A DNA stretch of 64,000 nt from Brevibacillus brevis. Lineage in GTDB: Bacteria > Bacillota > Bacilli > Brevibacillales > Brevibacillaceae. Shown one piece after another: positions 1 to 64,000 of the stretch (its first letter is position 1; each line of letters begins with the position of its first letter). The notes under the pieces are model-generated. The model was not told the origin of the DNA. It ran no database searches and was given only the letters and a program-made list of their open reading frames with translations. A program made the translations under genes and the position numbers. The DNA is taken from the NCBI RefSeq assembly GCF_031583145.1, contig NZ_CP134050.1:2679501-2743500 (forward strand), read 5' to 3'.

Positions 1-45
1 GTGGAAAACGTCCGCCAATACCGTGCGTACACGGAGAAGTTTTAA
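1..45 (+). CDS. aroC: Chorismate synthase, C-terminal end only (partial)
   Basis: Only the last 14 codons and the TAA stop of a gene starting upstream of the window are present. The visible C-terminus ends in YRAYTEKF. The next genes are aroB and aroH, so this is the position of chorismate synthase (named aroF in Bacillus subtilis), which makes chorismate from EPSP. The stop overlaps the aroB start as TAATG, which suggests translational coupling. The identification rests on gene order more than on the few residues visible. Confidence 0.6.
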   Translation: MENVRQYRAYTEKF

Positions 46-1148
46 TGAGGCACGAAGAGAGATTGATTGTCGATTTGGGAGAGCGCTCATACCCGATCGT
101 GATCGGAGAGGGAGTCCTGCAAAAGACTGGGGCACTGCTTCTGGAAGCAGGCATTTCAACCTCGAGCAAGCTGTTGATTGTGACGGACGAGCACGTCGCG
201 GCTCACTATCTCGAACCGTTGCGGGACGTACTGGCGGAGGCGGGCTACCGCACTACCGCCAGCGTCATCGCGGCGGGAGAGCAATCGAAAAGCCTCGCGG
301 TCTACGACCGGATCATGACCGAGGCGATTGAGGCTGGGCTTGACCGCAAATCTGCAATCCTGGCTTTGGGAGGCGGCGTCGTCGGCGACTTGGCTGGCTT
401 TGTAGCTGCCACCTATATGCGCGGGATTCACTTTGTCCAGCTTCCAACCACCCTGCTTGCCCACGACAGCTCGGTCGGCGGAAAAGTAGCCATCAATCAC
501 CCGCTGGGCAAAAACCTGATCGGTGCGTTCCATCAACCGCGTGTAGTCATTTACGATACGTCTGCTTTGCGTACGCTCCCGAAGAGAGAAGTGGCGGCGG
601 GCTTTGCCGAAGTGGTCAAACACGGGTTGATTTCGGATTCTGCCTTCGTCGACTGGCTGGAGGAGCATGCCCAGAGCCTGTGGGAGCTGGATTCCGAATT
701 GCTCGCGCAGGCAATTTCCCGCGGTTGTGCCGTCAAGGCGGCAATCGTGTCGAACGACGAGACGGAGCAAGGCCAGAGAGCTTTGCTCAATTTGGGGCAT
801 ACGTTTGGGCACGCGTTTGAAGCATTAAGCGCCTATTCCGTGCTCAATCACGGAGAGGCGATTTCTATCGGCATGTGCCTGGCGGCGAAAGTAGCGGAAA
901 GGGTCGGGCTTGCGGACCAAGGGGTGTACGAGCGCACGCAGCGGCTCCTGAGCTTGTACCATCTGCCGACGGGATGGCCGGGCGATTTGACGCCCGAAGC
1001 CGTGCTGGACGCGATGAAACGGGACAAGAAGACGGTGGGCGGCAAGCTTGCTTTGGTATTGCCGCGGGCCATCGGTCACGTAGAAGTAGTAAAAGACATC
1101 GATGAAGCGATCATCTTGACAGTGATGAGAGAAGAAGTGGAGGCTTAG
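45..1148 (+). CDS. aroB: 3-dehydroquinate synthase
   Basis: Cytoplasmic NAD- and metal-dependent enzyme converting DAHP to 3-dehydroquinate, the second shikimate-pathway step. The 367-residue length is usual for AroB. The NAD-binding glycine stretch GGGVVGD lies at residues 109-115. The metal-ligand regions GFAEVVKHG (about 186-194) and GHTFGHAFE follow. The ATG shares a base with the upstream stop codon, and aroH begins three bases after this stop, so the aroC-aroB-aroH block is probably one transcript. No anomaly is visible. Confidence 0.97.
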   Translation: MRHEERLIVDLGERSYPIVIGEGVLQKTGALLLEAGISTSSKLLIVTDEHVAAHYLEPLRDVLAEAGYRTTASVIAAGEQSKSLAVYDRIMTEAIEAGLDRKSAILALGGGVVGDLAGFVAATYMRGIHFVQLPTTLLAHDSSVGGKVAINHPLGKNLIGAFHQPRVVIYDTSALRTLPKREVAAGFAEVVKHGLISDSAFVDWLEEHAQSLWELDSELLAQAISRGCAVKAAIVSNDETEQGQRALLNLGHTFGHAFEALSAYSVLNHGEAISIGMCLAAKVAERVGLADQGVYERTQRLLSLYHLPTGWPGDLTPEAVLDAMKRDKKTVGGKLALVLPRAIGHVEVVKDIDEAIILTVMREEVEA

Positions 1149-1151
1149 GCA

Positions 1152-1526
1152 ATGGGAGTGCGAGGAATCAGAGGAGCAATCACGGTAGAGGCGGACACGC
1201 GCGAGGAGATCGTCTCCTCGACGAAGCTGCTGCTTGAGGAAATGGTCACCCGCAATCAGGTGCAGCCGGAGGATATCGGCAGCGTGATCATTACGACGAC
1301 GGAAGATTTGAGTGCGACATTTCCTGCACAGGCAGCGCGCATGCTGGAAGGCGATGGGTGGCAGTACGTTCCCCTCATGTGCGCCCGCGAAATTCCGGTG
1401 CCGGGCGGATTGCCGCTGTGTGTGCGCGTGATGATGCACGTCAACACTGAAAAGACGGCGAAAGAGATCCAGCACGTGTTTTTGCGCGATGCAGTGAAGC
1501 TTCGTCCTGATTTGACAAATCGGTAG
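1152..1526 (+). CDS. aroH: Chorismate mutase, AroH type
   Basis: Monofunctional chorismate mutase rearranging chorismate to prephenate, the branch point toward phenylalanine and tyrosine. The 124-residue length and the start MGVRGIRGAITVEADT are typical of the small trimeric AroH class, not the all-helical AroQ class. It follows aroB by three bases and precedes the trp leader, as in the Bacillus supraoperon. Its last codons lie next to the trp promoter, so transcripts from the aro genes can read into the trp attenuator. Confidence 0.96.
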   Translation: MGVRGIRGAITVEADTREEIVSSTKLLLEEMVTRNQVQPEDIGSVIITTTEDLSATFPAQAARMLEGDGWQYVPLMCAREIPVPGGLPLCVRVMMHVNTEKTAKEIQHVFLRDAVKLRPDLTNR

Positions 1527-1555
1527 TTGACTTTCTGGGCGCTCTCTTTTACGAT
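1527..1555 (+). promoter_or_regulatory. Sigma-A promoter of the trp operon
   Basis: TTGACT at 1527-1532 and TACGAT at 1550-1555 are separated by 17 bases. Initiation is predicted near 1561-1563, exactly where a 5' stem-loop begins. The promoter overlaps the end of a GGCGCTCTC/GAGAGCGCC inverted repeat (1538-1573) that could also weaken read-through from aroH. Confidence 0.75.
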
Positions 1556-1560
1556 AAGTG

Positions 1561-1579
1561 AAACGAGAGCGCCTCGTTT
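1561..1579 (+). promoter_or_regulatory. 5' stem-loop of the trp leader RNA
   Basis: AAACGAG (1561-1567) pairs perfectly with CTCGTTT (1573-1579) around a five-base loop, right at the predicted transcript 5' end. The B. subtilis trp leader carries an equivalent 5' stem-loop that assists TRAP binding. Equivalence here is inferred from position. Confidence 0.55.
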
Positions 1580-1607
1580 TCCGGTTTTTATGAGAATTGC
1601 CGGCTGA

Positions 1608-1659
1608 GAGCAGAGCAAGTAGAGCAGAGTTGAGATGAGTTAGGTTGAGGAGAGAAGAG
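1608..1659 (+). promoter_or_regulatory. TRAP-binding site (eleven GAG/UAG/AAG triplets)
   Basis: Triplets start at 1608, 1613, 1617 (AAG), 1622, 1627, 1632, 1637, 1641 (TAG), 1647, 1652 and 1657, mostly spaced by two or three bases and otherwise GAG. The tryptophan-activated TRAP ring wraps RNA with eleven such repeats. The last triplet is also part of the antiterminator, so binding would favour termination. Confidence 0.75.
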
Positions 1660-1711
1660 CAGGCTGGGATATTTGTTGTACGCCCAAACCAGTGCTCGCA
1701 CTGGTTTTTTT
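1657..1711 (+). terminator. trp attenuator: antiterminator and overlapping intrinsic terminator
   Basis: Terminator: AAACCAGTG (1686-1694) pairs with CACTGGTTT (1699-1707), followed by a T run. Antiterminator: GAGCA (1657-1661) pairs with TGCTC (1693-1697) and CTGG (1664-1667) pairs with CCAG (1689-1692), with GG bulged. The two are mutually exclusive, and the antiterminator uses the eleventh TRAP triplet. Confidence 0.75.
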
Positions 1712-1967
1712 ATTTCGTCGATATGTGGTTGACGGGTAAGAAGCTTCGCCTGCGATAAAGGCTAGGCATTACAAGTTTATCCATGAAAAACGATGCATTG
1801 TTTTTCATTAAACTTGAGTGGTGGACGTATAAAGCTGGCTCCCGGGAACGGGCAGCGTAGGCCGTCCTCCGCAATTGCATATTTTCTCCCCCTACCTCTC
1901 GCTCTAGAAAGCGGGCAGAGAAAAGGCATAGACCTTTTCCTGGACCCGAAAAAGGAGATGAGAGTCC
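1712..1967 (+). promoter_or_regulatory. Extended trp leader downstream of the attenuator
   Basis: About 255 bases without a convincing gene. It holds a strong hairpin at 1772-1816: CAAGTTTA with TAAACTTG and ATGAAAAAC with GTTTTTCAT, with a TCC bulge. Near trpE, CCTTTT (1933-1938) can pair either with AAAAGG upstream (1921-1926) or with AAAAGG at 1950-1955, which overlaps the trpE ribosome binding site. This is a possible translational switch; function is inferred. Confidence 0.45.
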
Positions 1968-3482
1968 ATGTATTTCCCCTCCCTGGCCGAGGTTCAATCC
2001 CTTTCGGCAGACTATTCCTTTATTCCCGTTAGCATGACCTTGTTGGCCGATCAAGAAACACCGATCCGTCTGTATCAGAAGATTCGCACAAGCGACTCGT
2101 TTCTGCTGGAGAGTGTAGAAGGCGGGGCGAGATGGGCGCGATTTTCGTTCATCGGCATGAACCCCTTTCAGATCGTGGAAGCCAAAGGCGAGGAAATCAC
2201 TGTCAGCCGCCGAGGCAGCGAGCGCACCATCCATCAGGGCAATCCGGTGCACTTCCTGCGTGAGGAAATGGACCGTTACAAAAGCCCGAAGCTGCCTGGA
2301 TTTCCCCGATTGAGCGGAGGCGCAGTAGGTTTCTTCGGCTACAATACGCTCCGCTACTTTGAAAATTTGCCGGCACATCGGCATGAGGCACTGCGCGTTC
2401 CCGACATGCGCTTCTTGTTCGTGGACGAGATGATCGCGTTTGACCATCTGAAGCAGGTAATTCAGCTGATCGTCAATTTGCACGTCGAAAATGGCGATAC
2501 TCCAGATGACATTGCCCGAAAATACGAACAAGTCTGTGATCGGCTTGAGCGTCTTGCCGCCAACGTGTCTGCTCCCGCGGAAACGGAGCAGCGCATCCAG
2601 GTAGCCGCTCAAAAACCGGCGCCACTTTCGGTCCAGGCCAACATGAGGCGGGAGCAGTACGAGCGAATCGTGGAACAGGCAAAAGCGTACATCGCGGCAG
2701 GAGATATTTTTCAAGTGGTGCTGTCCCAGCGTTTTTCTGTAAAGACAGACGTCGATCCGTTTGCCGTGTACCGTTTGCTTCGTACGCTCAACCCGTCGCC
2801 TTATATGTTCTACCTCGAATACGAGGGGGAGACCGTCGTGGGCACATCGCCGGAGCTCCTGGTTCGTGTAGAGGACGAGAAGGTGGAGATGCGCCCGATC
2901 GCAGGAACGCGCAAGCGGGGGGCGACTCCAGAGGAAGACGAACAGCTCGCGGCGGATCTTTTGGCCGACAGCAAAGAGCGCGCCGAGCACTACATGCTGC
3001 TCGACCTCGGACGCAATGACGTCGGGAAAGTCTCCGCATACGGAAGCGTGAAGGTGGAAGAAGCGCTGGTCATCGAGAATTACTCCCATGTCATGCACAT
3101 GGTCTCTCACGTCACTGGCAAGCTTCGCGAAGGACTTCACCCGTTCGATGCGCTGCTCTCGGCCTTCCCCGCCGGGACAGTCTCCGGCTCGCCCAAATTG
3201 CGGGCCATGGAAATCATCGCCGAGCTGGAGCCCGATGCCCGGCATTTGTACGCCGGAGCGATCGGATACATTTCCTTCGACGGCTCCCTGGATAGCTGCA
3301 TCACCATTCGGACGCTGTTCTTCCAGGATGGCATTGCTCACGTGCAGGCCGGAGCGGGCATCGTGGCGGATTCCGTACCGGCGAGCGAGTACCAGGAGAC
3401 AGTCAACAAGGCAGCCGCCATGATTTCCGCTCTGGAAAAAGCCGAGCAGTTATTCGCGCGCAAGGAGGAGATGACATGCTGA
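1968..3482 (+). CDS. trpE: Anthranilate synthase component I
   Basis: Large subunit of anthranilate synthase, converting chorismate plus ammonia or glutamine-derived ammonia to anthranilate. The 504 residues carry the tryptophan feedback motif LLES at 46-49 with Ser60 exactly as in LLES-X10-S, and the C-terminal chorismate-binding domain (GTVSGSPKLRAME and AGAGIVADSVP regions). The glutaminase trpG is not in this operon; in Bacillus it lies in the folate operon. A ribosome binding site AAAAAGGAG ends about ten bases before the ATG and can be sequestered in leader RNA. The stop overlaps trpD by seven bases. Confidence 0.97.
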   Translation: MYFPSLAEVQSLSADYSFIPVSMTLLADQETPIRLYQKIRTSDSFLLESVEGGARWARFSFIGMNPFQIVEAKGEEITVSRRGSERTIHQGNPVHFLREEMDRYKSPKLPGFPRLSGGAVGFFGYNTLRYFENLPAHRHEALRVPDMRFLFVDEMIAFDHLKQVIQLIVNLHVENGDTPDDIARKYEQVCDRLERLAANVSAPAETEQRIQVAAQKPAPLSVQANMRREQYERIVEQAKAYIAAGDIFQVVLSQRFSVKTDVDPFAVYRLLRTLNPSPYMFYLEYEGETVVGTSPELLVRVEDEKVEMRPIAGTRKRGATPEEDEQLAADLLADSKERAEHYMLLDLGRNDVGKVSAYGSVKVEEALVIENYSHVMHMVSHVTGKLREGLHPFDALLSAFPAGTVSGSPKLRAMEIIAELEPDARHLYAGAIGYISFDGSLDSCITIRTLFFQDGIAHVQAGAGIVADSVPASEYQETVNKAAAMISALEKAEQLFARKEEMTC

Positions 3483-4501
3483 CCCAGGCACTCGAACACA
3501 TTTTGCAGGGCAAGCATCTGGATACAGCCGTCGCGGAAGAGGCGATGGGCGAAATCATGGACGGAAAAGCCACGCCGGCGCAGATCGGTGCTTTTCTCGC
3601 CAGCCTTCGATTGAAGGGGGAACAAGCAGAAGAGATCATCGGCTTCGCCCGTGCGATGAGAGCGCGTGCGACGAGGTTTCCTATCGATATTCCTGGTTTG
3701 GTCGATACGTGCGGTACGGGAGGGGACGGTGCCCATACGTTTAACATTTCGACGGCAAGTGCGTTTGTGGCGGCGAGCGATGGTGTACGGATCGCCAAAC
3801 ATGGCAACCGGGCCGTATCGAGCAAGAGCGGGAGCGCCGATGTGCTCGAGGCGCTCGGAGTTCCTGTCGACTTGTCGCCGAAGGATGCAGCCGATTGCTT
3901 GCGCGTCACCAATCTGTGCTTCCTGTTCGCTCCACTTTACCATCAGGCGATGAAGCATGCGGCAGGACCGCGCAAGGAGCTGGCCGTACGCACCGTTTTC
4001 AACCTCCTCGGACCGATGACCAATCCCGCAGGGGCCAGCCACCAGCTGATGGGCGTGTATGACCGCAAGCTGCTCGAGACGGTCGCGTCTGTGCTGGGCC
4101 AGCTCGATGTCAGGCGGGCGCTGGTCGTGGCGGGCGAGGATGGGCTCGATGAACTGACGGTGACGGGTGCCAGCCACATCGCAGAACTGCGGGATGGCGA
4201 GATTCGGACATATGAGATCACACCGGAGCAATTTGGGCTGCGCAGGCATGAAAAGGAGGCCCTGAGAGGAGGAGACGCTGCGGAGAATGCGGCGATCATC
4301 CACGAGGTGTTCTCCGGCAAGCGTGGAGCGGCCCGCGACATCGTCCTGCTGAACGCCGGGGCGATTCTGTATCTGGCAGATCGCACCAGCTCGATCGAAG
4401 CGGGCGTGATCCGGGCGGCAGAGCTGATCGACGACGGACTCGTGATGAGAAAGCTGGAGCACATCAGGCAAATCGCAGGGGGAATGATTCATGCTTCGTA
4501 A
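3476..4501 (+). CDS. trpD: Anthranilate phosphoribosyltransferase
   Basis: Transfers phosphoribose from PRPP to anthranilate, the second tryptophan step. The 341 residues contain the family's PRPP-binding motif GTGGD at 80-84 and the KHGNRAVSSKSGSAD segment. The ATG is preceded by AAGGAGG within the end of trpE, and the reading frames overlap at both ends (seven bases with trpE, eleven with trpC), which indicates coupled translation. No unusual features. Confidence 0.97.
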   Translation: MLTQALEHILQGKHLDTAVAEEAMGEIMDGKATPAQIGAFLASLRLKGEQAEEIIGFARAMRARATRFPIDIPGLVDTCGTGGDGAHTFNISTASAFVAASDGVRIAKHGNRAVSSKSGSADVLEALGVPVDLSPKDAADCLRVTNLCFLFAPLYHQAMKHAAGPRKELAVRTVFNLLGPMTNPAGASHQLMGVYDRKLLETVASVLGQLDVRRALVVAGEDGLDELTVTGASHIAELRDGEIRTYEITPEQFGLRRHEKEALRGGDAAENAAIIHEVFSGKRGAARDIVLLNAGAILYLADRTSSIEAGVIRAAELIDDGLVMRKLEHIRQIAGGMIHAS

Positions 4502-5300
4502 AATCGTAGAGAAAAAACGGGAGGAAGTAGGCCGCCTCCACCAGGAACACTCTCTGGCATCGCTGCTGGCGGACGCAAAAGCAATGGAGCGTCCGCGCGG
4601 CTTCCGGCAGGCCCTGGAAGAAAGCGCGAGGCCGGTCAGTGTCATAGCCGAGGTGAAAAAAGCGTCGCCTTCCAAGGGGCTGATTCGCGCGGATTTCGAT
4701 CCGGTCGCGATCGCCAGAGCCTATGAGGCTGCTCAGGCAGAATGTATGTCCGTGCTAACGGATGAGTCCTTTTTCCAAGGCAGCTTGTCGTATCTTCGCC
4801 AGATTCGCGAGGTAGTCGATCGGCCTTTGCTTAGAAAGGACTTTCTCATCGATGAATGGCAAGTAATCGAAGCGCGTGCGGCAGGCGCTGATGCGATCCT
4901 GCTCATCGCGGCGATCCTCGACGGAGAAGAACTGCGCCACCTGTCCCAGACGGCTGCGGAGCTGGGGATGGACGTGCTGCTGGAAGTGCACGACCGCAAA
5001 GAATGCGACGTGGTGTTTCGATATACAGAGCCGAAGCTGCTCGGGATCAACAATCGCAATCTTCATACCTTCCAAACCGATCTGGCGGTTACGCATGGCA
5101 TCATCGCGGATCTGCCCCGCTCTATCACTGTCGTAAGCGAGAGCGGAATATCCCGGCCGGTCGACATTGAACAGGTGAGAGAGGCCGGTGCGCGAGCCGT
5201 GCTGGTAGGCGAGCACTTTATGCGCCAGACGGACGTTGCTCAGGCCGTCCTTTCGCTGGTAGGGGCAGCCTCGACAGCCAAACCGGGGGTGATCTTGTGA
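4491..5300 (+). CDS. trpC: Indole-3-glycerol phosphate synthase
   Basis: Closes the indole ring from CdRP with loss of water and carbon dioxide. The 269-residue TIM-barrel protein carries the catalytic EVKKASPSKG motif at 54-63 and the later VSESGI phosphate-binding strand. It is a separate protein and not fused to TrpF, as in Bacillus. It overlaps trpD by eleven bases and its TGA overlaps the GTG of trpF. Confidence 0.97.
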   Translation: MLRKIVEKKREEVGRLHQEHSLASLLADAKAMERPRGFRQALEESARPVSVIAEVKKASPSKGLIRADFDPVAIARAYEAAQAECMSVLTDESFFQGSLSYLRQIREVVDRPLLRKDFLIDEWQVIEARAAGADAILLIAAILDGEELRHLSQTAAELGMDVLLEVHDRKECDVVFRYTEPKLLGINNRNLHTFQTDLAVTHGIIADLPRSITVVSESGISRPVDIEQVREAGARAVLVGEHFMRQTDVAQAVLSLVGAASTAKPGVIL

Positions 5301-5965
5301 CTCGGATCAAAATCTGCGGCATCAAACAGGCGGATACTTTGGAGCTTCTTCGCGACCTTGGCGTCGATTACGTCGGTTTCGTTTTTGCCCCGAGCAAGCG
5401 ACAGGTGGATGCAGCTTCAGCCACGGCACTGCTCGCGTCCGTAACGGGCCATCCTCCTGCCGTAGGCGTTTTCGTCAACCCGACGATGGAAGAATTGGCT
5501 GACGTGGTGGCTCAGGTTCCGCTCGCCGTCATCCAGCTGCACGGACAGGAGTCTCCTGCGTTTTGTCAGGAGGCACGCGATCGGTTTGGCCTGCAGGTGT
5601 GGAAAGCGCTGGCCGTCGGCGGAGAAGAGGACGCGACACGTGAAATCGGGCGATATACCGACGCAGTCGATGCGTTTTTGTTTGACACGTACGATCCGAG
5701 TCAGGCGGGCGGTACCGGCAAGCGCTTTTCCTGGGATCATATTCCTCGACTGCAGGAGAAGTGCGGGGAAAAATCGTGCATCATCGCGGGCGGAATCAAC
5801 CCGGAGAACGTGGCAGAGCTGGTCGGCCGGTACAAGGCGGAGATGATCGACGTCTCCAGCGGAGTAGAGACGGACGGAGTAAAAGACGGCGAAAAAATCA
5901 AAACGTTGGTGGAGAGGGTGAAGGCGCATGAAGGAAGCAGTGGCAGCTACGCGAGTCGTGCCTGA
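5297..5965 (+). CDS. trpF: Phosphoribosylanthranilate isomerase
   Basis: Amadori isomerase converting PRA to CdRP, acting before TrpC. The 222 residues begin with the characteristic IKICGI motif (catalytic Cys7) and include [20 protein letters not shown] near the second catalytic region. It starts with GTG inside the trpC stop (GTGA). Its 3' end runs 38 bases into trpB, so the last dozen residues are encoded by the same DNA as the TrpB N-terminus. Confidence 0.95.
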
Positions 5966-7157
5966 CAAAAACGGGCGCTTCGGAGCGTTTGGAGGAAAGT
6001 TTGTACCGGAGACGTTGATGAATGCGCTGACCGAGTTGGAAGCGGCGTTCGCCGAAGCGATGCAGGATCCGGCTTTTCGCGAGGAATTGAACGGATTGCT
6101 CCGCGAGTACGCAGGGCGTCCTACTCCGCTTACCTACGCGGAGCGGCTGACGGAAGAGCTCGGAGGGGCCCGCATTTATCTCAAGCGGGAAGATCTGAAC
6201 CATACCGGTGCCCACAAGCTGAACAATGCCTTGGGGCAAGGGCTATTGGCAAAGCGCATGGGGAAAAAGTCGATCATCGCCGAAACGGGAGCGGGCCAGC
6301 ACGGCGTAGCTAGCGCGACGGTCGCGGCGAAGCTGGGGCTTTCCTGCAAAGTGTTCATGGGCGAGGAAGACATCCGCAGGCAGTCGCTGAACGTATTTCG
6401 CATGAACCTGCTGGGCGCCGAAGTGGTTCCGGCCGTATCCGGCTCGCGCACGCTGAAGGACGCGACAAATGAAGCGATCCGCTATTGGGTCTCCAACGTG
6501 GAGGAGACGTTTTACGTGATCGGCTCGGTTGTGGGCCCGCACCCTTATCCATACATCGTGCGGGAGTTCCAGAAGATCATCGGTGAAGAGACGCGCGCGC
6601 AAATTTTGCAAATGCTGGGCAAGCTGCCGGACGAGATCATCGCCTGCGTCGGCGGGGGAAGCAATGCGATCGGGATGTTCTACCCGTTTATCTCGGACGG
6701 ACAAGTCGCGCTGCGCGGTGTGGAAGCGGCCGGTCGAGGTGTGGATACTGACAAGCATGCGGCTACCCTCAGCCTCGGACGTCCGGGTGTGATCCACGGT
6801 TCTCTGACCTATTTGCTGCAGGATGAGCACGGGCAAGTGCAGGAGGCGCACTCCATTTCAGCGGGACTGGATTATCCCGGCGTCGGGCCGGAGCACGCCT
6901 ACCTCAAGGATTCCGGCAGGGTGACCTACACCTCCGTTACGGACGAGGAAGCGCTGGCGGCTGTTCAGATGCTTTGCAGAACGGAAGGGATCATCCCGGC
7001 GCTCGAGAGCGCGCATGCGATCGCCGAAGCCATGAAACGCGCCCCGCAGATGTCGAAAGACGAGATTCTCGTCATTTGTCTGTCGGGCCGCGGGGACAAA
7101 GACGTGCTGACGATCCAGGATGCACTGGGAAGCAAAGAGGAGGGGAAACAGCAATGA
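5928..7157 (+). CDS. trpB: Tryptophan synthase beta chain
   Basis: PLP enzyme joining indole and serine to form tryptophan. The pyridoxal lysine is Lys97 in [17 protein letters not shown], and the glycine-rich phosphate loop CVGGGSNA is present. The 409-residue length is slightly above B. subtilis TrpB because of a short N-terminal extension before [16 protein letters not shown]. The ATG at 5928 follows GGAGAGGGTG, so this start is preferred although it overlaps trpF by 38 bases. The TGA overlaps the trpA ATG. Confidence 0.97.
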
Positions 7158-7972
7158 CGACAGCCGTGAATCGCATCGATAAATTGTTTGCGGATCGCAG
7201 CCGCAAACGCTTTATCCCGTATATTACCGTGGGAGATCCGACGTTGGAGGCGACCTATCAGCTCGCGCATGCATTGGTGGAAGCGGGAGCAGACCTGCTC
7301 GAGCTCGGGATTCCATATTCCGATCCGCTGGCGGACGGCCCGACGATCCAGCGGGCGTCGCAGCGAGCGCTGGAAAACGGCGTGTCGATCGGTGACGCTC
7401 TCCAGCTCGTAGCAAGATTGCGAAAATCCGGGATGGAAGCAGCGCTCGTCTTGTTTACCTACATCAATCCGGTTATGCAGTACGGGATTGACCGGTTCTT
7501 CTCCGATCTCGCCAAGTACGGTGCCGACGGAGTCGTCATTCCGGATTTGCCCGTCGAGGAAAACGGCCTGGCGGTGGAAGCGGCCAGGAAGTACGGACTC
7601 CACGTCATTTCCTTGGTGGCGCCGACCTCGGAATCGCGGATCAAGTCGATCGGGGAACAGGCAAGCGGATTCCTCTACTGCGTATCATCCCTGGGGGTTA
7701 CGGGCGCCCGCGAGAGCTTGCGCGATGATCTGTCCGAGTTTTTGGAAAGAGTAAAGGCAAGCACGGCTGTCCCAACCGCTGTCGGCTTTGGGATTTCCAC
7801 GCCGCAGCAGGTAAAGGCTGTCGCGCCCCATACGGACGGAGTAATCGTCGGCAGCGCGATCGTCCGAGAAATTGAGAAACATGCAGAGCAATTGAAAGAT
7901 CCCGTGCAGTCCCCAGAGGCTGTCGAAAAAATAAAAACGTTTGTACATCAGCTGGCGAGTGCGCTACAATAA
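7154..7972 (+). CDS. trpA: Tryptophan synthase alpha chain
   Basis: Cleaves indole-3-glycerol phosphate and channels indole to TrpB. The 272 residues carry the two catalytic acids in the expected places: Glu50 in [16 protein letters not shown] and Asp61. I chose the ATG in the ATGA overlap with trpB over an upstream in-frame start because the family begins about ten residues before [11 protein letters not shown]. About thirty bases separate it from hisC. Confidence 0.96.
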
Positions 7973-8001
7973 TGGGAAAAACGTGACTGGAGTGAACGTG
8001 G

Positions 8002-9090
8002 ATGCAACCGAAGCAACGCATACTCAATGCCCCGGTGTATCAGCCGGGGAAGCCCATTGATGACGTCAAAAGGGAATACGGTTTGACGGAAGTGATCAAG
8101 CTGGCGTCCAACGAAAATCCGTATGGCTCATCGCCGAAGGCAAAAGAAGCCATTGCCGCCCAATTGGACAATCTGTCTCTTTATCCGGACGGCGCGAGCC
8201 TGAGCCTGCGCTGGGATTTGGCCGAGTTTCTCGGGGTGAAACCAGGTCAGCTGATCTTCGGCAACGGTTCGGACGAGAACCTGCTGATGATCTCCCGCGC
8301 TTACCTCAGCGAGGGCACCAATACGGTCATGGCGAAGCCTACATTCTCCCAGTACCGTTCCAATGCGATTATCGAAGGGGCGGAGCTGATCGAGGTTCCG
8401 CTGAAGGAAGGCGTCCACGACCTGGAAGCGATGGCTGCTGCGATCAACGAGCAGACGCGTGTAGTCTGGGTGTGCAACCCGAACAACCCTTCCGGCACGA
8501 TCGTGACCAAAACAGAGCTTGAGGCTTTCCTCAAACAAGTGCCGAAAAACGTTCTCGTCGTGCTGGACGAAGCGTATTACGAATACGTCGTAGATCCGGA
8601 ATACCCGCAAACCGTACCGATGCTGGCTGATTATCCAAACCTGATCATCCTGCGGACGTTCTCCAAAATTTACGGGCTGGCTACGCTGCGCGTAGGGTAC
8701 GGCATCGCGTCCGAAGAGATCGTTTCCCAGCTCGAGCATGTACGCGAGCCGTTCAATACGGGAACGCTGGGTCAAGTGGCCGCGAGAGCAGCCCTGCACG
8801 ATCAGGATTTCGTGAAAACCTGCCGCGAACGCAATCGCGAAGGCATGAAACAATTCACTGACGCTTTTGAAGCATGGGGCCTGGAGTATTATCCATCGCA
8901 GACCAACTTCATCCTGGTGAATCTGAATCGGGATTCCGACGAAGTATTCAAGAAGCTCCTCAGTCAGGGAATCATCATCCGCTCCGGCAATGCGCTCGGC
9001 CATCCGGGCTGGCAGCGCATCACGATTGGGACTCCGGAGCAAAATGAAAAGCTCCTTGCTGCCCTGAAAGATATCGTCACAGGTGCATGA
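8002..9090 (+). CDS. hisC: Histidinol-phosphate / aromatic aminotransferase
   Basis: PLP aminotransferase of the HisC group. In B. subtilis the enzyme encoded here serves both histidine and tyrosine/phenylalanine synthesis. The pyridoxal lysine is Lys222 in RTFSKIYGLATLRVGYG, and the conserved NPNNPSG lies at 159-165. The 362-residue length is normal. Its place between trpA and tyrA fits the supraoperon and the dual role. A hairpin with a short T run follows the stop and may reduce transcription into tyrA. Confidence 0.95.
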   Translation: MQPKQRILNAPVYQPGKPIDDVKREYGLTEVIKLASNENPYGSSPKAKEAIAAQLDNLSLYPDGASLSLRWDLAEFLGVKPGQLIFGNGSDENLLMISRAYLSEGTNTVMAKPTFSQYRSNAIIEGAELIEVPLKEGVHDLEAMAAAINEQTRVVWVCNPNNPSGTIVTKTELEAFLKQVPKNVLVVLDEAYYEYVVDPEYPQTVPMLADYPNLIILRTFSKIYGLATLRVGYGIASEEIVSQLEHVREPFNTGTLGQVAARAALHDQDFVKTCRERNREGMKQFTDAFEAWGLEYYPSQTNFILVNLNRDSDEVFKKLLSQGIIIRSGNALGHPGWQRITIGTPEQNEKLLAALKDIVTGA

Positions 9091-9097
9091 ATAAAAG

Positions 9098-9125
9098 GAT
9101 GCCGGGGGGACTCCCGGCATCTTTG
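9098..9125 (+). terminator. Hairpin after hisC (weak intrinsic terminator)
   Basis: GATGCCGGG (9098-9106) pairs with CCCGGCATC (9113-9121), followed only by TTTGT. It may be a partial terminator, letting tyrA and aroA be expressed at a lower level. Confidence 0.55.
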
Positions 9126-9159
9126 TCTACACGCGCAAAGGAAGGATCGAAACATTGAA

Positions 9160-10263
9160 ATGAAAAAAATGACCATAGCCATTATCGGCGTCGGCCTCAT
9201 TGGCGGGTCGATCGCTCTGTCCATGCGTCGCGATCCGGCGATCCGGGTTGTCGGCTACGACATTCGCCAGGATAGCTTGGACAAGGCCTTGACACTTGGC
9301 GTTATTCATGCAGGGACGACAGACCTGCAGACGGCGGTGCGGGAAGCGAACGTCATCTTCCTGGCCGCCCCCGTGGAGCAGATCTTTGCCACTCTGCGGA
9401 AGCTCTCCGACCTGGACCTGCAGCCCGAAGTCATCGTGACCGACGTAGGAAGCACAAAGTCCGCAATTGTCAGCCAAGCGGTGAAAGTCGTTCCGCCCCA
9501 TGTGACTTTCATCGGCGGACACCCGATGGCGGGCTCCCACAAGTCGGGGGTAGAAGCGGCATCGGATCGTCTGCTCGAAAACGCCTACTACGTGCTGACG
9601 CCTGCCTCGGATGCTCCAGAGCATCACGTGCAGCGACTCGTAGAACTGTTGTCTCTCACGCGGGCCAAAGTCGTACAGATGGATCCGGACACGCACGACC
9701 AGGTAGTGGGCGCTGTTAGCCACTTTCCTCACGTGCTGGCCTCTGCGCTCGTCAATCTGGTGGCGGGGTACGATGATGAAAACGCCTGGCACGCCCGATT
9801 GGCCGCAGGAGGATTCCGCGACATCACCCGCATCGCATCGAGCAATCCGCGTATGTGGCGGGATGTTCTGCTGCAAAACCGCGATCATATCCTGAAAATC
9901 GCGAAGGATTGGGCGAGTGCCCTTGAAGATGTGATGGACCTGGTCGAAGCGGGCGATGCGGACCGGATCGAGCATTTTTTCCAAACCGCCCGCGATTTTC
10001 GCGATGGTTTGCCGGAGCGCAAGCCCGGGGCATTGCCGCCGCTGTTCGACCTGTACATCGATATTCCCGACCATCCGGGCGAAATCGGACGAATTACCAC
10101 GCTGCTCGGCGCAAAGCAGATCAACATCACAAATCTGCAGATCAGGGAAACGCGCGAGGATATTTACGGAGCCCTGCGGATTACGTTCCAGTCCCAGGAC
10201 GAGATGGAAAAAGGGGAAGAGCTGCTCCGTTATTTCGATTACAATGTATACAGACGAGTCTAG
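9160..10263 (+). CDS. tyrA: Prephenate dehydrogenase with ACT domain
   Basis: NAD-dependent oxidative decarboxylation of prephenate to 4-hydroxyphenylpyruvate for tyrosine. The Rossmann motif GVGLIGGS starts at residue 10, and the central part carries the family signature GGHPMAGSHKSGV. Residues from about 295 form an ACT domain (LYIDIPDHPGEIGRITTLL), expected to bind an amino acid effector. At 367 residues it matches Bacillus TyrA. The ribosome binding site is weak and somewhat far from the ATG; a second ATG three codons later is possible. Confidence 0.95.
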   Translation: MKKMTIAIIGVGLIGGSIALSMRRDPAIRVVGYDIRQDSLDKALTLGVIHAGTTDLQTAVREANVIFLAAPVEQIFATLRKLSDLDLQPEVIVTDVGSTKSAIVSQAVKVVPPHVTFIGGHPMAGSHKSGVEAASDRLLENAYYVLTPASDAPEHHVQRLVELLSLTRAKVVQMDPDTHDQVVGAVSHFPHVLASALVNLVAGYDDENAWHARLAAGGFRDITRIASSNPRMWRDVLLQNRDHILKIAKDWASALEDVMDLVEAGDADRIEHFFQTARDFRDGLPERKPGALPPLFDLYIDIPDHPGEIGRITTLLGAKQINITNLQIRETREDIYGALRITFQSQDEMEKGEELLRYFDYNVYRRV

Positions 10264-10342
10264 CATTCTGGTACCGTCAGACTTTACAACGAAGACGCTT
10301 CACAGCATGACTGCTACGAGTTAGAAAAAGGGGAGTGGAACA

Positions 10343-11626
10343 GTGCTTCGCGTAAGACAAGCCAAAACAATCAACGGAACCGTCCGCGTTCCGGGAGACA
10401 AGTCGATTTCTCACCGCGCTGTCATGTTTGGGGCGCTGGCGGAAGGAACAACGAAGATCGAAGGATTCCTCCCCGGTGCCGATTGCCTGAGTACCATCAG
10501 CTGCTTTCGGAGAATGGGGATTGCCATCGAACAGGATGGCGATAAGGTCACCGTTCACGGAAAAGGGTGGTACGGACTGCAGGAGCCGTCCGAGCGGCTT
10601 GATGTCGGCAATTCGGGTACGACGATTCGCCTGATGGCAGGCATCATGTCCACCCAGCCGTTTCACGTCGTCATGGAAGGGGACGAGTCGATCGCCAAAA
10701 GGCCAATGCGCCGGGTGATCGGTCCGCTCCGGCAAATGGGAGCCAAAATCGACGGGCGGAAAGACGGGGAGTTCACGCCGCTTGCCATTCGCGGAGGCGA
10801 TCTGCACGGCATCTCCTACCAGTCGCCGGTGGCCAGCGCCCAGGTAAAATCCGCGATACTGCTGGCGGGCTTGCAGGCAAAAGGAGTAACCAGCGTGACG
10901 GAGCCTCATCTGTCCCGCGATCATACCGAGCGCATGCTGCAAGCATTTGGCGTCCAGGTGATTCGCGATGGACTGACGGTCTCGGTAGAGGGTGGGCAAA
11001 CCTTGAAAGGGCGGACGATTCAGGTGCCAGGGGACATCTCTTCGGCGGCATTCCTGATCGCTGCCGTCATGATGGTCCCAGGCAGCTCGCTGTTGATCGA
11101 AAACGTCGGCATCAACCCGAGCCGCACCGGTATCATCGACATCGTAAAAGCGATGGGCGGCAGCCTGGAGCTCGTCAACGAGCGTGTGGTGAACGAAGAA
11201 CCGGTGGCAGACCTTTTGGTGAAGCACTCAGAACTGCACGGCATCGAGATCGAAGGGGACATCATCCCTCGTCTCATCGACGAGATTCCGGTGATTGCAG
11301 TGATGGCTACCCAGGCAACGGGGCGAACGGTCATTCGCGACGCCGAAGAACTGAAAGTAAAAGAAACAGACCGGATCGCTACGGTCGTAAGCCAGCTGTC
11401 CAAATTCGGAGCCAAGGTCACGCCAACGGATGATGGAATGATCATTGAAGGCAAAACCGAGCTGAGTGGGGCCGTAATTGACAGCATGGGGGATCACCGG
11501 ATCGGCATGGCGATGGCCGTCGCTGGTCTGGCGGCGACAGGGGAAACGGGCATCGAGAATGAAGAGGCTATTGATGTTTCTTTCCCTGGATTCGCGACCT
11601 TGCTGGAAACAATCAGCCGTTCATAG
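10343..11626 (+). CDS. aroA: 3-phosphoshikimate 1-carboxyvinyltransferase (EPSP synthase)
   Basis: Transfers enolpyruvyl from PEP to shikimate-3-phosphate; called aroE in B. subtilis. The 427 residues include the shikimate-phosphate motif GDKSISHRA (Lys20, Ser21), the NSGTTIR segment, KETDRIA and GDHRIGMA. The GTG start follows AAAAGGGGAG. It ends the supraoperon and is followed by a 12-bp hairpin. The residues around Gly in NSGTTIRLM are those of the class II enzymes usual in Firmicutes; glyphosate tolerance cannot be judged from this alone. Confidence 0.96.
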
Positions 11627-11636
11627 ACGATTTGCA

Positions 11637-11673
11637 AAACAACCCGCATGGAATGTCGTGCGGGTTGTTTGCT
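11637..11673 (+). terminator. Terminator of the aro-trp supraoperon
   Basis: AAACAACCCGCA (11637-11648) pairs with TGCGGGTTGTTT (11659-11670), a 12-bp stem with a ten-base loop ending in a short T run. Confidence 0.75.
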
Positions 11674-11754
11674 AGGGAAAAAGCGTGCCGAACTGGCAAA
11701 TGGACCTGCACAAGTAAAAAATCTTTCAAGAGCCTAGTTTTTAGCAAAAATGAT

Positions 11755-11783
11755 TTGACAAGCGCTTACATTCCGTTTATTAT
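11755..11783 (+). promoter_or_regulatory. Strong sigma-A promoter with cre-like element
   Basis: TTGACA (11755-11760), 17 bases, TATTAT (11778-11783). The spacer carries AAGCGCTTACA, the right half of a catabolite-responsive element. GCGCTTACA recurs at 11856-11864 within TGAATGCGCTTACA, which matches the cre consensus TGWNANCGNTNWCA at all but one position. Confidence 0.65.
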
Positions 11784-11789
11784 AAAAAT

Positions 11790-11884
11790 ACAGTATGGTT
11801 TCTCTCCACTCCTATCCAATATAATAAAGCACAGTCGTGCTACCGCCGTTTGAATGCGCTTACAATCAACGGCGGTCTTTTTTT
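11790..11884 (+). ncRNA. Candidate short leader/small RNA ending in a strong terminator
   Basis: Initiation near 11790 would give an RNA of about 95 bases. It ends at a strong intrinsic terminator: CCGCCGTT-GA (11843-11853, one bulged T) pairs with TCAACGGCGG (11866-11875), followed by seven T. A small hairpin GCAC-AGTC-GTGC precedes it. It is either an attenuator for the downstream gene or an independent small RNA. The rest of the 334-base gap holds no recognisable gene. Confidence 0.45.
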
Positions 11885-11960
11885 GTACTTTTTGCCCGAT
11901 TCCCGCATATGCTCGTACAAATCGGAATCTCGAAAGCAGGGATCGGGAGGGGGACGAGCA

Positions 11961-13079
11961 GTGTCTCATCAGGAGCTGGTCATTCGCGGGGGAACGGTCG
12001 TTACATCGTACGGCGTGAAGGAAGCCGATATTTGGATTGCGGACGGGCAAATTACCCGGATCGCCAAGGATACCTTGCCGAAAAGCTCGATGGGTGTTCC
12101 TCTCGTGGAGATCGATGCGGAAGGCATGTATTTGCTGCCCGGTTTCGTGGCTCTCCCGGATACGCCGTTGTACAAGGTAAGGGAACGCGATTCCTATCTG
12201 GATCGATTTCGTCATTTGATCAAATTGGGCTGTACAAGCCTGGTGGATACGTTTTATCCTGAGCCGTGGATGAATCATACACAGGTCAAGTACCAGCAGG
12301 CCGCTCATTACAACAGCCTGGTGGATTACATCTGGCACATCGGCCTGGACGTCTCGCAATTGAGCGAGGCACAGGTGCACGGGTGGAAACGGCGCGGCTT
12401 TTCCGCTCTGCATGTGACCGTGCGCACTCCGGAGGAAATTTCCAGCGTAAATTGGGAAACGATTTCGAGCCTTCATCCGTCAAATAAGACGATTCTTCAT
12501 TTACACATGCCGTCCAGCGGCCTTGGAAAAGAACAGAAGGACCGCCTGAGACGGTCTTGGATGGAAACGACACAGTATTGGAAGCTGCGAACCGTCATAC
12601 CCGATTCGACGACCGAACTGGAATCCATCGAGGCCGATCCTTATTACCATATCTTCCGATTGAAAAAAGAGTGGACGGATCGAGCCTTGCGACAAATGAA
12701 CCGCCACTGGTTTCGCACCTGGCAGGTAGCGGCCCCCTTGCACGATGTGCAGGTCGATGTTCGCCGCAAATGGTGCGAGCCGGATGAACTGCTTTGCCTG
12801 CTGGTTCGACTTGCTTCGACGAATGTAGCCAAGGCTGTCGGCTTGTACCCGCGAAAAGGGACGCTGCTCCCAGGTTCGGATGCGGATATTGTTTTCCTGA
12901 AAAAGGAATTTTGGTTGACAAAGTATGATCTTTCCACTATTCTCAATTTTAACGAAACGCAACTTCCAGCATCTGTTATGTCGAACGGTAAGTGGATTTA
13001 TCGAGATATGCAGTTTAGCGCTTCCATTGGCATGGGAAGGTGCCTGTTCGACACCAAACCCTACACATATGTCATATAA
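11961..13079 (+). CDS. Amidohydrolase-like protein lacking metal ligands
   Basis: The N-terminal strand pattern (LVIRGGTVVTSYGVKEADIW, then IADGQITRIAKD) and the C-terminal GTLLPGSDADIVFLKKE are those of dihydropyrimidinase/dihydroorotase-type amidohydrolases. The 372 residues are shorter than that family's usual 420-480. Where active members have a GxDxHxH metal site the sequence reads LLPGFVALPDTPLY, and no clear carboxylated lysine or later histidine pair is seen. The GTG start follows GGGAGG by ten bases. It is probably a non-catalytic member; substrate and role are unknown. A terminator follows. Confidence 0.7.
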   Translation: MSHQELVIRGGTVVTSYGVKEADIWIADGQITRIAKDTLPKSSMGVPLVEIDAEGMYLLPGFVALPDTPLYKVRERDSYLDRFRHLIKLGCTSLVDTFYPEPWMNHTQVKYQQAAHYNSLVDYIWHIGLDVSQLSEAQVHGWKRRGFSALHVTVRTPEEISSVNWETISSLHPSNKTILHLHMPSSGLGKEQKDRLRRSWMETTQYWKLRTVIPDSTTELESIEADPYYHIFRLKKEWTDRALRQMNRHWFRTWQVAAPLHDVQVDVRRKWCEPDELLCLLVRLASTNVAKAVGLYPRKGTLLPGSDADIVFLKKEFWLTKYDLSTILNFNETQLPASVMSNGKWIYRDMQFSASIGMGRCLFDTKPYTYVI

Positions 13080-13100
13080 CCCCAAAAATGGGGGTTTTTT
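13078..13100 (+). terminator. Intrinsic terminator
   Basis: AACCCC pairs with GGGGTT around an A-rich loop, followed by a T run. It separates the amidohydrolase-like gene from the sigma-factor operon. Confidence 0.7.
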
Positions 13101-13147
13101 CGTGAAGGATTCCAGCCAAGTAACGAGAAAAAGAATCGTAGGCTCGC

Positions 13148-13175
13148 GCAACTTTTTACATCCCCAGCAGTCTAA
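13148..13175 (+). promoter_or_regulatory. ECF-type promoter, probably autoregulatory
   Basis: GCAACTTTTT (13148-13157) and AGTCTAA (13169-13175) have the AAC -35 and GTCTAA-like -10 of ECF sigma promoters, with suitable spacing, about 50 bases before the sigma gene. Confidence 0.6.
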
Positions 13176-13226
13176 TTTAGCAAAAGGCCGCTGAGGGATC
13201 GGAATCGCAAGGAGGTAATCCTGATC

Positions 13227-13817
13227 ATGACCGATTCCCAGCTTATCCGAGAGATTAAAGAAGGTAATCTGGAATGCTATGCTGAACTGATTCGTCGATA
13301 TGAGAAAAAGATCCTCTCCTTTGTCACGCATTTACTGCGTCAGGCTCATTTGGAACATATCGCAGAGGATATCTGTCAGGAGACGTTTTACAAGGCGTAT
13401 AAAAGCATTCATTCTTTCCGAGATGTAGAGGCGACTTTCTCCACCTGGCTTTATACGATCGCGCGAAATTCTGTCCTCAGTGAGCTGCGCAAGAGCCGCA
13501 ATTCGGACGTGTACTTGGACGACACGCTGCAAGTTCCCGTTGCAGCAGCCAAGAATTTGCCCGAGCAAGTGCTGCTGCGCAATGAGCGGGAGCTGATGGT
13601 CAGACAGGCAATCAACAGTTTGCCGGAGAAGCAGCGTTCCGCACTGATTTTGCGGGAATACGAGCAAATGGACTACACCGAGATCGCGACGATCCTGGAT
13701 CTCACAGTCAGTTCTGTGAAGTCCTTGCTTTTCCGCGCGCGCCAAAGTATTAAAGGACAGTTGGAAACCTACATCCTGGACCCTCATTTGGATGAAGCTG
13801 AAGGGATGAATCGATGA
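13227..13817 (+). CDS. ECF RNA polymerase sigma factor
   Basis: Alternative sigma factor of 196 residues. Region 2 is visible at about residues 20-90 (DICQETFYKAYKSIHSF and the TFSTWLYTIARN segment), and region 4 at about 125-180 (SLPEKQRSALILREYEQMDY and the helix-turn-helix TVSSVKSLLFRARQSIK). A strong AAGGAGGT precedes the ATG. The frame ends in ATGA overlapping the next gene, an anti-sigma factor, as is usual for sigma/anti-sigma pairs. The inducing signal is not evident. I do not recall this pair at the B. subtilis locus. Confidence 0.93.
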   Translation: MTDSQLIREIKEGNLECYAELIRRYEKKILSFVTHLLRQAHLEHIAEDICQETFYKAYKSIHSFRDVEATFSTWLYTIARNSVLSELRKSRNSDVYLDDTLQVPVAAAKNLPEQVLLRNERELMVRQAINSLPEKQRSALILREYEQMDYTEIATILDLTVSSVKSLLFRARQSIKGQLETYILDPHLDEAEGMNR

Positions 13818-14464
13818 TGAGATGTGAAGAAGTTCAGGAGATGTTACCTGAATACGCCGATAACCTGTTGCCGGAAGTGACGAAGCGCCGTGTGGACCAT
13901 CACATGGCGGCATGCTACGCCTGTCGTTCGGATTATGAGATGTGGACGGATAGCGGCGAATGGATGAAGATGGATAAGGAAGAGTACCATTCCGTCACGC
14001 CATCTCGTTCGATCGTAGATGCGGTCATGGCACGGATTCTCTCCGAAGAAAAGTGGGCCATTCCGATTGGGCGGAAGATCTTTAGCGTAACGGCCAGGAT
14101 GCGCCGGATCGGTGCAAGTGTGGCGGTTCTTTTGCTGATGCTGTTTACCTTTACTTTGTATCTGAATACGAGCAACACGGAAGACGCCAATTCGCTCGTG
14201 ATCAACGGCGAAGTGATGGCGATCAATACGCCAAAGGCCGAAGTGATCTCTTCCTCGATGCAATCGGACGACGGTACGTATGTGGTCCAGGCGGAGACAG
14301 CGGTCTCGCAGGAGGAGCCGCTTGCGAATGCGACAGCTTCGATCGTGCCACTCGACAACAAGCCGAGCTCCAGCGATCCGGCCAAGCCCAACTACAGTAT
14401 TGTGCTCAGTGTTTTTGGCATTTTGATTACGGTTATCACAATGAGTTGGCTAACACGGGCTTAA
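13814..14464 (+). CDS. Anti-sigma factor with zinc-finger-type N-terminus
   Basis: Membrane anti-sigma factor of 216 residues. The N-terminal domain has the HHMAACYACRSDYE pattern (H-x3-C-x2-C) of the zinc-binding anti-sigma family, which holds the cognate sigma factor. A hydrophobic helix lies at about 98-118 (GASVAVLLLMLFTFTLYL) and a second at the extreme C-terminus (YSIVLSVFGILITVITMSW). The roughly 60 residues between them, rich in S/T/E, would be outside the cell. The ATG overlaps the sigma-factor stop. Release by regulated proteolysis or redox change is plausible but not shown. Confidence 0.87.
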   Translation: MMRCEEVQEMLPEYADNLLPEVTKRRVDHHMAACYACRSDYEMWTDSGEWMKMDKEEYHSVTPSRSIVDAVMARILSEEKWAIPIGRKIFSVTARMRRIGASVAVLLLMLFTFTLYLNTSNTEDANSLVINGEVMAINTPKAEVISSSMQSDDGTYVVQAETAVSQEEPLANATASIVPLDNKPSSSDPAKPNYSIVLSVFGILITVITMSWLTRA

Positions 14465-14487
14465 TGGTATATGATCATAGGAAAGAC

Positions 14488-14512
14488 AAAGACCGTCCTT
14501 GGACGGTCTTTT
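14488..14512 (+). terminator. Intrinsic terminator
   Basis: GACCGTCC (14491-14498) pairs with GGACGGTC (14501-14508), flanked by AAA and TTTT. It ends the sigma/anti-sigma operon. Confidence 0.75.
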
Positions 14513-14573
14513 GTGGCTCTACGCGGGATGGATCGCATCCGTGCAAACTTTTTACATACGAGGTGAATGTGGC

Positions 14574-15518
14574 ATGCCAAAACAGTGGCTCTATGTCATA
14601 GATGAAGCGGTGAAGCGCATTGAGAACGACGAAGTGGAGCTCGGCTTGACTGCACTGCAAAAAGTGCAGGAACATGGAAAGGAACTCCCGGATGTCATGA
14701 TGTACCTGGCAGAGGTATGGTACCGTTTGGGGCATCTGGACGAGGCGGCCAATCTGCTGACGGAGGTCATGGAAAAAAATCCGGCGATGGATCCGTCCTT
14801 GCGCAGGGAATGCCAAATGCTACTGGCCGAGATCGCCCTGGATTCCAGCGATTTTGAGACGGCTCAGCACTTGCTGTACGAGTGCAAGGAATCCGGCTAT
14901 GAAAGCATCCAGCTGGATTTGCTCCTGGCTGATCTGTATTCTTTGCAGGATCTGGACGAAGTGGCGGTCAAGTACCTGGAGCAGGCGCGGCAGAAAGAGC
15001 CGGACAATCAAGACTTGCTGGCAGCTTTGGGGAATTTGTACTTCCGCATCGGGCGTGACGACGAGGCTATGAAGCTCCTGGATATGGCAGGTGAGGAGAG
15101 CTTGCCCCTGCTTATGGCAAAAGGTCGTTCTCTGGCGCAGAGCGGACAATTTGAACAGGCGTACCAGGTGTTTCGCCAGGCGCTCGTCCTCGATCAATCT
15201 CCGGAGGTGCTATACGGGTGCAGCCTGATGGCATTCCATCTGGGACGACTGGATGAAGCGGCCGAGTTGGTCAACAATCTGCAGGCGTTGGACGAGGAGT
15301 ACGTAGCCTCCTACCCGCTTGCCGCGGATATCTACCTGTCTTCGGGTCGCACGGAAAAAGCGATCGATTCCCTGAAGCAGTACGTTTCGTTGTCAGGATT
15401 TGACCTCGACCAGATCCGCCGGCTGATCGCCCTTTTGACGCAAGCTGGACGCTATGATGAAGCCAAGGAATACCAGCAGCTCCACGATCTGTGGGACGAA
15501 GAAGCGGAAGACGAATAA
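14574..15518 (+). CDS. ypiA: TPR-repeat protein, YpiA-like
   Basis: A cytoplasmic helical-repeat protein of 314 residues made almost wholly of tetratricopeptide-like units, for example DLLAALGNLYFRIGRDDEAM and MYLAEVWYRLGHLDEAANLL. In B. subtilis a TPR gene (ypiA) occupies the same place after the EPSP synthase gene; it is longer. The ATG at 14574 follows GAGGTGAATG, so an upstream in-frame start is not needed. No catalytic residues are expected; a scaffolding role is likely but partners are unknown. Confidence 0.85.
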   Translation: MPKQWLYVIDEAVKRIENDEVELGLTALQKVQEHGKELPDVMMYLAEVWYRLGHLDEAANLLTEVMEKNPAMDPSLRRECQMLLAEIALDSSDFETAQHLLYECKESGYESIQLDLLLADLYSLQDLDEVAVKYLEQARQKEPDNQDLLAALGNLYFRIGRDDEAMKLLDMAGEESLPLLMAKGRSLAQSGQFEQAYQVFRQALVLDQSPEVLYGCSLMAFHLGRLDEAAELVNNLQALDEEYVASYPLAADIYLSSGRTEKAIDSLKQYVSLSGFDLDQIRRLIALLTQAGRYDEAKEYQQLHDLWDEEAEDE

Positions 15519-15533
15519 ACAAACCGGATAGAT

Positions 15534-15569
15534 ACAGGAAGTCACGTCGGTGGCTTCCTGTTTATTTTT
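15534..15569 (+). terminator. Intrinsic terminator
   Basis: ACAGGAAG (15534-15541) pairs with CTTCCTGT (15554-15561), followed by a T-rich tract. Confidence 0.7.
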
Positions 15570-15627
15570 CCGCATATTGGCAAGAATGAGGGATACAAGT
15601 ACGTCATCGTAAAGAAGGGATGCAAGG

Positions 15628-16746
15628 ATGAACTTGGCTGAGATCTTGGTGTATACCGATATCCGGCAGCTCCATCAGATTGCCGACCATTACGGATGCG
15701 AATGCAACCCTCATTCCAAAAACGAACTGATCACGTCGCTGCTGTCCAGCCTCAGACACCGGATGACCATCTCGCAAGAAGTAGCGCACTTGTCGAAGGA
15801 AGAGATGCACTTTCTGCTGCTGCTGTTTCTCGATAAGCGGACGGTGATGTCCCTGGAGGATTTGCTGGCCAAAGCCGGCATCGCCCTTGAGAGCAGCAAG
15901 GAGAAAAAACGCGAGGAAGCCAGGCGGTACATCGCTTCGGCCATGCGCCGCGGATGGATCTTCCCGGCCAAGAGCAAAACGGTCGGACAGTACCAGGTGC
16001 CGCTGGACATCAGAGAGCCGTATCTGCAGAGCTGGCTTGATAAGTGGCGGGAAGACAACCGGCTGATTTCACCCGGGCCGGATGCGTATCGGGACGAAGG
16101 GACCGCCCTTTGCGACGATATCATGCAATTTTTACAATTCCTTCAGCAGGAGCCGGTGCCGCTGACGGCGGAGGGAGGAATGTACAAGCGACACCAGCAG
16201 CAGCTGTTTCAGTTTCTCCACGTGAAGGAAGAGACACTGCAGCCCCAGAAGTGGCGCTTTGGTTACGGATTGCATTTTGACCTGTATCCAGACCGATTCT
16301 CTTTGCTCTATGACTTCTGTTACTACCATAAATGGATCGAGGAGACGGCGGGAAGGGTCGCGATCACGGAAGCGGGAATGGAACTCCTGCAGCTCTCCTA
16401 TGGAGACCCGCTGTACCACGAGCTGATCCGCTTCTGGATGCGGCTGTACAAGCGCGCGATTCCCAACCTGCCCATGCTCGTCCAGCTCATACCGTTGATC
16501 GCTGCGGGAGGCTGGGTCAGCCAGCAGACGCTCTTGGATACGTTGCTGCCGTGGATCAAGGAGTTTTATTATGACTCGCCCGCTGATATTCTAGTCAATC
16601 GCGTCTGCAAGATGATGGTCCACCTCGGATTGCTCAGAGTGGGGCAGGACGAGCAGGGGCAGTGGCTGTACACGGCGACGTATGCTAGCCAAACATGGCT
16701 TCGCAAATACAATGGCTTTACAGAAACGACTATTTTATTGAAGTGA
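15628..16746 (+). CDS. Hypothetical protein with SAP-like and winged-helix-like regions
   Basis: Unrecognised 372-residue soluble protein. Residues about 8-44 (TDIRQLHQIADHYG...) resemble the helix-turn-helix of SAP-type DNA-binding motifs. The middle and C-terminal parts alternate short helices and strands in a way seen in winged-helix domains of helicase-associated proteins. No ATPase motif is present. It lies between ypiA and an IDEAL-domain gene, in the place where B. subtilis has ypiB, and is four bases from the next gene's earliest start. A nucleic-acid-binding role is inferred. Confidence 0.6.
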   Translation: MNLAEILVYTDIRQLHQIADHYGCECNPHSKNELITSLLSSLRHRMTISQEVAHLSKEEMHFLLLLFLDKRTVMSLEDLLAKAGIALESSKEKKREEARRYIASAMRRGWIFPAKSKTVGQYQVPLDIREPYLQSWLDKWREDNRLISPGPDAYRDEGTALCDDIMQFLQFLQQEPVPLTAEGGMYKRHQQQLFQFLHVKEETLQPQKWRFGYGLHFDLYPDRFSLLYDFCYYHKWIEETAGRVAITEAGMELLQLSYGDPLYHELIRFWMRLYKRAIPNLPMLVQLIPLIAAGGWVSQQTLLDTLLPWIKEFYYDSPADILVNRVCKMMVHLGLLRVGQDEQGQWLYTATYASQTWLRKYNGFTETTILLK

Positions 16747-16755
16747 GGGATGGGT

Positions 16756-16971
16756 ATGGAGTGGCCGAATTTCTATTCCAACGCGTACGGAACAAACAAT
16801 CAAATGGTATCCGGTCTGTTGTCCGAGATGGTGATTGACGAACAGATGCGCCAGTATCGGAAGCGTACATTGTATCAGGAAATCGACGAAGCTTTGGCGA
16901 GCAAGAACAAGGAAGTATTTTTGCGCCTGACCGACGAGCTGAAGGAAATCATGGCGTATGAACAGGCGTAA
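16756..16971 (+). CDS. IDEAL-domain miniprotein
   Basis: A 71-residue protein whose second half (LYQEIDEALASKNKEVFLRL) matches the IDEAL motif, named after the I-D-E-A-L sequence seen here as IDEAL-like IDEAL/IDEA. In B. subtilis the motif is the C-terminal part of YpiB and of a few other regulators. Here it stands alone, without the UPF0302 domain. I chose the ATG at 16756 and not 16750 because GAGGG ends six bases before it. It may bind a protein partner. Confidence 0.8.
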   Translation: MEWPNFYSNAYGTNNQMVSGLLSEMVIDEQMRQYRKRTLYQEIDEALASKNKEVFLRLTDELKEIMAYEQA

Positions 16972-17058
16972 CCATTGAAATCAAAGCAATTGCCAGTCTC
17001 CGCACATTCATGATACGCTAGTTTCCAGAATCTACGAAATGGAAGAGGAGACGGCCTT

Positions 17059-17487
17059 ATGCAGTGGAATGTCGATGAACTGGAAAACTGGGAGGAGCTG
17101 CGGAGCTTTGTAGACACCGCACTTCTCCCTATTTATTTGTACCGGAAAGGAAAGTCCGTGCCCGAACACGCAATGCGGATGAACTATTTGCTGAATGTAG
17201 CGGCAGCCATTGAGCAAAAATTGAAAGGGAGAGTGCTGCTGTACCCGGTCAGCTACCATTTCGCGGAAGAGCAGACCTCCCAGGAAGCGCCGGAAGGCTT
17301 TGTCCACCAAATCCTGCTGCACTTCCAAGGCGATCGGGTGCGTCCGGCGCAAACGGTTGAGGAGGCAAACGTGCTGACGCTGCCGGTAGGCGATGAGGAC
17401 CTCGATTCCTCGTTGCGTTTCGAAGTGACGGTAGACGTGCTCTACAAAGAAATCATTCGCCATTGGCAGCGTTCGAGCGCGAAATAG
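17059..17487 (+). CDS. ypiF: YpiF-like protein (DUF2487)
   Basis: A 142-residue soluble protein of unknown function, recognised by gene order directly before qcrABC and by its start MQWNVDELENWEELRSFVDT, which resembles the small DUF2487 protein YpiF. No signal peptide, membrane helix or catalytic motif is visible. GAGGAG precedes the ATG. It has its own 220-base separation from qcrA, where a strong promoter is found, so it is probably not co-regulated with the cytochrome complex. Confidence 0.8.
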   Translation: MQWNVDELENWEELRSFVDTALLPIYLYRKGKSVPEHAMRMNYLLNVAAAIEQKLKGRVLLYPVSYHFAEEQTSQEAPEGFVHQILLHFQGDRVRPAQTVEEANVLTLPVGDEDLDSSLRFEVTVDVLYKEIIRHWQRSSAK

Positions 17488-17605
17488 AGCAAGACGTTTC
17501 CGGCCATAATATAGGAGAATAAGAGGGCAAGGGGCAAATTTTGACAAAATGGCAACAATCGCTTCGTTAGCCCGGATTGGAATAAGTCAGGGGAGTTGGA
17601 CATTC

Positions 17606-17634
17606 TTGACATTGGAAAAGCCGTTAGCTATGAT
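17606..17634 (+). promoter_or_regulatory. Sigma-A promoter of qcrABC
   Basis: TTGACA (17606-17611), 17 bases, TATGAT (17629-17634), about 75 bases before the qcrA start. A second TTGACA at about 17542 has no good -10 partner. Confidence 0.7.
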
Positions 17635-17708
17635 TGGGATTGACCTAGTGTATATGTAATGAAAACGCCATCGTTGCGCTATTTTACAGGATAAGGAGGG
17701 AAAAAGAG

Positions 17709-18227
17709 ATGGGCGACAAACGCGAAATATCCAGACGCACATTTTTGAACTACGCTCTGATGGGAACTGGCGGGTTCCTTGCAGCGGGAATGATCACCCC
17801 TATGATTCGCTTTGCAGTGGACCCCTTGCTGAAAGGGCATGCAGGTGGAGATAAAGTGGCAGTCGGCAGTCCGGATGAATTTAATGCCGAGCCAAAACGT
17901 GTTGAATTCAAGGTCCATACCAAGGACGGTTGGTATGAAGCCGAATCCACAATGTCCGCATGGGTAACCAAAAACGAGAAGGGTGAAATCCTCGCTCTGT
18001 CCCCGATCTGTAAGCACTTGGGCTGCACGGTAGACTGGAACACCAGTCCTGAGCATCCAAACCAGTATTTCTGTCCGTGCCACATGGGCCGTTATTCGAT
18101 CAACGGCGAACACATCTTGGGAACTCCTCCGTTGGTGTCCCTCGACGAGTACGAGACGGAAGTAAAAGATGGAAAACTGTATTTGGGGAAAATAAAACCA
18201 AATCCTCGTCCGGGGGTGACAGGCTAA
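17709..18227 (+). CDS. qcrA: Menaquinol:cytochrome c reductase, Rieske iron-sulfur subunit
   Basis: Rieske subunit of the bc-type complex, passing electrons from menaquinol to the c-type cytochrome. The 172 residues have an N-terminal SRRTFLNYALMGTGGFLAAG segment that acts as a membrane anchor with a twin-arginine-like pair. The 2Fe-2S ligands are in CKHLGC (Cys101, His103, Cys106) and CPCHMG (Cys122, Cys124, His125). It is followed at one base by qcrB. The order Rieske, cytochrome b, cytochrome c is that of Bacillus. Confidence 0.97.
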   Translation: MGDKREISRRTFLNYALMGTGGFLAAGMITPMIRFAVDPLLKGHAGGDKVAVGSPDEFNAEPKRVEFKVHTKDGWYEAESTMSAWVTKNEKGEILALSPICKHLGCTVDWNTSPEHPNQYFCPCHMGRYSINGEHILGTPPLVSLDEYETEVKDGKLYLGKIKPNPRPGVTG

Positions 18228-18228
18228 A

Positions 18229-18900
18229 ATGTTACAGAAAATGTATGATTGGGTCGATGAGCGCCTGAACATCACTCCAATGTGGCGTGATTTGGCCGAC
18301 CACGAAGTACCTGAGCACGTGAACCCGGCCCATCATTTTTCCGCTTTCGTTTACTGCTTTGGTGGCCTAACGTTCTTTATTACCGTTATTCAAATCTTGT
18401 CTGGTATGTTTTTGACGATGTACTACGTGCCAGACATCATCAATGCGTATGAATCCGTCAATTACCTGCAGAACGAAGTAGCGTTCGGGGTAATCGTACG
18501 CGGTATGCATCACTGGGGCGCCAGCTTGGTCATTGTGATGATGTTCCTACATACGTTGCGTGTGTTCTTTACAGGTGCGTACAAAAAACCTCGCGAACTG
18601 AACTGGGTTGTCGGGATGCTGATTTTCTTCGTGATGCTCGGTCTCGGCTTCACAGGCTATCTGTTGCCATGGGATAACACCGCTTACTTCGCGACCAAAG
18701 TAGGTCTGGAGATCGCAAACTCTGTACCGCTCATTGGTCCTTACGTCAAAATGCTGCTCACGGGTGGAGACATCGTTGGTGCGCAAACGCTTTCTCGTTT
18801 CTTCGCCATCCACGTATTCTTCCTGCCGGGCGCTCTTCTCGGTCTGCTCGGGGCGCACTTTATCATGATCCGTTCGCAAGGTATCTCCGGTCCACTATAA
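18229..18900 (+). CDS. qcrB: Menaquinol:cytochrome c reductase, cytochrome b6 subunit
   Basis: Four-helix cytochrome b6-type membrane subunit of 223 residues carrying two b hemes. Heme-ligand histidines are visible in GMHHWGASLVIVMMFLHTLR and in FAIHVFFLPG followed by GAHFIM. The menaquinone-site loop GYLLPWDNTAYFATKV is present. As in Bacillus, the protein corresponds to the N-terminal half of mitochondrial cytochrome b; the rest is in QcrC. Confidence 0.97.
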   Translation: MLQKMYDWVDERLNITPMWRDLADHEVPEHVNPAHHFSAFVYCFGGLTFFITVIQILSGMFLTMYYVPDIINAYESVNYLQNEVAFGVIVRGMHHWGASLVIVMMFLHTLRVFFTGAYKKPRELNWVVGMLIFFVMLGLGFTGYLLPWDNTAYFATKVGLEIANSVPLIGPYVKMLLTGGDIVGAQTLSRFFAIHVFFLPGALLGLLGAHFIMIRSQGISGPL

Positions 18901-18929
18901 ACTGTCTTCGATACTAAGGAGGAAATAGC

Positions 18930-19724
18930 ATGGCAAAACTTGACAAAGATGCTACCTTCGTCGGAGACTCGCGGGTGCCGGCGAAGCGTATCCCAAACAT
19001 TTCTCCATCCTATTCTGACTTTCCGGGAAAGACGGAGCCGTTCTGGCCCAACTTCCTGTTGAAAGAGTGGATGGTGGCAGCTGTTTGCTTGGTCGGATTC
19101 CTCGTGCTGACGGTTTCCCATCCGTCGCCGTTGACTGACAAAGCAAACCCGAATGACACGTCGTTCGTTCCGTTGCCTGACTGGTACTTCCTGTTCCTGT
19201 ACCAAATGCTGAAATATCCTTGGGCTTCCGGTGACTGGGTAGTCCTCGGGACCATCGTCATTCCTGGGATCGCTTTCGGCGGTTTGATGCTGGCTCCATG
19301 GCTCGATACGAGCAAAGAACGCCGTCCAAGCAAACGTCCGGTAGCGACAGGCCTGATGCTGACAGCACTGGTAGGGGTATTCTACCTGACTTGGGCTGCT
19401 GACCACGAGCACTCCCTGAGCCATCCATCCAGCAAGACGGGTGGGGGACACAATGGAGGCTCCAACGCAGCTGCTCCTGCTCCAGCTGACTCCAGCTTTA
19501 AAGCGGACGCTGTATGGAAAGCGCAATCCAGCTGCATGGGCTGCCACGGTCAAAACATGGAGGGGGCTGTAGGGCCAAACCTCCAAAAAATCGGTAGCAA
19601 ATACAATGCAGAGGAAATTGCCGACATCATCCACAACGGAAAGCCACCTGGAATGCCAGGCGGTATGATCAAGGATGAAGCGGAAATCAAGAAGTTGGCT
19701 GAATACATGGCAAGCTTGAAATAA
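18930..19724 (+). CDS. qcrC: Menaquinol:cytochrome c reductase, subunit IV-cytochrome c fusion
   Basis: A 264-residue fusion typical of Gram-positive bc complexes. The N-terminal part matches subunit IV of the b6f complex, with PDWYFLFLYQMLKYP and three membrane helices. A linker rich in G, H, S and A leads to a C-terminal cytochrome c domain with the heme motif CMGCH (Cys202, Cys205, His206) and the axial methionine region MPGGM. AAGGAGG precedes the ATG, and a perfect 11-bp terminator follows. Confidence 0.97.
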   Translation: MAKLDKDATFVGDSRVPAKRIPNISPSYSDFPGKTEPFWPNFLLKEWMVAAVCLVGFLVLTVSHPSPLTDKANPNDTSFVPLPDWYFLFLYQMLKYPWASGDWVVLGTIVIPGIAFGGLMLAPWLDTSKERRPSKRPVATGLMLTALVGVFYLTWAADHEHSLSHPSSKTGGGHNGGSNAAAPAPADSSFKADAVWKAQSSCMGCHGQNMEGAVGPNLQKIGSKYNAEEIADIIHNGKPPGMPGGMIKDEAEIKKLAEYMASLK

Positions 19725-19734
19725 GCTAATAGGG

Positions 19735-19770
19735 AAAAAGCTGACTGAAGCAAAGGTCAGCTTTTTCTTT
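19735..19770 (+). terminator. Terminator of qcrABC
   Basis: AAAAAGCTGAC (19735-19745) pairs with GTCAGCTTTTT (19756-19766), followed by CTTT. Confidence 0.85.
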
Positions 19771-19799
19771 AGCGGCGTACACAGCGGGAGACGATAATC

Positions 19800-20399
19800 A
19801 TGATCTGGATATGGGAGTGGTTTAGGCATTCTTTGGGGAAAAGATGGTTTCTGTGGACGCTGTTCATCATCAATTTTCTGGGGACCATATACGGATTTAT
19901 CTGGTATGGAAATCAGTTGGCCGAAACGCCAGCGTTCTTGCGCCCTTTTGTCCCGGATAGCCCGACAGGGAGCGGACTTTTCACATTAGTTCTGCTCACG
20001 TACTTGTTGGGTCGCCACATTCCTGTACTGGAAGCTTTGGCTGGCATAACCAATTTCAAATATGGTGTTTGGGCGGTCTGCATTATCTTGGCTGGCTGGA
20101 TGTTGGGAAATGAAGTGCGGTGGACAGACATCATGCTTATGATTTCCCATACGGGCATGGCCGTGGAATCTGTCCTGTACGCACGTTTTTACAAGCTGAG
20201 TCTGCTCCCAGTCGGAATCGCGGCACTGTGGACCCTGAATAACGACTTTCTCGATTACGTGATGCTTATCCATCCTTGGTTGCCGAGTGTACTTGATCCC
20301 TACGAAGGGATTGTTGGCTTATTCACTGTGCTTCTCAGCTTGATTTCCATTGCCGTTATTTGGTTTGCAAACAGCAAGTCTGCGATAAACAAGGTCTAA
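19800..20399 (+). CDS. ypjA: YpjA-like membrane protein (DUF1405)
   Basis: Integral membrane protein of 199 residues with about six hydrophobic helices, beginning with a short cytoplasmic segment and FLWTLFIINFLGTIYGFIWY. It matches YpjA by length, topology and gene order (qcrC-ypjA-ypjB). No transport or catalytic motif is visible and its function is unknown. The ribosome binding site is GGGAGA. A strong hairpin follows directly and contains the ribosome binding site of the next gene. Confidence 0.85.
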   Translation: MIWIWEWFRHSLGKRWFLWTLFIINFLGTIYGFIWYGNQLAETPAFLRPFVPDSPTGSGLFTLVLLTYLLGRHIPVLEALAGITNFKYGVWAVCIILAGWMLGNEVRWTDIMLMISHTGMAVESVLYARFYKLSLLPVGIAALWTLNNDFLDYVMLIHPWLPSVLDPYEGIVGLFTVLLSLISIAVIWFANSKSAINKV

Positions 20400-20405
20400 T
20401 CTTGT

Positions 20406-20445
20406 CCTCCTTTCCATAGTCTGTACAAGGGAAAGGAGGTTTTTT
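20406..20445 (+). terminator. Terminator whose 3' arm is the ypjB ribosome binding site
   Basis: CCTCCTTTCC (20406-20415) pairs perfectly with GGAAAGGAGG (20430-20439), followed by TTTTTT (20440-20445). The 3' arm supplies AAAGGAGG for the TTG start at 20449, so the structure could both stop transcription and hide the ribosome binding site. Confidence 0.8.
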
Positions 20446-20448
20446 GCG

Positions 20449-21264
20449 TTGAAGAAAAACATCCGCTATTTGTTATTTTTCATAGTCATCGGCCTTTTTT
20501 TGTCGTGGCCCATCCACAGTCTGTACACGAAGCTGGATCAGCCTACGGATGAAAAGCAGCTGGCAGCCTTGGATCAGATTGCGCACGAGATGCTGACCAA
20601 CGTAAAAAAAGGAGATATCGACGGGGCCCAAAAGCGGATCGTCCAACTGGCCCAGCAGTTTCCGAACCAGCGTATGCCGATCCCTATCCGAATCGAAAGC
20701 CTCAATGCGGTGACACAGTCGATTCTTGCGGCAAAAAAGAGCTTTGCAGGGGCGAATGTGAGCGAGCAGCAGCTTCTCTGGCACGCCACTCAAGTGCGGG
20801 TAGCCATTGACGCATTGACACACGTGCACCAACCGATGTGGAGAAGCTACTATCCTTCCATTGCCACACAAGTCCAAAATTTGCAGCAATCCGCAGTCGA
20901 GCGAAATTATACCCAATTCCGCGAGCAGTTTGACGAAAACTATCGTCTGTATCTCGTGATCAAGCCTGCGATGAGCATTCAGCTTCCCGAAGCCGAGATG
21001 ACGTCGATTTCTGCCGCTTACGATCGGATCTCCAAAGAAATGCGCAATGCCCAGGTGGATTGGCAGTTGGTTCGGGAGGCGCTGAGGGATTTGAACGGAT
21101 CGATGCAGACGGCGTTTATCGGGCGCGAGGAGAGCACCTTTGCCAGACTCATGATGCGGCCCGATTCTCCGATGACGATGATCGTCTCCGTCGGGATTGC
21201 CTTGCTGATTGCGTTGTCGTACGTGGCATGGAAAAAATACGAAGGGGAAATTCGTTCGGCGTAG
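20449..21264 (+). CDS. ypjB: Sporulation protein YpjB
   Basis: A 271-residue protein matching YpjB of B. subtilis in order and topology. It has an N-terminal signal or anchor (YLLFFIVIGLFLSWPIHSLY), a long helical extracytoplasmic region, and a C-terminal helix MTMIVSVGIALLIALSYVAW followed by a short basic tail. It starts with TTG eight bases after AAAGGAGG, which lies in the preceding terminator hairpin. In B. subtilis the gene is reported as sporulation-related; its biochemical role is unknown. Confidence 0.85.
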   Translation: MKKNIRYLLFFIVIGLFLSWPIHSLYTKLDQPTDEKQLAALDQIAHEMLTNVKKGDIDGAQKRIVQLAQQFPNQRMPIPIRIESLNAVTQSILAAKKSFAGANVSEQQLLWHATQVRVAIDALTHVHQPMWRSYYPSIATQVQNLQQSAVERNYTQFREQFDENYRLYLVIKPAMSIQLPEAEMTSISAAYDRISKEMRNAQVDWQLVREALRDLNGSMQTAFIGREESTFARLMMRPDSPMTMIVSVGIALLIALSYVAWKKYEGEIRSA

Positions 21265-21316
21265 AGGATGTGCCAGGTCGGCGAGGAGAGTGACCGGGGG
21301 GAGAAGGCAGCATACG

Positions 21317-21350
21317 AAAAAACGCGGGGGAGCGCCACCCGCGTTTTTTT
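21317..21350. terminator. Bidirectional terminator between ypjB and the YitT-family gene
   Basis: AAAAAACGCGGG (21317-21328) pairs with CCCGCGTTTTTT (21338-21349). A and T tracts flank both sides, so it serves the converging genes. Confidence 0.85.
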
Positions 21351-21359
21351 GTCTATCCC

Positions 21360-22217
21360 TTACTGGTGAATCGGCTGCTTGTTCTCGTCCAATGTAAATC
21401 CTTCACCCAATACCTCATGAACATCGTTGACGATGACGAAGGCATGGGGGTCGATCTCTTGCACGATCGCCTTGAAGCGCATGACCTCATTGCGGCTGAC
21501 GACTACGTAGATCACCTGTTTTTCCGCTCCCGAGTACGCCCCTTTGCCGGACAGCAGGGTCACACCGCGTCCAAAGTCGAGGATTTGCTTGCAGATGTCA
21601 TCCGTGTGCTCGGAAATAATGGTGAGAGCCTTGCCCGCGTATGCCCCATCCTGAAGAAAATCGATGACGCGGGCCGCGATGAAGACGACGACGAGCGTGT
21701 ACATGGCACTTTCCAGATTCAAGTAGAACAGAGAAGCGCCGATGACCAGGATATCGCCGAGGAACAAGGTTCTTCCCATGCTGACACCCATGTATTTTTG
21801 CAGCAGACGGGCAATGATATCGACCCCGCCAGTCGTGCCTCCGTAACGGAAGATGATGCCGAGTCCCACCCCGACAGCGACTCCGGCGTACAGCGAAGCC
21901 AGCAAGCGATCATTCATGGGGAGCGGGAGAACGTTGTCAAAGACGGACAAAAACACGGATAGAGAAACCGTTCCCAAAATGGTATAGAAAAACGACGTGC
22001 GTCCGAGGATCTTCCACCCCAAGATGAACAGAGGGATGTTCAGGGCGAAGAAGACGAAGCCTTGGTCAACCACGGGGAACAGCAGCTTGATCAGAATGCT
22101 GATCCCGGTTATTCCGCCTTCTGCGAGATGGTTGGGGATGTTGAATGAGTTGATGCCGAATCCCATGATGGCAGAACCGATGATGATGGCGATGATGCTC
22201 TTGAGACGTACATTCAT
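21360..22217 (-). CDS. ypjC: YitT-family membrane protein (DUF2179)
   Basis: A 285-residue protein with five to six N-terminal membrane helices (IIAIIIGSAIMGFGINSFNI, GTTGGVDIIARLL) and a C-terminal cytoplasmic DUF2179 domain (about residues 215-275, YVVVSRNEVMRFKAIVQEID). This architecture defines the YitT/YpjC family of unknown function. AGGAGG precedes the ATG at 22217; the in-frame region upstream is not credible coding sequence. It is the only large gene on the minus strand here and has its own promoter. Confidence 0.88.
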   Translation of the reverse strand: MNVRLKSIIAIIIGSAIMGFGINSFNIPNHLAEGGITGISILIKLLFPVVDQGFVFFALNIPLFILGWKILGRTSFFYTILGTVSLSVFLSVFDNVLPLPMNDRLLASLYAGVAVGVGLGIIFRYGGTTGGVDIIARLLQKYMGVSMGRTLFLGDILVIGASLFYLNLESAMYTLVVVFIAARVIDFLQDGAYAGKALTIISEHTDDICKQILDFGRGVTLLSGKGAYSGAEKQVIYVVVSRNEVMRFKAIVQEIDPHAFVIVNDVHEVLGEGFTLDENKQPIHQ

Positions 22218-22311
22218 AAAGTCCTCCTGTTCGCCAATCGGGCAAAAACAGCGATCCCGATCGACATGAAATGCAGGTAAATCGCACGTTACCTTTAGCC
22301 ATACGAATGCC

Positions 22312-22341
22312 ATTATAATGGAGAGTTTCTTCGATTGTCCA
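22312..22341 (-). promoter_or_regulatory. Sigma-A promoter of the YitT-family gene
   Basis: On the minus strand, TGGACA (plus 22336-22341) and TATAAT (plus 22312-22317) are separated by 18 bases. TATAAT sits in the palindrome CATTATAATG. Confidence 0.55.
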
Positions 22342-22369
22342 TATGTTGGAAGGCGCATACACCTTAGAT

Positions 22370-22398
22370 TTGGCAAACGAAGCCTTTTCGGTTACGAT
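22370..22398 (+). promoter_or_regulatory. Sigma-A promoter of the ypjD-dapB-mgsA-bsh genes
   Basis: TTGGCA (22370-22375), 17 bases, TACGAT (22393-22398). The downstream TACGATAAGTGAAA is shared with the trp promoter at 1550. Confidence 0.65.
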
Positions 22399-22439
22399 AA
22401 GTGAAAGAGAGAAGCATGCCTAGGTAAAGGAGTGAGCCG

Positions 22440-22781
22440 ATGGAACGGCAGAAGACTATGCATGAAATGCAGCAGGAAGTGGACAAGTACATATCGCAAT
22501 TCAAGGAAGGCTATTTCTCTCCGCTCGCCATGATGGCGCGAATGACGGAAGAGGTAGGCGAATTGGCAAGGGAAATCAACCACTTCTACGGCGAGAAGCC
22601 AAAGAAGCGGGACGAAGGCGAAAAAACGGTCGAGGAAGAGCTGGGTGACGTTCTGTTTATCGTGATCTGTTTTGCCAACTCTCTCGGGATCGACCTGCAG
22701 GAAGCCTTTGATCGTATTATGCACAAATTCAATACCCGCGATAAAGATCGTTGGACGAGAATAGAGGAGAGCCAGGGATGA
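22440..22781 (+). CDS. ypjD: MazG-like nucleotide pyrophosphohydrolase
   Basis: A 113-residue all-helical member of the MazG/dUTPase-like superfamily, which hydrolyses nucleoside triphosphates to monophosphates. The metal-binding pattern is visible as EEVGELAREINHF and EEELGDVLF (ExxE...ExxD). AAAGGAG precedes the ATG. It matches YpjD by order ahead of dapB, with which it overlaps (ATGA). The true substrate is not known; a house-cleaning role is typical. Confidence 0.9.
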   Translation: MERQKTMHEMQQEVDKYISQFKEGYFSPLAMMARMTEEVGELAREINHFYGEKPKKRDEGEKTVEEELGDVLFIVICFANSLGIDLQEAFDRIMHKFNTRDKDRWTRIEESQG

Positions 22782-23533
22782 TGGAAAAGCAAATTCGTGT
22801 TGCGGTAGCAGGGGCGAATGGCCGAATGGGGCAGGAAGTCGTGAAAATGCTGGGAGAAGATCCGCAGCTTTTCTATACAGGAAATCTGGATACGCGTGGG
22901 GACGAACAATCCGTCCGGGTGCAGCTGGAAGAGATGAAGCCGGAGGTGCTGGTGGATTTTACGACACCGCACAGCGTCTACCGCCATCTGGATATCTGTC
23001 TGCAGTACGGGGTGCGCCCTGTCGTAGGGACTACCGGCCTTTCGCCGCAACAGTTGCAGGAGATGACAGACCGTTATAAGGAAGCGGGGCTCGGCGGGAT
23101 TATCGCTCCCAACTTCGCAATTGGCGCCATCCTCTGCATGAAGTTCGCCGCGATGGCTGCCAAGTACATGCCGCATGTCGAAATTATCGAGCTGCATCAC
23201 GACCGAAAGCTGGATGCGCCAAGCGGAACTGCGCTGAAGACAGCGGAAATGATCGCAGAGGTACGCAAGGAGCTGAGCCAAGGCCACCCGGAAGAAAAAG
23301 AGATCATCCAAGGTGCCCGCGGAGCGGAATACGACGGATTCCGCATCCACAGCGTACGGCTTCCGGGGATGGTAGCGCATCAGGAGGTACTGTTCGGAGC
23401 GGTGGGGCAGACCTTGTCCATTCGCCATGACTCCATTAACCGCGAGTCGTTCATGCCGGGTGTCAACATGGCGATCAAAGCGGTGGTCAATATGAATCAG
23501 CTGCTTTACGGATTGGAACATCTGATGGATTAA
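22778..23533 (+). CDS. dapB: 4-hydroxy-tetrahydrodipicolinate reductase
   Basis: NAD(P)H-dependent step in the diaminopimelate/lysine pathway, which also feeds spore dipicolinate. The 251 residues carry the nucleotide motif [14 protein letters not shown] near the start and the substrate motif [18 protein letters not shown] chose the ATG overlapping the ypjD stop, eight bases after AGAGGAG, and not an upstream in-frame ATG. A further ATG follows immediately. Confidence 0.96.
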
Positions 23534-23589
23534 ACGTTTGTTTAACAGCGGAACGAGCGATCTCAAGTGAACATAAGGGAGAGGTTTGC

Positions 23590-24000
23590 GTGAAAATTGC
23601 TTTAATCGCCCACGACCGGAAGAAAGAAGAAATCGTACAGCTTGCGATGGCGTATGAATCGATTTTGGCCAGACACGAGCTGGTCGCCACTGGAACGACT
23701 GGACAGCGGATTATGGATTCGACTTCGTTATCCGTGGCTCGCGTCCTCTCGGGACCGCTGGGAGGCGATCAGCAAATCGGCGCGATGATCGCCCGCAACG
23801 AAATGGACCTGATCATCTTTTTGCGCGATCCGCTGACTGCCCAGCCGCATGAGCCGGACATTACCGCGCTGCTCAGGCTTTGCGACGTCCACAAAATTCC
23901 GTTCGCCACCAATCTCGGCACAGCGGAAATTTTGCTCAAGGCTCTGGAGCGCGGGGAGCTGGACTGGCGCGATGTGGTACATAAGGAGAATGAAAAATGA
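23590..24000 (+). CDS. mgsA: Methylglyoxal synthase
   Basis: Converts dihydroxyacetone phosphate to methylglyoxal and phosphate, a phosphate-regenerating bypass of lower glycolysis. The 136 residues contain [16 protein letters not shown] at the start, the [11 protein letters not shown] phosphate loop, [15 protein letters not shown] with catalytic acids, and [11 protein letters not shown]. It starts with GTG after GGGAGAGG. Placing it directly before the bacillithiol genes makes sense, since bacillithiol is used to detoxify methylglyoxal. Confidence 0.96.
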
Positions 24001-24692
24001 GTTCACTAGATATCCTGGCGATCGGGGCACATCCGGACGATGTGGAAATCGGTGCAGCCGGCAGCTTGCTCTTGGCAGCGAAACAAGGAAAACGCATCGG
24101 AATCCTCGATTTGACGTACGCCGAGCTGTCTTCCAACGGGAATGTGGAGCGCCGGCAGCAGGAAGCGGCTGCGGCCGACCGGCTGCTCGGTGTGACCCAG
24201 CGATTCAACTTTGGCCTGCCTGATCGCGGCTTGGAAGGCGTCAGAGACGAGGCAATCAGTCGGGTGGTGGACTTGATAAGGCGGACTCGTCCGCAAATCG
24301 TCCTTGCACCTTATTTCCAGGATCGTCACCCCGATCACGAAAGCGTCAGCAGGATTGTACGAGAAGCAGTCTTTTCCGCCGGTATCCATAAATATCAGCC
24401 GGACGACGCCCATCCTGCCTACCGTCCCGCTCAGCTCTTATACTATTTTATTAATTCGACGGTAACCCCACAGGTGGTTGTCGATGTGACGGCGATTTAC
24501 CCGGAAAAAATGAACGTCCTGAAATGCTACCGCAGCCAGTTTGAGCTGGAGGAGGGCAGCGTGGCGACCCCCCTCACAAACGGATACCTGGAAAGTGTGG
24601 AGTACCGGGAGCGTCTGTTTGGCCAGCAGGCTGGCGTCATGTATGCGGAAGGCTTTGTAGGGGCTGCGCCGTATGTACTTTCCAATTTGTAA
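23997..24692 (+). CDS. bshB1: N-acetyl-alpha-D-glucosaminyl L-malate deacetylase
   Basis: Second step of bacillithiol synthesis: zinc-dependent removal of the acetyl group from GlcNAc-malate. The 231 residues belong to the PIG-L/LmbE family, with the metal motif AHPDDVEIG (His12, Asp14, Asp15) and the later HPDHESVS. The ATG overlaps the mgsA stop. The bshA gene follows seventeen bases later, so substrate-making and deacetylating enzymes are co-transcribed. Confidence 0.95.
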
Positions 24693-24709
24693 GAAGGAGT
24701 GACACCCAG

Positions 24710-25825
24710 ATGAACATCGGGATCACCTGCTACCCGTCCTTGGGCGGGTCGGGCGTCGTTGCGACGGAATTGGGCAAGTTGCTCGCGGAACGAGGCCACC
24801 AGGTGCATTTTATCACCTCGGGGATGCCGTTTCGCCTGGGCGCCTTTCACCCGAATATCTTTTATCATGAAGTTGAAGTGAACAATTATGACGTCTTCAA
24901 ATATCCCCCGTACGATTTGACGCTGGCCAACCGCATGGCTCAGGTCGCCAAAAATGAAAAACTGGACCTGCTGCACGTCCATTACGCTGTGCCGCACGCC
25001 CTGTGCGCCTTTTTGGCCAAACAGATGGTCGGGGATCATCTCAAGATCATGACGACCTTGCACGGAACGGATATCACCGTGCTCGGATACGACTCCAACC
25101 TGAGCGATATGATCCGCTTCGGCATTGAGCAAAGCGATCTGGTCACGGCGGTGTCGAAAGATTTGATCCGCCAGACAAAAGAATTGCTTCATGTCGACAA
25201 GGAAATCGTCCCGGTCTACAATTTCGTGGACAAACGCCGCTACTATCCGAAGGAAGTGGGCAAGCTGAAAAGCGTTTTCGCACCGAACGGCGAAAAAGTC
25301 ATCATGCACATCTCCAACTTCCGGCCGGTGAAGCGAGTGCCGGACGTGATCGATATTTTTGAGAAGGTGCAGAAAGAAGTCCCGTCCCGTCTCATTCTCA
25401 TTGGCGAAGGACCGGAGATGGGGGCAGTCCGCAAAATGATAGCCGAGAAGGGACTGGCCGATCACGTCTGTTTCTTGGGCAAGCAGGAGGATGTCGCGGA
25501 AGTATTGTCCATGGCCGATGTCATGCTGCTGCCTTCGGAAAAAGAGAGTTTTGGCCTGGTCGCTCTCGAGGCGATGGCTTGCGGCGTCCCGGTAGTGGCG
25601 ACGGTCGCGGGAGGACTTCCGGAAGTGGTTTTGGACGGAGTCTGCGGTTTCTTGCGCCCGATTGGCGATGTGGAAGGGATGGCAAAAGCAACGGTTCAAC
25701 TGCTGCAAAACCAAGAGCTGTACCATCAGTTTTCCATGAACAGCATCGAGCGTTCTTGCAAGACGTTTTGTCACGAGACGATCGCTTCCCAGTACGAGGC
25801 GCTGTACGAGCGCATTGTCGGGTAG
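24710..25825 (+). CDS. bshA: N-acetyl-alpha-D-glucosaminyl L-malate synthase
   Basis: First step of bacillithiol synthesis: transfers GlcNAc from UDP-GlcNAc to L-malate. This is a 371-residue GT4 retaining glycosyltransferase with GSGVVATELGKLLAERGH at the N-terminus and the E-x7-E motif in ESFGLVALEAMACGVPVVAT. The ribosome binding site is AGAAGGAG. Gene order mgsA-bshB1-bshA-cca-birA is that of B. subtilis. Confidence 0.96.
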   Translation: MNIGITCYPSLGGSGVVATELGKLLAERGHQVHFITSGMPFRLGAFHPNIFYHEVEVNNYDVFKYPPYDLTLANRMAQVAKNEKLDLLHVHYAVPHALCAFLAKQMVGDHLKIMTTLHGTDITVLGYDSNLSDMIRFGIEQSDLVTAVSKDLIRQTKELLHVDKEIVPVYNFVDKRRYYPKEVGKLKSVFAPNGEKVIMHISNFRPVKRVPDVIDIFEKVQKEVPSRLILIGEGPEMGAVRKMIAEKGLADHVCFLGKQEDVAEVLSMADVMLLPSEKESFGLVALEAMACGVPVVATVAGGLPEVVLDGVCGFLRPIGDVEGMAKATVQLLQNQELYHQFSMNSIERSCKTFCHETIASQYEALYERIVG

Positions 25826-25828
25826 GAG

Positions 25829-25906
25829 CTACGGACGATGTGTGCTGCCTTTTGTCATGTGCAGCAATTTCGAAATGAAAATAAACAACCCGTATAAAAT
25901 TTTCAT
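25829..25906 (-). CDS. Possible 25-residue small protein, antisense between bshA and cca
   Basis: A minus-strand frame of 25 codons, starting MKILYGLFIFISKLLHM and ending basic. Its ATG is eight bases after a perfect AAGGAGG (plus 25915-25921), better than many neighbouring genes. The first half is a short amphipathic or hydrophobic helix. No promoter or terminator was clear, and no family is recognised. It may be a real small peptide or a chance frame in the short gap. Confidence 0.3.
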   Translation of the reverse strand: MKILYGLFIFISKLLHMTKGSTHRP

Positions 25907-25957
25907 CGGACATTCCTCCTTGGTTAGGCGGACGGGACGGATATGGAGGGAGATCAC

Positions 25958-27181
25958 ATGGGAAAAGAACTGGCGGCCTCCGTGCTGAAGACACTGGAGG
26001 ATCATGGCTTTGAAGCCTATTTCGTCGGCGGCTGCGTCCGCGATTGGCTGCTCGAGAGACCCGTGCATGATATAGATATATGCACAAATGCCCATCCCGG
26101 CGACGTGACCCGCCTGTTTCCCGACCATGTTCCGACAGGACTCAAACACGGTACGGTTTCGGTAAGGGTGAACGGACAATTCTTCGAGGTAACGACGTAC
26201 CGAAAGGAAGGCAAGTACGAGGATTATCGCAGGCCGAGCGCTGTCGAGTTTGTCGAAGAGCTCTCGCTCGACCTTGAGCGGCGAGATTTTACGATGAACG
26301 CGATGGCAATGGATTTGCAAGGCGGACTACATGATCCGTTTGACGGTCAGGGCGATTTGGCGAGGCGTCTCGTGCGGGCCGTCGGGGACCCCGGGGAACG
26401 CTTTCGGGAAGACGCCTTGCGATTGCTGCGGGCAGTCCGTTTCGCAGCGCAGCTCGGCTTCGCCATTGAACCGGATACGCTGGACGCGATGAAAGAAACG
26501 GCACCGTACTTGGCCCGGATCGCTGTCGAGAGGGTGCGCGAAGAGCTGAACAAGATGCTGGCAAGTGCCGAGCCCCAGATCGGCTGCTGGCTGTTGTGCG
26601 AGACGAGGCTGTTCGACTACGCCCCGCTGGTGGCCGGTCTGTTTGACAAGTCAGTCGACGACTCATGGCGGTTGGTCCATCTTCCTGCGCTCACGCAAAG
26701 ATGGGCACTGTTGATGTACGCAGCCGGATATGAGACGGAAGCGGCCCGGCAAGTGTGCACGGGACTGCGGATGTCCAAACGCGAGACAGAGTCGATTTGC
26801 ACGCTCGTCAGCTTGCTGGGGCGGATTCAGCCGGATTGGGATTCCCCCGTCTCATTTGACTGGGGTCCGCTGCTGCTGAAGGAGGGCAGGGAGACCTGCG
26901 AAGACCTGGCTCACGTCATCCAGGCATGCTGGTGGAACCATGCCGATCCCCGATTGTTTTCCGCCATGCAATCCGCTTACGAAGCGATGCCGGTGAAATC
27001 TTTGAAGGAGCTGGCTATCACGGGTCGAGACTTGCAGGTCGCCTTGCAGAAAAAGCCGGGCGAGTGGATCTGGCGCACGCTCGATACACTGCTGGAGCAT
27101 ACTGCCCTGCACGGGCTGCCGAACGAGCGGGACGTATTGATCGAGGTAGCGAGGAAAGAGGTTGCACGAGATGAATATTAA
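25958..27181 (+). CDS. cca: CCA tRNA nucleotidyltransferase
   Basis: Adds or repairs the 3' CCA of tRNA. The 407 residues have the class II nucleotidyltransferase head: FVGGCVRDWLLERPVHDIDI with Gly24-Gly25 and the metal ligands Asp38 and Asp40, then the RRDFTMNAMA and RFREDALRLLRAVRFA motifs of the neck domain. The ATG at 25958 follows GGAGGG by seven bases; an ATG 15 bases upstream lacks a site. It overlaps birA by eleven bases. Confidence 0.95.
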   Translation: MGKELAASVLKTLEDHGFEAYFVGGCVRDWLLERPVHDIDICTNAHPGDVTRLFPDHVPTGLKHGTVSVRVNGQFFEVTTYRKEGKYEDYRRPSAVEFVEELSLDLERRDFTMNAMAMDLQGGLHDPFDGQGDLARRLVRAVGDPGERFREDALRLLRAVRFAAQLGFAIEPDTLDAMKETAPYLARIAVERVREELNKMLASAEPQIGCWLLCETRLFDYAPLVAGLFDKSVDDSWRLVHLPALTQRWALLMYAAGYETEAARQVCTGLRMSKRETESICTLVSLLGRIQPDWDSPVSFDWGPLLLKEGRETCEDLAHVIQACWWNHADPRLFSAMQSAYEAMPVKSLKELAITGRDLQVALQKKPGEWIWRTLDTLLEHTALHGLPNERDVLIEVARKEVARDEY

Positions 27182-28154
27182 GCAGGTTATCCTAAAAGCG
27201 TTTCACGATCATCCGGGACGCTTCATTTCCGGAGAAGAGCTGAGCCAGACGTGCGGCTGCTCGCGAACGGCAGTATGGAAGCATATCGAAGAGCTGCGGA
27301 AGGACGGCTACGAGGTGGAAGCCGTGCGCAAGTCGGGTTACCGGCTGCTCGGCGCTCCGGACCGTCTGTCAGCTGCGGAAATCACTGCCGGATTGGACAC
27401 CGATCGCATGGGTCAGCACGTCATTGCTCACGATGAGGTAGTCTCCACCCAGCCCCTGGCCCACGAAGCCGCTGCACGCGGCGCGAAAGAAGGCACACTG
27501 GTGCTGGCAGAATTGCAGACGGGCGGCAAGGGCCGCCTGGGCCGCCCCTGGCATTCCCCGAAAGGTACAGGCATCTGGATGAGCCTGATCATCCGTCCGG
27601 CCATTCCGCTGCCGAAGACGCCACAAATGACCTTGTTGACAGCGGTGAGCGTGGCTCGCGCCATTCGGGAAGAGACAGGGCTGCCTGTCAAAATCAAATG
27701 GCCCAACGATATTTTCATCGGCGATAAAAAGGTTTGCGGAATACTGACCGAGCTGAACGCCGAGTCGGATCGGGTCAACTACTTGGTCATCGGAATTGGA
27801 CTCAACGCCAACAGCGTGGCAGAGGACTTTCCGGAAGAGCTCGCCAGGATCGCGACCTCATTGCGGATCGAGTCGGGCGAGCCGATAAAACGGGCGCGGT
27901 TCATCCAGCAATTTTGCCGGATATTCGAAGAAGAGTACGACCATTATCTGGCGCATGGCTTCGCCCGGGCAAAAGCCGAGTGGGAGAAGCATTCCTACAC
28001 GATCGGACGGTGGGTAAACGTCCAGACGATTTCGCAAAGGCTCGAGGGCCGAGCTGTCGGCTTGGACGAGGAGGGGGTTCTGATGGTCGAAGATCAGGAC
28101 GGGGCCATCCACAAAGTGTACTCAGCCGACGTCAATTATCGTGCAAATGAGTGA
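27171..28154 (+). CDS. birA: Biotin-protein ligase and biotin operon repressor
   Basis: Bifunctional BirA of 327 residues. An N-terminal winged helix (SGEELSQTCGCSRTAVWKHI) is the DNA-binding part that represses biotin genes. The central ligase domain has the biotinyl-AMP loop GKGRLGR at 119-125 and IKWPNDIFIGDKKVCGIL. The C-terminal small domain is present. The ATG follows AAAGAGGT inside the end of cca, three codons after another in-frame ATG. Confidence 0.95.
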   Translation: MNIKQVILKAFHDHPGRFISGEELSQTCGCSRTAVWKHIEELRKDGYEVEAVRKSGYRLLGAPDRLSAAEITAGLDTDRMGQHVIAHDEVVSTQPLAHEAAARGAKEGTLVLAELQTGGKGRLGRPWHSPKGTGIWMSLIIRPAIPLPKTPQMTLLTAVSVARAIREETGLPVKIKWPNDIFIGDKKVCGILTELNAESDRVNYLVIGIGLNANSVAEDFPEELARIATSLRIESGEPIKRARFIQQFCRIFEEEYDHYLAHGFARAKAEWEKHSYTIGRWVNVQTISQRLEGRAVGLDEEGVLMVEDQDGAIHKVYSADVNYRANE

Positions 28155-28160
28155 ATCTTT

Positions 28161-28169
28161 TGCTATACT
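28161..28169 (+). promoter_or_regulatory. Extended -10 promoter for the pan leader
   Basis: TG-C-TATACT at 28161-28169 forms an extended -10 element; no good -35 was seen. It would start a roughly 250-base leader before panB. Confidence 0.4.
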
Positions 28170-28202
28170 CCATGAGTGGAGGCTGTATCACCTGGTGAAC
28201 GG

Positions 28203-28228
28203 TACTCCCGGAGTATGTTTTTCTTTTT
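28203..28228 (+). terminator. Weak terminator-like hairpin after birA
   Basis: TACTC and GAGTA pair around a three-base loop, followed by TGTTTTTCTTTTT. The stem is short, so efficiency is doubtful. Confidence 0.4.
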
Positions 28229-28340
28229 CCTGCGTAACACGAAACGAATGATTCACGTATGGACAAAAATCTGCTCAGAGCCTGTGTGGACCGAGACAGA
28301 AGGAATCCGTAAAGACGCATGATGTCTCTTTGGCATGGAC

Positions 28341-28374
28341 AACCTTCTCCCGTTTTCGGCGAGAAGGTTTTTTT
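28341..28374 (+). terminator. Terminator inside the panB leader (possible attenuator)
   Basis: AACCTTCTC (28341-28349) pairs with GAGAAGGTT (28361-28369) with an inner CCG-TTTT-CGG hairpin and seven T. It is 46 bases before panB and has no gene of its own directly upstream, so it may attenuate the pan operon. Confidence 0.7.
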
Positions 28375-28419
28375 GATGCCATTTGCTCCCCAGGTTAGGT
28401 GCGTACAGAGGTGAACAGA

Positions 28420-29283
28420 ATGGCAAATGGCAACAAACCGGTGACGACCTACGACATTCGAAAAAAGAAAGAGGCAAACGTCCCCATCACCATGATGACG
28501 GCGTATGACTATCCTTCCGCCAAGCTGGTCGAGGAAGCGGGAGTGGACATGATATTGGTTGGGGATTCGCTCGGAATGGTCGTACTTGGATACGACTCGA
28601 CGATCCCGGTGACGATGGAGGATATGGTTCACCATACGAAGGCAGTGACCCGCGCGGCGAAGCGGGCATTGGTAGTGACCGACCTGCCGTTTCTCAGCTA
28701 TCACGGAACAATGGAAGAGGCAGTAAAAAATGCCGGCCGACTGATGCAGGAAGGCGGAGCAAAGGCGGTCAAGCTGGAAGGCGGCCGCGAACTCGCTCCA
28801 TTGATCGAACGCTGTGTGCAGGCCGGAATTCCGGTCGTGGGGCATATCGGGTTGACCCCCCAGTCTGTCCACCAATTGGGCGGCTACAAAGTGCAAGGGC
28901 GTGACTTGGCGGCTGCACAGCGCCTCCTCGAAGATGCGCTCTCCCTGCAGGCCGCGGGAGCTTTTGCCGTGGTTTTGGAGTGCGTGCCGGAAGAAGTGAC
29001 GGGAATGATTGCGAAAAAACTGGAGATTCCGGTCATTGGAATCGGTGCAGGCGTTGCGTGCGATGGACAAGTATTGGTCTTCCATGACGTCGTCGGGTAC
29101 GCGTCCCAACTGACTCCGAAGTTCGTGAAGAGATATGCCGACATCGGGGAGACGATCCGTGAGGCTGTATCCAGCTACGTCAAGGAAGTAGAAGCACGCA
29201 GCTTCCCCGCGGCGGAGCACGTCTTCCACGCCTCGGAGGATACGATCAAACAGCTGTACGGAGAAGGAGTGGCCCAATCATGA
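28420..29283 (+). CDS. panB: 3-methyl-2-oxobutanoate hydroxymethyltransferase
   Basis: First committed step of pantothenate synthesis, adding a hydroxymethyl group from methylene-tetrahydrofolate to ketoisovalerate. The 287-residue TIM barrel carries the metal-site segment MILVGDSLGMVVLGYDST and VGHIGLTPQSVHQLGG. The start at 28420 follows AGAGGTG at normal spacing; an in-frame ATG seven codons earlier is less likely. The stop overlaps panC. Order panB-panC-panD is as in Bacillus. Confidence 0.96.
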   Translation: MANGNKPVTTYDIRKKKEANVPITMMTAYDYPSAKLVEEAGVDMILVGDSLGMVVLGYDSTIPVTMEDMVHHTKAVTRAAKRALVVTDLPFLSYHGTMEEAVKNAGRLMQEGGAKAVKLEGGRELAPLIERCVQAGIPVVGHIGLTPQSVHQLGGYKVQGRDLAAAQRLLEDALSLQAAGAFAVVLECVPEEVTGMIAKKLEIPVIGIGAGVACDGQVLVFHDVVGYASQLTPKFVKRYADIGETIREAVSSYVKEVEARSFPAAEHVFHASEDTIKQLYGEGVAQS

Positions 29284-30140
29284 TTGAAACCATGCGCCAA
29301 ATCAATACGATCGCCGAGATGCGCGTCCATATAAACGAGGCCAAACGGCAAGGTAAGAAAGTCGGTTTCGTACCGACGATGGGGTACTTGCATGAGGGGC
29401 ATTTGAGCCTCGTGCGTGCGGCAAGAGAAACCTGCGATCTGGTCGTCATGAGCATCTTCGTCAACCCGCTGCAGTTCGGTCCGAACGAAGACTTTGACCG
29501 GTATCCGCGCGATATCGAGCGGGACAGGGAGCTGGCCAGATCGGCGGGGGTCGACCTGCTGTTCACCCCCGAAGTGAGGGAGATGTATCCGCGGCCGATG
29601 TTGACCAATGTATCGGTCGCCACCGTTACCGAGCCGCTGTGCGGAAGGTCCCGTCCCGGACATTTTGACGGAGTGGCTACAGTCGTGGCCAAGCTGTTCC
29701 AGATCGTCCAGCCGGATTACGCCTTCTTCGGTCAGAAAGATGCGCAACAGGTAGCTGTCGTCACGCAAATGACGTACGACCTGTCGATGCCGGTTCAGGT
29801 CGTCCCTTGCCCGATTGTACGGGAGGCGGATGGCTTGGCCATGAGCTCGCGCAATGTCTACTTGTCTTTGGAAGAGCGAAGCCAAGCGCTCGTTTTGTCT
29901 CGCAGCCTGAAGCAGGCGGAAGCCTGGCTGGCGGAAGGGATGGCAATCCGTGAAATTCGCGATGGCCTGATCCGCATGATTTCGGAAATGCCGCTCGCTT
30001 CGATCGATTACGTCGAGGTGCTGGGCTATCCCGATCTGGCGCCGGTCGACAAGCCTTCTAAGGGCGATTCGATTATTGTGGCGCTCGCTGTCCGTTTCGG
30101 AAAGACACGGTTGATCGACAATCTGATCACGACCATCTGA
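29280..30140 (+). CDS. panC: Pantothenate synthetase
   Basis: ATP-dependent ligation of pantoate and beta-alanine. The 286-residue class I-like nucleotidyltransferase fold shows the HIGH-type motif as HEGH (residues 38-41) in [14 protein letters not shown], and the SSRN motif in MSSRNVYLS. The ATG overlaps the panB stop; panD follows after twenty bases. Confidence 0.96.
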
Positions 30141-30159
30141 GAATCAGGAGGTATCTGCT

Positions 30160-30543
30160 TTGTTTCGCACAATGATGAAGGCAAAAATTCACCGTGCAAC
30201 GGTAACGGAAGCGAATTTGAACTACGTCGGCTCCATCACGATCGACAAAAACCTGTTGGACGCGCTGGATATTTTGCCGGGAGAAAAGGTACAAATTGTC
30301 AATAACAACAACGGCGCCAGACTGGAAACGTACGTCATTGAAGGGGCGCCAGGCAGCGGCGTAATCTGCCTGAACGGGGCGGCAGCCCGACTGGTTCAGG
30401 AAGGCGACATTGTGATCATCATTGCCTATGCCATGATGACAGACGAGGAAGCGCGCACGTTCAAACCGCGCGTCGCGATTATGGATGAGAACAATCAAAT
30501 CAAGGAAATGATTGGGGAAGAAGTCCACGGTACGGTATTGTAG
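30160..30543 (+). CDS. panD: Aspartate 1-decarboxylase proenzyme
   Basis: Makes beta-alanine for pantothenate. The 127-residue proenzyme is self-cleaved at Gly24-Ser25 (in [11 protein letters not shown]) to form the pyruvoyl cofactor. The start is TTG after AGGAGGT. The alternative ATG four codons later would delete the conserved FRTMM N-terminus. The [11 protein letters not shown] and [12 protein letters not shown] motifs are intact. Confidence 0.96.
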
Positions 30544-30561
30544 CCGGATCGCTTTGCATAG

Positions 30562-30617
30562 AGCCACCTGCCTTGTGAGACAATGAGACTACTCACGCCT
30601 CATAGGGGGTGGCTTTT
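30562..30617 (+). terminator. Terminator-like hairpin overlapping the next gene's ribosome binding site
   Basis: AGCCACC (30562-30568) pairs with GGTGGCT (30608-30614) followed by TTT. The loop has an inner hairpin GTGAG (30575-30579) with CTCAC (30592-30596). The 3' arm contains the GGGGGTGG ribosome binding site of the TPR gene at 30620. Confidence 0.5.
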
Positions 30618-30619
30618 GC

Positions 30620-32116
30620 GTGAAAATCGAAGAATGGTTCCAGACTCTGAAGAATAAAGCGGAACTCATTGAAAGCAAATGGGCGGGTGCAACAGAACAG
30701 GAGCGAATTCAGCTTGCCGACCAGCTGTTTTACTTGCGGCAGGTCAGCGATACGGTCGTTGACCTGTGGCTGCAGTTTGAGGAGCGCCTGTCGAATGCCA
30801 TACGGCGAATCAAGCAGATGGAGGGGCAACTGCCATCGGAGGGCAATCAGGTGCAGGCGGCGGCGACTCAAGAGAATGCTGCCAAGCATGCTAAGCCGCC
30901 GGAAGCGGACGGAGAGGACACTATCAGTCAAAAGGAGACCGTACCTTACGAGCCGATGTTTCGGCGCGGAGAGGGCTTTTATCATCTGCGCATGTACCAG
31001 GACGCCAAAAAATGCTTTGCCGAGCTGATCCGCGAATCGCCGGATTGGGAAAGCGGACGATTGTACTACGCCTACAGCCTGCTGTTTTGCGAAGAGCGGG
31101 AGAGCGCCTTCCGAGAATTTCGCTTGCTGAGCCGTTCTGCCAGCTCTCCGGCTGTCATGGCAATCAGCTACAATGCCATCGGGTGCATTCTCGCGGAGGA
31201 GGAGCAATGGCTGGAAGCAGCTCAGGCTTTCAAGGCATCGCTGGAAGCGAGACCCGACCAAGAAGAGGCGCGCTACAACTTGGCTCTCTGCTACTTGAAA
31301 GACGGGGACGCTCAGGAGGCTTTGGAGGAAGCGGAGCGCTGCCTGCTAAAGGATGAGAGTGACTGGGAAGCACAAATGCTTTGGCTGCGAGCGGCTCAGA
31401 TGTTGCAGGCCATGGATGAGACGGCCGAATTGGCGCCTCCTTCCCCGCTGCAATTGCCGACGCGCGACCTGGGTACCGACACGCTTCAAGAGATGGCTTC
31501 TCTTTACGAATCGGTCGGAAATTATCACCGGGCGCAGATTTGCTATCACTTTTTGGCGGAAAGGCTGCCGCGGGAAGGCTGGACCTGGCATGGTCTCGCA
31601 TGGAATACTTGGCTGATCTCCGGGACGAGGAGGGCCTTGACCCTCATGAAAAAGGCAATCAGCCTCGCGCCGCACGAAGATGACTTTACGTTCAGCTACG
31701 GTTGGATGCAGCTGTTCGACGGCAAAGCGGAACAAGCAGTGGCCGCCTTCCGCAAAATGCTGGAGAACAACAGGGACAACCGGCTAGGGCAGTCGGGGAT
31801 GATTTCTGCGTACGAGAAGCTGGGCGAGCTGCAGGCAGCCAAAAAGCTGGCGAAAGAGTTTACGGAGGATCCTGAGCCGTACATCCGTTCTTTGGGCTAT
31901 TTTCATCTCGGCCGCCTTGCGGTTGTAGAAGAAAATTGGCGGTTGGCGGAACAGTACTTCCAGCGTACTCTGCCGCATGCCAACCTGATCCGGGAGGTCC
32001 CCATCTACATGCAGCTGTGCGCAAGCAAGCTAGGAGAACAAAATCGGCAAAGCGGGCAGCTTCAGCCTTCCCTGCAACTGCAAGCAGGAAATCCCCCGGT
32101 TGTTGCCGAAGAGTGA
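30620..32116 (+). CDS. Large TPR-repeat protein
   Basis: A 498-residue cytoplasmic protein inserted between panD and dinG, a place where B. subtilis has no such gene as far as I recall. It has an N-terminal helical region, a low-complexity linker at about residues 75-110, and then tetratricopeptide-like units such as YNAIGCILAEEEQWLEAAQA and EARYNLALCYLKDGDAQEAL. It starts with GTG, with the ribosome binding site in a hairpin. No enzymatic motif is visible; a scaffold role is likely. Partners are unknown. Confidence 0.8.
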   Translation: MKIEEWFQTLKNKAELIESKWAGATEQERIQLADQLFYLRQVSDTVVDLWLQFEERLSNAIRRIKQMEGQLPSEGNQVQAAATQENAAKHAKPPEADGEDTISQKETVPYEPMFRRGEGFYHLRMYQDAKKCFAELIRESPDWESGRLYYAYSLLFCEERESAFREFRLLSRSASSPAVMAISYNAIGCILAEEEQWLEAAQAFKASLEARPDQEEARYNLALCYLKDGDAQEALEEAERCLLKDESDWEAQMLWLRAAQMLQAMDETAELAPPSPLQLPTRDLGTDTLQEMASLYESVGNYHRAQICYHFLAERLPREGWTWHGLAWNTWLISGTRRALTLMKKAISLAPHEDDFTFSYGWMQLFDGKAEQAVAAFRKMLENNRDNRLGQSGMISAYEKLGELQAAKKLAKEFTEDPEPYIRSLGYFHLGRLAVVEENWRLAEQYFQRTLPHANLIREVPIYMQLCASKLGEQNRQSGQLQPSLQLQAGNPPVVAEE

Positions 32117-32164
32117 GGGGGGAGCGGATGAGAGGATCCGCCCAGGTTATGAGGTGACAAACGT

Positions 32165-35068
32165 TTGAATCGATTACTGGTAGTAGACTTTGAAACGACG
32201 GGAAGCCATCCGCGTCAAGGAGACAGCATCATCCAGATCGGCGCCGTAGCCATTGATGACGGCCAAGTGACGGACAGCCTCTCTACCTTGGTAAATCCGG
32301 GGCAGCCTATCCCGCCTTTTATTACGCAATTGACTGGCATTACCGACGAAATGGTCGCGGACGCACCGACGCTGGAAGAGGTGTTTCCGCGCCTGCTGCG
32401 GTTATTGGATGGCAGGGCTTTTGTGGCCCACAATGCCAGCTTTGATCTCCAATTTTTGCAAGAAGCCCTGCTGAGCCAGGGCTATTATGCGTTTGACGGG
32501 TATGTGCTGGATACGGTCGAGCTGTCGCGGCTGATCCTGCCTACCCAAAACAGCTACCGACTAGGTGAGCTGGCATCCGATCTGGAAATTGCCCACGACC
32601 ATCCCCATCAGGCAGACAGCGACGCGATGGCAACAGCCGAATTGTTCCTGCATCTGATGAACATCCTGAAGAGCTTGCCATTGGTGACCATCCAGCGCCT
32701 TCAGATGCTGGTGTCCTCCTTTCGCTCGGATATCGGGTCCCTTTTGAGGTTTATCGAAATGGAAAAGCTCGTGTCCATCCCGGAGATGGATGCAGAGCCG
32801 GGCAAAAACGACGGGGAGGAAATGTGGGACGTATACCGACAGCTGGCGCTGCGCAAGCGCGAGGAGAAGCTGACAGCCTCCTTAAAGCCGCAACGCCGAG
32901 CGGAGACCCCGATGTCCCCTTTTTCTGAAATGCTGGAGGGAATTATCGGTGAACGGGGCAGTTTGCCTGTCCGTGTAGCCGGTTACCAGCGCCGGGAGGC
33001 CCAGGAAGCCATGATGAACGCAGTGTTCGACGCCATGCAGGATGGCGTTCATCTCCTGGTGGAAGCGGGTACGGGTACGGGAAAATCATTGGGATATCTC
33101 ATTCCCGGCATTATTTGGGCCAAGCAAAATCAGCAGCCATTGGTGGTCAGCACGAACACGATCCAACTCCAGGAGCAGCTGTTTCATAAAGAGATTTTGA
33201 CCTTGCAGCAGACGCTCCCGTTTGATTTTCGGGCATCGACATTGAAAGGCAGAGGGAATTATTTGTGCCTGCGAAAGTTCGAGCAGGCGCTGGAAGAGCC
33301 GGTCGAAGGCAGCAGCCAGGAGATGCGAATGGTCAAAGGACAAATGCTGGTCTGGCTCACACAGACCCGGACTGGCGACGTCGAGGAACTCAGCATGCCG
33401 CCTGCAGGGCAGCTTTTTTGGCAGCAAGTCAAGAGCGACACCGGCTCCTGTCTGAACCGTGCTTGCCCGTGGTTCAGCCGCTGCTATTACTTTCAGGCGA
33501 AGGAGCGGGCGAGGGACGCGGAGGTTTTAATCGTCAACCATGCGCTTCTCATCAGCGATTTGCAGGCGGAGAGCAGAATCCTGCCGCCGTACGAAGTGGC
33601 CATTATCGACGAGGCGCACCACCTGGAGGACGCGGCGACCCAGCACCTGGGCAAGCAGTTTACGACTACGCAGCTGCTGTTTCTGTTCGACAGGGCATCC
33701 GTGGAACCGGACGGGGCACTGACCCGGTACGTGGCAGAGTGGGAGAGCTGGCTTGGTTCGCCGCAGAGCAGTCTGCAGGAACAATTGGCGGCGCTTGTTC
33801 CACTGTCGGCCCGTATGCGGGAAAAGGCCCAGTACTGGACGCAGCTGTTGTATGCGTGGGCATCCGATCGGGCGGAGGAGACGACGGATGCGGGACGGGA
33901 AACGGTCCGATACCGCGCCGAATCGTTCACGGGCAAGCATGAAAGAATCCGCAAGTCGACGCGCAAGCTCATCGAGAGTATGACTGCGTTTGCCGAGGGA
34001 ATGGAAAAACTTCTAGAAGGAGTCCCGGTGGAAGAAAAACCGCCGTTTGCCGTGAGCAGCTTGCGAACGGATCTTTCCGGACTCCTCGGCGACTGGCAAA
34101 AAGTCGTGGAGCTGCTGCACTTCTTTTTGCTGGAGCAGGATCCGCAGTATGTCTACTGGATGGAGGTAGAGTCCCGCACGGCCCGCAAGCAGGTTCACCT
34201 GTCGGCTGCCTTGCTGGACGTCTCCGAATCGCTGGCAGAGCCGCTCTTTGGCCAAAAGCGCAGCTTGATTCTCACTTCCGCCACCTTGACCGTGAAAAAC
34301 AGCTTTTCTTACGTCATGAACCGATTTGGGCTGGACAAGCTGCCGGAAAATCGGGTGAGGACATTGGCGCTTCCTTCGCCTTTTGCCTACGACCAGCAAG
34401 GATTGCTGCTGATTCCGTCTGATTTTCCGGCACCTGGAAAGGACAGCGACCAAGCGTATTTCGAAGCGGTCGTTCAAGGTTGCATCGATGTCGTCCAGGC
34501 GACCAAGGGCCGGACGATGATCCTGCTGACCTCCCACAGCATGCTGCGGATGGTCTACCAGGCCATGAAGGAACGCTTCGCGGAGTCCGGAGAATCGTAC
34601 ACGCTGCTTGGCCACGGGATTGACAGCAACAATCGCAGCAAGCTGGTCGGACTGTTTCAGACAATCGAGCGAAGCGTGCTGCTGGGAACGAGCAGCTTTT
34701 GGGAAGGGGTAGACATCCCGGGAGAAGCGCTGAGCAGTCTGGTCATCGTACGGCTGCCCTTTACCCCGCCGAATCACCCTGTCTACCAAGGCAGGGCCGA
34801 CTTTCTCAAGGCAGAGGGCAAAAACGCGTTTATGTCCCTGGCTTTGCCGCAGGCCGTCATCATGTTCAAGCAAGGAGTGGGCAGGCTGATTCGCCACCAG
34901 CTCGACCGCGGTGTCGTCATCGTCTTTGACACGCGGATCGTGGAATCCCGATACGGACGGTCCTTTTTGCAATCGTTGCCTCCCTACCAGGTGGAGAGCG
35001 GTCCGTGGCCGGAGCTTCGCGAGAGAATCGAACCGTTTCTGGGCATGACCACCTTGCCGGATTCATAA
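32165..35068 (+). CDS. dinG: DinG-family 3'-5' exonuclease/helicase
   Basis: A 967-residue fusion of an N-terminal DEDDh exonuclease (VVDFETTGSHP, Asp8 and Glu10; later HNASFDLQFL) with an XPD-like superfamily 2 helicase. The helicase part has Walker A AGTGTGKS near residue 305, the DEAH box IIDEAHH near 480, and GTSSFWEGVDIPG as motif V/VI. Cys368, Cys429, Cys434 and Cys440 (C-x4-C-x5-C at the end) have the spacing of the iron-sulfur site in Escherichia coli DinG. The start is TTG after GAGGTGA. Confidence 0.93.
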   Translation: MNRLLVVDFETTGSHPRQGDSIIQIGAVAIDDGQVTDSLSTLVNPGQPIPPFITQLTGITDEMVADAPTLEEVFPRLLRLLDGRAFVAHNASFDLQFLQEALLSQGYYAFDGYVLDTVELSRLILPTQNSYRLGELASDLEIAHDHPHQADSDAMATAELFLHLMNILKSLPLVTIQRLQMLVSSFRSDIGSLLRFIEMEKLVSIPEMDAEPGKNDGEEMWDVYRQLALRKREEKLTASLKPQRRAETPMSPFSEMLEGIIGERGSLPVRVAGYQRREAQEAMMNAVFDAMQDGVHLLVEAGTGTGKSLGYLIPGIIWAKQNQQPLVVSTNTIQLQEQLFHKEILTLQQTLPFDFRASTLKGRGNYLCLRKFEQALEEPVEGSSQEMRMVKGQMLVWLTQTRTGDVEELSMPPAGQLFWQQVKSDTGSCLNRACPWFSRCYYFQAKERARDAEVLIVNHALLISDLQAESRILPPYEVAIIDEAHHLEDAATQHLGKQFTTTQLLFLFDRASVEPDGALTRYVAEWESWLGSPQSSLQEQLAALVPLSARMREKAQYWTQLLYAWASDRAEETTDAGRETVRYRAESFTGKHERIRKSTRKLIESMTAFAEGMEKLLEGVPVEEKPPFAVSSLRTDLSGLLGDWQKVVELLHFFLLEQDPQYVYWMEVESRTARKQVHLSAALLDVSESLAEPLFGQKRSLILTSATLTVKNSFSYVMNRFGLDKLPENRVRTLALPSPFAYDQQGLLLIPSDFPAPGKDSDQAYFEAVVQGCIDVVQATKGRTMILLTSHSMLRMVYQAMKERFAESGESYTLLGHGIDSNNRSKLVGLFQTIERSVLLGTSSFWEGVDIPGEALSSLVIVRLPFTPPNHPVYQGRADFLKAEGKNAFMSLALPQAVIMFKQGVGRLIRHQLDRGVVIVFDTRIVESRYGRSFLQSLPPYQVESGPWPELRERIEPFLGMTTLPDS

Positions 35069-35109
35069 AATGAAGCAATAGTCTCCCAGGGATTTAGGTG
35101 ATAAAATAG

Positions 35110-36009
35110 ATGGGATGGAAAACAAAATGGCGCTGGTTGCTTCTGGGATTTTGCGCGGCATTCCTCTTTTCCTGCACGCCCCAGAGTCGGACGCAAAGCG
35201 TGGTCAAAGTGGAAGACCCGTATGCCAGTGAGAATGAGCAAGACTTCACCGGTCTTGTCCTTACCTATTTTGCGCTTCCGCACGGAGAAAGCACGCTTGT
35301 CCGCCTTCCGGGGGGCAAGACGATGCTGATCGACACGGGACGTGCAGAAGATTGGCCTGTTTTGTTTGAACGCTTGTCGGAACGAAAACTAACGAGGCTC
35401 GACTATCTGGTGATCACGAACGATCAACCTGAACATATAGGCGGCTATCCGTTTCTCGAAAAACAGTTTTTGGTCGACACTGTCATTTTGCCCAAGCTGA
35501 TTCAGTCATCGATTGAAAATGTCGTACCCTTGCGCCCTTCCCAAAAGCGGATAGCCTTGACGACTCAGGATCTGCCGCAGCTGGGAGACGACGTGAGCAT
35601 GCAGGTGCTGCTTCCGGAGGAGCCATTGTTTCTGTCTCCGCAAAACAATTCGCTCGTCTTTCGGTTGCAGCACAAGCAGCTGCGGTTTTTGTTCACGAGC
35701 GGGATCAATGAGAAAGCGGAGGAGCGTCTGCTGGAGAAATACGGCGACCAGCTGAAGGCAGAGGTGCTGAAGGTGGGGGACCAGGGCAGCAATCAAGGTT
35801 CGTCCCAGCCTTTTCTCAGCAAGGTCGACCCGCAAGTCGCGATTATCCAGACGGGGAAGCTCCGCGACAAGATGAAGGACAGCCATACGGAAGTCTTGGA
35901 GCGGTTGGGCGAATCGTGGGCAGAGACTTACATCACCAGTCAGGACGGATCGATCACGATTTTGTCGAACGGGGAGGATTATCGGATCATCAAGCAAAAA
36001 AAGCAATAA
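35110..36009 (+). CDS. Lipoprotein with degenerate metallo-beta-lactamase fold
   Basis: A 299-residue protein with a lipoprotein signal (LLLGFCAAFLFSC; lipid cysteine at about 22). The mature part resembles the beta-lactamase-fold domain of ComEC-type proteins: FALPHGESTLVRLPGGKTML, IDTG, and LDYLVITNDQPEHIGG. Active members have HxHxDH at that last place; here only the final histidine survives, so zinc catalysis is unlikely. It is fifteen bases from rex and may share its transcript. Function is unknown. Confidence 0.75.
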   Translation: MGWKTKWRWLLLGFCAAFLFSCTPQSRTQSVVKVEDPYASENEQDFTGLVLTYFALPHGESTLVRLPGGKTMLIDTGRAEDWPVLFERLSERKLTRLDYLVITNDQPEHIGGYPFLEKQFLVDTVILPKLIQSSIENVVPLRPSQKRIALTTQDLPQLGDDVSMQVLLPEEPLFLSPQNNSLVFRLQHKQLRFLFTSGINEKAEERLLEKYGDQLKAEVLKVGDQGSNQGSSQPFLSKVDPQVAIIQTGKLRDKMKDSHTEVLERLGESWAETYITSQDGSITILSNGEDYRIIKQKKQ

Positions 36010-36023
36010 GGGGGAGACCGAGC

Positions 36024-36647
36024 GTGGCCAAACACGAAAAAATTTCGGAAGCGGTCGTTCGCCGCCTGCCGATTTATCTTCGCTACCTCAGTTATCTGCA
36101 GCAAGTAGGGGTGGCAACCGTTTCCTCCGGGCAAATGGGCAAGAATCTGGATGTCAATCCGGCGCAAATCCGCAAAGATCTGGCCGCGTTCGGGGACTTT
36201 GGCAAGAAGGGCATCGGCTACGATGTCCATTACCTCGTGGAAAACATTCGCCAAATCCTCAAGCTGACGGATGAAATTCGGGTCGTGCTGGTAGGTGCCG
36301 GGCATTTGGGTCATGCCATCAGCAATTACAACGCTTATTTGAAGGATAACATGCGGATTGCGGCTATCTTTGACTGCGATCCCCAAAAGCTGGGAAAACA
36401 AGTGGCGGGTATTTCGATCCAGCCTCTGGAAGAGCTGGAACAGACGATCGCAGAAAAGCAGATCAAGCTGGCGATCATCACGGTACCTGCCCCGGCAGCG
36501 CAATCCGTATGTGATCAGTTGACTAAAGCGGGGATCAAAGGAATCCTGAATTTCGCCCCAACCACGATACGCGCTCCCAAGGACGTGCGTATCCACTACG
36601 CGGATGTGACATCCAATTTGCAAAGCCTGGCTTATTACTTATCGTAA
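36024..36647 (+). CDS. rex: Redox-sensing transcriptional repressor Rex
   Basis: NADH/NAD-sensing repressor of fermentative and respiratory genes. The 207 residues have an N-terminal winged helix (LSYLQQVGVATVSSGQMGKN) and a C-terminal Rossmann domain with VGAGHLGHAI. The GTG start follows AAGGGGGAG; upstream in-frame codons lie in the preceding gene. In B. subtilis rex (ydiH) is elsewhere, so its position here is specific to this lineage. It could regulate qcrABC nearby, but no operator was identified. Confidence 0.95.
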   Translation: MAKHEKISEAVVRRLPIYLRYLSYLQQVGVATVSSGQMGKNLDVNPAQIRKDLAAFGDFGKKGIGYDVHYLVENIRQILKLTDEIRVVLVGAGHLGHAISNYNAYLKDNMRIAAIFDCDPQKLGKQVAGISIQPLEELEQTIAEKQIKLAIITVPAPAAQSVCDQLTKAGIKGILNFAPTTIRAPKDVRIHYADVTSNLQSLAYYLS

Positions 36648-36663
36648 AGAACGGAGTGTTTCC

Positions 36664-37968
36664 ATGAAAAAAACCATCCTGATCCATGCAACAGTCATTA
36701 CCGTAAACGAGGCAAACGAAGTCATCCACGATGGTGCCGTCGCGTTCGAGGGCGACAAGATTACGTACGTCGGGCCGACTCCGGAAGACCTCTCCGACGC
36801 AGGGTACGACGAAGTCATCGACCAAAAAGGCGATTACATCCTTCCGGGGTTGATCAATACGCATGGCCACGCCGGCATGTCGCTCCTGCGGGGATACGCG
36901 GACGATTTGCCGTTGCAGCAATGGCTGGAGGACAAAATGTGGCCGCTGGAAGCCCAATTTACGAGCGACCATGTGAAATGGGGCACCCAGCTGTCGCTGA
37001 TTGAGATGATCCGCACCGGTACGACGACTTTCGTGGATATGTACGACCATATGGACGAGGTAGCGAAAGCGGTCCATGCGGCTGGCATGCGCGCTCGCCT
37101 CTGCCGGGGAATGATCGGCTTGTGCTCGGAGGAGGAGCGCAAAGCCAAACTGCAGGATGCGACCCTGTTCGCAAAAGAATGGCATGGTCAGGCGGACGGC
37201 CGCATCACTGTCATGATGGCTCCGCATGCCCCTTATACATGCGACCCGTCCTTCATTACCCAAATCATTGAGAAAGCCGACGAACTCTCGTTGCCTCTGC
37301 ACATCCACATGTCGGAAACGGCCTGGGAAGTAGGGCAGAACGAGCGCGATTACGGACTGCGTCCCGTGGCACACCTGGAAAAGCTGGGAATGTTTAAGCG
37401 TCCTACACTCGTCGCGCATGCCGTGCATCTGACGGATGAAGAGATTGATATCTTGGCAAACTATCAAGTAAGAGTTTCTCATAACGTCGTGAGCAACTTG
37501 AAGCTGGCAAGCGGCGTGGCGCCCGTGCCGAAAATGCTGGCGAAAGGCGTAAGCGTCTCTCTGGGAACGGACAGTTCTGCCAGCAACAACAACCTGAACC
37601 TGTTTGAGGAATTGAAATTGGCCGCGATCCTGCACAAGGGCGTAAACTACGATCCGGTAGCAGTTCCAGCGGAGGAAGCCTTGCGCATGGCGACCCGCTA
37701 CGGCGCAGATGGTGTCTTCCAGTCCGAGTCGTTGGGTTCCATTGAAGTAGGAAAACAGGCGGACCTGATTGTCATGGACAGCCATCAGGCCCACTTCCAT
37801 CCGGCACACGAACCGATTTCTCACGTGGTTTACGCAGCGAACGGCAGGGATGTGAAGGACACGATCGTCGCCGGCAAATACTTGATGCGCAATCACCAGC
37901 TGCTGACGCTGGATGAAGAACGGGCGATTTACGAAGCAAACCGCATGTTCCAAATGCTGAAACGGTAA
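36664..37968 (+). CDS. mtaD: 5-methylthioadenosine/S-adenosylhomocysteine deaminase
   Basis: Zinc-dependent amidohydrolase of 434 residues that deaminates MTA and SAH and salvages SAM by-products. Metal and catalytic residues are intact: NTHGHAGMSLLRGYADD, HIHMSET, VAHAVHLTDEEID and LGTDSSASNNNLN. This contrasts with the metal-less amidohydrolase at 11961. It is downstream of rex by sixteen bases. A hairpin at 37973 separates it from a minus-strand small gene. Confidence 0.92.
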   Translation: MKKTILIHATVITVNEANEVIHDGAVAFEGDKITYVGPTPEDLSDAGYDEVIDQKGDYILPGLINTHGHAGMSLLRGYADDLPLQQWLEDKMWPLEAQFTSDHVKWGTQLSLIEMIRTGTTTFVDMYDHMDEVAKAVHAAGMRARLCRGMIGLCSEEERKAKLQDATLFAKEWHGQADGRITVMMAPHAPYTCDPSFITQIIEKADELSLPLHIHMSETAWEVGQNERDYGLRPVAHLEKLGMFKRPTLVAHAVHLTDEEIDILANYQVRVSHNVVSNLKLASGVAPVPKMLAKGVSVSLGTDSSASNNNLNLFEELKLAAILHKGVNYDPVAVPAEEALRMATRYGADGVFQSESLGSIEVGKQADLIVMDSHQAHFHPAHEPISHVVYAANGRDVKDTIVAGKYLMRNHQLLTLDEERAIYEANRMFQMLKR

Positions 37969-37972
37969 AAGG

Positions 37973-37995
37973 CTCCTGTCAGGTGTGGACAGGAG
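37973..37995 (-). terminator. Terminator for the minus-strand small gene
   Basis: CTCCTGTC (37973-37980) pairs with GACAGGAG (37988-37995). A T tract (CCTTTT) follows only when read on the minus strand, so it serves the small gene at 38052-38213. It may also act weakly for mtaD. Confidence 0.55.
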
Positions 37996-38051
37996 TGAAA
38001 GAAAGTAGTTGTAGGTAGGGGAAATTGGGTTTCAACAACGTCATGCCGTGC

Positions 38052-38213
38052 TTATTTTCGCCACAACTCGGTCAGGGGATGATGGCGAAAATCCAGTGAG
38101 GGTGTGTGTGATGAAATGCGAAGTGGTGAAGACAAGGCTGCCCAGGAGACGCGGTATTCCTGAATCAAGAACCCTAGTACGTCAGGAGATGTGGGTTGCT
38201 CGGAGCTCTTCAC
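38052..38213 (-). CDS. Candidate 53-residue small protein with sigma-G-like promoter
   Basis: Minus-strand frame of 53 codons starting GTG (VKSSEQPTSPDVLGFLIQEY) and ending TELWRK. AGGAGG (plus 38221-38226) sits seven bases before the GTG. A sigma-G-like promoter lies just upstream and a hairpin with a T tract downstream, giving a complete transcription unit of about 260 bases. The product is hydrophilic with central aromatic and leucine residues and no membrane helix. No family is recognised. A forespore-expressed small protein is inferred. Confidence 0.5.
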   Translation of the reverse strand: MKSSEQPTSPDVLGFLIQEYRVSWAALSSPLRISSHTPSLDFRHHPLTELWRK

Positions 38214-38239
38214 ACGCTCACCTCCTCGGGGTGTACATG

Positions 38240-38269
38240 TAGTATGACCGACGTCCCCCTCGGTATGAG
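38240..38269 (-). promoter_or_regulatory. Sigma-G-like promoter (minus strand)
   Basis: Read on the minus strand: CTCATA (plus 38264-38269), 17 bases, CATACTA (plus 38240-38246). The -10 fits the forespore sigma-G consensus CATWHTA exactly, and the -35 matches HATR. Confidence 0.45.
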
Positions 38270-38349
38270 TAGCAACTTTTCCGTCCCGTTCTAAAACCTT
38301 CCCGTATAGCATAGGCTTAGACAACAAAACGGGACAGGGGGATTGGGAC

Positions 38350-39045
38350 ATGTATATCCGGCCCAAGCTGCTGTGGTGGCTCATACCCATCTTTCTCAGT
38401 CTGTTTTTCGTGGGGATCGCGCTCGGTTCCTTGGACAACCGAAGCGACATGAAAGGTGGACGAGTCATGGAGCAGGGAGCAAGCGCGGGATACGACCCGG
38501 CGACGCTGTCTGGATTGCTGGATCAGTTGACGCGGGAAGAGGAGCGGACGTTTGTCGTATACATGCAGAATCACGCTTTAAACGGGCGCTATCAGCGCGA
38601 ACGGTTTTCGCTTTCCGGCGAAATCGCTGGCCACACGTTAGAAATTTCCCGTAACGACGAGCAAAAGGTAAACGTAATAATAGATGGACAGACGCAGGAT
38701 CATACGTCGCTGCCTTATGCGCTGTACACGCCGCACGAGCATGCGTCTCTGATCAAAAGCGTCCTGCAATCGGTGGCCCCTCAGCCTTTGCAAGACCCCA
38801 GCGGTCAGGGCTGGAAGGGGTTTCGTGTGTCCGTTCCACCAAGGGAGGTCACCTCGCTGCTCGCACTCTGGTTGGGGCCATCGTTTCCGATCGAGGACCT
38901 CACACCGGAGCTTGCAAAAGGGATTGGTGTGACCTACCAGCTCTGGTACGAGCCGTCGTCGGGCAACATACGGCAAATGGACATGGAGATGACAATCAAG
39001 ACGGCAGCAGGCGTCAAGCGCGACGAGCTGCGATTTCGCCTGTAA
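38350..39045 (+). CDS. Membrane-anchored hypothetical protein
   Basis: A 231-residue protein with one N-terminal membrane helix (LLWWLIPIFLSLFFVGIALG) and an extracytoplasmic domain. The C-terminal half has the strand-rich pattern (LWYEPSSGNIRQMDMEMTIK) seen in lipoprotein-carrier-like folds, but no family is certain. GGGGGA precedes the ATG. Thirty bases separate it from the YpmB-like gene, so the two are likely co-transcribed. Confidence 0.75.
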   Translation: MYIRPKLLWWLIPIFLSLFFVGIALGSLDNRSDMKGGRVMEQGASAGYDPATLSGLLDQLTREEERTFVVYMQNHALNGRYQRERFSLSGEIAGHTLEISRNDEQKVNVIIDGQTQDHTSLPYALYTPHEHASLIKSVLQSVAPQPLQDPSGQGWKGFRVSVPPREVTSLLALWLGPSFPIEDLTPELAKGIGVTYQLWYEPSSGNIRQMDMEMTIKTAAGVKRDELRFRL

Positions 39046-39075
39046 CGTCACGAAGAAAAAAGGAGTTATCGTACA

Positions 39076-39558
39076 GTGCCTGTAAGAATGATCGTGGGAG
39101 CACTCGTTTTTGTGTTGATTGTAGGGGCGGGTTTTGCTTACCATTTGACCTCCACGGTCGTGGGGAAAAGAAGCGACTTTGATGAACAAGTGATGAAATG
39201 GGTGCAGGAACGGACGACAATCAGCCAAGTGGACTCGATCGATGAGTACAGAGGCAAGCAAAGCTACGCGGTCGTATTGGGCAAAAACCAGGTGGGCACA
39301 CCTGTCGTCGCGTGGCTGACGGACAAGACCGCTGCATTCGACCGCATGGATCGCGCTGTTCCGCAGAAAAATGTGGAGGCCGCCGTGCTTAAGGGATTTC
39401 CCGGAGCCAAAATCTTGCACATCGTTCCCGGATTGGATAATGACCAACGTTTTTGGGAAGTGACGCTGCAGGACAAGGACGGGCGTTATCGCTATCTGCA
39501 TTACGACTTGTTCCATGGAGGTTTGTTGGCCTCGTACGTTTTGGCGTCTGGTTCCTGA
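39076..39558 (+). CDS. ypmB: YpmB-like membrane-anchored protein (DUF5590/PepSY-like)
   Basis: A 160-residue protein with an N-terminal anchor (MIVGALVFVLIVGAGFAYHL) and an extracytoplasmic region of two PepSY-like repeats. It corresponds by order and size to B. subtilis YpmB, which lies between dinG and aspB. The start is GTG after AAAGGAG. Function is unknown. Unlike in B. subtilis, aspB does not follow; an FtsH-like gene and a repeat-protein gene do. Confidence 0.8.
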   Translation: MPVRMIVGALVFVLIVGAGFAYHLTSTVVGKRSDFDEQVMKWVQERTTISQVDSIDEYRGKQSYAVVLGKNQVGTPVVAWLTDKTAAFDRMDRAVPQKNVEAAVLKGFPGAKILHIVPGLDNDQRFWEVTLQDKDGRYRYLHYDLFHGGLLASYVLASGS

Positions 39559-39573
39559 ATTAAAAAGTTTCGG

Positions 39574-39602
39574 ACCTTTCCCCTTTGGGGAAAGGTTTTT
39601 TC
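39574..39602 (+). terminator. Intrinsic terminator after ypmB
   Basis: ACCTTTCCCC (39574-39583) pairs with GGGGAAAGGT (39587-39596) around TTT, followed by a T run. Confidence 0.85.
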
Positions 39603-39663
39603 TTGTCGCAGCAGGGTTCTCAGAAGCCGAATGGCACAGTAACCAAGAACTGTATAACCATTT

Positions 39664-39685
39664 TGATATACTCGTATGATATACT
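39664..39685 (+). promoter_or_regulatory. Two tandem extended -10 elements
   Basis: TGATATACT occurs at 39664-39672 and again at 39677-39685, 13 bases apart. Each is a TGnTATACT extended -10. No good -35 was seen. They precede the membrane protein/FtsH-like operon. Confidence 0.45.
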
Positions 39686-39735
39686 AATTGCGATGAAAGA
39701 GATAGAAAAGAACGTATAAGCAGGGGGGAGAAGCA

Positions 39736-40263
39736 GTGCAATTGAAAAAAGGTACGATTGGATTGTCCTTGGTAGCGACACTCGCTCTCCTGTTCGGAGG
39801 ATGGTTCTTTTATCAAAAGATTGAAATTGAAGAGCCGATCCGTACGGAAATCGGACAGTTGCAATCCGCGTCCTTGACGCATTTGGATGTCGGTAAGGAT
39901 CAAATTGAAATAGATTTGAAAGTGACAAAACCGGAAACGTTTCCACAAGAATATCGCGAGCTGCTCGACAAGACAAACGGGCTTGCGGGAAGCAAGAAGG
40001 TAGTCATTTCCGTCGAGAATCAGTCGCAAGATTTGAAAGACATTTGGAAGAACGGCCAGTTTGTATTTACAGAAGTAATGGATCTCCATCAATACAGCCG
40101 GATTCCGCAGATCGTAGATCAGTGGAAAAAGGAGAACAAGCTCGATGATGCGACCGCTTTGATGGACGATACCAACATCTATGTTTACTTGAAAAAAGGG
40201 TCGGAGGATTTTTACACTATCATTCCCCGGTCCATGGAAGATGAGGTGACGGCCCGTGGGTAA
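39736..40263 (+). CDS. Membrane-anchored hypothetical partner of the FtsH-like protease
   Basis: A 175-residue protein with an N-terminal membrane helix (GTIGLSLVATLALLFGGWFF) and a charged, mainly extracytoplasmic domain with no recognised family. The start is GTG after GGGGGAG. Its last eight bases overlap the FtsH-like gene, so the two are translationally coupled. It may supply the extracytoplasmic domain missing from the protease; that is inference. Confidence 0.75.
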   Translation: MQLKKGTIGLSLVATLALLFGGWFFYQKIEIEEPIRTEIGQLQSASLTHLDVGKDQIEIDLKVTKPETFPQEYRELLDKTNGLAGSKKVVISVENQSQDLKDIWKNGQFVFTEVMDLHQYSRIPQIVDQWKKENKLDDATALMDDTNIYVYLKKGSEDFYTIIPRSMEDEVTARG

Positions 40264-41776
40264 AGAGCTCTTGATTGGCGTCGTTCCCGGAGTATTGATT
40301 TTCCTGTTGTTCTTGGGCATCAACATCACTCCGTTTGTGTTGTTTGCCCTCGTGCTTGGAGCCATCTACTTTTTCGTCCTACGCCAGCAAGGCGGCCAGG
40401 GTGGCAACTTCGCGCTTGGCGGCAAGCGCAAACAGAGCAAGCATATCATACCGAAAACCAATATCCAGTTTGCTGATATCGGTGGACAGGAACGGGCGAA
40501 AAAAGAATTGAAAGAAGCACTCGACTTCTTGGTGTACAAAGACAAGATCGAGCAATATGGCATTCGTCCGATCAAAGGCGTGCTGCTCACCGGACCGCCC
40601 GGAACAGGCAAGACGTTGATGGCAAAAGCCGCAGCCAACTACACCAACTCCGCTTTCGTGGCTGCCTCCGGCTCCCAGTTTGTAGAGATGTACGTGGGGG
40701 TAGGGGCGCAGCGAATTCGTGAGATGTTCAAGGAAGTCAAGGCAATCGCCGAGAAAAACGGTCAGGATAGCGCGATTATCTTCATCGACGAAATTGACGT
40801 GATCGGCGGGAAGCGCGACGGCCAGCAGCAAAAAGAGTACGACCAGACGTTGAACCAGCTGCTGACGGAAATGGACGGGGTGGCGACGAGCGACAAGCCG
40901 CGCGTCCTGGTCATGGCGGCGACCAACCGGATCGATATGCTGGATGCGGCTTTGCTGCGCCCGGGCCGCTTTGACCGCCACATCAATGTGGATTTGCCGG
41001 ACAAACCGGCACGTGAGCAAATCTTGACGATTCATACAGCGAACAAGCCGCTCGGCTCCGATGTCGTGCTGGAAAAGGTAGCGCAAGAGACGTTCGGTTT
41101 TTCTGGCGCGCAGCTCGAAAGTGTGGCCAATGAGGCTGCGATCTATGCCATGCGCGAGAACTGCAGCAAGATCGAGTCACGTCACTTCGCCTATGCGGTC
41201 GACAAAGTGATGCTCGGGGAAAAAGTAGACCGCGAAGCGTCCGAGGAAGAGAAAAAGCGCGTCGCCTTGCACGAGCTGGGGCACGCGATCGTCAGCGAGA
41301 TGGTTCGTCCGGGTTCGGTGTCGCAGGTCACGCTGAGTCCGCGAGGCAAAGCGCTGGGCTACGTGCGGCAAAATCCTCTGGAAGACCGCTATCTGTACAC
41401 GAAGGATGCCATGGAGAAACAAATCATGGTCAGTCTGGGAGGAGCTGTCGCTGAAGAAATCTATTACGGCGGCCGCAGTACAGGGTCGAAAAACGACTTT
41501 GAGCAAGCGCTGGGAATGGCCCAGGAGATTGTGCAGAGCGGGATGTCCAGACTGGGGATCGTCCATCTGCAATACGTGGATAAAACGCGGATTCACGATG
41601 AGGTCGAGCACCTGCTGGAAAACCTGCTGGAGCGAACGCACAGCCTGCTGGCGAAATGTGACGCCGTGTTTAAAAACGGGCTCCAGACGCTGCTCGATGC
41701 GGAAGTTTTGCAGGGAGACGAATTCCGCGAGCTGCTCAAGCAAAACCAAACCAAAGAAGAGCATGTCGCTGTATAA
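40256..41776 (+). CDS. FtsH-like AAA+ zinc metalloprotease, short form
   Basis: A 506-residue membrane ATPase-protease. Two hydrophobic helices at about 7-24 and 27-43 are nearly contiguous, so the extracytoplasmic domain of ordinary FtsH (about 70 residues) is missing. Walker A GPPGTGKT is at 113-120, Walker B IIFIDE at 174-179 and the pore loop FVEMYVGVG at 142-150. The protease site HELGH is at 339-343 with a third zinc ligand Asp414 in STGSKNDFEQ. All catalytic residues are intact. It is a paralogue, not the housekeeping ftsH, which lies elsewhere in Bacillales. Confidence 0.9.
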   Translation: MGKELLIGVVPGVLIFLLFLGINITPFVLFALVLGAIYFFVLRQQGGQGGNFALGGKRKQSKHIIPKTNIQFADIGGQERAKKELKEALDFLVYKDKIEQYGIRPIKGVLLTGPPGTGKTLMAKAAANYTNSAFVAASGSQFVEMYVGVGAQRIREMFKEVKAIAEKNGQDSAIIFIDEIDVIGGKRDGQQQKEYDQTLNQLLTEMDGVATSDKPRVLVMAATNRIDMLDAALLRPGRFDRHINVDLPDKPAREQILTIHTANKPLGSDVVLEKVAQETFGFSGAQLESVANEAAIYAMRENCSKIESRHFAYAVDKVMLGEKVDREASEEEKKRVALHELGHAIVSEMVRPGSVSQVTLSPRGKALGYVRQNPLEDRYLYTKDAMEKQIMVSLGGAVAEEIYYGGRSTGSKNDFEQALGMAQEIVQSGMSRLGIVHLQYVDKTRIHDEVEHLLENLLERTHSLLAKCDAVFKNGLQTLLDAEVLQGDEFRELLKQNQTKEEHVAV

Positions 41777-41801
41777 GCATCGCATGGCAGCGCATCCGAA
41801 T

Positions 41802-41847
41802 AAAACCGCAAGACTGACAGACGATTCTGTTGATCTTGCGGTTTTTT
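41802..41847 (+). terminator. Intrinsic terminator after the FtsH-like gene
   Basis: AAAACCGCAAGA (41802-41813) pairs with TCTTGCGGTTTT (41834-41845), and the loop contains a second hairpin. Confidence 0.85.
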
Positions 41848-41965
41848 GTACGGGTAACAGCAACCCTAGCGAACCAAACTTTTTTCCGAAGGGGTGCCAA
41901 ACGCCCTCCTCTGTGAATATCTTACAGAATGATCTGGGATTGACATCAGGAGGCAAGGAGACTCT

Positions 41966-44407
41966 ATGGCAAATGTAAATCGGCGCAAGCTGAACAAAAA
42001 TTTGGGGAAAACCGTCCGGAGAAGCTCTGCGGAATTTGAAATTCCGCTGTTCCAATCCAAGCGCAATGTCGATTGGCTTTCAGAGCTGGAAGAGGATCTT
42101 TTGGACGGCGAGATTCCTCCCGAACAATCACAACCGCTCCCGACAGCAGCGAAGGGGAATCCAGCTACTCCGCCGCTGCAAAAAATGCCGACCCAAGGCA
42201 TCTCCTCCAACCAGACGACTTACACCAAGGTGATCAAGGAGCGGAATGACGACCGGGTGAGATCATTTGTTTACACGGACGATTTGACCGACCAGTCCGT
42301 CACCACGGAGAAAATCGCGAATCGGGCGATTGACGCGACAAAAATGAAGCCAGGCATTGTAGACAATACGCTCTTGAAAGACTATGCAGTGGACAGCAGC
42401 AAGCTGGCTGACCAAAGCGTCACCTCGAACAAGATCGCTCCCCAAGCGATCCAGAGCGAGCATCTGGGACGAGGAATCATCAACAGCGATATGATTCAGG
42501 ATCGATCCATTTCCGGTCAAAAGCTGATCAACTACAGCATTTCATCGGAAAAATTGGCGGACAAAGTCATCGATTCAATGAAGTTTGCCGAAGGAGCGAT
42601 CCAGAGCAAACACATTCAGGAGCAGGCCATTACCAGTGAACTGATCCAGGATCAGGCGATCACTTCGGAGAAAATCAAAACAGGCGGGATCCATACCAGA
42701 CACCTGGCGAATTACGCGATCAATTCCGTCAAGCTGGAGGACGGAGCGGTCACGAGCGATAAGATTCGTGACGGCGCAGTGACGGCAGCAAAACTCGATG
42801 AGAATGTGATCGAATCCCAGCACATTCGGGAGGGATCCATTCTTCACCACCACGTCGCGGACCAGGCCATAGACCAGCGAAATCTGGCGCCCGGCTCTGT
42901 GACAGATACACACCTTGCCTTTCAGGCGGTATTTACGCAGCACCTCCAAGATGAAGCGGTTACGAGCGACAAAATCGGCCCCTATGCCGTGTTGACCGAA
43001 CATTTGGACCACGCGAGCGTTACCTCTGAAAAAATTGCAAGGGAGTCGGTCACTGGTGTCCACTTGCAAGCCTCAAGCGTCCAGACTTCCCATTTGCAAG
43101 ACCATGCCATCTCCACGAAAAAGCTCGGGGATCAGCAAGTGACGACAGCCAAGCTGGCTGACAGAGCCGTGACGAGCGAGAAGCTGGGGAATCGGAGTGT
43201 CGGCAGCCACCATCTGCTGGAGGAAAGCATCGAGGCGAGGCATCTGGCTGACAACTCGATCACCCCTGAAAAGCTCGCCCGCAAGTCCATTGAAGATCGG
43301 CATTTGACGGAACGGCTCATCGGCCCTGCCCACTTGCGGGAGTACGCGGTGCAAACACAGCATCTCGGGGATCATGTGGTCACAACGTCCAAGATCGCTC
43401 CGGAGTCGATTTCGACGGATAAAATCACGGAACTGAGCGTCACGACGACGAAGCTGGCAGACTCGGCCGTCACTTCTCCCAAATTGGGAACGGAAGCAGT
43501 GAAGACGCGACATCTGGGGAAAGGCGCAGTCACGGGGGAGAAATTGGCGGAAAAGGCGGTATCGTCCACTCACCTCGCCAGTCTGTCCGTGCAGAATGAA
43601 CATCTCCAGCCTAAGTCGGTCAGCAAGGAGAAGCTGCAGGATGGCAGCGTCACACGCGAGAAGCTGACGGATCGGGTCATAGATGGATCCAAAATCGAGC
43701 TGCAATCCTTGACTGGGGAGCATGTGGTACTGGAGAGCCTGACTGGTCGCCACCTCGCCGCAGGAAGCATCACGTCCGAAAAGCTGGCGAAGCAAACCAT
43801 CGAGACGCAGCACATCGTCGATCGGGCCATTACGGAAGAGAAGCTCGCGGACGGAATCGTGACAGAGAATAAAGTGGCTCCCGGATCAATCAGCGACATT
43901 CATATTGTGGACCGCAGCATTTCTCCGGAAAAGCTTTCGTTTTACCCGGTTCAAACGGCCAGAAGGCACGCTCCGGCCTTGCAGCTGTTTGGATCCACGC
44001 CATACCGGATGCCGGCAAGCGAGCGGACTGTGGACGTCGTCATTCGGCTTCCGGAGCCGTTTGGCGATGCCAGTTACTGCATCGTAGCCATGACCAACCA
44101 GCCCGGAATGGGGGCTTCCCTGAAAAAAACGTCCAAATTTTCGGCTATTATTACCGTGTTTCGCTCGCGGGAAGACGGTGAGATCAGCGGGATGCTCCAA
44201 TGGATCGCTCTCGGGGAAAAGGGGAGCCCTGATGATGACGGCTTCACAGAAGAAGATTTCCTGGAAGAAGAAGGGAGCGATTGGTCAAGCGAGTCACCGG
44301 AGGCATTGACAGAGGATGACTTGTTGCGGGAACTGGAGGAAGAGCTTGTAGAAAGAGAGGAGACCTTAGGGCAAGGGATTGAGCATGCCGACCGCCAATC
44401 TGAATAG
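41966..44407 (+). CDS. Decapeptide-repeat surface-type protein with WIA-containing C-terminal domain
   Basis: An 813-residue protein in three parts. Residues 1-109 are basic then acidic, without a signal peptide. Residues 110-659 are about 55 consecutive ten-residue repeats of the form x-[AS]-[VI]-x-[ST]-x-[KH]-[LI]-x-x, for example QSVTTEKIAN and RAVTSEKLGN. Residues about 670-745 form a globular domain containing MLQWIALGEKG, and the tail is very acidic. I recall WIAG-tail proteins with similar repeats in Brevibacillus; the assignment is from memory. Phage tail fibres show similar repeats. AGGAGG precedes the ATG. A spore-surface role is inferred. Confidence 0.75.
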   Translation: MANVNRRKLNKNLGKTVRRSSAEFEIPLFQSKRNVDWLSELEEDLLDGEIPPEQSQPLPTAAKGNPATPPLQKMPTQGISSNQTTYTKVIKERNDDRVRSFVYTDDLTDQSVTTEKIANRAIDATKMKPGIVDNTLLKDYAVDSSKLADQSVTSNKIAPQAIQSEHLGRGIINSDMIQDRSISGQKLINYSISSEKLADKVIDSMKFAEGAIQSKHIQEQAITSELIQDQAITSEKIKTGGIHTRHLANYAINSVKLEDGAVTSDKIRDGAVTAAKLDENVIESQHIREGSILHHHVADQAIDQRNLAPGSVTDTHLAFQAVFTQHLQDEAVTSDKIGPYAVLTEHLDHASVTSEKIARESVTGVHLQASSVQTSHLQDHAISTKKLGDQQVTTAKLADRAVTSEKLGNRSVGSHHLLEESIEARHLADNSITPEKLARKSIEDRHLTERLIGPAHLREYAVQTQHLGDHVVTTSKIAPESISTDKITELSVTTTKLADSAVTSPKLGTEAVKTRHLGKGAVTGEKLAEKAVSSTHLASLSVQNEHLQPKSVSKEKLQDGSVTREKLTDRVIDGSKIELQSLTGEHVVLESLTGRHLAAGSITSEKLAKQTIETQHIVDRAITEEKLADGIVTENKVAPGSISDIHIVDRSISPEKLSFYPVQTARRHAPALQLFGSTPYRMPASERTVDVVIRLPEPFGDASYCIVAMTNQPGMGASLKKTSKFSAIITVFRSREDGEISGMLQWIALGEKGSPDDDGFTEEDFLEEEGSDWSSESPEALTEDDLLRELEEELVEREETLGQGIEHADRQSE
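42293..43942 (+). repeat. 55 tandem 30-bp coding repeats
   Basis: The repeat region of the preceding entry keeps an exact 30-base period without insertion or deletion, but copies differ strongly in DNA sequence. Lysine and histidine alternate irregularly at the seventh position. Old duplication with selection on the protein pattern is suggested. Confidence 0.85.
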
Positions 44408-44423
44408 CGGCAGCCGACGAGGC

Positions 44424-44457
44424 GCCTTTCTGCAGCCAGCGGAAAGGCTATTTTGTT
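44424..44457 (+). terminator. Intrinsic terminator after the repeat-protein gene
   Basis: GCCTTTC (44424-44430) pairs with GAAAGGC (44442-44448), followed by a T-rich stretch. Confidence 0.6.
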
Positions 44458-44498
44458 TCCGTAATGTTATTATGGTAAACTAAATGCGGAGTCTGTCA

Positions 44499-44527
44499 TT
44501 GAATTTGCCCATCCCCGATAGTATAAT
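44499..44527 (+). promoter_or_regulatory. Sigma-A promoter of asnS
   Basis: TTGAAT (44499-44504), 17 bases, TATAAT (44522-44527). The leader to the start codon is about 50 bases, too short for a T-box. Confidence 0.75.
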
Positions 44528-44585
44528 TGCAAGGTATACTCAGTCTGTTATTTGTCTGGGACGGTAAATGGAGGGAATTGATCCG

Positions 44586-45875
44586 ATGTTGACGACGATT
44601 GCCCGAATCGGGCAGCATGTTGGACAAGAAGTACGTTTGGGCTGCTGGCTGTATAACAAGCGCGGCAGCGGCAAGATCCAATTTTTGCAACTGCGCGATG
44701 GCTCCGGCTTTATCCAGGGGGTCGTAGTAAAGGCAGAAGTGGCTGAGGATGTTTGGGAAAGAGCATCGAAACTGACACAAGAAAGCTCTCTTTACATAAC
44801 TGGGGTTGTTCGGGCGGACGATCGCGCGCCGAGCGGCTTTGAATTGAATGTGACGGGCGTGGAAATCATCCAGCTCGCGGAAAACTATCCGATTTCCTTG
44901 AAAGAGCACGGCGTGGATTTTCTGATGGACCATCGCCACCTCTGGCTGCGCACACCGCGTCAGCGCGCCGTGATGGCTATCCGCTCCGAAGTCATCCGGG
45001 CGGTGTACGAGTTCTTCCAGCAAAACGGGTTCTACAAAGTCGATCCGCCGATTTTGACGCCTACTTCCGCTGAGGGAACCACAAACCTGTTCCATACCAA
45101 GTATTTTGACGAGGATGCCTATCTGTCTCAATCGGGCCAGCTGTACATGGAAGCGGCGGCAATGGCTCTGGGCCGCGTATACTCGTTCGGACCGACGTTC
45201 CGCGCTGAGAAGTCGAAAACCCGTCGCCACCTGATCGAGTTTTGGATGATCGAGCCGGAGATGGCGTTCGTGGATCACGAAGAAAATCTGCGCATTCAGG
45301 AAGCGTTTGTCTCCCACATCGTGCAATCCGTCCTGAAGAATTGCCAGATGGAACTGAAAACGCTGGAACGCGACACGACCAAGCTGCAAAACGTGACCGG
45401 TCCATTCCCTCGCATCAGCTACGACGATGCGATCAAGCTGCTCCAGGAAAAAGGAAGCGAGATCAAGTGGGGCGACGATTTTGGCGCTCCGGACGAGACG
45501 ACGATCGCAGAGCACTTCGACAAGCCGGTCTTCATTACGAACTACCCGACTGAAATCAAGGCCTTCTACATGAAGCCGGATCCGAATCGCCCGGAAGTCG
45601 TACTGTGTGCCGATTTGATCGCACCGGAAGGATACGGGGAGATCATCGGAGGAAGTCAGCGGATTGACGATCCTGAGCTCCTGGAAAAACGCTTTGCTGA
45701 GCATGAGCTTTCGGAAGAGGCTTATCGTTGGTACCTCGATTTGCGGAAGTACGGCACGGTTCCGCATTCCGGCTTCGGACTGGGACTGGAGCGCACAATC
45801 GCCTGGATTTGCGGACTGGATCACGTTCGCGAGACCATCCCGTTCCCTCGCATGCTGTATCGCCTGTACCCGTAA
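44586..45875 (+). CDS. asnS: Asparaginyl-tRNA synthetase
   Basis: Class IIb aminoacyl-tRNA synthetase of 429 residues. An N-terminal OB-fold anticodon-binding domain (about 15-100) precedes the catalytic domain, with motif 2 at [15 protein letters not shown] and motif 3 at [16 protein letters not shown] chose the ATG at 44586, ten bases after GGAGGG; an in-frame ATG 18 bases upstream would overlap the binding site. It keeps its B. subtilis position before dnaD. Confidence 0.96.
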
Positions 45876-45882
45876 TTCTCGT

Positions 45883-45914
45883 ACACCCTGTTGCTGAGGG
45901 CAGCAGGGTGTTCC
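45883..45914 (+). terminator. Hairpin after asnS
   Basis: ACACCCTG (45883-45890) pairs with CAGGGTGT (45904-45911), followed by TTCCTATT. A weak terminator. Confidence 0.5.
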
Positions 45915-45985
45915 TATTGATTGATCATGCTTCTACCTGTTTCTGCACTCCCTTGTCATTCCAACTCAGAGGTGAAAAACGCTTT

Positions 45986-46666
45986 ATGGATTCTCAACTA
46001 TTGCAATTGTTGCAAGAAGGTGCGACGTCCGTCTCGAACCTGCTTCTCAAAATGTACAAACGCATGTTTCTGGCCGATGATGAAATGATGCTGCTCATTC
46101 ATCTGCTCTCGTTTCAGCAGGAAGGAAACCGTTTCCCGACGTTGACGGAACTCGAAGAGCGCATGTCTATGCCAAACATGAGACTGATTCAATCGCTGCA
46201 GAAGCTGCTGAAAGAGGAATGGATTCGCATCGATGAATTTATTGACCCGCAAACCGGGATGCGGCATGAGCAATACAATTTGACGCCTTTGTATCGGAAG
46301 CTGTACCAAACCTGGCGAGAGCAGCAAACGAACTCTCACATGATCGAGTCGATTCATGAGCCGTATCGGCAAACGGCAGCAGCGGCTGTGGATGAAGAGC
46401 CGGTAGCCATTTACGGACGATTTGAACAAGCCTTCGGACGGCCGCTCTCTCCATTTGAACTGGAGAGCATCCACATGTGGGCGGAGCAGGACGGCTATTC
46501 GGAAGAGCTGATCTTGACCGCCTTGCGCGAGGCAGCAACGGTCGGAAAGCTGCACATTCGCTACATCGACCGCATCTTGCTGGAATGGCAAAAACAGCAA
46601 ATCACAAGTGTGGAGCAAGCACGTCAATACAGCATGAATTTCCGCCGAAACCGTCAACCGCTTTGA
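45986..46666 (+). CDS. dnaD: DNA replication initiation protein DnaD
   Basis: Primosome protein that loads the replicative helicase with DnaA, DnaB and DnaI. The 226 residues show an N-terminal winged helix (PTLTELEERMSMPNMRLIQS) and the C-terminal DnaD/DnaB-type domain (LTALREAATVGKLHIRYID). The ATG at 45986 follows AGAGGTGA. In B. subtilis nth, ypoC and ponA follow dnaD; here a glycan cluster follows. Confidence 0.93.
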   Translation: MDSQLLQLLQEGATSVSNLLLKMYKRMFLADDEMMLLIHLLSFQQEGNRFPTLTELEERMSMPNMRLIQSLQKLLKEEWIRIDEFIDPQTGMRHEQYNLTPLYRKLYQTWREQQTNSHMIESIHEPYRQTAAAAVDEEPVAIYGRFEQAFGRPLSPFELESIHMWAEQDGYSEELILTALREAATVGKLHIRYIDRILLEWQKQQITSVEQARQYSMNFRRNRQPL

Positions 46667-46691
46667 TTGTTGCAATCGAGGCGGTTTTTTT
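46656..46691 (+). terminator. Terminator overlapping the dnaD stop
   Basis: AACCGC (46656-46661) pairs with GCGGTT (46681-46686) and GATTG (46665-46669) with CAATC (46673-46677), followed by a T run. Confidence 0.75.
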
Positions 46692-46713
46692 GTTGCCGTC
46701 ATACCGTACGCGT

Positions 46714-46741
46714 ACCCATTTTCGACTCTCGTCATACCCTA
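46714..46741 (+). promoter_or_regulatory. Sigma-K-like promoter of the glycan cluster
   Basis: AC (46714-46715), 17 bases, CATACCCTA (46733-46741), matching the mother-cell sigma-K pattern mAC-N16/17-CATAnnnTA except for T at the m position. A second CATACCGTA lies at 46700-46708. Confidence 0.55.
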
Positions 46742-46817
46742 TAGCATACTTGCACGTTGCCGGCCCTGCATCCTTGATCCCAGATCAGCAGGGGCAACAG
46801 TTTGGAGGGAATGGCTT

Positions 46818-47240
46818 GTGGAAAAAAAGAAGAAATGGGATCTGCCGCATTGGGTGATGCCGGGCGTTTTTTCCGGCAACTTTGTGGTAGAGGAAGCCGT
46901 CGAGCGTATTTCCATCGTCAAACCGACGGAAAAGGAAACGGAAACGGCCACTGTCAAACTTCAGGAGGCGAAAGGCGATGAGGCATCCGTGCAGACATCC
47001 CCGCTCGCGCCGGAGCAGCCGATTGAAATCATTTTGACCCAGAAGGAGTCGGTCATTCGCGATCAGGTGGAAAAGCTCGAGCTGGAAATGACAGAGTTGA
47101 AGCGGCAGCTAGCCGCCTGGGAGCAGCGATTCCGGGAGATCGAAGAAAAGCAGACGAAGGAATTGCAGTACTTGTACCAGGTCGTACTGGCTCTGAAAAA
47201 GGAGTGGGAGAGCGAGCGTAATGAAGATCGCCATCATTAG
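46818..47240 (+). CDS. Coiled-coil hypothetical protein heading the glycan cluster
   Basis: A 140-residue soluble protein with no recognised family. Residues 1-30 are basic then hydrophobic (KKKKWDLPHWVMPGVFSGNF). A polar linker follows, and residues about 75-135 form a heptad-patterned coiled coil (DQVEKLELEMTELKRQLAAW). It starts with GTG eight bases after GGAGGG. Its end overlaps the glycosyltransferase gene by 20 bases. It is the first gene behind the sigma-K-like promoter; a coat-assembly or anchoring role is speculative. Confidence 0.7.
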   Translation: MEKKKKWDLPHWVMPGVFSGNFVVEEAVERISIVKPTEKETETATVKLQEAKGDEASVQTSPLAPEQPIEIILTQKESVIRDQVEKLELEMTELKRQLAAWEQRFREIEEKQTKELQYLYQVVLALKKEWESERNEDRHH

Positions 47241-48414
47241 TCCGGGTCCGTTCTCCGTGCCTCCCGTCAAAGGCAGCTCAGTCGAGCACGACATCGACGA
47301 AGTGACGAAGATGATGGACCCGGAACACAGGGTCACGATCTACACTCGCACCTGCGCTACTTACCCGAAGTCTACGGTAGAGGAAAACCGGGAATTCATC
47401 CGCTTTCCCTACCAGGGGCCAGGTCCATACTTACGGCGAATCATCCGGCACATTCGCAAGCACAAGCCGGATGTCATCATGGTGGAAAACAGGCCAACCT
47501 ATGTGCTTGCCTTAAAAAACCGCTTTCCCAAAATTCCGGTGTTTGTAAACATGCACTCGCATGTCTTTGCATCAAAAGGCATCATCAGCAAAGAAAAAAT
47601 GAAGCGCGTAGTTCGCCTGGCATCCGGCTTTTTCACCAACAGCGAGTACCTGCGCCGCCATTTTATCAAGACGTGCAAAATACCACCGCATAAAATACAT
47701 GCCGTTCACTTGGGAGTAGACGTCAGCCCGTATCAGGTAGCCAAAATCCATTATTCGATCCGCAAGCTGCGCAAACAGATCGGACTTTCGCCGGACGATC
47801 GTGTCCTTTTTTACGCGGGGAGACTGATGAGGGCAAAAGGGGTCCACGTGCTCTTAAAGGCGTTTCGTGCCGTCAGCGAGCAGGATCCGCTGGCCCGGCT
47901 CGTCATCGTGGGGGGTACGGGCTATGGCAGCAACCGCCTGACCCCTTATGTGCGCGAGCTGAAAAAATTGGCGAAGCCGCTGGGGGACAAAGTCAAATTC
48001 GTCAACTTCGTCCCCAGTGCAAAAATGCCGTTGTACTACCAGCTTGGAGACGTCGTCGCTACTCCCTCGGTCTGGCAGGAAGCGTTTTGCCGCGTCAATC
48101 TCGAAGCGATGGCTTCCGGCAAGCCGGTAATCACGACGCCGCGCGGAGGGATAGGTGAAGTAGTTGCCCATCAAAGCAGCGGATTCTTGCTTCCTCCCAA
48201 AGCGTGGAAAACGGAGCTGCCCGTCGTCTGGAATCTTCTCTGGAGCATACCGGGGATTCGGGCGGAGATGGGAAGGCAAGCGCTGCTGAGAGCCAAGCAG
48301 TTTTCCTGGTATGCGACAGCCCAAGGGTACTTGAACGTATTCGAAAGCGCACTGGGAAAACGTACGGGAGAAGAGGCTTCGCAGGAGAAGCAGCTGCTGC
48401 GTAAAACCGGATAA
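47221..48414 (+). CDS. GT4 glycosyltransferase, CotSA-like
   Basis: A 397-residue retaining glycosyltransferase with the two-Rossmann GT-B fold. The N-terminus IAIISPGPFSVPPVKGSSVE resembles spore-coat CotSA. The donor site has YAGRLMRAKGVHVLLKAF, and the E-x7-E motif is Glu287/Glu295 in WQEAFCRVNLEAMASG. No membrane helix is seen. Overlap with the preceding coiled-coil gene implies coupling. Donor and acceptor sugars cannot be read from sequence. Confidence 0.85.
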   Translation: MKIAIISPGPFSVPPVKGSSVEHDIDEVTKMMDPEHRVTIYTRTCATYPKSTVEENREFIRFPYQGPGPYLRRIIRHIRKHKPDVIMVENRPTYVLALKNRFPKIPVFVNMHSHVFASKGIISKEKMKRVVRLASGFFTNSEYLRRHFIKTCKIPPHKIHAVHLGVDVSPYQVAKIHYSIRKLRKQIGLSPDDRVLFYAGRLMRAKGVHVLLKAFRAVSEQDPLARLVIVGGTGYGSNRLTPYVRELKKLAKPLGDKVKFVNFVPSAKMPLYYQLGDVVATPSVWQEAFCRVNLEAMASGKPVITTPRGGIGEVVAHQSSGFLLPPKAWKTELPVVWNLLWSIPGIRAEMGRQALLRAKQFSWYATAQGYLNVFESALGKRTGEEASQEKQLLRKTG

Positions 48415-48492
48415 AGCCGTATCCCGCTTCATAGGTGCCAGCCCTTTCTTATGCGGGTGTGGACGTCAGCCCTGTCCAGATTTCGCAAGACG

Positions 48493-48501
48493 CATACCTT
48501 A
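48493..48501 (+). promoter_or_regulatory. Sigma-K/E-like -10 element
   Basis: CATACCTTA matches CATAnnnTA 36 bases before the nucleotidyltransferase start, but no AC or ATA is found at -35 distance. A possible internal promoter. Confidence 0.3.
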
Positions 48502-48536
48502 TAAGTATCGCAGAGCACTATTGGGGAGTGATACTT

Positions 48537-49583
48537 GTGAAAGGGTTAATCTTGTGTGCTGGACGTGGTACGCGACTGCACCCGTTCTCCTATTCGCAGC
48601 CCAAAACCCTCCTCCCTGTGGCCAATCATCCAGTATTACACTACTGCATCCGCAAACTGCGTGAAGTGGGTGTCCATGACATCGGGATCGTCATTCACCC
48701 TTCCCAAGTGCAAATCCCTCCACTCGTGGGCGATGGTAGTCGATTCGGGGCTACCATTACGTTTATTGAGCAGGAGGAACCATTGGGAATCGCCCATGCC
48801 GTCCAATTAGCGCAACCGTTTCTACATGACGAACCGTTTATTTTGTTACTCGGTGACAACTTGTTGATGGATTCGCTGCACGGGCTTACACGTGCGTTTT
48901 CAAGTACTTCGTCCGACGGAGTTGTGATGCTAAGTGAAGTGGAGAGACCACAGGACTATGGGATCGCCGAAATACAGGAAGAGCGTCTCGTCTCGGTAGA
49001 GGAAAAACCCCGCCAACCAAAGAGCAATCTGGCCGTCATTGGCGCATACCTGTTCACCAAACCCATTTTTGAGTCGATTGCTACACTTCAGCCGTCCGCC
49101 CGCGGGGAATACGAAATCACAGACGCGATACAGTCCATGATTGATCGGGGATATCAGATCGTGCACACCGTTACGAGTGGAAAGTATTCCGATGTAGGGA
49201 CGATTGATCGGTGGCTGGAGGCCAATCGGTGGATGCTGACCAACGATTTGGGCAAGCGCTACCAGGTCGGCGCCGATTCGATCGTGGAGAACTGTGAAAT
49301 CGTGGGACCTGTCCTGATCGGCGACGGCTGCGAGATCCGGAATTGCCGGTTGGGGCCTTTTGTTTCTATTCAAAATGGCGTGCGATTGAACAATTGTGCA
49401 CATATTGAAAACAGCATTTTACTCGAGAACAGCTCACTAGAGGATGTCGCCTGGAACGTGACGGACAGCGTGTTTGGCCGTTCTTCCCACTTGAACGGAC
49501 ACTCCAGCGATACGAGCGGCGTCTTCCTTGTAAGCGACAAGTCTTCCATCCGAATTCCAGCTGTCAAGAGGGAGGAGCCATGA
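48537..49583 (+). CDS. Sugar-1-phosphate nucleotidyltransferase with C-terminal hexapeptide domain
   Basis: Forms an NDP-sugar from NTP and sugar-1-phosphate. The 348 residues start with the nucleotide loop LILCAGRGTRLHPFS (residues 4-18) and Lys23 in QPKTLLPV. LLLGDNLL carries the metal acid. The C-terminal third (NCEIVGPVLIGDGCEIRNC) has the hexapeptide pattern of a left-handed beta helix, as in RmlA-like long forms and GlmU. The GTG start follows GGGGAG. It corresponds functionally to YtdA of B. subtilis but is longer; the sugar is uncertain. Confidence 0.85.
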   Translation: MKGLILCAGRGTRLHPFSYSQPKTLLPVANHPVLHYCIRKLREVGVHDIGIVIHPSQVQIPPLVGDGSRFGATITFIEQEEPLGIAHAVQLAQPFLHDEPFILLLGDNLLMDSLHGLTRAFSSTSSDGVVMLSEVERPQDYGIAEIQEERLVSVEEKPRQPKSNLAVIGAYLFTKPIFESIATLQPSARGEYEITDAIQSMIDRGYQIVHTVTSGKYSDVGTIDRWLEANRWMLTNDLGKRYQVGADSIVENCEIVGPVLIGDGCEIRNCRLGPFVSIQNGVRLNNCAHIENSILLENSSLEDVAWNVTDSVFGRSSHLNGHSSDTSGVFLVSDKSSIRIPAVKREEP

Positions 49584-50383
49584 GTCCGACCTTTACCGTA
49601 GTCATTCCGACGTACAATCGTGCCAAGTTTATTCGAAAGGCGATCCGAAGCGTGATCAAGCAGACCTGCAAAGATTGGAAGCTGCTGATCATGGACGACG
49701 CCTCTACGGATAAAACGCGTGTCAAGGTAGAGAAATACTTGTTCTACCCGAATATCACCTACTATCGAATGGAGAAAAACTCGGGCATCTCCAAGGTGAT
49801 GAACCAGGCGCTGTCGATGGTGGATACCCCATACCTCGTACAGCTGGATTCGGACGATTGGCTGCCGAAACGGACATTGGCGGTTCTCAAGAAGTACATT
49901 CATAAAAGCAAACCAAAAACGGCGTTGTATTACGGAAATGTGAAAATTTGGAGGGTAAAACGAGGCAAATACTACAATCCGTTCCTCGTCAAGCACAAGC
50001 ATTTCCGCAACAAATACCAGTTTCTCAAATACAACCGGTGGATGGTCGCTCCGCGCTGCTACCGGGTGGCGGCCCTGAGGGAGGTCGGCGGCTGGGATAC
50101 TTCCGACAAATACGAAGGGCGGATCATGGAGGATCGCCGGATCATTCTGCGTCTGATCGAGCGATACCCTGTCCGGTACATCAACAAAAAGCTGTACAAT
50201 CGAACCAAACACCGCGGCCAACTGACGGACGGCAAAATGAAGCGCAGGCGCAACCACCTCAGGCGAAAAACATTCAAGTACTACCTGAAGCGGTGGGGGA
50301 ACAAATTCAAACCGGTGTTTACGTACCGGAACGGTTATCTGGTTATCAAACGGCTGAAGAAAGTGAGGCGGCGGCGGCGATGA
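49580..50383 (+). CDS. GT2 glycosyltransferase
   Basis: A 267-residue GT-A glycosyltransferase of family 2: VVIPTYNRAKFIRKAIRSV at the N-terminus and the metal site Asp90-Ser-Asp92 in QLDSDDWLP. The catalytic acid region GRIMEDRRIILRL follows. The C-terminus is unusually basic (LKKVRRRRR), which may bind anionic glycan, RNA or membrane. It overlaps both neighbours by ATGA, so translation is coupled within the cluster. Confidence 0.87.
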   Translation: MSPTFTVVIPTYNRAKFIRKAIRSVIKQTCKDWKLLIMDDASTDKTRVKVEKYLFYPNITYYRMEKNSGISKVMNQALSMVDTPYLVQLDSDDWLPKRTLAVLKKYIHKSKPKTALYYGNVKIWRVKRGKYYNPFLVKHKHFRNKYQFLKYNRWMVAPRCYRVAALREVGGWDTSDKYEGRIMEDRRIILRLIERYPVRYINKKLYNRTKHRGQLTDGKMKRRRNHLRRKTFKYYLKRWGNKFKPVFTYRNGYLVIKRLKKVRRRRR

Positions 50384-51330
50384 CAAAAGCGCTTGTCACC
50401 GGTTGTGCCGGTTTTATCGGGTCTCATTTGACCCAGCGTCTGCTCCAGGATGGGGTGGTGGTCATCGGGGTCGACGGGTTTCTGGATAATTACGATGTGT
50501 CGGCAAAGCTGCGCAATTTGGCGGAGATCGGCAGGCATCCGGCCTTTACCTTCCATTCGACAATGCTGCAGACGCAGCGGTGGAACGAATGGCTGGATGG
50601 GGTGGACGTCGTGTACCACCTTGCCGCGCTGCCTGGCGTCCGCAACAGTTGGGGAAAGGCTTTCTCCGACTATGTCCATCACAACATCCTGGCGACGCAG
50701 CAATTGCTGGAGGCGTGCCTGCAAAGGCCGAAGCCTCCCGTGGTCGTCGCTTCTTCTTCTTCGTCCGTATACGGAACGATGCAGGGCACATTCACGGATG
50801 AGTCTGCGCCCCTTCGTCCCGTCTCTCCCTACGGAGTCACCAAGGAAGCGATGGAGCAAATTTGTCGGGTATACGTGAAAGCGCATGGTTTGCCGATCAC
50901 GATGCTCCGCTATTTCACTGTCTATGGTCCCCGGCAGCGTCCGGATATGGCGTTCCACCGCTTCTTTCGGCAAATGATGAAAGGCGATCCGGTCGTGATC
51001 TATGGCGATGGCCAGCAGACAAGGGATTTCACCTTTGTTTCCGATGCGGTAGAAGCCAATATCCTGGCCGCGAAGCACGCAGCGCCCGGGGAGATTTTCA
51101 ACGTCGGCGGCGATCGGGAAATCAAATTGCTCGATGTGCTGTCCATCATGGGCGGCCTGTTGAACACCACGCCCAACCTTTCCTTCCAAAAGGGGCCGGC
51201 TGGCGATTCGCAGCGCACGTGTGCGGACATCCAACTGGCCCAAACACGCCTGGGATACCGGCCGCAAGTTCCGCTTGAAGAAGGACTTCGGTTGCAATTG
51301 GCCGACATGCGCGCGCAAGCCAAGGGATAA
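50380..51330 (+). CDS. NAD-dependent sugar epimerase/dehydratase, YtcB-like
   Basis: Extended short-chain dehydrogenase of 316 residues acting on NDP-sugars. The NAD motif is GCAGFIG at 8-14. Serine in ASSSSSVYG and Tyr151/Lys155 in SPYGVTKEAM form the catalytic triad. RYFTVYGPRQRPDMAF is typical of GalE and UDP-glucuronate epimerases. With UDP-glucose dehydrogenase downstream, UDP-glucuronate to UDP-galacturonate conversion is a reasonable guess. Start overlaps the preceding gene by ATGA. Confidence 0.87.
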   Translation: MTKALVTGCAGFIGSHLTQRLLQDGVVVIGVDGFLDNYDVSAKLRNLAEIGRHPAFTFHSTMLQTQRWNEWLDGVDVVYHLAALPGVRNSWGKAFSDYVHHNILATQQLLEACLQRPKPPVVVASSSSSVYGTMQGTFTDESAPLRPVSPYGVTKEAMEQICRVYVKAHGLPITMLRYFTVYGPRQRPDMAFHRFFRQMMKGDPVVIYGDGQQTRDFTFVSDAVEANILAAKHAAPGEIFNVGGDREIKLLDVLSIMGGLLNTTPNLSFQKGPAGDSQRTCADIQLAQTRLGYRPQVPLEEGLRLQLADMRAQAKG

Positions 51331-51356
51331 TTCTAGGGAAACGGGAGGCAAGTCGC

Positions 51357-52457
51357 ATGCAGCGGGTCCTCGTTTATCGAAGAAAATTTCTGCCACGGAG
51401 CGAAACGTTTATCTACGAGCAATTGCTGGGGCACCAGGCGGTCAAACCGATCGTGCTGACAAGGCAGCGCCCGTTCAATCGCAAACAATTCCCTTATTCG
51501 CCGGTCTATGTGCGCAAGCGCTTGGCCGGCCTCTCCACATGGCTCCGGAAAAAAAAGGTGAAGTGTTTGCATGCGAGATTTGGACCTGCCGGCCTGGAGC
51601 TGCTCCCGTATGCACGAAAGACAAAATTGCCGCTCATCACTTCGTTTCACGGTTTTGACGCAACCAAGCGAGTCAAGGAAAACCCTGGATACAGACGCAG
51701 TTTGCGGCGTCTTTTCCGCAGAGGGAAAGCATTTACGGTTGTCAGCAACCACATGAAAAAAAGGCTGATCCGCCTAGGTTGTCCCGCCAAGAAAATTACC
51801 CTCATCCGCTCGGGAATCGATTTGCGAAAATTCCCGATGCAGCCGATCCTGCCGGTAAACGACGGGGAGTATCGCCTGCTCAGCGTAGGGCGCTTGACGG
51901 AAAAGAAGGGCATGGACACACTGGTTCGAGCGTTTGCCCGCGTACGCAAGGAATTTCCCCGTGCCAAGTTGATCATCATTGGGGACGGTGAATGGAAGCC
52001 GAAGCTGCGGCGGCTGATCAAAAAGCACAAGCTGGGCAAGCGGGTCGTGCTGAAGGGTGCTCAGCCACATCGCGAGGTGCAGCGTCAGCTCGGCAAGTGC
52101 CACGTATTCGTGCTTGCATGCAAGACCGCCCGAAGCGGCGACAAGGAAGGCATTCCGAACGTGCTGATGGAAGCGATGGCGACGGGACGGCCGGTCATCT
52201 CCACCTACCATTCGGGCATCCCCGAGCTGGTCGTGCACAAGGAAACCGGATATTTGGTGCCGGAGCGCTCACCGACCCAGCTGGGAAAGATGATCAATCA
52301 CGTACTGGACTCGCAGGATGAGTGGAACCAAATGGCGGCACGAGCCAGGGAGAAAGTGGAGCGCAACCATAACATCGACAAACAGCGGGCCAAACTGGAA
52401 GACCTCTACCTGCGAGTGATGGGGAAATCAGCATCGAAGAAGCCCGCCCAAGGCTGA
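51357..52457 (+). CDS. GT4 glycosyltransferase, YtcC-like
   Basis: A 366-residue GT-B glycosyltransferase. ITSFHGFDATK and LSVGRLTEKKGMDTLVRAFA mark the two halves; the E-x7-E motif is Glu264/Glu272 in KEGIPNVLMEAMATGRPV. The N-terminus is rich in arginine and lysine, suggesting membrane or glycan contact. GGGAGG precedes the ATG. It resembles transferases of exopolysaccharide and spore-coat loci. The acceptor is unknown. Confidence 0.87.
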   Translation: MQRVLVYRRKFLPRSETFIYEQLLGHQAVKPIVLTRQRPFNRKQFPYSPVYVRKRLAGLSTWLRKKKVKCLHARFGPAGLELLPYARKTKLPLITSFHGFDATKRVKENPGYRRSLRRLFRRGKAFTVVSNHMKKRLIRLGCPAKKITLIRSGIDLRKFPMQPILPVNDGEYRLLSVGRLTEKKGMDTLVRAFARVRKEFPRAKLIIIGDGEWKPKLRRLIKKHKLGKRVVLKGAQPHREVQRQLGKCHVFVLACKTARSGDKEGIPNVLMEAMATGRPVISTYHSGIPELVVHKETGYLVPERSPTQLGKMINHVLDSQDEWNQMAARAREKVERNHNIDKQRAKLEDLYLRVMGKSASKKPAQG

Positions 52458-52490
52458 GTAGGGGCGGATCATCAGGAACGATATTTCTTG

Positions 52491-52534
52491 CTGAATCGGA
52501 AAGGGAGAGAAAAGCGTCTCCCTTTCCGATTCAG
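52491..52534. repeat. Perfect 18-bp inverted repeat before the UDP-glucose dehydrogenase gene
   Basis: The arm 52491-52508 (CTGAATCGGAAAGGGAGA) pairs without mismatch with 52517-52534 around an eight-base loop. No T tract follows on the plus strand; TTTTC lies only in the loop on the other strand. It ends 21 bases before the start codon. It may be an RNA stability or processing hairpin, a non-canonical terminator, or a mobile remnant. Confidence 0.7.
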
Positions 52535-52555
52535 TGAAATGGATGGGGTGAAACC

Positions 52556-53842
52556 ATGAAGGTTGCCGTTATCGGTACCGGATACGTTGGATTGACGACA
52601 GCTGTTTCGCTGGCCATGGGAGGCCATCAGGTCATCGGGATCGATCTGGTCGATTCGAAAATCGCGCAGCTTAGGCAAGGCCGATCACCGATTTACGAGC
52701 CGGGATTGGAGGAAGCGCTCGTATCAATGCTCGGGCAGGGCATGCTCGATTTTACCACGAAGATCGCAGATGCACAGGAAGCCGACGTTTTGTTCGTTTG
52801 CGTCGGAACACCGGAAGCGGCTGACGGGACAGCGAACTTGAGCTATCTGGAGGCAGCCGTATCCGATGTGCAATCGCTGCAGCGGGTTGCTCCGAGAAGT
52901 CGGGTTGTCGTCATAAAGAGTACGGTCCCGGTAGGAACGGGAGACCGGATCGCAAGTGAGCTGCGTGAAAGCAGTGACTTGCACATCGCTTCCAATCCCG
53001 AGTTTTTGAGGGAAGGGAGTGCATTGCAGGATGCCCTGCAACCTTCACGCATCGTGATCGGAACAGCAGACGAGACCGCCGCCTCCGTCCTGGAGAAGCT
53101 TTATGAAGGAGTATCCGCACCACGCATTGCAACGACGCGGGCGAATGCCGAACTGATCAAGTACGCTTCCAATGCCTTTCTCGCGACCCGCATTTCCTTT
53201 ATGAACGAGCTGGCGAGATTGAGCGAAGCGCTGGGTACGGACATTACTACAGTGGCACGAGGAATGGGTCTTGACAGCCGCATTGGACCTGAATTTTTGC
53301 GGGCGGGTGTCGGCTACGGCGGTTCCTGTTTCCCTAAGGACACGATCGCGCTGCTCCAATTGGCCCAGCAGCATGGAGTGTCCTTAAGCATTTTGGATAA
53401 AGCGCGAGAAGTCAACGCCACGCAGCCGATCTGGTTTTTGCAGCAGCTGCACAAACGGCTGCCGGATTTGGCCGGGAAGCAGATTGCTGTTCTGGGGCTG
53501 GCGTTCAAGCCGGATACCGATGACATCCGGGAAGCACCTTCTCTCAAAATCCTGGAAGCTCTGCAAAAGGCGGGGGCGAAGGTGGCTGCCTACGACCCGA
53601 TCGCATCGCCGGCAGTCCGTGCCATTTTCCCGCAAGTTCAGTACGCGGACAGTCCGGCACAAGCATGTCAAGGTGCGCATGCAGCGCTGCTCGTGACGGA
53701 GTGGAAGGAGTGCGTCGAGCTGGATTGGAAGTCCATCAAGGCGAGCATGGAATCGCCTCTCCTGTTTGACGGTCGCAATGCATGGCCCTCAACGCAGCTG
53801 AGGGAAGCGGGATTTTTCTATACAGGCGTAGGCAAGAGCTGA
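52556..53842 (+). CDS. UDP-glucose 6-dehydrogenase
   Basis: Oxidises UDP-glucose to UDP-glucuronate with two NAD. The 428 residues have the NAD motif IGTGYVGLTTAVSLAMGG at the N-terminus, the catalytic Cys258 in GYGGSCFPKDT, and the C-terminal domain with LGLAFKPDTDDIREAP. It matches B. subtilis YtcA/TuaD in family. It ends the cluster and would supply an acidic sugar for the product. A terminator follows. Confidence 0.93.
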   Translation: MKVAVIGTGYVGLTTAVSLAMGGHQVIGIDLVDSKIAQLRQGRSPIYEPGLEEALVSMLGQGMLDFTTKIADAQEADVLFVCVGTPEAADGTANLSYLEAAVSDVQSLQRVAPRSRVVVIKSTVPVGTGDRIASELRESSDLHIASNPEFLREGSALQDALQPSRIVIGTADETAASVLEKLYEGVSAPRIATTRANAELIKYASNAFLATRISFMNELARLSEALGTDITTVARGMGLDSRIGPEFLRAGVGYGGSCFPKDTIALLQLAQQHGVSLSILDKAREVNATQPIWFLQQLHKRLPDLAGKQIAVLGLAFKPDTDDIREAPSLKILEALQKAGAKVAAYDPIASPAVRAIFPQVQYADSPAQACQGAHAALLVTEWKECVELDWKSIKASMESPLLFDGRNAWPSTQLREAGFFYTGVGKS

Positions 53843-53874
53843 TTTCTCCGAGTGGGGAGAGTCGGCTTTTTTTC
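53838..53874 (+). terminator. Terminator of the glycan cluster
   Basis: An imperfect stem built on AGC/GCT and TCTCC/GGAGA overlaps the stop and is followed by seven T. Confidence 0.65.
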
Positions 53875-53881
53875 TGCCGAT

Positions 53882-53910
53882 TTGAACCGGGAGGCATAAT
53901 GCGTTAGGAT
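53882..53910 (+). promoter_or_regulatory. Sigma-A promoter of pepF
   Basis: TTGAAC (53882-53887), 17 bases, TAGGAT (53905-53910). Confidence 0.5.
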
Positions 53911-53960
53911 AATCATATGGATGATTTCACCAGCCAGCAAAAGATGAGGGAGTGATCGCG

Positions 53961-55772
53961 GTGAACAAAAGCAAAACGCTGCCGAAGCGCAGTGAAGTTC
54001 CTGCCGAGTACAAATGGAGGCTCGAAGATATTTATTCCACGGATGCCGATTGGGAAAAGGATGTTGAGAAGGCCAAGCAGCTGGCAGACCAAATCGCAGG
54101 TCTGAAGGGCAAGATCGGATCGTCCGGAAAAGAGCTGCTGGATGCCCTGACCTTGCAGGACGAACTGCTCAAGACCATGGATCAGGTGTACGTGTACGCC
54201 CGGATGCGGCGGGACGAGGACAATGCCAACAGCACCTACCAGGGTCTGACGGATCGAGCCAGCAGCCTGAGCACCCAAGTGTACGGGGCGATTTCTTACA
54301 TACAGCCGGAAATTTTGGAGATTCCCACGGAGGAGCTGGAGAAGTGGCTGAAGGAAGTGCCGGGCCTTGATCACTATCGGATTTTGCTCGAGGAGATTAC
54401 GCGTTTCAAGCCGCATACACTGACGTCCGAAGAAGAGGCTCTCCTGGCCAACATCAGCGAGCTGGCTTCGGCTCCATCCAAAATTTACGGAATGCTGAAC
54501 AACGCGGACATGAAATTCCCCATGATCACCGATGAAAACGGGGAAGAAGTGGAGCTGACGAAAGGCCGCTACACGCAGTTCATGGAGAGCAAGGACAGGC
54601 GTGTGCGCAAAGAGGCTTTCGAGGGCCTGTACGCGACCTATGGCAAATTCCGCAATACGATCGCGGCTTCGCTTACTTCCGCAATCAAAGGGGATGTGTT
54701 CTACGCACGCACCCGCAAGTATCCTTCGGCATTGTACGCCGCCTTGTTCGCGGACAAGGTGGATGTGTCCGTCTACGACAATCTGATCGCCACCATCCAT
54801 GAGCATCTGCCGCTCATGCACCGATACATCGCCTTGCGCAAAAAGCTCCTCGGTGTCGATGAGCTTCACATGTATGACTTGTACGTGCCGATCGTGCCGG
54901 AAGTGGACATGAAAATTCCGTACGATCAGGCTGTCGAGACGATCAAGAAAGCGCTCCACCCGCTCGGAGAGGAGTATGGCCGCGTACTGGAGGAAGGGTT
55001 TACGAACGGATGGATCGACGTTCATGAAAACGAAGGCAAGACCAGCGGTGCCTACTCCTGGGGAGCTTATACGACTCACCCGTTCGTGCTGATGAACTAC
55101 CAGGACAATGTGAACAACATGTTTACGCTGGCGCATGAAATGGGGCACGCCCTGCACAGCTACCATTCGAATCACGCACAGCCGTATACGTATGCGGATT
55201 ACAAAATCTTCGTGGCCGAGGTGGCTTCCACGCTCAACGAAGCCCTGCTCATGCACTACCTGCTCGAGACCACGACCGACAAGCAGCAGCGGATGTTCCT
55301 GATCAACTACTATCTGGAGCAGTTCCGCGGCACCGTGTTCCGTCAGACGATGTTTGCGGAATTCGAGAAGATCGTGCACGAAAAAGAAGAGAAGGGCGAG
55401 CCGCTGACGGCTGATTCGCTGAGCGAAATCTACCGCGAGCTCAACGTGGCGTACCACGGGCCGGATATGGTGGTGGACAGCCAGATTGATCTGGAATGGG
55501 CAAGAATTCCCCACTTCTACCGCAATTTTTACGTGTACAAGTACGCGACCGGCTTCTCGGCGGCCACATCGCTCTCCAAACAGATCCTGGAGGAAGGGCA
55601 GCCGGCTGTCGACCGCTACCTCCAATTCCTGAAGGGCGGGAGCTCGGACTATCCGTTGAACCTGTTGAAGAAAGCTGGAGTCGACATGACCTCTCCAGAA
55701 CCGATTCGGGAAGGTCTGGCCGTGTTCAAGGAGCTGCTGGATGAGCTGGAGCAGCTCGCCGCAGGGAAGTAA
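53961..55772 (+). CDS. pepF: Oligoendopeptidase F (M3 family)
   Basis: Cytoplasmic zinc peptidase of 603 residues cutting short peptides. The zinc site is HEMGH (His392, Glu393, His396) in LAHEMGHALHSYHS, with a downstream glutamate in VAEVASTLNE. Length matches PepF. I chose GTG at 53961 over the GTG at 53952 because GAGGGAG ends eight bases before it and overlaps the earlier codon. No operon partner is evident. In B. subtilis related genes affect sporulation when overexpressed; nothing here shows that. Confidence 0.93.
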   Translation: MNKSKTLPKRSEVPAEYKWRLEDIYSTDADWEKDVEKAKQLADQIAGLKGKIGSSGKELLDALTLQDELLKTMDQVYVYARMRRDEDNANSTYQGLTDRASSLSTQVYGAISYIQPEILEIPTEELEKWLKEVPGLDHYRILLEEITRFKPHTLTSEEEALLANISELASAPSKIYGMLNNADMKFPMITDENGEEVELTKGRYTQFMESKDRRVRKEAFEGLYATYGKFRNTIAASLTSAIKGDVFYARTRKYPSALYAALFADKVDVSVYDNLIATIHEHLPLMHRYIALRKKLLGVDELHMYDLYVPIVPEVDMKIPYDQAVETIKKALHPLGEEYGRVLEEGFTNGWIDVHENEGKTSGAYSWGAYTTHPFVLMNYQDNVNNMFTLAHEMGHALHSYHSNHAQPYTYADYKIFVAEVASTLNEALLMHYLLETTTDKQQRMFLINYYLEQFRGTVFRQTMFAEFEKIVHEKEEKGEPLTADSLSEIYRELNVAYHGPDMVVDSQIDLEWARIPHFYRNFYVYKYATGFSAATSLSKQILEEGQPAVDRYLQFLKGGSSDYPLNLLKKAGVDMTSPEPIREGLAVFKELLDELEQLAAGK

Positions 55773-55781
55773 TCATACGAC

Positions 55782-55816
55782 AAAAAGCAGTCAAGGACAT
55801 ACCTTGGCTGCTTTTT
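55782..55816 (+). terminator. Terminator of pepF
   Basis: AAAAAGCAG (55782-55790) pairs with CTGCTTTTT (55808-55816) and CAAGG with CCTTG inside. Confidence 0.85.
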
Positions 55817-56008
55817 GTGTGAATCTGGAAATTTTGAAAAAAAGAGGTAACGTTTCCAGGTGAGTTACGTATATAGTTATGTCCATGGCAGCAGAGTCCC
55901 TCCGTCCTTGGACGGAGAACAATTTCCAACTGCTGGCTGTTTTGCGGGGCAGGGAAAAACTGGCACAATGGTGCAAGGAAATGATTGCAATTATTTGGAG
56001 GAATCAAG

Positions 56009-57229
56009 GTGAAAAAACGAGCGTCAATGATCGTGGCTACCCTCATGTTGGTGGCGACCGGGTGCGGCCCGGCTCCAGAAGCGCCGCAGCAGGCAGAAGC
56101 AAAAGCGAAGGTAGTGGAAGTTTTCCGGGTACAAAAGGAGGCCGCTCCCGTATCCCTGACGGTGACAGGCATGGTGGAAGCCAAACGGGACGCCGTTCTC
56201 CCATTCGGAACGGGCGGCACGATCTCAGCCATTTCCGTCACGAAAGGCTCCAAAATCGGCCAAGGACAATTGCTGGCGACGTTGGATACCAAGTACTATC
56301 AAAAGGAAGTAGAAGTCGCAGCGAGCCAGGTGGAGGAAGCGGCCGCCCGCAAATCTCAGACGCTCAAGGGCGCTACGTCACAAGCCATCGAGCAGCAGCG
56401 CCTGCAAGTAAAAAGCGCGCAGACCAGGCTGGACAAAGCGCGTCAGGATGTCGCAGTCGGCGAAAACCTCTTCGTTGGCGGAGCTATTTCGCAAAGCGAA
56501 ATAAATGACCGGAAGCGGGCGTTGAGCCAAGCGGAAATCGATTTGAAAAATTCGCAGCTTGCTTTGGATGAGCTTTTGCGAGGTGCGGAGCCTGAAGACG
56601 TGGCAGTTGCCAATGCTTCGATCAAACAGGCGACGGGACAGGTGGAGCGAGCGAAAAAAAGCCTGGACGATGCCAAGATCGAAGCTCCTTTCGCTGGAAC
56701 GATCGTAGACGTATACAAACAGACAGGAGAACAAGCGTCCCCCGGCGAGCAAATCATTCATCTGGTCGATTTGTCGGAAGTAAAGGTCACACTGGATGTG
56801 ACCAACGATCTGATCGCTCAATTCCGAGAGAAGGAAAAGGTGCAGATCGTATCGGGTGACGGCAAGAAAAGTCCGGGTACGGTGACATTCGTGTCTCCTG
56901 TCGTCGACAAGCAGACGGGCAAATATCGGGTAGAAGTGACGGTTGCCAACCCGGACAGCTACTGGCGCGGCGGAATGACGGCGACAGTCGAGGTGCCGAG
57001 AAAGGTCGGCGGGTTTCTGGTTCCTCTGGAGAGTGTCGGCGTAAGTCAGTCCCAGCATTACGTGATGGCCATTGAAAATGGCCTGACGGTGAAAAAGGAA
57101 GTCAAAGCTGGACAGATGGTTGGCGACAAGATTGAAATTTTGTCCGGAATCAAAGAAGGAGACCAGCTTTTGCGTTCCGGCATCACGTTTTACGTCGAGG
57201 GGCAAAAAGTAGAGGCGAGGGGAGAATAG
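56009..57229 (+). CDS. RND efflux periplasmic-adaptor-type lipoprotein
   Basis: Membrane fusion protein of the HlyD/AcrA type, 406 residues. A lipoprotein signal ends in LMLVATGC with lipid Cys19. The lipoyl/barrel-sandwich halves are seen around GTGGTISAISVTKGSKIGQG and APFAGTIVDVYKQTGEQASP, separated by a helical hairpin (about 105-200). The GTG start follows GGAGGA. Five bases before the RND gene it forms a two-gene operon. Adaptors of this kind occur in Gram-positive RND systems without an outer-membrane channel. Confidence 0.9.
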   Translation: MKKRASMIVATLMLVATGCGPAPEAPQQAEAKAKVVEVFRVQKEAAPVSLTVTGMVEAKRDAVLPFGTGGTISAISVTKGSKIGQGQLLATLDTKYYQKEVEVAASQVEEAAARKSQTLKGATSQAIEQQRLQVKSAQTRLDKARQDVAVGENLFVGGAISQSEINDRKRALSQAEIDLKNSQLALDELLRGAEPEDVAVANASIKQATGQVERAKKSLDDAKIEAPFAGTIVDVYKQTGEQASPGEQIIHLVDLSEVKVTLDVTNDLIAQFREKEKVQIVSGDGKKSPGTVTFVSPVVDKQTGKYRVEVTVANPDSYWRGGMTATVEVPRKVGGFLVPLESVGVSQSQHYVMAIENGLTVKKEVKAGQMVGDKIEILSGIKEGDQLLRSGITFYVEGQKVEARGE

Positions 57230-57234
57230 ACTAG

Positions 57235-60200
57235 ATGAACAAGATGATTCTCTTTTTGCTGAAAAGGCGGCTGATTGTCTACCTCTTCACGTTTCTGATC
57301 GTGATTGCGGGAATCGGTTCCCTGTTTAGCTTCAACGTGGAGCTTGTGCCCAAGACGAACTTCCCCGTCCTTTCCGTCAACATTTCTGGCGGTTCGATCC
57401 CGCCGGAAGAGATGGAAGATAAAATTACGAAGAAAATCGAACAAGAACTCAAGTCGATTGCGGAAATCAAAGAATACTCCTCGACGACAGGCTCAGGCTC
57501 CGTCAATATCCGGATCACAGCCGAAGAAGGCAAGGGGGACAAAGTCAAGACGGATGTGCAAAACGCGGTCAACCGGCTGCGCAACGGCTTCCCGAAGTCA
57601 GTGGATCGGGTAGAAGTCAACCAGATGAACTTCGGAGACGACGCGTTGATCGACTATGCCCTTGTTGGCGCGGATCCGCAGGCGATGCTCAGCCTGGCGA
57701 AGACGACCATCAAAGACCGGATCGAGGCTGTTCCGGGAGTGAAGGAAGTCGAAATATCCGATCGCAGCTTTGAAAACCAGATCGCTGTCACATTGCGACC
57801 AGAGCTTTTGAGCGCCTACCGGACCACCCCGGCCGAAGTGATCTCGCAGCTCCAGGAAACGAACTGGAAGCAAGCGGTGGGGACGCTGGAGAATACCGGC
57901 TTCGACACGGTCGTGATGGTAGACGATACGTACAGCACCGTGCAGGAAATGGCGGAGCTGCCGATCGAGACGCCGAACGGGATCGTCACCTTGAATCAGC
58001 TGGCCACTGTCGAGGATTTGCGCGGGAAGGTGAAGGATTCGGTCGCATTGACGGACGGAAGTGTGTTCATTCACATGAGCGTGAAGCGCGCAGAAGGCAG
58101 CGATCTGATCACCACGCAAGGCAAGGTAGAGAATGTCGTCCGTGAAATCAATGCAGAGGCGAACGGCCAGTACCAAATGAAAGTCATGGTAGAAGCAGTC
58201 TCGTACATCCAGCACGCGGTGACCAATTTGAGCCGCGATGTCATGATCGGGGGCGCGCTTGCGATCATCATTCTGTTTGTTTTCCTGCGCAACTGGCGTG
58301 TGACGCTCGTCATTGCGACGACATTGCCCCTTTCCGCACTGATGACTTTTATCGCGATGAAATTGGGCGGCTACAACATCGACATGGTCACGCTGCTGTC
58401 GCTCAGCTTGTCGGTCGGTCTCATCGTCGATGCCGCGATCGTCGTGCTCGAGAGCATCTACCATTTCCGCGAAAAAGGAGAGACACTCACGCAGGCAATC
58501 GTAAAAGGAACCCGTGAAGTATTGACCCCGGTGTTTACATCGCAGCTTACGATTATTATCGTATTTTTGCCGCTGGTTTTTGCGGACTTCGAAGACTGGC
58601 TCAAGCCAATCCTGGCCACGATTGCCTTCACGGTATCTTCTGCCATTATCGCGTCGACCATCGCAGCCTTCTTCTTCGTTCCTGTCTTCTCCGACCGCTT
58701 CTTGCAGAAGGACAAGAAGATCTCGCTGGAAGGAGAAGCAAAGGAGCACGTCATCGTCCGCTGGTTTAGCAAGCTGCTTCAGCTGGCGCTCCGCCATCGG
58801 GTGATCACCTTGCTGGCCGCAATATCGATCTTCGTCGCGGCCGGTGTGCTCACTCCGCTGATGAAGATGGGGCAGGGTATCGATGCCAATGAAAACCTGG
58901 TGTTTGCCACCATAGAGATGCCGACCGGCTCGACGCTGGAAAACACGCAGAAGGCGGCGGTGGCGGGCGAAGCCGCACTGCGGGGCATCCCGGACGTAAA
59001 AGACGTATTCTTCTTCTCGTCGAAGGAAAGCTCGGAAATTTTTATCTCACTTCGTCCAAAAAGCGAACGGGCGCACGATAAAGAAGCGCTGACTGCGGAG
59101 ATAAACGACCGGCTCAAGGCGATCCCCGGGATCGAATCGATCTCGACCGCATTCGGCGGGCAAGGGACGGAAGCCCCGATCCAGCTCGACATCGTCGGCG
59201 ATGACATGGAGCAAATGCGCAAGACTGCCGCGGACGTAGAAGGAATGCTCGCGACGATTCCAGGCGTCAACAACATTCGCAACGACTTCAAGGAAGGCAA
59301 GGAAAAAGTGACGCTCGTTCCGAAGCAGGAGGCATTGTCGCGTCTAAACGTAGACCCGCGCTCACTGCTTCAGCAGCTCAGCACGATGATTGGCGACCAA
59401 CCGATCACTTCCATTACGAAGGACGGTATCGAGGTGGATGTCGTCGCCAAAATGCCGGATAACTGGCTGAAGCACCCGGACCAATTGCACAGCCTGATGA
59501 TCAGCAGCAGAAGCGGAGCCGCCGTACCGCTGTCGGAACTGGTGGAATGGACGTACAGCAAATCGCCGGTCGTCATCACGCGTGACAAAGGAGAGAGGAT
59601 CGTCACTGTGTCCGCCGAATTGCAAGGCAGCGATCTGGGAACGGTGGGCAGGCAAATCACGGAGAAACTGCCGACACTTGCGGTTCCTGCGGGGTACCGG
59701 GTCGACATCGCGGGCAAGCTCAAAGAGCAGAGCGCCAACATGACACAGGGTGTCTTCGTCTTTGCCGGTGTCCTCGCCCTGATCTACGTGGTCATGGTCG
59801 CACAGTTCGGACGCCTTTCCCAGCCGTTCATCATCCTGCTGACGATTCCGATGGCCCTGGTAGGGGTCGTCATCGGCTTCGTCCTCACGCAGCGGATATT
59901 CGGCGAAATGGCAATGATCGGGATCATCATGCTGGTCGGAATCGTGGTATCCAACGCCATTCTCCTGATCGACCGGATCAACCTGCTGCGGGGGCGCGGC
60001 ATGAAACTGGCTGATGCGATCGTGCAGGGCACGAAGGAGCGGGTTCGCCCGGTCATCATGACGAAATTGACCGCCATTTTGGGCATGCTGCCGATGGCGC
60101 TGGCAATGGCGGAAGGCTCCGATCTGGAAGCGCCGCTCGCGACGGCTGTCATTTCGGGGCTGGTCTTCCACACCATCGTGACGCTTGTCCTCGTGCCTGT

Positions 60201-60318
60201 CCTGTATTCGCTCTTTGAAGGGGCGAAAGAAAAACGAATGGCCAAGAAAGCGGCGCGCCAGGCCAAGAGACTGGCCAAGCGGGCGGAAAAGGCCAACCTG
60301 CAGCCGACCCAAATGTAA
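57235..60318 (+). CDS. RND-family efflux transporter, SwrC/AcrB-like
   Basis: A 1027-residue proton-driven exporter with twelve membrane helices arranged as two 1+5 sets and two large external loops. The proton-relay aspartate is in LSVGLIVDAAIVVLES; the second half has GIVVSNAILLIDRINLLRGRG. It resembles SwrC (YerP) of B. subtilis, which protects against surfactin. In Brevibacillus-like bacteria, export of lipopeptides such as gramicidin or tyrocidine is conceivable but not shown. A basic C-terminal tail follows the last helix. Confidence 0.92.
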   Translation: MNKMILFLLKRRLIVYLFTFLIVIAGIGSLFSFNVELVPKTNFPVLSVNISGGSIPPEEMEDKITKKIEQELKSIAEIKEYSSTTGSGSVNIRITAEEGKGDKVKTDVQNAVNRLRNGFPKSVDRVEVNQMNFGDDALIDYALVGADPQAMLSLAKTTIKDRIEAVPGVKEVEISDRSFENQIAVTLRPELLSAYRTTPAEVISQLQETNWKQAVGTLENTGFDTVVMVDDTYSTVQEMAELPIETPNGIVTLNQLATVEDLRGKVKDSVALTDGSVFIHMSVKRAEGSDLITTQGKVENVVREINAEANGQYQMKVMVEAVSYIQHAVTNLSRDVMIGGALAIIILFVFLRNWRVTLVIATTLPLSALMTFIAMKLGGYNIDMVTLLSLSLSVGLIVDAAIVVLESIYHFREKGETLTQAIVKGTREVLTPVFTSQLTIIIVFLPLVFADFEDWLKPILATIAFTVSSAIIASTIAAFFFVPVFSDRFLQKDKKISLEGEAKEHVIVRWFSKLLQLALRHRVITLLAAISIFVAAGVLTPLMKMGQGIDANENLVFATIEMPTGSTLENTQKAAVAGEAALRGIPDVKDVFFFSSKESSEIFISLRPKSERAHDKEALTAEINDRLKAIPGIESISTAFGGQGTEAPIQLDIVGDDMEQMRKTAADVEGMLATIPGVNNIRNDFKEGKEKVTLVPKQEALSRLNVDPRSLLQQLSTMIGDQPITSITKDGIEVDVVAKMPDNWLKHPDQLHSLMISSRSGAAVPLSELVEWTYSKSPVVITRDKGERIVTVSAELQGSDLGTVGRQITEKLPTLAVPAGYRVDIAGKLKEQSANMTQGVFVFAGVLALIYVVMVAQFGRLSQPFIILLTIPMALVGVVIGFVLTQRIFGEMAMIGIIMLVGIVVSNAILLIDRINLLRGRGMKLADAIVQGTKERVRPVIMTKLTAILGMLPMALAMAEGSDLEAPLATAVISGLVFHTIVTLVLVPVLYSLFEGAKEKRMAKKAARQAKRLAKRAEKANLQPTQM

Positions 60319-60448
60319 ACGTTTTGCCCGAGGAGAAGAGGAGTGTGCGGCGCCTCTTCTCTTTTCCTTTTCGTGCGTCAGAAAGTTCGGTAGAATAAAG
60401 AAAAAGCCATAAGGATAGACTGATAGGCATCGCGAAAGGGGAATGAAC

Positions 60449-61237
60449 ATGGATCTGCAATTGAAGGGCAAGACGGCGATCGTACTCGCCTCATCGAAAG
60501 GGCTGGGAAGGGCGACCGCCATTTGTCTGGCGCAGGAAGGGGCCAACGTGACGATATGCGGGCGCGACGAGGCAGCGTTGTCCGCTGTCCGCGCCGAGAT
60601 CGAAAAGGAAACGGGGCGGGCACCCCTGGCCGTAACTGTTGACGTGACCAAAGAAGCGGACATCAAGCGGGTGGTGGACGAGACGGTTCGCCAGTTCGGG
60701 GGCGTACATATTTTGATCAACAATTCGGGAGGACCTACGCCAGGCACGTTTGACCAGCTCAGCGACGAGCACTGGATCCGTGCGTTCGAGCTCAATCTGC
60801 TCAGCTATGTGCGTGCGATTCGAGCCGTATTGCCGCACATGAGAGCCGAACAATTCGGCCGGATCGTCAACTTCGCGTCCTCTTCGTTCAAGCAGCCGCT
60901 GGACAATCTGATCCTGTCCAACACGTTCCGCACAGGGGTGCTGGGCCTGGCAAAAACGCTGTCCGCTGAGCTCGGCCCCGACGGTATTTTGATCAATACG
61001 ATCGGTCCCGGCCGAATTGCGACGGACCGTGTGAAGCAGCTGGACGAAATAGCAGCCGAGAAGCACGGCAAGGATGCCGATGAGGTGCGCCGCCAATCGG
61101 AAGCAATGATTCCGCTCGGCCGGTATGGTCAGCCGGACGAGTTTGCCCGCATGGCGACATTTTTGGCTTCCCCTGCCAACAGTTACGTGACCGGTCAGTC
61201 CTTCCTCGTAGATGGCGGATTGGTGCGGGCCATCTAG
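60449..61237 (+). CDS. Short-chain dehydrogenase-like protein, atypical active site
   Basis: A 262-residue Rossmann-fold protein annotated by family as 3-oxoacyl-ACP reductase-like. The cofactor loop is ASSKGLGRATA near residues 14-24, NNSG is present, and the C-terminus has VDGG. Where the family's YxxxK should be, the sequence reads LILSNTFRTGVLGLAKT, so the catalytic tyrosine is missing. Comparable sequences exist in a SDR subgroup; activity is uncertain. I chose ATG 60449, eight bases after AAAGGGG, over the ATG at 60443. Confidence 0.83.
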   Translation: MDLQLKGKTAIVLASSKGLGRATAICLAQEGANVTICGRDEAALSAVRAEIEKETGRAPLAVTVDVTKEADIKRVVDETVRQFGGVHILINNSGGPTPGTFDQLSDEHWIRAFELNLLSYVRAIRAVLPHMRAEQFGRIVNFASSSFKQPLDNLILSNTFRTGVLGLAKTLSAELGPDGILINTIGPGRIATDRVKQLDEIAAEKHGKDADEVRRQSEAMIPLGRYGQPDEFARMATFLASPANSYVTGQSFLVDGGLVRAI

Positions 61238-61265
61238 GGAAAAATCGTAGGAAAGGAGTTTTGGC

Positions 61266-61757
61266 ATGAGTAAAGAAAGCTCGTTTGACATCGTGTCGAA
61301 AGTCGATCTCTCCGAAGTAAACAACGCCATTCAAACAGCCCTCAAGGAAATCGAGAACCGCTTCGACTTCAAAGGAAGCAAAAGCAAGATTACGCTCGAG
61401 AAGGAAGAGCTCGTCCTCGTCTCGGACGACGAATTCAAGCTGAGCCAGGTCAAGGATATCCTGCTCGGAAAGCTGGTCAAACGGGATGTACCCATCAAGA
61501 ATCTGGACTACGGCAAAGTGGAACCGGCCGCAGGCGGCACGGTGCGTCAGCACGTCAAGCTGGTCCAGGGCATCGACAAGGAAAATGCGAAAAAGATCAA
61601 TGCCATCATCAAGGATACCGGCCTGAAAGTGAAGACGCAAATTCAGGATGACCAGATCCGCGTGACGGGAAAGAGCAAAGACGAGCTCCAGGGAATCATC
61701 ACCGCGATCCGCAAAGCAGATCTCCCGCTGGAAGTCCAATTCATAAACTATCGATAA
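61266..61757 (+). CDS. yajQ: YajQ-family nucleotide-binding protein
   Basis: A 163-residue member of the UPF0234/YajQ family with two ferredoxin-like domains: [20 protein letters not shown] at the start and [15 protein letters not shown] at the end. Members bind nucleotides, and some bind cyclic di-GMP; the role in Firmicutes is unclear. AAAGGAG precedes the ATG. It is 28 bases after the SDR-like gene and is probably co-transcribed. Confidence 0.93.
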
Positions 61758-61848
61758 ATGCTAGAAAAGTTTTGCTTCTAACTCTCGGACCTCTCGCGTA
61801 TGTTTGTACAAATAAGTGACAAGCACGAGCGAAAGGGAGAGTAGAGAC

Positions 61849-62319
61849 ATGAGAGTCTTTATCGTCAGTATGCGCAATCTCATTTTGGGCGGGATCGTCT
61901 TTCTGATCGTACTGGTGGCGGGCATCGTTTTGTTGGTCAAAGACCCTTTGCACGTATCGGATACGTATCGGCTGGGAGATGAGAGCGTGACCGCCTCCAC
62001 CGTTCCGCAGCAGTCTGGAGATGCCCAAAAGCCGTCGTTGAACATGGACATCAAGGTGGATGGAACGACTGCAGAAGTATCGCTGCTCACCCAAAATTTC
62101 CAGTTTGTCGAGGAAAACGGGGACATGAGCCAGCAGCCAGTCTTCGGGCAAGGGCACGCCCATCTGTACCTCGATGGCGAGGCAAAAGGGATGATCTACC
62201 ATCCGGAATTCCTCTTGAAAAAGCTGCCCAAAGGCGAGCACGAGCTGCGTGTCGAGCTGAATTACAGCAATCACCTCCCGTACAAAGTGGAGTCGACCCA
62301 AAAGTTTGTCGTGAAGTAA
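61849..62319 (+). CDS. Membrane-anchored hypothetical protein
   Basis: A 156-residue protein with one N-terminal helix (LILGGIVFLIVLVAGIVLLV) and a strand-rich extracytoplasmic domain. The stretch GHAHLYLDGEAKGMIYHPEF and the following ELRVEL resemble small immunoglobulin-like beta domains, but no family is certain. I chose the ATG at 61849 after AAAGGGAGAG. A terminator follows at 62325. Confidence 0.72.
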   Translation: MRVFIVSMRNLILGGIVFLIVLVAGIVLLVKDPLHVSDTYRLGDESVTASTVPQQSGDAQKPSLNMDIKVDGTTAEVSLLTQNFQFVEENGDMSQQPVFGQGHAHLYLDGEAKGMIYHPEFLLKKLPKGEHELRVELNYSNHLPYKVESTQKFVVK

Positions 62320-62324
62320 AAGAA

Positions 62325-62358
62325 GAGCGTTCCGTTGCGGGGACGCTTTTCTTTTTTT
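62325..62358 (+). terminator. Intrinsic terminator
   Basis: AGCGT/ACGCT and CC/GG form an imperfect stem followed by a long T tract. Confidence 0.65.
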
Positions 62359-62490
62359 TTGCAAAAGCACGGTGATCCTCTCTCGATTTGCTTCGGGTAG
62401 AGTTTTTTTATGGGGAGAAGGAATATGCTGGATAGAGGAGAATTCCTCTTTGGAAAGCAGAATAGTCTGAATGTTTTGGGGGTGTTTTGC

Positions 62491-64000
62491 ATGCTGCGCA
62501 ACATCACGATTGGGGATTTGTTGGACGAAACAGCCGGACGATATCCAGAGAAAGAAGCGCTCGTCTACCAGGAAAGGGGACTGCGGTACTCGTTTGCCGA
62601 GTTCCAGGGGATATGCAACCAGGCAGCAAGGGGGTTCATGTCGCTAGGGATCCAAAAAGGGGAGAATATCGCGATCTGGGCGACCAATGTGCCCGAGTGG
62701 GTCATCTCCCAGTACGCGACAGCGAAAATGGGAGCCGTGCTGGTAACGGTGAATACCAGCTACCGGACACATGAGCTCGAATATTTGCTGCGGCAGTCGG
62801 AGGCGACGACCTTGCTGCTCATCGATTCGTACCGCGATGCAAACTACCTTGCCATGATCCGCGACATTTGCCCCGAGCTGGACACGGCAAAACCGGGCGA
62901 GCTTTGTGCTGAGCGCCTGCCTCACTTGAAGAACGTCATTTACATAGGGGATGAGCGTCAGCCAGGCATGTTTTTGTGGAGCGATTTGCTGAAGCGTTCC
63001 GCCTCGGTCAGCGAGGAGGAGCGGATTGCAAGACAGCGGACGCTCGAGCCCGACGACGTCATCAACATGCAGTACACCTCTGGGACTACGGGCTTCCCCA
63101 AAGGCGTGATGCTTTCACATAACAACATTGTCAACAACGCTGTCAAAGTCGCGGGATGTCAGCGTCTGGGCCCGGAAGACAGGGTGTGCATACCCGTTCC
63201 GTTTTTTCACTGCTTTGGCTGTGTGATGGGGACGTTGGCGTGCGTAGCCACAGGGGCGACAATGGTGCCCGTGACGGCGTTCGATCCGGGTCTCGTGCTT
63301 TCCGTTGTAGAAAAAGAGCGGTGTACGGCCCTGTATGGAGTCCCGACCATGTTTATTGCGGAGCTCAATCACCCGAGCTTCGGAGAACGGGATCTCAGCT
63401 CCTTGCGTACGGGAATCATGGCTGGCTCTCTCTGTCCGACTGAGGTCATGAAAAGCGTGATCGATAAAATGGGAATTCGCGATATTACCATTGCTTATGG
63501 ACAGACGGAGTCATCCCCGGTCATTACCCAGACGGTCCCGGAAGACTCGTTTGAGCGCAAAGTGACGACAGTCGGACGAGTGCATGAAGGCGTCGAGGCG
63601 AAAGTCATTGATCCTGTGACAGGTGATACCTTGCCGCCCGGTGTCCAGGGAGAGCTATGCACGCGAGGCTACCTCGTCATGAAAGGCTACTACAATATGC
63701 CGGAGCAGACGGCCAAGGCCATCGACTCGGACGGATGGCTGCATACCGGCGATCTCGCTACCGTGGATGAGGAGGGGTATTTCCGGATCACGGGAAGGCT
63801 CAAGGACATGATTATCCGCGGCGGTGAAAATATTTATCCGCGCGAGGTCGAGGAGTTTTTGTACACGCATCCGAAAATTTTGGACGTCCAAATCGTCGGG
63901 GTCCCGGATCCGCTGTACGGCGAGCAGGTGCTGGCATGCATCCGCGTCAGACCGGGGGAAGCATTGACAGAAGAAGAAGTGCTCCGTTACTGCGAGGGAA
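62491..64000 (+). CDS. Long- or medium-chain acyl-CoA ligase (3' end outside the window)
   Basis: AMP-forming acyl-CoA synthetase, activating a fatty acid with ATP and CoA. About 503 codons are visible and the frame is still open at the window end. The adenylation motif [15 protein letters not shown] begins near residue 195, the TGD-containing [11 protein letters not shown] and the hinge [20 protein letters not shown] are intact. The ATG is at 62491 after GGGGGTG. The missing part should be about 40-50 residues carrying the catalytic lysine. Chain-length preference cannot be judged. Confidence 0.9.

Follow-up and report, generated by a model that had tools for sequence, protein, structure and literature searches.

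A TRAP-type attenuator in the trp leader of Brevibacillus brevis with a conserved inverted repeat that spans its promoter

Introduction

In Bacillus subtilis, the 5' stem-loop of the trp leader aids TRAP, trpG is a known TRAP target, and the order of the trp supraoperon is established. The trpEDCFBA leader of this species has the same parts as the leader described here, including 11 NAG triplets, a 5' stem-loop and a competing antiterminator and terminator, and its TRAP is likewise encoded by mtrB. In B. subtilis, part of the leader can also sequester the Shine-Dalgarno sequence of trpE (PMC12288461, in the part available to us). According to the available part of PMC3913778, the B. subtilis attenuator is a weak intrinsic terminator, and the U stretch is interrupted in several species; the T tract of the present leader differs in being unbroken.

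In B. halodurans TRAP, the C-terminus points away from the subunit interface owing to Asp71 (together with Lys15) and to Thr72, which leads to a 12-mer; the same ring size is held likely for other TRAPs that have both Lys15 and Thr72, and the residues of 11-mer TRAPs are Leu or Val at position 15 and Ser at position 72 (PMC3184956, available part). The role of the C-terminus is restated in the available part of PMC3435397. The B. halodurans leader is reported to carry 19 NAG triplets, compared with 11 in the present leader (PMC3184956, same part). Species with TRAP and without anti-TRAP exist, and B. halodurans is one of them (PMC11255114, available part). Within our partial coverage of the literature, no related paper on TRAP in Brevibacillus was found, and papers that combined Brevibacillus with mtrB appeared unrelated.

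In the present study, we analysed the trp leader of a Brevibacillus brevis genome. The TRAP attenuator itself is ordinary and expected; the new part is an inverted repeat that spans the trp promoter, the function of which we infer.

Layout of the trp leader

The window (the whole stretch of 64,000 nucleotides that was analysed) carries aroB (45-1148) and aroH (1152-1526), followed by trpE and further trp genes, as given by the list of open reading frames, and the leader is located between aroH and trpE. The gene names were read from the sequences and the usual gene order. For the comparison, 35 leaders were fetched, of which 8 were duplicates; the 27 distinct leaders consisted of 26 from the genus, the window included, and that of B. 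dissolubilis (L010). The following features were found in the promoter and attenuator region:

1527-1555, plus strand: trp promoter, TTGACT-17-TACGAT, immediately 3' of the aroH stop codon (1524-1526)
1538-1546, plus strand: inverted repeat, arm 1, GGCGCTCTC, located in the promoter spacer and absent from RNA of the trp promoter
1561-1579, plus strand: 5' stem-loop, AAACGAG-AGCGC-CTCGTTT, where the RNA is predicted to start
1565-1573, plus strand: inverted repeat, arm 2, GAGAGCGCC, overlapping the 5' strand, the loop and the first 3'-strand base of the 5' stem-loop
1608-1659, plus strand: predicted TRAP site of 11 NAG triplets (nine GAG, AAG at 1617 and TAG at 1641), from the chain search
1657-1697, plus strand: predicted antiterminator, GAGCA(GG)CUGG with CCAGUGCUC, including triplet 11, from folding
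1686-1711, plus strand: intrinsic terminator, hairpin and T tract, from the terminator scan and folding

Every part named by the original prediction was found at the position that it had assigned. The sigma-A-like promoter matched the consensus at 9 of 12 positions. A promoter scan of 10.5 kb returned two promoter-like sites against 3.7 expected from shuffles, so the scan alone is no evidence; the site that had been proposed as a sigma-A promoter was retained in all 26 genus leaders. The 7-bp stem-loop proposed at the predicted start was conserved and predicted to fold in the same 26 leaders, and 153 of 154 cells paired among the 22 distinct rows of the alignment. Its pairs were invariant and therefore gave no covariation. 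The distance from the 5' stem-loop to the triplets was longer than in the other genus leaders by about 65-70 nt in L109-L111 and by about 50 nt in L094.

The terminator hairpin was AAACCAGTG-CTCG-CACTGGTTT (1686-1707), followed by T. As had been proposed, the predicted antiterminator overlapped it, using GAG 11 and occupying the 5' arm of the terminator. Across the leaders, at least two bases of GAG 11 lay inside the predicted antiterminator in only 18 of 27, and four of the nine misses (L108, L110, L111 and L010) looked like misplaced segment ends.

NAG triplets

The chain search ordered the triplets as GAG, GAG, AAG, GAG, GAG, GAG, GAG, TAG, GAG, GAG, GAG, with spacers of 2, 1, 2, 2, 2, 2, 1, 3, 2 and 2 nt. 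The original prediction had named one AAG and one single-base spacer; the AAG was present, and the single-base spacers proved to be two (before 1617 and before 1641), the other eight of ten being 2-3 nt. AAG and 1-nt spacers make poor TRAP sites, and under strict 2-3 nt spacers the longest chain in the leader comprised only 5 triplets. The leader chain scored 10.1, a value that none of 2000 leader shuffles reached, and the triplets thus exceed what chance would give. Thirty dinucleotide shuffles of the full 64 kb gave a top score of 6.1, and the best chain elsewhere in the window had 6 triplets.

The triplets were conserved in close relatives, a chain of 11 or 12 being found in 24 of the 26 genus leaders. 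In L107 and L113, the chain was broken to 7 by an eighth triplet that reads CAG or TGG, and L010 had a chain of 6. NAG triplet runs 5' of trpE were also seen in other genera (L010, which is the same leader as L165, and others of L163-L183), as well as in the Paenibacillus and Cohnella loci L011-L033, where they were judged by eye only.

The eighth triplet, UAG, was one base off the 5-nt register, and the in-register position read AGG. The UAGG at this point was complementary to the CCUA of a pyrimidine stretch 3' of the terminator, and the adjoining GGAGAGAA was complementary to UUUUCUCC. A two-sided change was observed in L010 (UUGG with CCAA), the pairing was retained in L113 (UGGG with CCUA), and L107 had a mismatch (CAGG). 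From these sequences, the position of the eighth triplet seems to be kept for more than TRAP.

TRAP protein and predicted ring size

The absence of mtrB from the genome had been named as evidence against the attenuator, and the search returned a homologue with an intact frame 8.7 kb upstream of the window (PF02081, E 1.1e-38). It encodes a protein of 74 aa (Pfam PF02081, E 9e-40). Among the solved-structure matches to this protein, 15 of 15 were MtrB/TRAP, and the best ones were 9bds/9be7/9be8 and 3zzl, which we take to be the B. halodurans protein. mtrB was present in 26 of 26 genus genomes, this one included, and of 398 genomes sampled across the class, 272 had TRAP. Taken with the leader parts and their conservation, these results suggested that the leader is very probably a TRAP-controlled trp attenuator.

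The TRAP of this genome shares Lys15, Asp71 and Thr72 with that of B. halodurans. Lys15 and Thr72 were found in all 26 genus TRAPs, with Asp71 in 24 and Glu71 in 2; none of the 26 had the 11-mer residues, Leu or Val at position 15 and Ser at position 72. Position 73 is Thr here and Glu in B. halodurans, and the present protein ends at 74; because of these two differences, other salt bridges of the B. halodurans protein are missing here. From its residues, the Brevibacillus TRAP is predicted to form a 12-subunit ring, so that a one-to-one fit between 11 triplets and 11 subunits is not assured. The genus pairs 11-triplet leaders with TRAPs of the predicted 12-mer type. The original prediction had described the locus as the full architecture known from B. 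subtilis. This holds for the leader parts; it fails for anti-TRAP, which had no match in this genome, for the TRAP residues, which are of the 12-mer type, and for the eighth triplet, which is out of register. The possible pairing over the trpE Shine-Dalgarno sequence, an insertion of about 170 nt and the inverted repeat in the promoter formed no part of the original prediction.

A probable Shine-Dalgarno switch and an insertion

Downstream of the terminator, the leader continues to trpE with the following features, one of which (1641-1656) lies within the TRAP site:

1641-1656, plus strand: stretch of triplets 8-11, UAGG...GGAGAGAA, able to pair with 1882-1894
1712-1881, plus strand: lineage-specific, strongly folding, single-copy insertion between the terminator and the Shine-Dalgarno switch
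1882-1905, plus strand: conserved pyrimidine-rich stretch, UUUUCUCCCCCUACCUCUCGCUCU, with a 5' part for triplets 8-11 and a 3' part (1896-1905) for the trpE Shine-Dalgarno sequence
1954-1964, plus strand: trpE Shine-Dalgarno sequence and next bases, GGAGAUGAGAG, pairing with 1896-1905
1968-3482, plus strand: trpE, named from its sequence and its relatives

The 3' part of the pyrimidine stretch, CUCUCGCUCU, can pair with GGAGAUGAGAG over the trpE Shine-Dalgarno sequence. Both alternative long-range helices were possible in 27 of 27 leaders, with −18.1 to −24.7 kcal/mol for the triplets (A) with the pyrimidine stretch (B) and −12.7 to −24.7 kcal/mol for B with the Shine-Dalgarno sequence (SD). 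When the triplets were masked, as they would be by bound TRAP, the pyrimidine stretch moved to the Shine-Dalgarno sequence in most leaders, and the mean B:SD pairing index rose from 0.23 to 1.10. The mean unpaired probability of the Shine-Dalgarno sequence was hardly altered by the masking (0.34 to 0.30). The B:SD helix was strong even without masking in L109, L112, L113 and L010, it was weak even with masked triplets in L116, and the index reached only 0.44 and 0.38 in L096 and L097, respectively. Swaps of B and SD segments across clades gave a mean of −12.9 for cognate, −10.7 for non-cognate and −7.8 for shuffled pairs; some cross-clade swaps were stronger than the real pair, indicating that the specificity is modest. 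A Shine-Dalgarno switch in this leader is likely from these folding results, and is not novel, because the B. subtilis leader is known to do the same.

On the basis of the leader parts, their conservation and mtrB, the following mechanism may be proposed. With ample tryptophan, TRAP would bind the triplets as they emerge, aided by the 5' stem-loop; the antiterminator would be blocked and transcription would end at the terminator. RNA that escapes would stay bound by TRAP, so that 1882-1905, barred from triplets 8-11, would pair with the trpE Shine-Dalgarno sequence and lower translation. Without tryptophan, triplet 11 would join the antiterminator, and triplets 8-11 could keep the pyrimidine stretch off the Shine-Dalgarno sequence.

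The insertion region was strongly folded (z −4.9 for 1720-1970). A repeat or mobile element was considered for 1712-1881 and rejected, the insertion being single copy in the genome; the remaining 25 genomes of the genus gave no more than two matches of 30 bases (E 0.006). Different hairpin-rich insertions were observed at the matching position in L092, L093 and L094. Homology of these with the insertion of L091 was likewise rejected, since the alignment gave at most a common hairpin order in three of the four, with a segment for L093 that started too early and included the terminator. In the borstelensis-type leaders L114-L116, the end of the pyrimidine segment was 215-230 nt from the trpE start, compared with 47-65 nt in the other genus leaders, and this long stretch was also highly folded.

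The promoter-spanning inverted repeat

The two arms, GGCGCTCTC and GAGAGCGCC, are perfect 9-bp complements. All nine positions paired in 26 of 26 genus leaders when G-U was counted, with a single G-U in each of four leaders (L093, L096, L097 and L112), and the arms were 18 nt apart in 20 leaders and 19 nt apart in 6. Two-sided changes were observed at three pairs among the 22 distinct rows: the three borstelensis-type leaders had AU in place of GC and CG in place of UA, and the two thermoruber-type leaders had UA in place of CG. All 198 cells paired, and none of 500 shuffles reached this paired fraction or the covariation score; three two-sided pairs were reached by 7 of 500 shuffles, and the number of pair types by 368 of 500. 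In slid controls of the repeat, 36-75% of the cells were paired. The covariation support, which represents about two evolutionary events or clades, is good but not overwhelming.

The longest Watson-Crick run was 9-12 in 22 of the 26 Brevibacillus leaders, and the TRAP-type leaders of other genera differed in that the repeat was not found. There the longest run was at most 6 in L010, in 21 of the 23 Paenibacillus-type loci L011-L033 (L018 and L027 were omitted, their match offset being different) and in 22 further loci. The latter were those used out of 30 after 8 without a promoter-like site had been set aside, and they included L184 and L188, which have no TRAP-like run, and L165; outgroup promoters were picked by score, and some may be wrong. 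The inverted repeat with an arm in the promoter spacer may also set the leader apart from that of B. subtilis. On present evidence, the promoter-spanning arm makes the attenuator a variant of the TRAP type.

RNA that starts at the trp promoter would lack arm 1, because arm 1 is located upstream of the predicted start. In local folding of the 26 leaders (up to 20 nt beyond arm 2, with the start set at about 1558), the mean probability of the 5' stem-loop was 0.95 in trp-promoter RNA and 0.000 in read-through RNA. In the window, the hairpin of arm 1 with arm 2 had −24.8 kcal/mol versus −8.0 kcal/mol for the 5' stem-loop; the 5' stem-loop does not form in RNA that contains arm 1 because the longer hairpin wins in the predictions. 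Since the 5' stem-loop aids TRAP in B. subtilis, its loss led us to a hypothesis of gating. In this hypothesis, the inverted repeat most likely acts in read-through RNA from aroB-aroH, in which arm 1 would pair with arm 2 at the expense of the 5' stem-loop, so that how strongly TRAP acts would depend on the promoter from which the RNA came. We tentatively put forward the combined picture that the promoter spacer encodes an anti-5'-stem-loop arm by which read-through RNA may escape or weaken TRAP control while trp-promoter RNA stays fully controlled; the TRAP ring of 12 subunits that is predicted and the patchy distribution of anti-TRAP belong to the same picture. The arm 1:arm 2 hairpin may itself also weakly terminate. 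If true, the repeat would be a cis-element through which an attenuator acts differently according to whether the RNA started at the attenuator's own promoter or at one further upstream; to our knowledge, no such promoter-dependent device is known for TRAP.

It is conceivable, though doubtful, that the repeat acts as an intrinsic terminator or insulator of aroB-aroH transcription, by which the GC-rich hairpin followed by UCGUUUU would end the incoming RNA and leave the trp leader with transcripts of its own promoter alone. The hairpin is stable at −24.8 kcal/mol, it follows the aroH stop codon directly, and the plus-strand scan returned no other terminator-like site from 1053 to the trp promoter. 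However, the tract 3' of the stem is interrupted (UCGUUUUCC in the window and UCGUUAUUUC in L110), and CUCGUUU is already required by the 5' stem-loop. The hairpin was also absent from the sites returned by the scan, its loop exceeding the length that the scan allows.

The repeat is unlikely to be an operator at which a repressor of the trp promoter binds the DNA. The repeat does span the −10 element, but its arm spacing varies between 18 and 19 nt, the single G-U departures in four leaders fit RNA pairing better than a site bound by protein, and the exact pair of arms occurs once in the genome. We consider it similarly improbable that the aro and trp messages are separated by processing at this hairpin, a reading favoured by its 16 predicted pairs with a one-base bulge in read-through RNA. 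That the leader is under a T-box, such as control other Gram-positive trp operons, or a leader peptide, with incidental triplets, is hardly credible: no Rfam family matched at its gathering score in the window, insertion 1712-1881 included, the sole match in 1400-2100, to HSR-omega, is implausible (21.8 bits, where the gathering score is 80), the one ATG frame seen by eye from the RNA start to the terminator (1590, ATG AGA ATT GCC GGC TGA) contains no Trp codon, and both the triplets and mtrB are conserved.

Anti-TRAP and other possible TRAP targets

The search for rtpA (anti-TRAP) in the window's genome gave no match at E 1e-3 among 101 candidates. This absence is not unusual, because other species with TRAP also have no anti-TRAP (PMC11255114, available part). 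In the genus, PF15777 matched in 12 of 26 genomes at E 1e-3, and 11 of the matches exceeded the curated cut-off. The anti-TRAP-like genes (L132-L143, around position 3001) comprised 8 full-length and 4 shortened forms. Six of the eight full-length proteins had two CXXCXGXG motifs, and in L138 and L139 the first motif lacked its last glycine; the four shortened forms had a single zinc-binding motif each, and one contained a stop codon. The Pfam E values were 1.9e-22 and 2.7e-19 for two full-length proteins and 1.2e-12 for one shortened protein. In the control search, B. subtilis was not the only match: E. coli and two further genomes matched as well, which calls for caution with weak matches; we assume that the additional matches come from related DnaJ-type motifs. 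Up to about 3 kb from the 12 genes, neither the T-box nor any other Rfam family scored at its gathering threshold. With anti-TRAP full-length, shortened or not found within one genus, the need for anti-TRAP can be tested by comparison.

Further TRAP sites were searched for genome-wide with a rigid pattern, which gave 8 matches against 23 for the reversed control pattern and hence no enrichment. Three of the 8 matches overlap at 57.2 kb, and one is the trp leader itself. The NAG run at 57207-57239 (best chain six), located over the start of an efflux-pump gene, was treated as chance in view of the lack of enrichment. For the TrpP transporter as a TRAP target, no PF17099 match was found in the genome.

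At the Shine-Dalgarno sequence of pabA (trpG) in the window's genome (L130:1957-1997), two groups of four NAG triplets were recognized by eye, GAG-TAG-GAG-GAG and GAG-GAG-GAG-GAG, of which the chain search joined only the second. Judging from these triplets, pabA is likely to be a second TRAP target, as trpG is in B. subtilis. Similar runs were present at pabA in four other genus genomes (five of five examined), and two of them were chains of nine.
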